From a virus: a DNA stretch of 24,611 nucleotides. Each line of letters begins with the position of its first letter. Position 1 is the first letter of the stretch. Both the position numbers and the translations under genes were made by a program. The DNA lies in IMG/VR virus record IMGVR_UViG_3300006641_000171, positions 1-24,611 of that record; one strand, 5' to 3'. Below are positions 1 through 24,611 of the stretch, piece by piece. The notes below the pieces were generated by a model that worked only from the letters and a program-made list of their open reading frames with translations, ran no database searches and was not told the DNA's origin.

Positions 1-28
1 GGGAGTGATCAGCGTCGTGAAGGACATT

Positions 29-51
29 GAATGCACTGCTGAGAGAGGACA
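29..51 (-). repeat. 23-bp direct repeat, copy 1 (copy 2 at 307-329)
   Basis: The 23 bases at 29-51 recur exactly at 307-329. Read on the minus strand, copy 2 supplies nearly all of the first eight codons of the gene at 94-330 (Met-Ser-Ser-Leu-Ser-Ser-Ala-Phe). Copy 1 reads in the same way from a TTG at 52 (Leu/Met-Ser-Ser-Leu-Ser-Ser-Ala-Phe-Asn) and then runs off the left edge. Copy 1 directly follows the T-run of the terminator at 51-88. A second gene with the same beginning may therefore start here, but only 17 codons are visible. Confidence 0.85.
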
Positions 52-88
52 AAAGAAAAACCCCCGACCAGCAGAAGCTGAGCGGGGG
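51..88 (-). terminator. Rho-independent terminator of the 94-330 gene
   Basis: On the minus strand a stem CCCCCG (88-83) pairs with CGGGGG (66-61). An inner CAGC/GCTG stem (80-77 with 72-69) closes a TTCT loop. The sequence then reads TTTTTCTTTT (60-51). It starts five bases past the stop codon of the minus-strand gene ending at 94, which fits termination of that transcript. Confidence 0.85.
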
Positions 89-93
89 ATAGA

Positions 94-330
94 TCAGAAG
101 GGGACTTCGGCTTCGGGGACGTGGACCGAGCGGAGTAGCGCGTTGGCCGCGTCGAACTCCTCGGGGTTGACGACCTCGTGATCGAAGTCATAGTCGCCCT
201 CGAGGCCGAACCAGCGGTGGACCTCGACGGAGCGACGGAACATGCAAGCGGCAGCGCCATCGATCCAGTTGTGGTTGATGAGCACGGTCATCGGAGTAAG
301 CAGCGCGAATGCACTGCTGAGAGAGGACAT
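94..330 (-). CDS. Small hypothetical protein, 78 aa
   Basis: I do not recognise this protein. The chosen ATG at 330 has AGGGG eight bases upstream. The open frame continues back to a possible start at 423, but that extra N-terminus is Ser/Pro/His-rich and has no better ribosome site. The protein begins MSSLSSAF, has a hydrophobic stretch near residues 9-22 and an acidic C-terminal half rich in Asp, Glu and Val. A strong terminator follows at once (51-88), so it looks like the last gene of a minus-strand transcript or a single-gene unit. It faces away from the plus-strand operon starting at 1305. Its first codons are duplicated at 29-51. It could be an early or regulatory protein, but nothing in the sequence proves that. 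Confidence 0.55.
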   Translation of the reverse strand: MSSLSSAFALLTPMTVLINHNWIDGAAACMFRRSVEVHRWFGLEGDYDFDHEVVNPEEFDAANALLRSVHVPEAEVPF

Positions 331-426
331 GAGCCAAGCCCCTGTCGTGTGTTGCGATGAGCGGGGGTGGAGTGGATGGCGTGGGTGGCTCTGGGGTATT
401 GAGCTCGAGGAGAAAACGAGCACAAA

Positions 427-524
427 GCGAGCGAAGCGAGCGCATGGGCGTGGTGATTACTGAGCGAGCGCAGCGAGTGAATCCGTGCATATTCATGTGC
501 ATATTCATGAGCGAACGCAGCGAG
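427..524 (+). repeat. Three copies of a GCGAGCGcAGCGAG motif
   Basis: The 14-base motif occurs at 427-440 (GCGAGCGAAGCGAG), 464-477 (GCGAGCGCAGCGAG) and 511-524 (GCGAACGCAGCGAG), at spacings of 37 and 47 bases. In translation it gives SER-type repeats in several frames, which explains the spurious open frames here. It may be a binding-site array or simply a low-complexity repeat. Confidence 0.75.
485..508 (+). repeat. Perfect tandem duplication of a 12-mer
   Basis: GTGCATATTCAT occurs twice head to tail (485-496 and 497-508). This is one of the few AT-rich stretches in the region, and it lies directly between motif copies 2 and 3 of the repeat array. Confidence 0.9.
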
Positions 525-819
525 CGGGGCAGTGGCTGCTGCTGCTGAGCGGCGCGACACCTGAGAGGAGCGCGCGCGTGCGTGTGTGGGGTGTGTTGGG
601 AGTAGCGAATGTGTTGATTCCCTGACATTCAGAGGGAAAGGCGCCCCCCGAGCCGCGCTGCGCGAGTGGAACGGGACGCGAATCGCGCCCGCGCGAGCGC
701 GTAGGGAGCTGTAGTTAAGTTGTCTGGGGTGAAGCGTAAGAGAGCGCATGAGTAATAAGGAGAGCGTGTGGTTACTGGAGAGAGCGAGGGAGCGTTGCAA
801 GTGAGTGCGAGAGCATGCA

Positions 820-916
820 AACGAAGCAGATGCAGACATCTGCTGTAGCTAAAGAGCGCGACGCTTTCGCTGTTTCCTGTCAACGAAGCAGGGTGCAGTT
901 GTTATCAACGAAGCAG
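820..916 (+). repeat. Three AACGAAGCAG repeats, one overlapping a hairpin
   Basis: AACGAAGCAG is found at 820-829, 882-891 and 907-916. The first copy leads into a perfect inverted repeat, AGCAGATG (825-832), four-base loop, CATCTGCT (837-844). No T-run follows, so a protein-binding site or RNA element is as likely as a terminator. Confidence 0.7.
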
Positions 917-1195
917 GTAACTTCTGCTAACACATGCAACACAGCGAACGCGATGAGCGCGCGCAGCGCGCACGCGGGCGCGGCAGGGGAGCGCTTACGC
1001 GTCCACATGCATACTCTTTTTTTTGTCTGGCGACTCTCGCAACTTGCGGGGGGTGTTTGATGTAAACCGCGCGCCGCAGCGATTTTTCACTGCCGCCTCG
1101 CGAGGTTGATTCATAGGGCGAAACGCCGCTTCCCAGGGCAAGATCGGACGGTTTTGTAGGGCAATACAGGAGGGTGTGCGTCTCATGCGCTAAGA

Positions 1196-1210
1196 ATTTT
1201 TCTGAAAAAT
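1196..1210. promoter_or_regulatory. AT-rich palindrome upstream of the virion operon
   Basis: ATTTTTC (1196-1202) and GAAAAAT (1204-1210) form a perfect palindrome around one central base, about 95 bases before the start of the 934-residue gene. It stands out in a GC-rich setting and could be an operator. No clear -35/-10 pair was seen. Confidence 0.35.
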
Positions 1211-1304
1211 CCAGACGCGACACTCTCCCGCGAGGTCGGAATGCAGGGGAAGTCATGAAAAGTTTTCTTAGACTCGTCTTACAAAACGCACGATCTGTGG
1301 CGGT

Positions 1305-4109
1305 ATGGCGGGCGCTATTGGCGGTATTGGTGCGTTTCGGGATATCGGCGATCCATATGATCCGCGCCGCCGACTAGGGCAGGTCCCCTCGCAACTGAAT
1401 ATCCCTGGAATCGCTCCGGGTAATGGCGCTGTTCCGTACGCGCCGAGCTACGTGGATGACGTTGCTAGTTACATGGCGCGCCAGGCTCGGCAGCGCTACT
1501 CGGGCATCCCCGGCAACGCGGATCCAGCAACTGGCTTCTATGAGCCCGACAGCGGACAGCTCTCGCTGAACATTCGCCTCGGCCGAGGAGCTGACGAATC
1601 TGTCTCTGTGCCGCAATCGGAGTACGACATCGCGCGCGCGTTGCAGACCGGTGCGTACACGACGTTCCCGGATGGCACCTACCTCACCGCAAAACCCGAG
1701 GAAGGTGACATAGCGGGAGGCGCACTGCAGCGCCTGAACCGATACGAGCAGGGCAAGCGCACCCCAGAAGGCTTTACCCCGGAAGGTGAGACGACCGGTG
1801 GCCGTGAAATAGGAGGGAAACGCCGCCAATCGCGGATTGGCGGAAAAGAGGCTCTCGCTTCGGCCAGCCAGGGCTACGCGCCGTTGACCACTCCGGAGCG
1901 CGCTGAGGCAATGCTCGCCCGCAAAGCGGTCGATAAAGAGCTAAGCGAGTCGGAGCAGGCATTGATGGCGGTGCAGCTAATGCGCCGCGCCGCGGAATCG
2001 CCAGAAGAGCGCGCCTTCTTGGACGAATACGCACAGGAGCTGTCCGACATCGTGCGAGCAGAGGGCTTCGGGCGCGACAAAACCGATCGAAACGTCGATG
2101 TCACGGGCTTCTCTTCGGAGGATCCGCAGGAATTCAGAGCAAAAGCCTCGGGTCGCAACCTAAAAACGATCCAGCAGAAGCCTGATTGGCGTGAGCGCGA
2201 GCCCATCAGCTACATCAGAGACGACGGCGGTGCTGGTCTGCCTTGGTACGAGGTTGAGGCGCTGCAACGGCAGCCTGGTGGGCAGTGGAAGCAGGGCGGT
2301 CAACTCGCCTATGGCGGTGTCGACCCCAGTCAGTTGGTCGCTGTACCCCCTGGTTACGAGCGCGAGGGTGATTTCAACGAAGACGCGACCGCCAGCTTCC
2401 TGCGTGAAAAGGAAGTCAACGCGGGTGAAGTCGTTGGTCGCATGCTGGATGACGCCAAAACGCCCGTTATCGGCAAAGAAGCGCTAGTTGAGGCCTGGAA
2501 AAGCGGCCGATTTGAGCCAATTTCCAAGGCCGAGCAGATGGCACGGCAGGCAAAGGCGCAATTGACGGGCCGTCAGGACAGCCTGGTGGGGTATATCCAG
2601 CAGGGCGGTGTAAAACAAGCGGTTTACAAGACTGATTTGGTCTCTGATCGCCTGGTTCCGGACCCTCAAAACCCTCTGACTGGCGTAATCAAGGAGGAAT
2701 CCGAGCTTTACCGGGTCGGTTCGCCTGTCAATCGGGATTACACAGATGTTCGAGACTATGTTCGCGGCCTTGCCGGCAGCACGCAAGAGAAAGGCGTGCG
2801 TGGGGAGACCACACTGGCGCCTCTGATCAGCGATGCCGGCGTTCGCCGCACGGTTGAACAGAAGATGGACGGCATTTCGCAGTCAGGCTTCTTCAATCAG
2901 CTGGCCGCTGGGGCGCAAATGATGGCCCCCGACGAGGCCAATGCACTCCGGGGCGTGTTGGCAGAGGCTGCCTCCACTGGAGAAATGCCTGCTGTCTACC
3001 GCGCAACGAAGGATGCGCCGAAGACCAGGGGTACAAAGCCCATGCGCGGCACGGTGGAGTCGCTTTATTCCGGCATTGACCCCAAGACTGGGCGTAATCC
3101 GCAGGGCCAGGACGCTCCCGAGGTCACCGCAGGCAAGCAACTGCGCGCATTCCTGCAGGAAGCCCCGCGGCCGCTGACGACTCAGGAGGCCGTCGAGGTA
3201 GCAGGCGCCATTGGTGCGCGCTGGGGCGTTGACGCAAACGCAGCACTGCGCGCCGCTGCGGCTCAAGCTCCGGCAATGGGTCGCAATCCAGAAGGAAAGC
3301 TGGTAGCAATCCCCGGACGTACGGCCCCGGCTAACGACCCTGGCCGCCCACTGTTCGGTGAGGACAGCTATGCCCTGCAATTACTGCGTCAGGCACAGCA
3401 GGAGGGCACCGGCCGACAGGTTGACCTCTTCGCTGAGCCCCCCGCGACGGCACCAATCACGGATGACTTAGCCGTACTGCTAGGCAGCGTCGAGGGCGCC
3501 GAGGAAGCCCGTCGCCAAGAGGCTCAGACGCTGAGATTCCAGCAGGGCTTCCAGTCGGCTGCGCCCATGGAACGACTTGTCGGCGAGGATCCGCTGGCAT
3601 CGTATGTCGAGTACGCCAAACAGTTCACAGCAGGCGACGAAGGTCAGGCGCGCTTCGTTGTGCAAGAGGCGCTGAAGAGCTCCCCGGGCAGCATCACCGA
3701 GGATTACTGGAAGAATCCTGGACAAACGCAGCTGGGGCCGATCAGGGCAATCAACGAATTCATGGCTGCTCCTGCCGAGACCGTTCGAGTCGGCGCCACT
3801 AAGCCGGATCCGGTGGAGATGGATCGCATCCGAATGGCGTACCGGCCGTCCCCGGCAGGAACGGTTCGCCCGGCTGGTATTCCTGGCACGGCGACCTTTG
3901 ATGACCTGGCGCGTGTGATCGGCGGACAAGTTGGCAGCGAGACCCAGGAGCAAGCGATGGCGTTCCTGGCAAACCGAATCGCGCAGCGTGCCAAGGCGCC
4001 TGAGGACTCCGCGCTCAACGCACCGACTCTTGGTCAAGCCCCCTCCGAGCCAATCGATCGCAATGTGGCGATGGCTCGTCGACGCGCTCTTGGCGTGATG
4101 GGCCGATGA
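1305..4109 (+). CDS. Large hypothetical protein, 934 aa, probable virion protein
   Basis: This is the first and largest gene of the plus-strand operon. I do not recognise a domain. The protein is hydrophilic, rich in Ala, Gln, Glu, Gly and Arg, with no membrane segment or signal peptide. It has many Pro/Gly-rich linkers and several charged helical stretches. Motif-like stretches such as EREGDFNEDATASF (about residues 351-364) give no family hint. The ATG at 1305 follows a weak ribosome site; the first residues MAGAIGGIGAF are Gly/Ala-rich. It ends in an ATGA overlap with the next gene. Its size, and its place ahead of a run of small hydrophobic genes and then terminase, suggest an internal or tail-associated virion protein. 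That role is inference. Confidence 0.85.
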   Translation: MAGAIGGIGAFRDIGDPYDPRRRLGQVPSQLNIPGIAPGNGAVPYAPSYVDDVASYMARQARQRYSGIPGNADPATGFYEPDSGQLSLNIRLGRGADESVSVPQSEYDIARALQTGAYTTFPDGTYLTAKPEEGDIAGGALQRLNRYEQGKRTPEGFTPEGETTGGREIGGKRRQSRIGGKEALASASQGYAPLTTPERAEAMLARKAVDKELSESEQALMAVQLMRRAAESPEERAFLDEYAQELSDIVRAEGFGRDKTDRNVDVTGFSSEDPQEFRAKASGRNLKTIQQKPDWREREPISYIRDDGGAGLPWYEVEALQRQPGGQWKQGGQLAYGGVDPSQLVAVPPGYEREGDFNEDATASFLREKEVNAGEVVGRMLDDAKTPVIGKEALVEAWKSGRFEPISKAEQMARQAKAQLTGRQDSLVGYIQQGGVKQAVYKTDLVSDRLVPDPQNPLTGVIKEESELYRVGSPVNRDYTDVRDYVRGLAGSTQEKGVRGETTLAPLISDAGVRRTVEQKMDGISQSGFFNQLAAGAQMMAPDEANALRGVLAEAASTGEMPAVYRATKDAPKTRGTKPMRGTVESLYSGIDPKTGRNPQGQDAPEVTAGKQLRAFLQEAPRPLTTQEAVEVAGAIGARWGVDANAALRAAAAQAPAMGRNPEGKLVAIPGRTAPANDPGRPLFGEDSYALQLLRQAQQEGTGRQVDLFAEPPATAPITDDLAVLLGSVEGAEEARRQEAQTLRFQQGFQSAAPMERLVGEDPLASYVEYAKQFTAGDEGQARFVVQEALKSSPGSITEDYWKNPGQTQLGPIRAINEFMAAPAETVRVGATKPDPVEMDRIRMAYRPSPAGTVRPAGIPGTATFDDLARVIGGQVGSETQEQAMAFLANRIAQRAKAPEDSALNAPTLGQAPSEPIDRNVAMARRRALGVMGR

Positions 4110-4345
4110 GCAAGGAAGCAAGAGAAAAGGCCAAGGGCTTGTCCCAGGCCTTTAAGAAGATGAGCCGTCCCGCCAGCAAAGGAGGAACCGGCGGCACGTT
4201 TACAGCGGCTGCAACTAAAGCGGGACATCAGGATTCACCCGAAGGACGCAAAGCCTTTGCAAGCGAGGTGCTCGAGAATAAGGAGCAGTACAGCCCTAAA
4301 ATGATCAAGAAGGCAAACTTCTACAAGAACATCATCGCTTCTTAG
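4106..4345 (+). CDS. Small basic phage protein, 79 aa
   Basis: The ATG overlaps the stop of the 934-residue gene (ATGA), which implies translational coupling. The protein is Lys/Ala-rich with no membrane segment. Its GTFTAAATKAG stretch (about residues 30-40) and its ending, YSPKMIKKANFYKN (residues 62-75), resemble a type of small phage protein that often ends in KKANFAKN-like motifs. The function of that type is unknown to me. It is probably a minor virion or nucleic-acid-associated protein, judged only from charge and context. Confidence 0.75.
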   Translation: MSKEAREKAKGLSQAFKKMSRPASKGGTGGTFTAAATKAGHQDSPEGRKAFASEVLENKEQYSPKMIKKANFYKNIIAS

Positions 4346-4371
4346 CGGATGTTCACCTGAATCCCGGAGCC

Positions 4372-4773
4372 ATGGCTAAAAGAGCGCCAGCAAGGCAAGC
4401 GAAAGCACGCGCGGAGGCCAGGATAGTGGCTGGCGAGAGTGGCACTCCAGCTCCATCCCGTCAGGCGGCGAAGCCAAGCGGCTCAGAAATAAAGCCCCGC
4501 GGCGCAGAAATGACAGGCCAGCGTCCGCAGCCGGAGGGTCGCGAGCCCAAAAAAGACGTTGCGGCAGTGGTAGAGAGCGGCAAGAAGAGGGCACAGGCCA
4601 AGTTGGCGGAACGCCGCGAGCAGAAGGGCGGCCAAGAGCGCCAGCCGCAGGGGCGTCCCCACCACGAGCGAGAACAAGCGCAGGCGGCTTCCACCCCCGC
4701 CGGCACTCCTGCCGGGGCCTCACAGGGCGGTCGCAAGACTGCCGTTAGCATGGACAAAAGAGCGAAGGTATAG
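4372..4773 (+). CDS. Disordered, highly charged hypothetical protein, 133 aa
   Basis: The protein is almost wholly low complexity (Ala, Arg, Lys, Gln, Glu, Gly, Pro) with no hydrophobic core, so it is predicted to be disordered. It has a basic N-terminus (MAKRAPARQAKARAEAR) and charged stretches around KKDVAAVVESGKKRAQAKL (about residues 60-78). It starts at an ATG 26 bases after the previous stop, with GGAG very close upstream. It ends two bases before the GTG of the next gene. The opposite strand has open frames too, but the plus frame fits the operon spacing. It may bind nucleic acid or act as a packing or linker protein; nothing proves this. Confidence 0.6.
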   Translation: MAKRAPARQAKARAEARIVAGESGTPAPSRQAAKPSGSEIKPRGAEMTGQRPQPEGREPKKDVAAVVESGKKRAQAKLAERREQKGGQERQPQGRPHHEREQAQAASTPAGTPAGASQGGRKTAVSMDKRAKV

Positions 4774-4774
4774 G

Positions 4775-5062
4775 GTGGCATACCGGTACTCGGATACGTA
4801 TCCTGAGGCGCTGGGGCATGCGATCCAGCGAAAGGCTGCTCAGGGCGAGCAGTCCATGTCATTGGGGTTCAAGAACGGCAGCCCCGATAAGAACGCCGCG
4901 CCTGAATTTACGGGTGACGCTGCATACGGAAGCTTGGGGGCAAGAGGCGCGTTCGGTGCGGCGGTCAATGACCCGGCGAACCAGGAGGCACAGCGAATGG
5001 CCGGTGATTTTATGCAGCGATACCTTGGCGGAGTTTTTAGTCCAGAGTCGGGATACGCGTGA
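4775..5062 (+). CDS. Small hypothetical protein, 95 aa
   Basis: The likely start is the GTG at 4775 (GTG GCA TAC), with AAGG a short distance upstream and the preceding stop just before it. The protein has a Tyr/Gly/Ala character with no membrane segment, and Phe/Gly-containing stretches such as GSLGARGAFGAAVNDPANQ. It overlaps the next gene by four bases (GTGA), a sign of coupled translation. I do not recognise a family. Context places it among the virion-associated genes. Confidence 0.7.
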   Translation: MAYRYSDTYPEALGHAIQRKAAQGEQSMSLGFKNGSPDKNAAPEFTGDAAYGSLGARGAFGAAVNDPANQEAQRMAGDFMQRYLGGVFSPESGYA

Positions 5063-5661
5063 CAATGGCAATTCGATTCCCAAGGGGTATTTCTTCTCTG
5101 GCGCAAGCGCTTAAGGGCGTATTCCCTGCGCCCAAGACGGGCAGGGACTACATGAACTATGCAATACGACTGGGCCCTGAATTGCTGGGCGCAGGCATGA
5201 CCGCCTACAGTCTCCCCGGCGAGGACGTAGACGGAGGCACGCGCGTCATTGCCGGCCTCGAGGAGCTGTTGCTGAGTATGGGCTTATCAGCGGCAGGCAG
5301 TAGCGCTGGGCGTGGGCTTGCGGCGCAGCAAATGCGCAAGAAGATCCGCAACGGCACTCTCGAGATCCCTAGCGGCAAGACGCGGCGTGACGTGTATAAC
5401 GAGGGCTTGGAAATGGGCACAACGCTGGGCGATGCCGCCGTGCTCCCCTTGCAGTTCCTTGCCCCTCGGCCCTTCTACAACTCCCAGGTTCAGTCTTATA
5501 TCAACGAGCAGCCTGCGAAACAAGTGGTAGAAGAGCAGCAGCAGGACAATACGGACATGATGGTTGCGGCGCTTCTTGCGTCGGGCGCCTTCGGCGGCAC
5601 AGCAATGGCATCGCTGGACACCTACAGCCCGAGGAAGGCCATGTTAGACGCTAATGGCTAA
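5059..5661 (+). CDS. Hypothetical virion-associated protein with hydrophobic segments, 200 aa
   Basis: GTG at 5059 overlaps the previous stop as GTGA; an in-frame ATG at 5065 is an alternative start. The sequence has an amphipathic N-terminus, hydrophobic stretches around LGPELLGAGMTAYSL (near residues 38-52) and ELLLSMGLSAAGSSAG (near 68-83), and a C-terminal hydrophobic stretch after the Gln-rich linker (MMVAALLASGAFGGTAMA, near 166-183). It ends inside the start of the next gene (eight-base overlap). The mix of charged and membrane-active stretches suits a phage ejection or internal head protein. I do not recognise a family. Confidence 0.75.
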   Translation: MTMAIRFPRGISSLAQALKGVFPAPKTGRDYMNYAIRLGPELLGAGMTAYSLPGEDVDGGTRVIAGLEELLLSMGLSAAGSSAGRGLAAQQMRKKIRNGTLEIPSGKTRRDVYNEGLEMGTTLGDAAVLPLQFLAPRPFYNSQVQSYINEQPAKQVVEEQQQDNTDMMVAALLASGAFGGTAMASLDTYSPRKAMLDANG

Positions 5662-7042
5662 TAGCTTCCCCGCGGACCCTACGTGGTCTGACCTCGCTCA
5701 AGTCTTCCAGCAAGGCTTCAACGCAAGCACCAAAGAATATCAGCAGCATCTGAAGAGGCTGTCTGGCTCCGAAGGCTACGAAGTCGCGCCAATACGGGGC
5801 ATGCTGGCGTCCTCCCCTTTGCTGGGGCTTGGGCGTCAGGCGCTGCCGCAGTCCGTGGGGGTGGCCGAGTGGGGGCGAAAGCTTCTGGAGGCTCTGCCGC
5901 CCGGCAAGGTTCGTGAGGCGATCGAAAATGTGCCGCTTGGAGGATACAGCGATCAGGAGCGTGCTCAATACAGCGAGATGCGGTCGAAGGATCCTGAGCT
6001 GCGCCGCTATTCAGTAGAACTTGGCAAGCTGCCAGTCCCGGGAACATCAGACGAGGCTGACGCGGGTACCGGCAACTACCGAGCAAAGGCCGCCCAGGCT
6101 GCCGGTGTCGCGGCAAATGACCTGGTTACAGATGGCCTCCGTAATATCTGGTGGTTCCTGAATGCGCCCCAGGCGATCAGCACCGTGGCGATGCTTCACG
6201 GGATGCACAGTGCGGGGCAGAAGTTTAAGGCCGAGAATCCCAAGGAAGCGGCGGCGATCGGTCAGGACGTGCCACTGATCACACGCCGAGCGCCGAGGAT
6301 GGCCGCCTTAGCCCCTGCATGGATCGCTATGTCCATGGGCATCGGCAACTTCGGCAGGACGCCGGGATACAAGGCAACGCTCCCCAGTGAGGAGAACCCT
6401 CGCGAAACAACTGACCCTATCGGGGAGACGCTCAATCGTTACTTCCTGGGCCGCAGCGGCGCATTGCTCCCTTACGACGAGTTCGTGAAGGAACGCCCCG
6501 ATGTCTCCAAGGGTGAGTACGAGGCCTATAAGGCGTACCTCTTTGGAAATGGAATGCCAATCAAGGCCACGCTCGAGGGCATTCAGGGGCCAGAGCTGAC
6601 ATTCATGGGCAAGAGCATCCCACTAGCTACAGGGGTCCTGCCTGCTGTGGCGGCGGTAATAGGCGCTCGTCGCGGCACACGGGCCGGGGCATTGAAAGTA
6701 GCCGCTGCGGGTGGCTATGAAAAGGCACAACTTCTTGCCAGGGAATACGAAACGGTCAAGAAGGAATACGAGAGACAAGAGGCCCGCGCAGCCGCGGGCT
6801 TGCCGCGGGTGAATCCCAAGAAAGGCGAAACCGAGGTGACCCTCAAGGACTACGAACGCTCTCATCGCTCATACCGCGACCAGGTAGACGCCAACGAGTC
6901 CCAGGTAGCAAAGAGCGTGCTCGTGAACAGCGCGGGTGCAATGACTGGAACGGCACTGGCTGGGCACGTTTTAGAATCAATGCGCAGGGCACTGAAAGGT
7001 AGAGCCCCGCAGGAAGAAACGGAATCCGAGGTCACGGTATGA
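5654..7042 (+). CDS. Hypothetical virion protein with hydrophobic segments, 462 aa
   Basis: ATG at 5654 lies within the end of the upstream gene; the stop at 7042 overlaps the next ATG (ATGA). The protein contains three hydrophobic stretches that could enter a membrane: MAALAPAWIAMSMGIGNFG (near residues 216-234), PLATGVLPAVAAVIGARRG (near 322-340) and a Gly/Ala-rich one near the C-terminus (SAGAMTGTALAGHVLES, near 428-444). Between the last two lies a strongly charged, probably coiled-coil part (EYETVKKEYERQEAR). No enzyme motif is visible. Its size and composition fit an internal or ejection protein that crosses the host envelope; this is inference. Confidence 0.8.
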   Translation: MANSFPADPTWSDLAQVFQQGFNASTKEYQQHLKRLSGSEGYEVAPIRGMLASSPLLGLGRQALPQSVGVAEWGRKLLEALPPGKVREAIENVPLGGYSDQERAQYSEMRSKDPELRRYSVELGKLPVPGTSDEADAGTGNYRAKAAQAAGVAANDLVTDGLRNIWWFLNAPQAISTVAMLHGMHSAGQKFKAENPKEAAAIGQDVPLITRRAPRMAALAPAWIAMSMGIGNFGRTPGYKATLPSEENPRETTDPIGETLNRYFLGRSGALLPYDEFVKERPDVSKGEYEAYKAYLFGNGMPIKATLEGIQGPELTFMGKSIPLATGVLPAVAAVIGARRGTRAGALKVAAAGGYEKAQLLAREYETVKKEYERQEARAAAGLPRVNPKKGETEVTLKDYERSHRSYRDQVDANESQVAKSVLVNSAGAMTGTALAGHVLESMRRALKGRAPQEETESEVTV

Positions 7043-7437
7043 GCGCGATTCGGCCAATCAGCGGATTCTCTGCGCTGGATGCTGACCTAGGCGAAGCAAT
7101 AGGCGGTGTCGCCTCGCAGGGCTTCCGCGATAAGTCGCAAATCGCTCAAGCAGCGCTGCGAGCGAGGACCAGAATCGAGCGGGCCAAACTCGACGCCGAG
7201 GCGGTTAAATACCAAGGGGAGCAGGCAGGCGCCTCGGCGTCCTTCGGCGGGTTAATGAACGGAATAGGCGGCATCGCCTCTGGCCTAATCGGAGGCCTCA
7301 AGAAGCCCTCCGTCGGGAGAGCCAGTGGCCCCCTGTCAGGGAAAACGTCTTCGGGTGTCTATGACGTGTGGATTAGCCCATCAGATATTGACTTGGGTTT
7401 TGACGTGCCCACGACGTTTCCGAGTTTCTGGCCATGA
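7039..7437 (+). CDS. Hypothetical protein with a glycine-rich hydrophobic stretch, 132 aa
   Basis: Joined to its neighbours by ATGA overlaps at both ends (7039-7042 and 7434-7437), so it is tightly coupled in the operon. The N-terminal half is helical and charged (RARTRIERAKLDAEAVKYQGEQAG, about residues 47-70 as a whole). Next comes a Gly/Ile-rich stretch, LMNGIGGIASGLIGGLKK, of the glycine-zipper kind. The C-terminus is short and polar/aromatic. The next gene shows a similar helix-then-glycine layout, so the two may be paralogue-like virion parts. No recognised family. Confidence 0.75.
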   Translation: MSAIRPISGFSALDADLGEAIGGVASQGFRDKSQIAQAALRARTRIERAKLDAEAVKYQGEQAGASASFGGLMNGIGGIASGLIGGLKKPSVGRASGPLSGKTSSGVYDVWISPSDIDLGFDVPTTFPSFWP

Positions 7438-7931
7438 CATTTCAAGCTCGTGACTGGGGCGCAGAAAAGCGTCTGTGGAACGATGGCCCGCCGGATCGGT
7501 TTGCGGATCCAGGGCGTTTTGCGTTCAAGAGTACTGCTCGCCAATACGAAGGCCCTGATGAGGGCTTAACTCCTGCCCTACCTGCCGATGGCTTCTATTC
7601 ATCGACTGGGAGCAAGAATATTCTTGGCGGCGTGCTAGCTGCGCATGACGCAAAGACAGCTTTTGCCGGGGATTCCTTGAATCAGAAGGCTGAGTTGATA
7701 GCGGCTAGGGCAATGGCAGACGCCCAGAAGGAAGCTGCGGACAAAGAGAGAGAGGGGCAAGAGCAGGGGTCAATATGGAGCACAGTGGGATCAATTGCCG
7801 GTGCCGGGCTGGGCCTGCTCTTCTGCGATGAGCGCTGCAAGGTTGACATCGGGGAGTTGAGCCACGAAACGGCTTCAGACCCTCTCGCAAAGCTTGCGTA
7901 CGACGTGAAGTGGCTACGTGAGCACGCTTGA
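7434..7931 (+). CDS. Virion protein ending in the first part of an S74-type intramolecular chaperone domain, 165 aa
   Basis: Residues 1-110 are polar and partly helical. Residues 113-130 form a hydrophobic Gly/Ala stretch (SIWSTVGSIAGAGLGLLF). It is followed by CDERCKVDIGEL (131-142), which matches the start of the Peptidase_S74 (endosialidase-type chaperone) pattern SDxRLKxxI, with Cys131 where the self-cleaving Ser usually sits and Lys136 where the conserved Lys sits. The frame then stops at 7931, before the 'LRPVxF' and 'GFIAQEV' parts of the domain. Those parts are encoded in the +1 frame by 7918-8133. S74 domains help trimeric phage proteins fold and often cut themselves off. Either two overlapping genes make one domain, or the two are joined by a frameshift, or this is a broken gene. 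Confidence 0.8.
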   Translation: MTFQARDWGAEKRLWNDGPPDRFADPGRFAFKSTARQYEGPDEGLTPALPADGFYSSTGSKNILGGVLAAHDAKTAFAGDSLNQKAELIAARAMADAQKEAADKEREGQEQGSIWSTVGSIAGAGLGLLFCDERCKVDIGELSHETASDPLAKLAYDVKWLREHA

Positions 7932-8133
7932 GCGGGTAAAGAGGCTGCGTCCTGTTCAGTTCAGGTACGTGAAAGAGATTGATCCTGCCCAGTCGCTCAG
8001 GGCGGGATTTATCGCTCAGGAGGTACGGGAAGTATTCCCAGAGGCGGTGCACGAGGTCGACGGTGTCTTGATGTTGGATTTCGTTTTACTTAGTGGGCTG
8101 GTAGAAGAAGCTAAGCGCGAGTTACGGACATAA
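7918..8133 (+). CDS. Second part of the S74-type chaperone domain, 71 aa, +1 frame
   Basis: Starts at GTG 7918 (GTGAGCACG) within the last 14 bases of the preceding gene. It reads LERVKRLRPVQFRYV (residues 4-18), then AGFIAQEVREVFPEAV (about 29-44) and a C-terminal helix ending EEAKREL. These are hallmark parts of Peptidase_S74, and they are exactly the parts missing from 7434-7931. A separate 71-residue product could assemble with the upstream protein, or a +1 ribosomal shift could fuse them. A one-base error or mutation is the simple alternative. No ribosome site stands out before the GTG. Without the other part, this fragment is not a complete domain. Confidence 0.75.
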   Translation: MSTLERVKRLRPVQFRYVKEIDPAQSLRAGFIAQEVREVFPEAVHEVDGVLMLDFVLLSGLVEEAKRELRT

Positions 8134-8139
8134 ACCCTT

Positions 8140-8150
8140 CTAGAATCGGC
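8140..8150 (+). promoter_or_regulatory. Candidate -10 type promoter, CTAGAATCGGC
   Basis: CTAGAAT followed by CGGC lies in the 39-base gap before the gene at 8173. The same CTAGAAT and GGC pair occurs at 23848-23859, and in both places TTAGTG follows about 20 bases later. TAGAAT fits the cyanobacterial/sigma-70 -10 pattern TAnnnT. No good -35 box was found at the usual distance. Confidence 0.45.
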
Positions 8151-8172
8151 GCATAGGTTGTAGCGACTTAGT

Positions 8173-8901
8173 GTGACCCGTCAGTCAGTGTTCGAGCGTC
8201 GACTCGCTCAACGCCAGCAGAGATCGCTGCGAGATCAGTCAGATATTCCACTGTCGCCAGCAGAGGTGTTGAGTCCCGTCGCGGAGACTGTGGCCACGGA
8301 AGGAGCGCTGAACATGGCGAGGAGCCCTGAATTCGTGAAGCGCCTGGCGGACATCGCTTCCAAGAACAAGTTCAAGTTGGCCGGCGCAGGCGGCTTGCTG
8401 GCAGTCCTGGCCGGCGCATCTGAGTTGGCGGATCAGAATGATCCATTGACCAAGAATATTGCCGAAGCCCTCGGCGTAACAGGCGGCAATATCGGCGGCG
8501 GCCTCGCAGGCGCCATGGCGGGCACTGCGATGGGCGGTCCTATCGGTGGCGTCATCGGCGGAGTCCTTGGCGCAACCGGCGGCGGCGCTGCTGGCAAAGG
8601 AATCATGAGCGGCCTGTACGGATTGGTCACCAATGAAGACCCTCAGGACAGGGAACTGAACCGCATGGCGCGGCAAGAGCGACTGCAGCAGCAGCTCAAG
8701 CTCGAAGCCATGAAGAATGCAATTCCGGTCCAGCAGGAGCTGATGCGCTTGAAGCAAGCCGACGACTTCGAGCGCTTGAAAATGCAGCTTGCGGTTAATC
8801 AGCAATACAACTTCTCCAATACGATGAACACCGCTGCGCTGAATGCGCAGCAGGATGCAGCGACTCAGCAGGCGCTGATGACCCAGTATCTATACAGCTG
8901 A
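8173..8901 (+). CDS. Glycine-zipper hypothetical virion protein, 242 aa
   Basis: The likely start is the GTG at 8173; no Shine-Dalgarno sequence is visible. Residues 1-60 are charged and helical, and about 65-85 are hydrophobic. Residues about 97-145 are a long glycine zipper (repeats of GGxxGGxxGG around GGPIGGVIGGVLGATGGG) that could insert into a membrane or pack as helical bundles. The C-terminal third is a Gln/Leu/Met-rich amphipathic helix (RLQQQLKLEAMKNAIPVQQE). It ends in a TGATG overlap with the next gene. This architecture resembles phage ejection proteins in style only; I do not recognise a family. Confidence 0.75.
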   Translation: MTRQSVFERRLAQRQQRSLRDQSDIPLSPAEVLSPVAETVATEGALNMARSPEFVKRLADIASKNKFKLAGAGGLLAVLAGASELADQNDPLTKNIAEALGVTGGNIGGGLAGAMAGTAMGGPIGGVIGGVLGATGGGAAGKGIMSGLYGLVTNEDPQDRELNRMARQERLQQQLKLEAMKNAIPVQQELMRLKQADDFERLKMQLAVNQQYNFSNTMNTAALNAQQDAATQQALMTQYLYS

Positions 8902-9521
8902 TGTTTTCCCTGTTCTCACCGTCGACGGCGAGCTCCTACGCCAGTAGCTTTCAGCCGGTTCGACCGGTTGCGGGTTTTGGGGACATCATGGAGGACAGGT
9001 TCTCCGAGAAGTTCGCCAGTATTCCGCTTGAGCGTTACAAGCAGGAAATGGCATTTGCCCGGGAAGCGCTGGGCGAAAAAGCGCAAATGAAGCGCGATGA
9101 AAGGATGTATGACTACTACCGGGATCGAGACAGGGACGCGGCGCGACAGGGCAAGATCAATACGTTGATGAGATTGGCGCAGGCTGGCGGCGGATTTGCG
9201 GCATCGCAATTGTCGCTACCGACGAAGCGAGACGCGATGAGTCAGCTCCTGGGATTCACGCAAGCAGGCGACGCGTTGGCAGACAGCATGGGATACAGGA
9301 TGGCAGGCAGCCGGGCGGGACTGAAGGCTGCGCTCGCCGGCTTCCCGAAGGAGCCCGCTTTCGATGATCAGGCAGGGCCGTTGGATACAGGCGCGACAGT
9401 CCGGGCCACGCAGTTCACGACACCAACTGCGCCCCCTGCGGAGTTGCAGGATGTAACTGCCACACCGGCTACGATGGAACTAATGAAGCAATTTCTTCAG
9501 ACTCTGGGGGGCGCTAGTTAA
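8901..9521 (+). CDS. Hypothetical virion-associated protein, 206 aa
   Basis: Its ATG shares one base with the previous stop (TGATG) and its TAA shares one base with the next ATG (TAATG), so three genes are translated in lockstep. The protein has a Ser/Phe-rich N-terminus, then a charged helical part (KRDERMYDYYRDRDRDAAR, about residues 62-80), an Ala/Gly/Leu helix and a Thr/Pro-rich C-terminal tail. The pattern of a hydrophobic start and an Arg/Asp helix is unfamiliar to me. A structural role is inferred from context only. Confidence 0.75.
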   Translation: MFSLFSPSTASSYASSFQPVRPVAGFGDIMEDRFSEKFASIPLERYKQEMAFAREALGEKAQMKRDERMYDYYRDRDRDAARQGKINTLMRLAQAGGGFAASQLSLPTKRDAMSQLLGFTQAGDALADSMGYRMAGSRAGLKAALAGFPKEPAFDDQAGPLDTGATVRATQFTTPTAPPAELQDVTATPATMELMKQFLQTLGGAS

Positions 9522-10075
9522 TGGCCAATGTTCTCGAGAGCCGGCTGCGTGACGAGTTAACTCGCCTTGGTGCGCAGATTAGTCCGGACGGCAAGCTCGG
9601 TTTTGCAGACCCCAAGTTGAATGAGGTATGGAAAGATTTCGCGGCAAAGGCCAAGCAGCGTAGCGATAGCGCCGCTATCGTCCCGGACGCGTCCGCAGAG
9701 GCGGCTCGCCGCGCGAGACTTGCAAACGATGTCAACGCAGAAGCGAGGAGTGCCGCGAACGATGAGACGGTCCGCTACGGATTGAACAGCCTCCCGGTCG
9801 TCGCGGGCAAGGAGGCCATTGCGACGCAGGCATTCGGGGATCGGCTGGGGCTTCGTGTAGACAACTACAACAGACTGCTCAATCAGGAGAACCTGCATGA
9901 GCGAGCGCTGTACGGCGACGAAAGTGTCCGTCTGGACAAGATACTGGAAAACGATAAGTACTACACCGATGTCATGGCCAAGCTTTCGGAAAAGCAGTTG
10001 GCGCAGCAAGGTACGGCAAACGTCATGAACCTGATCACCAACTTGGCGCTCGGCGGAGCCGCCTTGTTCGCCTGA
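9521..10075 (+). CDS. Hypothetical helical protein, 184 aa
   Basis: Starts at the ATG overlapping the preceding TAA. Predicted mostly alpha-helical: Arg/Glu/Ala-rich helices around residues 5-15, 55-80 and 118-165. It ends in a hydrophobic Leu/Ala tail (NVMNLITNLALGGAALFA) that could touch a membrane or pack in a bundle. No recognised domain. It is followed after 19 bases by a gene with a good ribosome site. As with its neighbours, I infer a virion-internal protein. Confidence 0.75.
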   Translation: MANVLESRLRDELTRLGAQISPDGKLGFADPKLNEVWKDFAAKAKQRSDSAAIVPDASAEAARRARLANDVNAEARSAANDETVRYGLNSLPVVAGKEAIATQAFGDRLGLRVDNYNRLLNQENLHERALYGDESVRLDKILENDKYYTDVMAKLSEKQLAQQGTANVMNLITNLALGGAALFA

Positions 10076-10094
10076 CCCGAAGGAGCTCATTGTC

Positions 10095-10955
10095 ATGGCA
10101 AGCGCAGCGCAAAACAAATCTCGCTCGACCGCAAAGAACCGGGCCAGCACACGCAAGGCGACAGGTGGCAGTACTACGCCTCGCAATCGCACGCCCCTGT
10201 CAGGGCCTGACCGCCGGCCAATCCCGGGAGGCAACGGTAAAAACCAAGGCAATGGCAAGAACCAAGGCAATGGCAAGAATCAAGGCAATGGCAGGAATCA
10301 AGGCAATGGCAGGAATCAAGGCAATGGCAGGAATCAGAGTGATTCTGGGAGCCAGAGTGGCAGCCAAACTGATAATTCAGGCGGCCAACAGCAGCAGCCC
10401 GGTGGCGGCTCCCCGCAAAGCTTGAATTACACTTTCAAGACCACGCCTGGCAGCATCGTGAATGAGTACATGGGAGGACTCATCAACTGGGGCAATGACA
10501 ACAAAAACAACAAAGTTATCAGCGACACCGTTCACGGCGTTATCGCGGATACGTACGCGACAGGGATCCGCATGGGTCAGGCGGGCCAATACAACGACAT
10601 GTTCCTGGGCAGCCTTGGCAAGTACCAAGGCGACCTAGAGAACCTGCGCATGGGGAACACAAGTAAATTGATGGCCCAAGAAGGCGAACTTGCGCGCGGG
10701 TTGATTGGCGTGCAAGGGGCCGAGCAGCGCAAGCAAACCGAAACAGAAGGCGCGCAAGAGCGCCTCAATATCTCCGAGCGCGGCAACCAGGACCGACTGG
10801 GCTTCCGTGTTCAGGGAGACGAGGAGCGGCGCACAATTGGCGCTCAGGGCGTCGAAGACCGACGCAAGCTCCAAGAGGAGGGCACGCAGCAGCTTCGACT
10901 GCGAGCCGATGCGCGAGGTGCGATTCGCTCAAGTGGTTCTCGGTTTTTCGGGTGA
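10095..10955 (+). CDS. Repeat protein: basic tail, GNGKNQ repeats and 11-residue repeats, 286 aa
   Basis: The ATG at 10095 has AAGGAG about ten bases upstream, the clearest ribosome site in this operon. Residues 1-45 are basic and Ser/Thr-rich. Residues 46-81 are six perfect hexapeptides (GNGKNQ three times, then GNGRNQ three times). Residues 82-110 are a Gln/Ser/Gly linker, and about 110-195 look folded (contains YMGGLINWGND). Residues 197-273 carry seven repeats of 11 residues, each starting Gly and usually with Arg at position 5 (GAEQR, GAQER, GNQDR, GDEER, GVEDR), suggesting a long right-handed coiled coil or rod. A flexible linker plus rod suits a virion structural or tail-needle-like part. 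I do not know a named family. Confidence 0.8.
   Translation: MASAAQNKSRSTAKNRASTRKATGGSTTPRNRTPLSGPDRRPIPGGNGKNQGNGKNQGNGKNQGNGRNQGNGRNQGNGRNQSDSGSQSGSQTDNSGGQQQQPGGGSPQSLNYTFKTTPGSIVNEYMGGLINWGNDNKNNKVISDTVHGVIADTYATGIRMGQAGQYNDMFLGSLGKYQGDLENLRMGNTSKLMAQEGELARGLIGVQGAEQRKQTETEGAQERLNISERGNQDRLGFRVQGDEERRTIGAQGVEDRRKLQEEGTQQLRLRADARGAIRSSGSRFFG
10230..10337 (+). repeat. Six tandem 18-bp repeats coding GNG(K/R)NQ
   Basis: Six 18-base units of the type GGCAATGGCAAGAATCAA lie in tandem, inside the repeat-protein gene. The first three units code Lys and the last three Arg at the same place, so the array probably grew by at least two duplication steps. Such arrays are prone to copy-number change. 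Confidence 0.9.
10683..10913 (+). repeat. Seven 33-bp coding repeats (11-residue periodicity)
   Basis: Glycines at residues 197, 208, 219, 230, 241, 252 and 263 of the host protein are exactly 11 apart, with Arg four residues after most of them. DNA identity between units is low, so the repeat is old and kept at protein level. Confidence 0.8.
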
Positions 10956-10973
10956 TACGTGCCGACCGGCAGC

Positions 10974-11480
10974 ATGAGTCAAGTCTCTAAAGACGTTGAG
11001 CAGTTCCTGACTGCGCTCGACAACAACCGGCGAGAGGGTTTCTTGGCCTATGCCGAGAATACGTACTCGGTGTACGAAATCTGGCTATACGCCTCGGTTC
11101 TTGGGTATCAAGGCGCATTCACTGAACTGGAACGCTGGATCAATAAGACCTACCCCAAGCTGAATCGACGCGAAATCATCTTGGCCGAGATCGTGAAGCT
11201 TGAGGCTGACGTCGATTACCTGCGCGCCCAGGTGCAGGCGGACCTCATCAAAGCGGATGCGGCTGCGACTCGAATCGCGCACTTATCCAAGGAGCTGCGT
11301 GGTCACGTCATGGAAATCGAGCGGATGACTAAGGGCCTAGACCGTCGAGGCCTGGTGCTGGCCGGCGCCGACAAGGTTATGCGGGAACTGCGGGCAATCT
11401 TCAAGGGGAACGAAGACGTCACCAACGCCCTTGACCTCGCCTATGAATCAGTCTGGGCAATGCTGACCGACGAACGCTGA
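10974..11480 (+). CDS. Possible small terminase subunit, 168 aa
   Basis: It lies directly before the large terminase gene, where the small subunit normally sits, and has a fitting size. The N-terminal half holds short helices around VYEIWLYASVLGYQGAF (near residues 29-45), which could be a DNA-binding unit. The middle is a long charged coiled-coil segment (LEADVDYLRAQVQADLIKAD, near 79-98), and the C-terminus is helical. This helix-turn-helix plus coiled-coil plan is typical of small terminases, which bind the packaging site as rings. I see no decisive motif. The ATG at 10974 was preferred; a GTG at 10959 would add five residues, and neither has a good ribosome site. Confidence 0.6.
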   Translation: MSQVSKDVEQFLTALDNNRREGFLAYAENTYSVYEIWLYASVLGYQGAFTELERWINKTYPKLNRREIILAEIVKLEADVDYLRAQVQADLIKADAAATRIAHLSKELRGHVMEIERMTKGLDRRGLVLAGADKVMRELRAIFKGNEDVTNALDLAYESVWAMLTDER

Positions 11481-11496
11481 AATAGGGAAAAAACTT

Positions 11497-11509
11497 CTAA
11501 GCTGTTGGC
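11497..11509 (+). promoter_or_regulatory. Weak third member of the CTAnAAT/GGC motif before terL
   Basis: CTAAGCTGTTGGC ends directly before the ATG of the large terminase. It resembles the CTAGAAT-GGC motif at 8140 and 23848 but with poorer agreement. No ribosome site precedes this ATG, so a leaderless or short-leader transcript is possible. Confidence 0.25.
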
Positions 11510-13042
11510 ATGAGCAATGCCTCGATCGCGCTTGCCCGCAAGCGAAGCGCACAACTGGCTGCACAGGCGATCAAGAAGCAGCCAGAGGTTATTGAAATCC
11601 CGCCTCATGTTTTGAAGGCAAGGGAGAGCTTCGGCTATTTTTGTGAGCTGATGGGCAAGAAGCCTGCTCGTCACATGAAGGAATGGCACCGAGCATTCCT
11701 TACCGGGCAGAGCAGTGATCACCTGCTAGACATCGCGGGGCCTAACACGGTGCTGCTCAGCCCGAGGGGTAGTGCAAAGTCAACGGTGGTTGGCCTACTG
11801 CTTGGCTGGTTGATCGGGCGTCACGCCGAGGCAAGGAAGCTTCTGCGCATCCTGTACGTCTCTTACAACGTTGATGTGGCGCGAAACAAGAGCGCTGCGG
11901 TTAAGAACCTGATCTGCTCGCGGGAATACCAGGAGATCTTCCCATCCGTGCGCCTGTCAAAAAGCAGGACGTCGGACGAGCTTTGGAGTATCGACTGGGA
12001 GTTCGCAGAGGTCGACGTCAGGGGCGAGGACGCGTTCACCATCGCCTGCGCAGGCCTGAAGGGAACGATCACGTCGAAGCGTGCCAACCTAGTGATCGTC
12101 GATGACGCCATCAAGAGTGCGGCGTCGATCGCCAACCCCGACATCCGCCGGGAGATGGAGAGCAACTGGACCAACGTGATCGTACCGACGATCTTCCAGG
12201 GTGGGAGGACAATCGCGCTGGGTACACGTTTTCACTTCGATGACCTGTTTGCGACGATATACACGGAGCAGAAGGGGTGGAAGGTTATCACCCAGTCGGC
12301 GATCCAATACGACGACGAAGGACGGCCAAAGTCCTATTGGCCGGAGATGTGGTCGACGAAATACCTACTGAGGCTGCAGGGCGACGACCGAGTGGCGTTC
12401 TCATACCAGTACCTCAATCAGCCGGTGCGGTCAGCTGAGTTAGGGATTTCGCCAGAGCTATTCGTCAAAGGCGAGGTCCCTGATCATTACGACACGATCG
12501 GCGTCGGCATTGACTTGTCGGCCGGCATGAGCGAAAGAAACGACTGGACGGTGTTCACCCTGGCCGGCCGGGTCGGCGACAAAATCTACGTCATCGACTA
12601 CCGGCGCATGAGGTCGATGGGCAACATCGAGAAAGTCGAGGCGTTGTGTGAGCTGCTGGTGGAGTGGAATCTGTTGGCTATTAACGACGAAGGTCAGTAC
12701 TTCCCGACCGCGTCCCCTGTGACGATTTGGCCTGAGGTCGTTGCGTATCAGAAGTCATTCGAGGGCGACCTGAAGCGAATCTTGTTCAACGAGTGGCAGC
12801 TGTACAACATCAGCATCAGCCCTGTAAAAGGGTTTCGCGGCGACAAGCTGGCCCGACTGCGGGGGATCATCGGCCTGTTCGAGGCCAAGAAGATCATCTT
12901 CAACAAGTACCGCGACTTTGGCTGCATGGTCGACGAGGTCGTTAACTTCGGCCACGCACCGCACGACGACTGCGCTGACTCACTCAATATCGTGGTGCAG
13001 GGACTTATGAAACGCGGTGGCGCTCAAGTCGAGTGGAACTAA
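11510..13042 (+). CDS. terL: Terminase large subunit, 510 aa
   Basis: Packaging motor: ATPase plus nuclease that pumps and cuts phage DNA at the portal. The ATPase Walker A is SPRGSAKST (residues 84-92) and Walker B is LVIVDD (194-199). A later motif, GTRFHFDDLF (238-247), fits the coupling region. The RNase H-like nuclease half begins with GVGIDLSAG (331-339, Asp335), with Asp345 nearby, and ends with HDDCADSL (485-492), the usual carboxylate cluster. Length is in the normal range of 450-650. The gene sits between a possible small terminase and the portal, the classical order. Its ATG has no clear Shine-Dalgarno sequence. Intact and complete. Confidence 0.96.
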   Translation: MSNASIALARKRSAQLAAQAIKKQPEVIEIPPHVLKARESFGYFCELMGKKPARHMKEWHRAFLTGQSSDHLLDIAGPNTVLLSPRGSAKSTVVGLLLGWLIGRHAEARKLLRILYVSYNVDVARNKSAAVKNLICSREYQEIFPSVRLSKSRTSDELWSIDWEFAEVDVRGEDAFTIACAGLKGTITSKRANLVIVDDAIKSAASIANPDIRREMESNWTNVIVPTIFQGGRTIALGTRFHFDDLFATIYTEQKGWKVITQSAIQYDDEGRPKSYWPEMWSTKYLLRLQGDDRVAFSYQYLNQPVRSAELGISPELFVKGEVPDHYDTIGVGIDLSAGMSERNDWTVFTLAGRVGDKIYVIDYRRMRSMGNIEKVEALCELLVEWNLLAINDEGQYFPTASPVTIWPEVVAYQKSFEGDLKRILFNEWQLYNISISPVKGFRGDKLARLRGIIGLFEAKKIIFNKYRDFGCMVDEVVNFGHAPHDDCADSLNIVVQGLMKRGGAQVEWN

Positions 13043-13051
13043 GATAGTCCT

Positions 13052-15265
13052 ATGAGCCAGGCTACTAGCGAACGTTTCCGTCGGATCATCGACGCTGCCC
13101 GCAAGCGCGACGGCCAGAGCGGGACTGACACGATGATCGTGAGCAGTCATCTCTCGCAGATGAAGATGTTCATGCTGCGCCAAGGCGTCGAGTTCTATCC
13201 TTCTCAGGACACGTTCGGATTCCGCAAGGCGTTCCTGGAGCAGTTAGTCCAGGAGAATGAGATTGACTGCCGGCTTGAAGGAATTGTTGACGATTTCCTG
13301 TTAGACGGCAAGGGGCTTTTTTATTTCCGGCCTATCAGGGATACCTATCGCCTGATGTGGTTCAGCAAGGAGAACTACAGGGCGTATTACGACGCATCCG
13401 GTCAACTCGAGGAGATTGAGCTGATCTACTCGTTTACGGTGCGTGATGCCGTAGGGGTACTGTCTATCCCAGGCCAGGACGGGGGATCAACTCGTTACGT
13501 CAAGTTACAAATCAAGCGGGACACGATCAGGGAAACAATCAGCACAGAGCGACCGTCGTTTGACACGGCGTTTGCCGCTGCCATGCTTTCCGCAGGGCAG
13601 AGCCGGACCTTAATCAACAGCCTGGGCTTCATTCCTGCCGTAGAGGCATTCAACACAATGCGCTCTACGGGCATGGATGCCACGGGAGAGTTCGATTGGC
13701 TGGCAGACCAAATCGTCACGCATGACGATCTCGTCAAGAATATCCGCACCAATATTCACTTCTTCGGCAACCCAACGCTGGTCTCCAGCCGACCGAAGCA
13801 CGATCTCGTCGAGTCGGGGGACGAGGATGCGGTTCGCCCGACGATCAGCTCCCAGGCCGGGTTCTATGCGGCCAACCGGCCGTCAACCCGAGTCAGCCAG
13901 CCCTATGGCGGTGGCGGTGGCGGGCTCAAGGTACCGCGGGTGATCGCGAATGTGGAGCCGACGGACCGCCTCCTCTACGTGACCCCAGATGCCGTCTCTG
14001 GGGATCAGAACCTGTATGCGCGTCAGTACCGCGAAGAGATTCGCACCGCGCTCGGCGGCGTTGACGAATTGAGCATCTCTGCTGGCGCCTCTGCCTTCGA
14101 GGTGAAGTCTCTCTACGGACGCGCGGCCACTACAGCCAAGCGCCGGTGCCGGGGCCTGCTGACCTACGGCCTGTGCAAGCTGTTTGCCTTGGTGATATTC
14201 CATGAAGAGAATATCTTCCGAGATTCATTCGCCGCGGGGGTAGGACTAGAGAAGCCGCCGGCTCCGATTCGTGAAGAGTTTCAGACACGGGACGAATTTA
14301 ATCAAGCAATGGAGGCCTATCAGGCGGCGTACGAGCAATACAAGCAGGCGCTAGAGAGTCAGATATCCGAGGCCGTACAAGCCAAGCAACTGCCGCCGGG
14401 AGTCGTCGGATTGATACCTGATGGCGACCGTCGCGTGGAGTGGCGCTGGAAAGGGCCCGTCTTTGAGGATTCCGCGGAAGATATACTGAACTCAAGCATT
14501 GTCGTGCGCAACCTGCAGGAACTCGGTGTCAACAGCATCGAGGCGCTGCGGTATCTCTTCCCCGATAAAACGGACGAAGAACGCAGCGCAATGCTCAGTG
14601 GCTATCCATTCCGGATGGCGCAAGCCACGCAGCAAAGCATTGGCACCTTCCTGTCGCTGATCCAAACAATGCGACAGACCCCCCACCCGCAAGCTCCTGA
14701 TCTTCCGCTGCTTGCGGACCCTCAGCTCGATTTGACCCCATATGTCTATCGAGCCCTGGACTTCTTGAAACGTGAGCTGACCTATGCAGGACAGTACAGT
14801 GATGACACAGGCTCCGGCGACCCCGCAGCCCTCAGTGATGCCGAGCGTGCCCGCGCCGAGCGCGGTCTACCAACAGACGCAGGCCCCAGCCGTCCAACCT
14901 TCGTACCAGACGGCTACGGCGCCACAAGTGGATCCGGCTTACCAGCAGCCGGCGCCGCAACAGGCGAATCCCTGGCAGGAGGCGTTCAACCGCCTGTCCG
15001 AAAGTCTGAGCGCGACACGGACCTCCCCGTCGCAGGCGCCTTACTCAGCGCCGACCCAACAGGCAGCGCCTACCCCGGCAACCTACTGGCCACAGCAAGC
15101 CAGTTACCAAGCGGCTCCTTCCGTTTCGGGGATGCCGATTTCGCCGCTCCCTCAAACGCAGGCCTATTCCCAGGCGATGCCGGCACCGGCCCAGAGCTGG
15201 AGCAACGCAGCAAGCGCGAACGAGAGCGACGAGTATCTCGAAAGCGTCAGCAACGAAAGTCTTGA
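13052..15265 (+). CDS. Portal protein, 737 aa
   Basis: Forms the dodecameric ring through which terminase loads DNA and to which the tail binds. Identified mainly by position (nine bases after terL, before a scaffold-like protein), size, and portal-like content: an alpha/beta body with repeated Phe/Tyr stretches (GKGLFYFRPIRDTYRLMWFS, near residues 86-105), a Gly-rich loop (YGGGGGGLK, near 285-293) and a long helical part with Gln/Glu/Ala-rich coils (420-450). The last 154 or so residues (from about 584) are read over the scaffold gene in another frame. They are Gly/Ala/Pro/Ser-rich and end in an Arg/Lys tail (RERERRVSRKRQQRKS), so they are probably disordered. Some portals do carry such tails, but the overlap is unusual. 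Start ATG at 13052, weak ribosome site. Confidence 0.88.
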   Translation: MSQATSERFRRIIDAARKRDGQSGTDTMIVSSHLSQMKMFMLRQGVEFYPSQDTFGFRKAFLEQLVQENEIDCRLEGIVDDFLLDGKGLFYFRPIRDTYRLMWFSKENYRAYYDASGQLEEIELIYSFTVRDAVGVLSIPGQDGGSTRYVKLQIKRDTIRETISTERPSFDTAFAAAMLSAGQSRTLINSLGFIPAVEAFNTMRSTGMDATGEFDWLADQIVTHDDLVKNIRTNIHFFGNPTLVSSRPKHDLVESGDEDAVRPTISSQAGFYAANRPSTRVSQPYGGGGGGLKVPRVIANVEPTDRLLYVTPDAVSGDQNLYARQYREEIRTALGGVDELSISAGASAFEVKSLYGRAATTAKRRCRGLLTYGLCKLFALVIFHEENIFRDSFAAGVGLEKPPAPIREEFQTRDEFNQAMEAYQAAYEQYKQALESQISEAVQAKQLPPGVVGLIPDGDRRVEWRWKGPVFEDSAEDILNSSIVVRNLQELGVNSIEALRYLFPDKTDEERSAMLSGYPFRMAQATQQSIGTFLSLIQTMRQTPHPQAPDLPLLADPQLDLTPYVYRALDFLKRELTYAGQYSDDTGSGDPAALSDAERARAERGLPTDAGPSRPTFVPDGYGATSGSGLPAAGAATGESLAGGVQPPVRKSERDTDLPVAGALLSADPTGSAYPGNLLATASQLPSGSFRFGDADFAAPSNAGLFPGDAGTGPELEQRSKRERERRVSRKRQQRKS

Positions 15266-15773
15266 GGTTCTGCAGCACTTCGGCCTTGAGGCCCCCGCGC
15301 TGCTGAACCGCTACGCCTGTGTCGTCGAAGACGCACTGCTGGCCCAGGCGCGTCAGACCGCCGAGGTAATGCAGCAGCTTGAGCAGCTCAGTGAATCGCT
15401 CGGCGCCAGCAAGATGGTGATCAATGCCGCCGCGGAAGACAACGCGGCCTATCACACCATGCTGACCGACCCCGACTTGCTGGCCGAGTACGTCAACGAG
15501 TTCTTCGGTCCCGAAGGCCCTTATCCGACTGAGACCTCCGAGGATCGCTTGGCTGCCGAGGTGTACGCCAACGAGGCTCGTTACCAGAGCGCGCAGTCGT
15601 ACCAACGCCCTCAGATGGACATCCCCTCGCCGGGTGTTCAGGCCAGCGGTGGCGACGACTTCTGGAACACCTTCGCCGCGATCAGCGATCGCAATCCCGC
15701 CGCCGCTTGGCAGCTCCTGAGTCAGGCCTCCCCCGAGGCTCTGCGCAGCAAGCTGCTGATCGCGGAAGGCTGA
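14802..15773 (+). CDS. Scaffold-like head assembly protein, 323 aa, overlapping the portal gene
   Basis: Starts inside the portal gene, in the +1 frame. ATG 14802 has AGGA about ten bases upstream; ATG 14784 (six codons longer) is the alternative. The first 154 codons overlap the portal frame and give a Pro/Gln/Ala/Thr/Ser-rich, probably disordered, stretch. The rest is not overlapped and looks folded and acidic: LESVSNESLEVLQHFGLEA, a helical middle around LAQARQTAEVMQQLEQLSES, then DPDLLAEYVNEFFGPEGPYP and a C-terminal helical part. An acidic, Gln-rich protein after the portal fits a capsid scaffold. No enzyme motif is visible. A strong terminator follows at 15785. The major capsid gene is 5.8 kb away instead of next door. 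Confidence 0.82.
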   Translation: MTQAPATPQPSVMPSVPAPSAVYQQTQAPAVQPSYQTATAPQVDPAYQQPAPQQANPWQEAFNRLSESLSATRTSPSQAPYSAPTQQAAPTPATYWPQQASYQAAPSVSGMPISPLPQTQAYSQAMPAPAQSWSNAASANESDEYLESVSNESLEVLQHFGLEAPALLNRYACVVEDALLAQARQTAEVMQQLEQLSESLGASKMVINAAAEDNAAYHTMLTDPDLLAEYVNEFFGPEGPYPTETSEDRLAAEVYANEARYQSAQSYQRPQMDIPSPGVQASGGDDFWNTFAAISDRNPAAAWQLLSQASPEALRSKLLIAEG

Positions 15774-15784
15774 TTCTGTTTCGC

Positions 15785-15805
15785 ACCCCGCGGAAGCGGG
15801 GTTTT
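15785..15805 (+). terminator. Rho-independent terminator after the scaffold gene
   Basis: ACCCCGC (15785-15791) and GCGGGGT (15796-15802) form a perfect 7-bp stem with a GGAA tetraloop, followed by TTT. It begins 11 bases past the scaffold stop and ends one base before the ATG of the next gene, so that gene needs read-through, its own promoter or a later start. Confidence 0.85.
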
Positions 15806-15806
15806 A

Positions 15807-16145
15807 ATGATGTTGCTGCCTCGTAACGTGAACATCGACGCCATGGCGTTGAACGCGCCACCGAACACTTCGGGGACATTGCAAGTGCCGATTGCACTGC
15901 AGGTCGAGGGATCCAGGCAAAACCTGCGAGCGCAGGAGATGCCTGGTCAGCGGTACTCGGGCGTCCGGGAAGCCGCTAGAGGTGCCGGGATGGACGAGGA
16001 CACGGCCAAAAACTACGCCAATGCCCTGCTTATGTATACAGCGGCAGAGGTTAAAAAGATGGCCGGCGTCGGTGGCCATGGCGCTGCCCTGGCGCAAACC
16101 GGTCTCCCGCCCGAAGCCCTGATGAACATCATCTACCGAGGGTGA
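15807..16145 (+). CDS. Hypothetical protein, 112 aa
   Basis: Not recognised. It begins ATGATGTTG directly after the terminator's T-run and has no ribosome site, so the real start may be later. The N-terminal half is polar (ALNAPPNTSGTLQVPIALQV); the C-terminal half is helical, around EDTAKNYANALLMYTAAEVKKM (22 residues in total, near 69-90). Ala/Gly-rich, with no membrane segment or signal peptide. It is followed by another small gene and then the endolysin, so a lysis or minor structural role is possible but unproven. Confidence 0.6.
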   Translation: MMLLPRNVNIDAMALNAPPNTSGTLQVPIALQVEGSRQNLRAQEMPGQRYSGVREAARGAGMDEDTAKNYANALLMYTAAEVKKMAGVGGHGAALAQTGLPPEALMNIIYRG

Positions 16146-16179
16146 ACTGACTACGATGTAGCCAGTGAGCTGTTGATTG

Positions 16180-16416
16180 ATGCGCCTTGCCGGCAGCCGG
16201 GAGACATTCTCTGCGCTGGCAAGGCGCTTTGCTGCGGATGAGTCCGTCAAAACGGACGACAGGCTGGCGACATTTTTCAATGCGTACGCACTCCTGCAGT
16301 CCAAAGGCTACGAGCAGGGTACGGCGCAGCGGTTAGCGGAAGACATCGCGCAGGGGCGTGCGCAAATGCCCCAATCGACACAACGTTTTGCTCGAATTTA
16401 TGGCGACCCATCCTGA
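16180..16416 (+). CDS. Small helical hypothetical protein, 78 aa
   Basis: Starts at ATG 16180, with a weak GTGAGC-type ribosome site; a TTG three bases earlier is less likely. The protein is alpha-helical and charged (SRETFSALARRFAADES, TAQRLAEDIAQGRAQMP) with no membrane segment, so it is not a typical holin. It overlaps the endolysin start by 17 bases, so the two are probably translated together. It could be a lysis accessory or a minor virion protein. Not recognised. Confidence 0.65.
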   Translation: MRLAGSRETFSALARRFAADESVKTDDRLATFFNAYALLQSKGYEQGTAQRLAEDIAQGRAQMPQSTQRFARIYGDPS

Positions 16417-17563
16417 GACGCTGACTATCGCGATCCGCGAAATCGAACGTTTTGAAGGGATAGAGCTTGAAGCATACCTGGACCCAGTTGGAATCCCGAC
16501 CATCTGTGCAGGATTGACGCGCTATCCCAATGGCCTGCCTGTTCGAACGGGGGACGTTTGCACCGCAGAGGTCTGCAAGGGCTATCTACGGCAGATGCTT
16601 GGTGACGAATTTGTGCCGTCACTGGAAAAGATTCCGGGATGGGCGCGACTGGGGGCAAAGCGACAGGCGGCATTGCTGAGCTTTGCGTGGAATCTGGGAT
16701 CGAAGTTTTACGGGGCCCCCGGATTTGAGACCATTAGCCGGGTGCTGCGAGAAGGTGCGGAACGACCCGAGGTCTATCAGCAAATGAGCGGAGCGTTGAG
16801 TCTGTACGTCAGGGCTGGAGGTCAGACGCTCCCGGGCCTGGTCAACAGGCGTAAGGCGGAGGGGGCGTTATGGGACGAGGAGGCGGGCGGGGTCATTGAG
16901 TTCGCCGCAATTCAGGACACATACCTGAAAAAAGCGACCATTGACAGTCGATACCTCTCGGACCAGGGCAAGCGACTGTATTCCGCGGGAGATGCGCTCG
17001 CGGTTAGTTGCGTAGAAGAGATCCCCGCAAACGCGCACGCATGGGTGCAACTAAACGGCTCGAGCGAGAGATGGGCAATCTTCCTGCCTCACTGGCAGGA
17101 GAAAGGGGCGAAACCTAGCGCCCGCCCGGTGAAAGTAAATTGGCAGGACTTCGGATCCAATGCAGGCAGGTACATCACGGTGGGCGAGGTCCTTCAATAC
17201 GACGCGCGCCGCGCACCAGCGGCTAACAGCAAAGAGGAGGCTGCGCTTCTGGAAGTGTGCAAGCAATTTGACGACATTCGAGCAGCCTGGAACGGCCCAC
17301 TGGGCGTAACAAGTGGCTACAGGCCGGAACCGATTAACGCACAGGTGGGCGGAGTGCCAGGCTCGTATCACACCAAAGGCATGGCGCTGGATATTTACCC
17401 CATTGGAGAGTCACTCGAGAAGTTCCATCAGTGGCTGATCCAGAGGTGGAGCGGCGGGTATGGGGACGGGCGACATAAGGGCTTTATCCATATCGACACG
17501 AGAGGCGGCGGCGGCTTCCACGCGCGAAGTGGTGTCAAGCCCGCTGTCGTCTGGACCTACTGA
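16400..17563 (+). CDS. Endolysin with GH24 muramidase and M15 peptidase domains, 387 aa
   Basis: Cuts the host cell wall at lysis. Residues 10-160 match GH24 (T4-type) lysozyme: Glu19 in RFEG, Asp28 in YLDPVGIPT (26-34) and Thr34 at the usual catalytic triad places. The common GYGxT after it is here CAGLT. A middle segment (165-235) looks like an SH3-type wall-binding fold. Residues 240-387 match an M15 D-Ala-D-Ala-type peptidase: VTSGYRPEPIN (303-313), SYHTKGMALD (322-331, His324 and Asp331) and FIHID (362-366, His364). The lead-in (YITVGEVLQYDARR) resembles that of cyanobacterial peptidases and supports a cyanobacterial host. The ATG at 16400 is preferred to a GTG at 16358 because the domain starts soon after it. 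No signal peptide, so a holin is expected elsewhere. Confidence 0.92.
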   Translation: MATHPETLTIAIREIERFEGIELEAYLDPVGIPTICAGLTRYPNGLPVRTGDVCTAEVCKGYLRQMLGDEFVPSLEKIPGWARLGAKRQAALLSFAWNLGSKFYGAPGFETISRVLREGAERPEVYQQMSGALSLYVRAGGQTLPGLVNRRKAEGALWDEEAGGVIEFAAIQDTYLKKATIDSRYLSDQGKRLYSAGDALAVSCVEEIPANAHAWVQLNGSSERWAIFLPHWQEKGAKPSARPVKVNWQDFGSNAGRYITVGEVLQYDARRAPAANSKEEAALLEVCKQFDDIRAAWNGPLGVTSGYRPEPINAQVGGVPGSYHTKGMALDIYPIGESLEKFHQWLIQRWSGGYGDGRHKGFIHIDTRGGGGFHARSGVKPAVVWTY

Positions 17564-17695
17564 TCAGCGGCCCTGTCCGCGGGTCTTCTTTCGACCGTGG
17601 TTGGGCTTCGACCGGCGACCCTGCCCTTGAAGGGTCTTCTTTTCGATGGGCTCGCGGTGCGGCTGAGCGGTGAGACTTTTCTTGACTCTAGTCAT
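17564..17695 (-). CDS. 43-residue highly basic peptide
   Basis: Starts at ATG 17695, which shares one base with the stop of the upstream minus gene (TGATG), and ends at TGA 17566-17564, directly against the endolysin stop on the other strand. It begins MTRVKKSLTA and contains the repeated pattern KKT..(L/R)..GQGR twice (residues 19-26 and 37-43). It is Lys/Arg/Gly/Gln-rich with almost no hydrophobic residues, so it would be disordered and bind nucleic acid or acidic protein. The opposite strand has no gene here. The coupling by overlap and the absence of waste space argue that it is real, but a gene of 43 codons needs support from homologues. Confidence 0.6.
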   Translation of the reverse strand: MTRVKKSLTAQPHREPIEKKTLQGQGRRSKPNHGRKKTRGQGR

Positions 17696-18117
17696 CAGAT
17701 TACGCGGATCGCCATTGCGCCGATATTGAACTGAACGGTGTCGCCGAGTTGCACGCCCACGGAAGTAGTGAGGGCGCCGGAGGCGAGGAAGTTGCCACTG
17801 GTCGACGCGTCCCAGATGCCGAAGTGCGTGACAGTCTGGGTGGTGCTGTTAGAGGCGCTTGTGGTGATCTGAACAACGCCGGTATTTGTGATCTCGAAGC
17901 CACCACCCGAAGCGGAACCTGCGGCGCTGAAGGAGGCACTCGAGACGGTGGTTCGCGTAGCTGATCCCTTGATCAGGCTGGTCACATCATTAGATGTGCC
18001 TGCAGTACCGGGATCGCCGGTATGCAGCGACACGTAGACGTTCGAGAGCGCAGCCGGAAATGTGGTGCCTTTGACCCAGTCAAGGACTTGCGTAGCGAAA
18101 TACTGGGAAAACGCCAT
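17695..18117 (-). CDS. Small phage virion/fibre-associated protein, 140 aa
   Basis: Starts with ATG 18117; AGAGAAG lies nine bases upstream. N-terminus MAFSQYFATQVLDWVKG, then VYVSLHTGDPG (residues 27-37), then a beta-rich Ser/Thr/Gly body ending THFGIWDASTSGNFLASGAL. This layout (amphipathic start, 'VSLHTGDPG', then beta-sandwich) is common among small phage structural proteins with tail fibre or capsid context. I do not rely on a family name. It lies downstream of two other minus-strand virion genes, in one transcription unit with them and with the 43-residue peptide. Confidence 0.8.
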   Translation of the reverse strand: MAFSQYFATQVLDWVKGTTFPAALSNVYVSLHTGDPGTAGTSNDVTSLIKGSATRTTVSSASFSAAGSASGGGFEITNTGVVQITTSASNSTTQTVTHFGIWDASTSGNFLASGALTTSVGVQLGDTVQFNIGAMAIRVI

Positions 18118-18173
18118 GGACTTGCTTCTCTACAAAAACTATTCTGGCAATTCCCTTCGCCGCCTGAGTTCAA

Positions 18174-19439
18174 TCAATAGCCACCGCCGTATGGAGTGAT
18201 GGAGGTCAACGTAGCGACATTGGAGTTGGCGCCGGATGCTGCACCGGAAATACGATGCGTCTGCTTGAGGCGGCCGTATGGGCTAAGTGTGCCACCTGCC
18301 GCGCCCTTCATGATGACAAGAGTTAAGCGTGGCAGTGCCTGCAATACTGCGGCGCCTTGGATGGCCTCTAACGTGGCGTTTGGCGCAAGGGTGCCACGCA
18401 GCGGGGCGGCGAGGGTAGCAGCGCTGTACAGCTTGGCGAGCGCAAGTCGAGCGTAAGGCGCCATAGATCCAGAGGCGGCGCCGATAAGCGAGGCGTACCT
18501 GAAGACCTGCAGGGTGACTTCAAAGGGGAGGGACTGCCACTGGTTTGTCGAAACGGTGAAGTAGTAAACGCCGGGATCAAGTAGCTCTGCTGATTCGTCG
18601 ACACTGGTGCCGTGAATATCGTCGGCATAGGCGTAGCCCTGGGCATTCAGCGGCAGGGGCTTATGGGCGCTGTCGAGGATGCCAACGGAGATGTAGCGCG
18701 AAGTGTAGGGAGATGTGGAACTGTTGGTGATTCGCAGCTGCGCGCGGCCGTCTGTTTCAACGGCAAAGAATACGGTATTAGTCCCTGACTGTGAGCCAAC
18801 ATTTCCTGTGGCAACGGCAAGCAGATTGCTGACGACGCCTAGATCTTGGGCCTTCTGCAGGCTATTGAATTTGACATAGCGCGACCGCATGAACGAGGCG
18901 CTGGTATCGTCGCTGCCGCCGTAAGGATGTTCGAGCGCCGGGACGGGAACTGCCCCAGAGAGCGTCGGGGGTACGTGCTTAAAGCCAATGTCAAAACCCT
19001 GAAACGCAATTGCGCCAAGGTCCGCGACAAGCTGCGTGCTGGGGCGAATCAGGGTTGCCGCGTACCTTGCAACCAGGACAGAGGTCGTCAGCGCAGCCAG
19101 CCGCGAGGCCCTGAATAGCCCCGCATCTGTCAGGCCGGCCGAGAAGGAGGAGGTATCGCCCTGGAAGATGAAGCCCTTGTTTAGCTGGGCAGAGAAAAGC
19201 GCTAGCGAAAAGCTCTCGCTGGCGAGAGGCATGCGGAGGCCCCTTGGCAGCGACACGTCGCTCGAGGCCAGGAAGAAGGCACTGCTCTCCGGCAGAAGCT
19301 TGCGAGCACAGGTGAAAGCTGCGCCTGCTCCTGTCAGGGCGAATGACTCGCTGTCAACATGCAGGAAGCGGACGTAAGTAAGCGAAGCTGTGGAGCCTTC
19401 CGCTTGATAACGACTCCGAGTCGCCTGAATCGAAGCCAT
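18174..19439 (-). CDS. Fibre-like virion protein with 22-residue repeats, 421 aa
   Basis: ATG 19439 has GGAG six to seven bases upstream. Residues about 30-118 show repeats of about 22 residues with Phe at 33, 55, 77 and 99 (SESFALTG, SSAFFLAS, SESFSLAL, TSSFSAGL). These resemble the 'GSFALTG' repeats of many phage tail or virion proteins. Residues about 186-312 form a beta-rich domain (VYYFTVSTNQWQSLPFEVTL), and 320-421 hold Gly/Ala-rich repeats (AASGSMAPYARL, GTLAPNATLE, GGTLSPYGRL) ending in PYGGGY. I infer a trimeric fibre or surface protein that could contact the host. The minus-strand location is opposite to the head genes. There is no enzyme motif. Confidence 0.8.
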   Translation of the reverse strand: MASIQATRSRYQAEGSTASLTYVRFLHVDSESFALTGAGAAFTCARKLLPESSAFFLASSDVSLPRGLRMPLASESFSLALFSAQLNKGFIFQGDTSSFSAGLTDAGLFRASRLAALTTSVLVARYAATLIRPSTQLVADLGAIAFQGFDIGFKHVPPTLSGAVPVPALEHPYGGSDDTSASFMRSRYVKFNSLQKAQDLGVVSNLLAVATGNVGSQSGTNTVFFAVETDGRAQLRITNSSTSPYTSRYISVGILDSAHKPLPLNAQGYAYADDIHGTSVDESAELLDPGVYYFTVSTNQWQSLPFEVTLQVFRYASLIGAASGSMAPYARLALAKLYSAATLAAPLRGTLAPNATLEAIQGAAVLQALPRLTLVIMKGAAGGTLSPYGRLKQTHRISGAASGANSNVATLTSITPYGGGY

Positions 19440-19459
19440 GCGTCACTCCGGCAAGAGGA

Positions 19460-19900
19460 TTACGCCAGAGTCAGCGCGCCGTTGGCTTGGTCGAAGTCGA
19501 TGGTCAGGCTTTCTCCATTACTGAGAGTCAGCGAGGAGCCATAGTCGTAGTAACCAATCAACGGATCAGCTGGCGACGTAGGCGTGTCATTGAACACGTA
19601 AACATACCTGAAGGGCCCTACAGATCCAGTCGCGCTCAAGGTGAGATCTGCCAGGACAAGGCGGAAGGTGCCAGAGGACTGGACGGCGCTAGTCGTGCTG
19701 ATATTGCGGCTGCTGAGGTTGGTGTAGGAGACCTGAGTAACGTTGGCCAGGATGCAATTAGCGGTCGAGGCAGTGGGAGGGCTGGACTCGGCGCTGGGGA
19801 CTGTGTTGCTCAGCGCGATTTTCAATTGGTTAGTCGAGAGGTTGTGAACACCGAGGCTCAGGTGTTCTACGAAGCCGTTCAGCTTGTTGAAGACCGCCAT
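19460..19900 (-). CDS. Phage virion structural protein, 146 aa
   Basis: N-terminus MAVFNKLNGFVEHLSLGVHN; LKIALSNTVPS (residues 26-36); YTNLSSRNISTT (near 59-70); then RLVLADLTLSATGS, FRYVYVFND and DPLIGYYDYGSSLTLSNGES (near 112-131). This order (start, 'ALSNT', 'TNLSSRN', 'PLIGYYDYGSS') is one I recognise from many phage genomes, where it is annotated as a structural or hypothetical protein of unknown exact role. It is probably a beta-rich virion part. The ATG at 19900 has no ribosome site, but an inverted repeat overlaps it. It heads the minus-strand block that contains the fibre. Confidence 0.8.
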   Translation of the reverse strand: MAVFNKLNGFVEHLSLGVHNLSTNQLKIALSNTVPSAESSPPTASTANCILANVTQVSYTNLSSRNISTTSAVQSSGTFRLVLADLTLSATGSVGPFRYVYVFNDTPTSPADPLIGYYDYGSSLTLSNGESLTIDFDQANGALTLA

Positions 19901-19921
19901 CGGGTCGTAGTATCGCGATGG
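19897..19921 (-). promoter_or_regulatory. Inverted repeat over the start codon of the 19460-19900 gene
   Basis: CCATCG (19897-19902) and CGATGG (19916-19921) are inverted copies 13 bases apart, and the first overlaps the ATG. The RNA could fold to hide the start, or a protein could bind here. It is short, so it could be chance. Confidence 0.3.
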
Positions 19922-19964
19922 GGTTAGTCTAGGTGATCAGGTTAACGGTCAAGAGCGAAGAGTG

Positions 19965-20204
19965 TTAACTCTCTTGCAATTGGCATTCGTCCGCCGCAGG
20001 ATTCTCGTCGCAGAAATCGAGGAACTTGCGTCTAAGACCCGAAGCAAAGCAATAGTCGACGTCACGCTGGACATCAGCCGAGGACGTTGCCCCTGGATCG
20101 TCGGGTGATGGAACCGATGGTTTTGTCATAGCCGGTTCTGCGGCATGGGACTGATATGAGCGCTCCAGGCGCCGCCGCACTTCGGCCCAAGCACGGCGGA
20201 TCAC
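19965..20204 (-). CDS. Small hypothetical protein, up to 79 aa
   Basis: The open frame runs from a GTG at 20204; an in-frame ATG at 20129 would leave 54 residues. Neither has a convincing ribosome site. The N-terminal part is Arg-rich; the rest is acidic (PSPDDPGATSSADVQRDVDY, then FLDFCDENPAADECQLQES). The Cys and Asp/Glu-rich end looks like a real protein and the strand matches its neighbours, but I know no family. A perfect AGAGT/ACTCT hairpin with a four-base loop (19959-19972) overlaps its stop. Confidence 0.45.
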   Translation of the reverse strand: MIRRAWAEVRRRLERSYQSHAAEPAMTKPSVPSPDDPGATSSADVQRDVDYCFASGLRRKFLDFCDENPAADECQLQES

Positions 20205-20209
20205 TCACC

Positions 20210-20238
20210 AGCCCAAGGAAACTACAAAAACTTGGGCT
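20210..20238 (-). other. Perfect 8-bp inverted repeat between the homing endonuclease and the small hypothetical gene
   Basis: AGCCCAAG (20210-20217) and CTTGGGCT (20231-20238) are separated by 13 bases. On the minus strand the hairpin loop begins with five T, but no T-run follows the stem, so it is a poor intrinsic terminator. It could be a binding site, an RNA structure or part of an insertion boundary. Confidence 0.4.
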
Positions 20239-20282
20239 CCTGGAATACCCCTGACGTAGTTCTTCTTCGGGGCCTGTCTACG

Positions 20283-20861
20283 CTAAGAAACTTTGCTGCG
20301 TAGCTTATGGCGCATAGTGACATGGACCAGTGGCCGCATTGATTTCTTGAGTCTGTGCATTGAAGCAGGGGGAATGATCAGCTTCTGGGACGCCTGGGTC
20401 CTTGGCATGTCGACCGGAAACCCTAGGTCGCTGATCCATGCGGCAAGCAGGGTTTTCTCGTCGGGGCTCATCCGCTTCCTAATCTCCCCGGTCCGACCGA
20501 CGAGGGTACCGTGGTCTAGCCACAGGTTGACTAGCCCGGATAGGCCGCAAAGATCCAAGACGCCGCGACTCAGTGTGCGCTCGTCCCTCGGGTAAAGCAG
20601 GTCGTACGCCCTCCAAAGTTCGTCGGTTTGGATCCGCGCTCGATCAAGGTCGTAAAAGCCATTGGTCGGCAATCGATCCCAGAAGATTTCAAGCGGGCCT
20701 GGATGCGCCTGCCTTAGCTGGTAGACCTGGGACCCGAGGTAGACCCGCTCAGTCTCCGTGCGGCAGAGTTCAAGCCAGGGCCGCTTGCGGCTGCCCTTGA
20801 GCGCAATGTCGCCCTTCCCCAAGCAAAAGCTCAGTACGTGCGCTACGAATTGCGCTGACAT
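20283..20861 (-). CDS. Second half of the split LAGLIDADG homing endonuclease, 192 aa
   Basis: This frame carries a second LAGLIDADG_2-like domain. It starts MSAQFVAHVLSFCLGKGDIALKG, where the helix-end Asp of the canonical 'LLGDG' is Lys (LGKGDI). It then has VYLGSQVYQLRQAHPG, ELWRAYDLLYPRDER and LLAAWISDLG, each of which aligns with a stretch of the upstream half. The frame is open further upstream to 21014, but the in-frame ATG at 20861 has GGAG nine bases before it and starts at the domain edge, so a separate 192-residue product is possible. It overlaps the first half by 92 bases, in the +1 frame. Joined, the halves would make one normal two-domain enzyme; unjoined, they may form a heterodimer or be a decayed gene. 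Confidence 0.7.
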   Translation of the reverse strand: MSAQFVAHVLSFCLGKGDIALKGSRKRPWLELCRTETERVYLGSQVYQLRQAHPGPLEIFWDRLPTNGFYDLDRARIQTDELWRAYDLLYPRDERTLSRGVLDLCGLSGLVNLWLDHGTLVGRTGEIRKRMSPDEKTLLAAWISDLGFPVDMPRTQASQKLIIPPASMHRLKKSMRPLVHVTMRHKLRSKVS

Positions 20862-21525
20862 CCCAGTGTTCTCCGGTGAAAAGGTGACGACGGCTGGGCG
20901 GTGCGTAGGAGAGCATTGCCTCTTGAAGCTTGGCCGTCTGCTTGGGATCAAACCTGAGGCGAGGCTTAACGAGCTCACCCTCCAGGTCTGAGCGTGCGCC
21001 CGTAAGGATTTCAAGCCAGCCGGCGATTAGGCACGCTTCGTCTGGTGTGTTGCCGACACGAGCGAGGAGTGATGAGCCGTCACCCAGGAGTCGCGCACCC
21101 TCGGCCCAGCACCAAGCAGCCGCGCGCGCGCCGAGGAGATCGAGCGCCGTAGACGTGATCCGTCGCTCGCCCTGGGGGTACAGGAGGTTGTAGACGGGGC
21201 GCAGCTTATTGGTTGAGACGCGGAAACGCAGGAACTGCGTACTGCGGCCATTGGCGCGAGGCCTGGTCTTGTAGGGAATAATCTCCGCCTTTGTGGCGAC
21301 GAATTGCCGGAACTCGGCGACCTTGTCATCCAAGAAAGCGGATTCGCTGACCCCGCTGGTCAAGGTCATTTGGATGTAACCCCCTGTGGGACTGCGATAT
21401 GGGACAAGGCTGCCATCAATCAGGAGCAAGCCAAGGAGACCTCGAACGTCCACGGCGTCCAAAGATTTCGCCCTATGGAATCCCCCTATAGTAAACGCAA
21501 GCACGCATTGCGCGCGCTCTCTCAC
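20770..21525 (-). CDS. First half of the split LAGLIDADG homing endonuclease, 251 aa
   Basis: LAGLIDADG enzymes cut a long DNA site and spread their own gene. LLGLLLIDGSLV (residues 30-41) is the helix motif with catalytic Asp37. Then follow GYIQMTLTSG, NGRSTQFLRFRVSTNKLRPV (near 92-111) and VYNLLYPQGERR (near 111-122), all typical of the LAGLIDADG_2 family. The domain ends near residue 208; the last 40 or so residues are out of frame with the second half and are probably not conserved. The GTG at 21525 leaves 26 bases to the divergent capsid gene. A TTG at 21462, with AGGGCGA upstream, would place the motif near the N-terminus, as is usual. No intron or intein is visible, so this is a free-standing gene next to the capsid gene. 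Confidence 0.75.
   Translation of the reverse strand: MRERAQCVLAFTIGGFHRAKSLDAVDVRGLLGLLLIDGSLVPYRSPTGGYIQMTLTSGVSESAFLDDKVAEFRQFVATKAEIIPYKTRPRANGRSTQFLRFRVSTNKLRPVYNLLYPQGERRITSTALDLLGARAAAWCWAEGARLLGDGSSLLARVGNTPDEACLIAGWLEILTGARSDLEGELVKPRLRFDPKQTAKLQEAMLSYAPPSRRHLFTGEHWDVSAIRSARTELLLGEGRHCAQGQPQAALA
21481..21495 (-). promoter_or_regulatory. T7-type promoter-like sequence facing the homing endonuclease
   Basis: On the minus strand TTTACTATAGGGGGA matches 12 of 15 bases of the T7 RNA polymerase promoter core (CTCACTATAGGGAGA). It lies just ahead of the TTG start candidate at 21462. I saw no other copy in the window and no T7-type RNA polymerase gene here, so this may be chance. Confidence 0.2.
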
Positions 21526-21535
21526 TCATTCAGCT

Positions 21536-21541
21536 AGGAGG
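21536..21541 (+). promoter_or_regulatory. Strong Shine-Dalgarno site of the major capsid gene
   Basis: A perfect AGGAGG lies ten bases before the ATG at 21552, in contrast to the weak sites before terL and the portal. It fits the high expression needed for a capsid protein and fixes this ATG as the start. Confidence 0.85.
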
Positions 21542-21551
21542 CCGTCGACCC

Positions 21552-22694
21552 ATGTGGGTGGACAATGACTTTCCCAAGCTGCTAGGCGCAGAGCTTTATC
21601 GGCCCCACCCTGGCTACATCATCGAGATGGCGGTTGAACCCGTCGTCGTGCATGACTTCGCCAAGCAGCCGGGCCAGACTGTTCAGCTCGATCGTTACCG
21701 CTTCTGGGGCAATCCTGGCAACAAGGATTCCCGCGAGCGCACTGCCGATCAAACGCTGGGCACTGCATCTAGCCGCAATATCGTCAAGGACAAGGTCCTG
21801 GTGACGCTCAAGGAGTACACCGGCCCCGCCGACCCCCTTGACCCCACTGCTCCCTCTACCTTCAAGGTGGCCCGGGAGACCCTGCTAACCGCTCAGCGCC
21901 TGCTGCTGGACTCCGGGAACCTGAACGTGTTCCACCAGTCCATCGGTTCTCTGACTCTGCTGGACGACTATCGTCGCTGGCGTGACCGTGTCTTTGCTGA
22001 CGAACTGTTCAAAGCAGAGGCCAACGGCAAAGCTGATAGCACCCAAGGTGGCTATTACTACCCGCTGAACAAGACTAAGGGCAGCTCTGCTCCTTACTTG
22101 AGCTACAGCGCTGGTCAGTCGGCCAAGTTCGACGTCAAGACCGACCTCTTGGCAGTGGTCAAGGACCTGCGGAAGCGCAACGTCCCAACCTTTGCCGATG
22201 GGTACTACCGGTGTATCGCGGATCCCACCGCAATGATGCACCTCCGCCAGAACGATGCGTTCCGTGAGATCGCTCGTTATGCCGGCAATGGTATGGTCAA
22301 CCCCCTGCAACCTGAGCAGGCGCCCAACGCCAACTTCTTCTATGGCATGGGCCCCGCATACGGACAGGCGGGCTTCGTGAATGGTCAACCTGTGATGCCC
22401 ACGGGCTTCCTCTTTGAGGGCGTTCGTTGGTTCGAATCGACCAACCTTCCCGAGAAGAGTCTGCAGGTAACTATTACCGATGCCTCGATCTCGTCCGCGG
22501 TAACCACTGCCGCACCGATGCTGTTCTTCGGCCCTCAGGCCGTCGGCGTGGGTATCGGTGGCAACAACGCGCAGATCCTCCTGAACAATAACGACGACTT
22601 CGCTCGTTATATCATCATGATCTGGTCGCTCTTCGCCGGTTTCGAAATTCTGAATAAGGATTTCATTACCGTCGCCTACTCGTTCGTGTACTGA
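21552..22694 (+). CDS. Probable major capsid protein, 380 aa
   Basis: Forms the head shell. Identified by size, a perfect ribosome site, a decoration-like gene 16 bases after it with an equally strong site, and connector genes downstream. Features: N-terminal MWVDNDFPKLLGAELYRPHP, an extended arm-like part with FWGNPGNKD (near residues 52-60), a long helical stretch (ARETLLTAQRLLLDSGNLNV, near 116-135) typical of capsid spine helices, YRCIADPTAMMHLRQNDAFR (near 218-237), and a beta-rich hydrophobic C-terminus ending FITVAYSFVY. I cannot assign a precise fold by eye; a HK97-type fold is the general expectation. It is not adjacent to the scaffold gene; a fibre, lysis and homing-endonuclease block lies between. 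Confidence 0.8.
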   Translation: MWVDNDFPKLLGAELYRPHPGYIIEMAVEPVVVHDFAKQPGQTVQLDRYRFWGNPGNKDSRERTADQTLGTASSRNIVKDKVLVTLKEYTGPADPLDPTAPSTFKVARETLLTAQRLLLDSGNLNVFHQSIGSLTLLDDYRRWRDRVFADELFKAEANGKADSTQGGYYYPLNKTKGSSAPYLSYSAGQSAKFDVKTDLLAVVKDLRKRNVPTFADGYYRCIADPTAMMHLRQNDAFREIARYAGNGMVNPLQPEQAPNANFFYGMGPAYGQAGFVNGQPVMPTGFLFEGVRWFESTNLPEKSLQVTITDASISSAVTTAAPMLFFGPQAVGVGIGGNNAQILLNNNDDFARYIIMIWSLFAGFEILNKDFITVAYSFVY

Positions 22695-22710
22695 TAGGAG
22701 GTAGCGAACA

Positions 22711-23349
22711 ATGGCAAAGAAGATCTACCCCGGTAACTGGGTTACCGAACTGAGCAGCTATCAGGGCCAGCCCGTTGTAGCTGTCCCTGGCCGCGTCTAC
22801 TACCAGATCATCGGCTACGCGCTGGTGAGCTCAACTGGTGGCACCAGTTTTGATGTCACCATTCCGAGCCCCGATCTGCGTGGCGATGACAAGCCTCGGG
22901 CCAATATCACTGGCCTGGTTGTGCCCGCTGGCGCCAACGTCTATCACGTTGGCCTGCGCGTGCCCGACATGCGCAGGGACCGCGGCGTAGGCTCCGCCAC
23001 TTCCGGCCTGGTTGGCACTAACACCAACCGTCTGAAGCTGGCAGACGCCCTGGCGAATGATGACACCATCACCGCGACCGCAGTCTCTACCACCTCTTCG
23101 GCGGTAGCTGTGGCTAGCGGAACGGTGGCGCCCGTGGGTACCACCAAGGGCATCATCACGCCTGTCGCTCTCACCGGCGCCGAGACCCTGAAGGTCTACG
23201 TGACTGATAACACCGGCACCGCCGCTGGCTCCACCCTGACGTCGACCGCCACCGGCGGCACTCCGATCATCGTGGAAGTTTGCTACTACATCGAGGACGT
23301 AGCACCTGACCTGGGCAGCACCTACCTGCCGTTCATCACCGAGTCCTGA
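22711..23349 (+). CDS. Probable capsid decoration or minor head protein, 212 aa
   Basis: Starts at an ATG with AGGAGG eight bases upstream, 16 bases after the capsid stop, so it should be made in large amounts from the same transcript. N-terminus MAKKIYPGNWVTELSSYQGQ; the body is beta-rich (FDVTIPSPDLRG, ITGLVVPAGANVYHVGLRVP), with a Thr/Ser/Val/Ala-rich region between residues 105 and 190 of the immunoglobulin-like or adhesin type (AVASGTVAPVGTTKG). The C-terminus reads VEVCYYIEDVAPDLGSTYLP. Such Thr/Ala-rich beta proteins next to the capsid gene often coat the shell. A terminator follows at 23370. Confidence 0.75.
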   Translation: MAKKIYPGNWVTELSSYQGQPVVAVPGRVYYQIIGYALVSSTGGTSFDVTIPSPDLRGDDKPRANITGLVVPAGANVYHVGLRVPDMRRDRGVGSATSGLVGTNTNRLKLADALANDDTITATAVSTTSSAVAVASGTVAPVGTTKGIITPVALTGAETLKVYVTDNTGTAAGSTLTSTATGGTPIIVEVCYYIEDVAPDLGSTYLPFITES

Positions 23350-23362
23350 TCGGTTTTTATCC

Positions 23363-23369
23363 CTACAAT
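23363..23369 (+). promoter_or_regulatory. Candidate -10 element CTACAAT overlapping the terminator edge
   Basis: CTACAAT followed by GAGGGC resembles the CTAGAAT-GGC motif found at 8140 and 23848. A start about seven bases later would fall just past the 5' arm of the hairpin at 23370, so the new RNA could not fold the terminator while incoming RNA would. No matching -35 was found. Confidence 0.35.
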
Positions 23370-23403
23370 GAGGGCGTCTGCAAAGCCAGGCGCCCTCTTT
23401 TTT
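23370..23403 (+). terminator. Rho-independent terminator after the decoration gene
   Basis: GAGGGCG (23370-23376) pairs with CGCCCTC (23391-23397) around a 14-base loop, followed by six T (23398-23403). It lies 20 bases after the decoration gene stop and closes the highly expressed capsid-decoration unit. Confidence 0.85.
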
Positions 23404-23410
23404 GTGTCTT

Positions 23411-23842
23411 ATGGCGCTGTACCAGAACACCAAGAACGGACAAATCGTTGAATTCATTGGCCACCACGATAAGGAGTGGGCAATGGTCAAGAACAACACT
23501 GGCTCCGTGAGCTACGTGGCCCTGGCCGATCTTGTCTCGTACGAGCCCGGCAAGGGTCGTACTGGCGTTTCGATCGAGCCTCAGAGCGCTGAGCCCCAGG
23601 AGGACGAAGATGAGCTCCCTGAAACCGCGATCCCTGCCGACACACGGCTGAACCTGAACGCTGCCACAGCGGAGGGCATTGCCAAGCATGTCAAGGGCAT
23701 TGGCTATGCCACTGCAAAGAAGATCGTTGAACTGCGTCTATCCCTTCCTGGCGAGCGATTCAAGAACCTTGAGCAACTGCGCAAGATCGGTCGCGTTGAC
23801 TGGGATGAGGTCATCGCTGAAGACCTGATCTACATTGGCTAA
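23411..23842 (+). CDS. Helix-hairpin-helix protein in the head module, 143 aa
   Basis: The C-terminal half is a ComEA-type helix-hairpin-helix: LNLNAATAEGIAKHVKGIG (residues 80-98), then ATAKKIVELR (100-109) and FKNLEQLRKIG (117-127), which in other proteins binds DNA without sequence preference. Residues 1-45 form a small beta domain (YQNTKNGQIVEFIGHHDKEW), joined by an acidic, probably disordered linker (near 55-75, EPQEDEDELPE). ATG 23411 is preferred over a TTG nine bases earlier, because the upstream bases belong to the terminator T-run. No Shine-Dalgarno sequence is visible. Lying between decoration and connector genes, it may be a virion protein that touches packaged DNA; that role is inferred. 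Confidence 0.8.
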   Translation: MALYQNTKNGQIVEFIGHHDKEWAMVKNNTGSVSYVALADLVSYEPGKGRTGVSIEPQSAEPQEDEDELPETAIPADTRLNLNAATAEGIAKHVKGIGYATAKKIVELRLSLPGERFKNLEQLRKIGRVDWDEVIAEDLIYIG

Positions 23843-23847
23843 GGCTC

Positions 23848-23859
23848 CTAGAATACGGC
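23848..23859 (+). promoter_or_regulatory. Candidate -10 type promoter, CTAGAATACGGC
   Basis: It shares CTAGAAT and GGC with 8140-8150, and TTAGTG follows 15 bases after the TAGAAT as it follows 21 bases after it at 8140. It lies in the 37-base gap before the connector-like gene, which has no ribosome site. Confidence 0.45.
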
Positions 23860-23879
23860 TCAGGTCGCGTTAGTGCCCC

Positions 23880-24365
23880 CTGGAACTTAACAACTACGAC
23901 AAAAGCCGTTGTAGGTTCCACCTGGGCTACAACGTCGGTGCCAACCTCCCCGCCGGTGACATCGCCAGGCTGGAAGAGGCGATGGCGCGGATACCTGATA
24001 GCTACTTCTACGCACGTACGCTTGAGCATCTTGATCGGTGCGACAAGGCGTACAGGGTCTCACAGATCTTCCGCGTAGAGGATCAGCCGCAGCCGAGCCG
24101 CATCGAGCGGATCACTGGGGATACGGATCGTGCGATCTATTCCTCGGATCCGCTGAAGGCAGATCGGGACTACCGGGAGGTCTACCTGCGGGAGGTGGAT
24201 CGCCTGGCTGAGACCTTGTATGTGGCGAACTATCGCCGCGACGAGGTCAGGCGGTATGCCTTTGAGCGCGCAGGCGCTGAATTCATCATGGCCGTCCCGG
24301 GCCCAGCAGATACAGCCGTCGGCACGCGGATTGCGCAGGCCACGGGTTCTATGAATTGGAGGTAA
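23880..24365 (+). CDS. Connector-like head/neck protein, 161 aa, apparent CTG start
   Basis: The first ATG in this frame is at 23982, but the frame before it is clearly coding: LELNNYDKSRCRFHLGYN and VGANLPAGDIARLEEAM run straight into it and look like the ordered start of a phage neck protein. The frame opens after a TAG at 23871-23873, and the only plausible start codon is CTG at 23880. The GTG seven bases earlier (23873) would fit if the C5 run were C4. So the gene has a rare CTG start, a frameshift or a one-base sequence error. The rest is alpha-helical (AMARIPDSYFYARTLEHLDR, then DRLAETLYVANYRRDEVRRY), which fits an adaptor protein docking to the portal. Followed by a gene with a good ribosome site. 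Confidence 0.7.
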   Translation: MELNNYDKSRCRFHLGYNVGANLPAGDIARLEEAMARIPDSYFYARTLEHLDRCDKAYRVSQIFRVEDQPQPSRIERITGDTDRAIYSSDPLKADRDYREVYLREVDRLAETLYVANYRRDEVRRYAFERAGAEFIMAVPGPADTAVGTRIAQATGSMNWR

Positions 24366-24369
24366 TCCG

Positions 24370-24611
24370 ATGGGCGCACGGCTGCCTGATGGTCGCTACA
24401 TGGGCGATAACGGCAAGATCTACCGCAATTACAACGATGCTCTCGCGGAATCGCGGACGAGGCAGAGCCGGGCGACGCAAGAAGCACTCTTAGATCAATC
24501 GCGTCGGTACTACCAGTACGCGAATGACCAGGCCTACAGGGATCAGCGCAACAAGAACTGGTTTGGATGGATTCCCGGCGCGGGTTGGGCGTATGACAGG
24601 AGCCTGGAGCG
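24370..24611 (+). CDS. Start of a further virion gene, cut by the window edge
   Basis: ATG 24370 has GGAGGT within ten bases and follows the previous stop after four bases. The visible 80 residues are polar and Tyr/Asn/Arg/Gln-rich (MGARLPDGRYMGDNGKIYRN, then ALLDQSRRYYQYANDQAYRD), ending near NWFGWIPGAGWAYDRS. Not recognised; it continues past 24611. Its place after the connector suggests a tail or neck part. Confidence 0.75.
   Translation, partial: MGARLPDGRYMGDNGKIYRNYNDALAESRTRQSRATQEALLDQSRRYYQYANDQAYRDQRNKNWFGWIPGAGWAYDRSLE

Follow-up and report, generated by a model that had tools for sequence, protein, structure and literature searches.

The scaffold Nu3 of phage lambda is made from an internal start within the upstream head gene C, which encodes a protease; the two are read in the same frame and share residues. 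Out-of-frame pairs, in which unrelated proteins come from one stretch of DNA, are known from A/B and D/E of phiX174 and from Rz/Rz1 of lambda, and long overlaps of this type are usually linked with tiny genomes. We know of no out-of-frame overlap between a portal and a scaffold gene, lambda C/Nu3 being the nearest case in principle, though it is in-frame. No report of such a pair was found in the literature searched, with most subscription papers outside the reach of that search. The median length of overlaps in DNA viruses is 15.6 nt, and that of +1 overlaps is 14 nt, with an interquartile range of 8-26 nt (PMC8903798).

Here we analyze a 24.6-kb viral contig (the window, 24,611 nucleotides), which is related to Synechococcus phage S-EIV1. 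Its head genes include a pair that shares 482 bases, and we consider it very probable, from the sequence comparisons below, that these bases encode two real proteins, a portal tail and the arm of a likely scaffold made by internal initiation. The features of this region, all on the plus strand, are:
11510..13042, +, terminase large subunit (context; phrog_38, E=8e-74)
13052..15265, +, portal protein gene, 737 aa (phrog_20475; Foldseek on the AF2 model; directly after the terminase large subunit)
14784..15773, +, gene for a probable scaffold of 329 aa with a net charge of -23 (ORF, homologues, gene order, predicted helices, charge)
14784..15265, +, 482-nt overlap read in two frames, as portal residues ~578-737 and as scaffold residues 1-160 (conservation, dual purifying selection)
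14784..14786, +, internal scaffold-frame start codon ATG, at the same position across relatives
14802..14804, +, second in-frame ATG, taken as the start in the original prediction; missing in many relatives
21552..22694, +, major capsid protein (context; phrog_1357, E=3e-18; 69% identity to an uninterrupted S-EIV1 frame)

The likeness to lambda C/Nu3 lies in a probable scaffold that would come from an internal start and in coding sequences that overlap. The differences are that the second protein is read in another frame, that the residues are unrelated and that the upstream gene encodes a portal and not a protease. While the phiX174 pairs belong to a tiny genome and Rz/Rz1 are lysis genes, here an overlap of about 500 nt joins two probable head-assembly genes of a tailed phage of about 80 kb. 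The closest head cassette is that of S-EIV1 (KJ410740), which has a homologous portal (47% identity over 95%), a homologous second protein in the same gene order, a +1 overlap that is 554 nt long and an internal Shine-Dalgarno sequence that is strong. The GenBank record of S-EIV1 differs, in that the second gene begins at 59863, after the portal stop, and the overlap is unrecorded.

The portal ORF runs from ATG 13052 to TGA 15263-15265. Its product matches phrog_20475, annotated as 'virion structural protein, head and packaging', over residues 7-685 (E=1e-187), and the gene adjoins that of the terminase large subunit, as in tailed phages. Though confidence in the AF2 model is low, with a mean pLDDT of 53, Foldseek gives portals or portal-bearing phage head/tail complexes as its 34 best PDB matches, the best having an E value of 3e-5. 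In a viral structure library, most of the named matches are portals or head-to-tail connectors. A portal fold for this protein is thus supported by the structure search. The motif ..DFLKRELTYAG.. closes the conserved core of the portal.

The second ORF extends from ATG 14784 to a stop at 15771-15773, in the +1 frame relative to the portal. Its first codon position is the second of the portal, its second is the third and its third is the first. A TGA in this frame lies at 14778-14780, just 5' of the ATG. The original prediction placed the start at 14802 and gave an overlap of 464 bases. We reject this start, since relatives conserve the one at 14784 and many lack the 14802 ATG, and the shared region is corrected to 482 bases. 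In the window itself, the AGGA before 14802 gives the better Shine-Dalgarno score (dG -4.0 vs -2.0 for 14784). The sequence ATGCAGGACAGT at 14784-14795 is nearly invariant in the clade of the window, and in genes that have the 14802 ATG, the AGGA within this sequence could be used by that codon as well.

We compared 185 distinct relatives whose portal gene is complete, which have 49-100% core identity and include the isolate S-EIV1; they were gathered from viral contig scans and one genome contig scan. A +1-frame overlap of about 440-662 nt is kept in 183 of them and begins at the same point, just past the conserved portal core. The internal start codon is ATG in 153 of the 185 and GTG in 32. 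No other homologue without the overlap was found in the viral and genome contig scans apart from the two exceptions. One of these (L081, IMGVR_UViG_3300034954_001794) has a 56-nt deletion, relative to the near-identical L080, just after the internal start, and both frames are broken; this is either an assembly error or a defective variant. The other (L166) has its portal stop codon 24 bases short of where the stretch ends, which is probably an end error. The original prediction had proposed that both frames be checked in related phages, and had named homologous portals ending near residue 580 as the case against it. Such portals were looked for and not seen. Judged by this distribution, the overlap appears to be older than the common ancestor of all the S-EIV1-like phages sampled. 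As regards frame age, the portal tail (0.20) and the scaffold arm (0.17) are near equal in the correlation of their codon usage with the reference. Portal relatives were also seen in contigs binned as Euryarchaeota, Bacteroidetes, Rhodobacteraceae and other MAGs (L235-L245), which are most likely mis-binned phage contigs.

The signals for translation of the inner frame were compared between clades picked by portal protein identity alone. The sequence AAAAGGAGATGAGTTATG, which contains the internal Shine-Dalgarno sequence and the start, is identical in 67 of 67 S-EIV1-type portal genes, whereas 2 of the 71 Lys-Glu pairs elsewhere in the cores of these portals use AAGGAG. In a second clade, AAGGAG precedes the GTG start in 21 of 22 genes. 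In the clade of the window, AAGGAG is found in 0 of 77 genes, and 14784 has a weak Shine-Dalgarno match. A stop codon (TGA or TAA) lies just 5' of the internal start in most relatives. The fixed position of the start, together with a fixed Shine-Dalgarno sequence in two related clades, indicates that the inner frame has a translation start of its own.

How much the open frames say by themselves depends on chance. When the portal codons of the window are redrawn synonymously, the second frame is still open in 21% of redraws. The same procedure gives a mean of 15% over 74 relatives, and averages of 6% in the S-EIV1-type clade and 4% in the GTG-type clade. In a single GC-rich window, an open second frame is therefore weak to modest evidence and not striking, and it was because of the 21% that we turned to the relatives to decide. 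Among pairs with a core divergence of 0.15-0.20, the difference at portal third positions is 0.125 in the overlap vs 0.40 in the core. At scaffold third positions, which are portal first positions, it is 0.146 in the overlap vs 0.40 downstream. On these comparisons, the conservation in 183 of 185 relatives and the low wobble substitution in both frames are far beyond chance.

Per-frame rates, as the original prediction had suggested, were obtained from 32 disjoint pairs, with sites counted by what a change does in each of the two frames. The rates are dNN 0.052, dNS 0.174, dSN 0.127 and dSS 0.62, the last from few sites. The resulting dN/dS in the overlap is 0.41 (0.33-0.50) for the portal and 0.30 (0.24-0.37) for the scaffold, compared with 0.81 for the control, a false +1 frame placed in the portal core. 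The analysis was repeated in the S-EIV1 clade (portal 0.60 [0.44-0.80], scaffold 0.30 [0.23-0.37]) and in the GTG clade (portal 0.46, scaffold 0.33). These ratios indicate purifying selection on both the portal and the scaffold frames, and each of the two clades, taken separately, shows it as well. In sliding windows, scaffold constraint peaks midway along the overlap (dNN/dNS 0.12-0.28), and constraint on the portal is greater near the start of the overlap and at its basic end. The central claim of the original prediction, that a portal C-terminus and a scaffold-like N-terminus are encoded by the same DNA, is thus borne out, as both ORFs appear real from their retention in relatives and from the selection on each.

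These data bear on the readings in which one of the two frames is spurious. If only the scaffold frame were real, the portal would effectively end near residue 580 and the remainder would be open by chance. Core conservation does end at the motif given above, and evolution is faster in the tail than in the core, but motifs within the tail (ERARA..GLP, AGGV and RRVSRKRQRRKS) recur among relatives. In the converse redraw, with scaffold residues fixed, the portal frame of the window is open in just 0.4% of cases, yet it is open in nearly all relatives. The suppression of scaffold wobble changes within the overlap and a portal dNN/dSN with an upper limit of 0.50 also speak against this reading, which we regard as highly improbable. 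If instead the overlap encoded the portal alone, the second protein would begin after the portal stop, as the GenBank CDS of S-EIV1 does, and the chance openness of the second frame in the window would fit. However, portal wobble divergence drops about threefold exactly within the overlap, the scaffold dNN/dNS has an upper limit of 0.37, as against 0.81 in the false frame, and the internal start and its Shine-Dalgarno sequence are fixed; this explanation is hardly credible either.

Two further alternatives accept both frames and concern how the second protein is made and what it does. A programmed +1 frameshift could yield a portal-scaffold fusion, in place of or alongside the free scaffold, and both the +1 register and the fact that the second frame is open from 14781 onward would allow it. 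We think this very unlikely, since the start codon is fixed, as is the Shine-Dalgarno sequence in two clades, which favors initiation over frameshifting, and the stop codons that most relatives have shortly before the start also argue against it. The overlap could also be real and the second protein be something other than a scaffold, for example a head completion or an internal virion protein. The second protein has no family or fold match, which is consistent with such a role, but its placement between portal and capsid genes, its acidity and its predicted long and C-terminal helices favor a scaffold, and no better scaffold candidate was seen adjoining the second gene. We therefore hold this last alternative to be rather unlikely, and the preferred reading is that the second protein is probably the head scaffold, as judged from gene order, acidity and predicted helices.

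The gene order can be set beside that of S-EIV1, in which terminase, portal, second gene, one small ORF and major capsid protein follow each other. In the window, the second gene likewise lies between the portal and capsid genes, with an endolysin gene and minus-strand ORFs intervening. In this interval (16358-21329), the endolysin gene lies at 16358-17563, and two of the ORFs on the minus strand have matches to phrog_240 'head protein' and phrog_644; the counterpart of the interval in S-EIV1 holds a single small ORF. In S-EIV1 (L002, KJ410740), positions 60859-61989 form an uninterrupted plus-strand frame that is 69% identical to the major capsid protein of the window. What GenBank has at this place is not a capsid gene but an ORF on the minus strand (60784-61545), together with a C-terminal piece (61540-62010).

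The predicted structure of the second protein, from an AF2 model of low confidence, and the charged end of the portal give these features:
14970..15011, +, short helix, scaffold residues 63-76, PWQEAFNRLSESLS (predicted; in the stretch of strongest scaffold constraint)
15197..15262, +, basic portal end, last 22 residues ...ERERRVSRKRQQRKS, with acidic ..NESDEYLESVSNESLE in the other frame (sequence, charge)
15252..15506, +, long helices, scaffold residues 157-241, nearly all downstream of the overlap (predicted)
15660..15746, +, C-terminal helices, scaffold residues 293-321, a candidate coat-binding end (predicted structure, putative function)

In this model, residues 1-156 are disordered except for the short helix, and a long helix is predicted at residues 157-228. 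Searches of Pfam, PHROGs and the PDB for family and fold gave no significant match to the scaffold-like protein. Phage scaffolds are often too diverged for sequence or fold matches. Since a match of either kind is lacking, we assign a likely function only and claim no family membership.

The original prediction also held that both ends are disordered and that the portal tail is basic. The disorder is reproduced by the models, in which pLDDT is mostly below 50 at portal residues 611-737 and at scaffold residues 1-60 and 78-156, and both ends would tolerate overprinting because they are disordered. The basic character holds for the last 25-30 residues or so of the portal and not for the whole tail. 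The last 30 residues carry a charge of +6 in the window (+5 to +9 across 67 relatives), whereas the tail as a whole is near neutral (-1 in the window) and is acidic outside the basic end. In the +1 register, a portal Arg written as CGA or AGA forces GAx, that is Asp or Glu, in the other frame, and CGA accounts for 35% of Arg codons in the last 22 portal codons vs 14% in the core. The opposite charges of the two frames arise from this property of the code. Thus, the charge mirror is partly made by the code and is not independent evidence that portal and scaffold bind. That the disordered portal tail and the scaffold arm bind each other in prohead nucleation, tying together their sequence evolution and supply ratio, is possible but doubtful.

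We suggest the following mechanism. Ribosomes that start at 13052 would make the portal with a mostly disordered C-terminal tail of about 160 residues, the basic cluster coming last. Others would initiate at 14784, inside the portal mRNA and shifted by one base, and the product would be acidic, mostly helical and most likely the head scaffold, with its first 160 residues or so forming a disordered arm rich in Pro, Gln, Ala and Ser. Internal initiation rather than frameshifting would make the second protein, and the shared region may couple the supply of two proteins that nucleate the prohead. The strongest constraint falls in partly different stretches, at the start and basic end for the portal and in the middle for the scaffold.

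An overlap of about 500 nt between two probable head-assembly genes thus persists through about 50% protein divergence in a widespread family of dsDNA cyanophages of about 80 kb. It was missed by the GenBank annotation of S-EIV1, the one isolate examined, and the N-terminus of the scaffold-like protein would be corrected across the S-EIV1-like phages. Since S-EIV1 is an isolated phage, it may serve as a natural system for asking why a large genome retains such an overlap.
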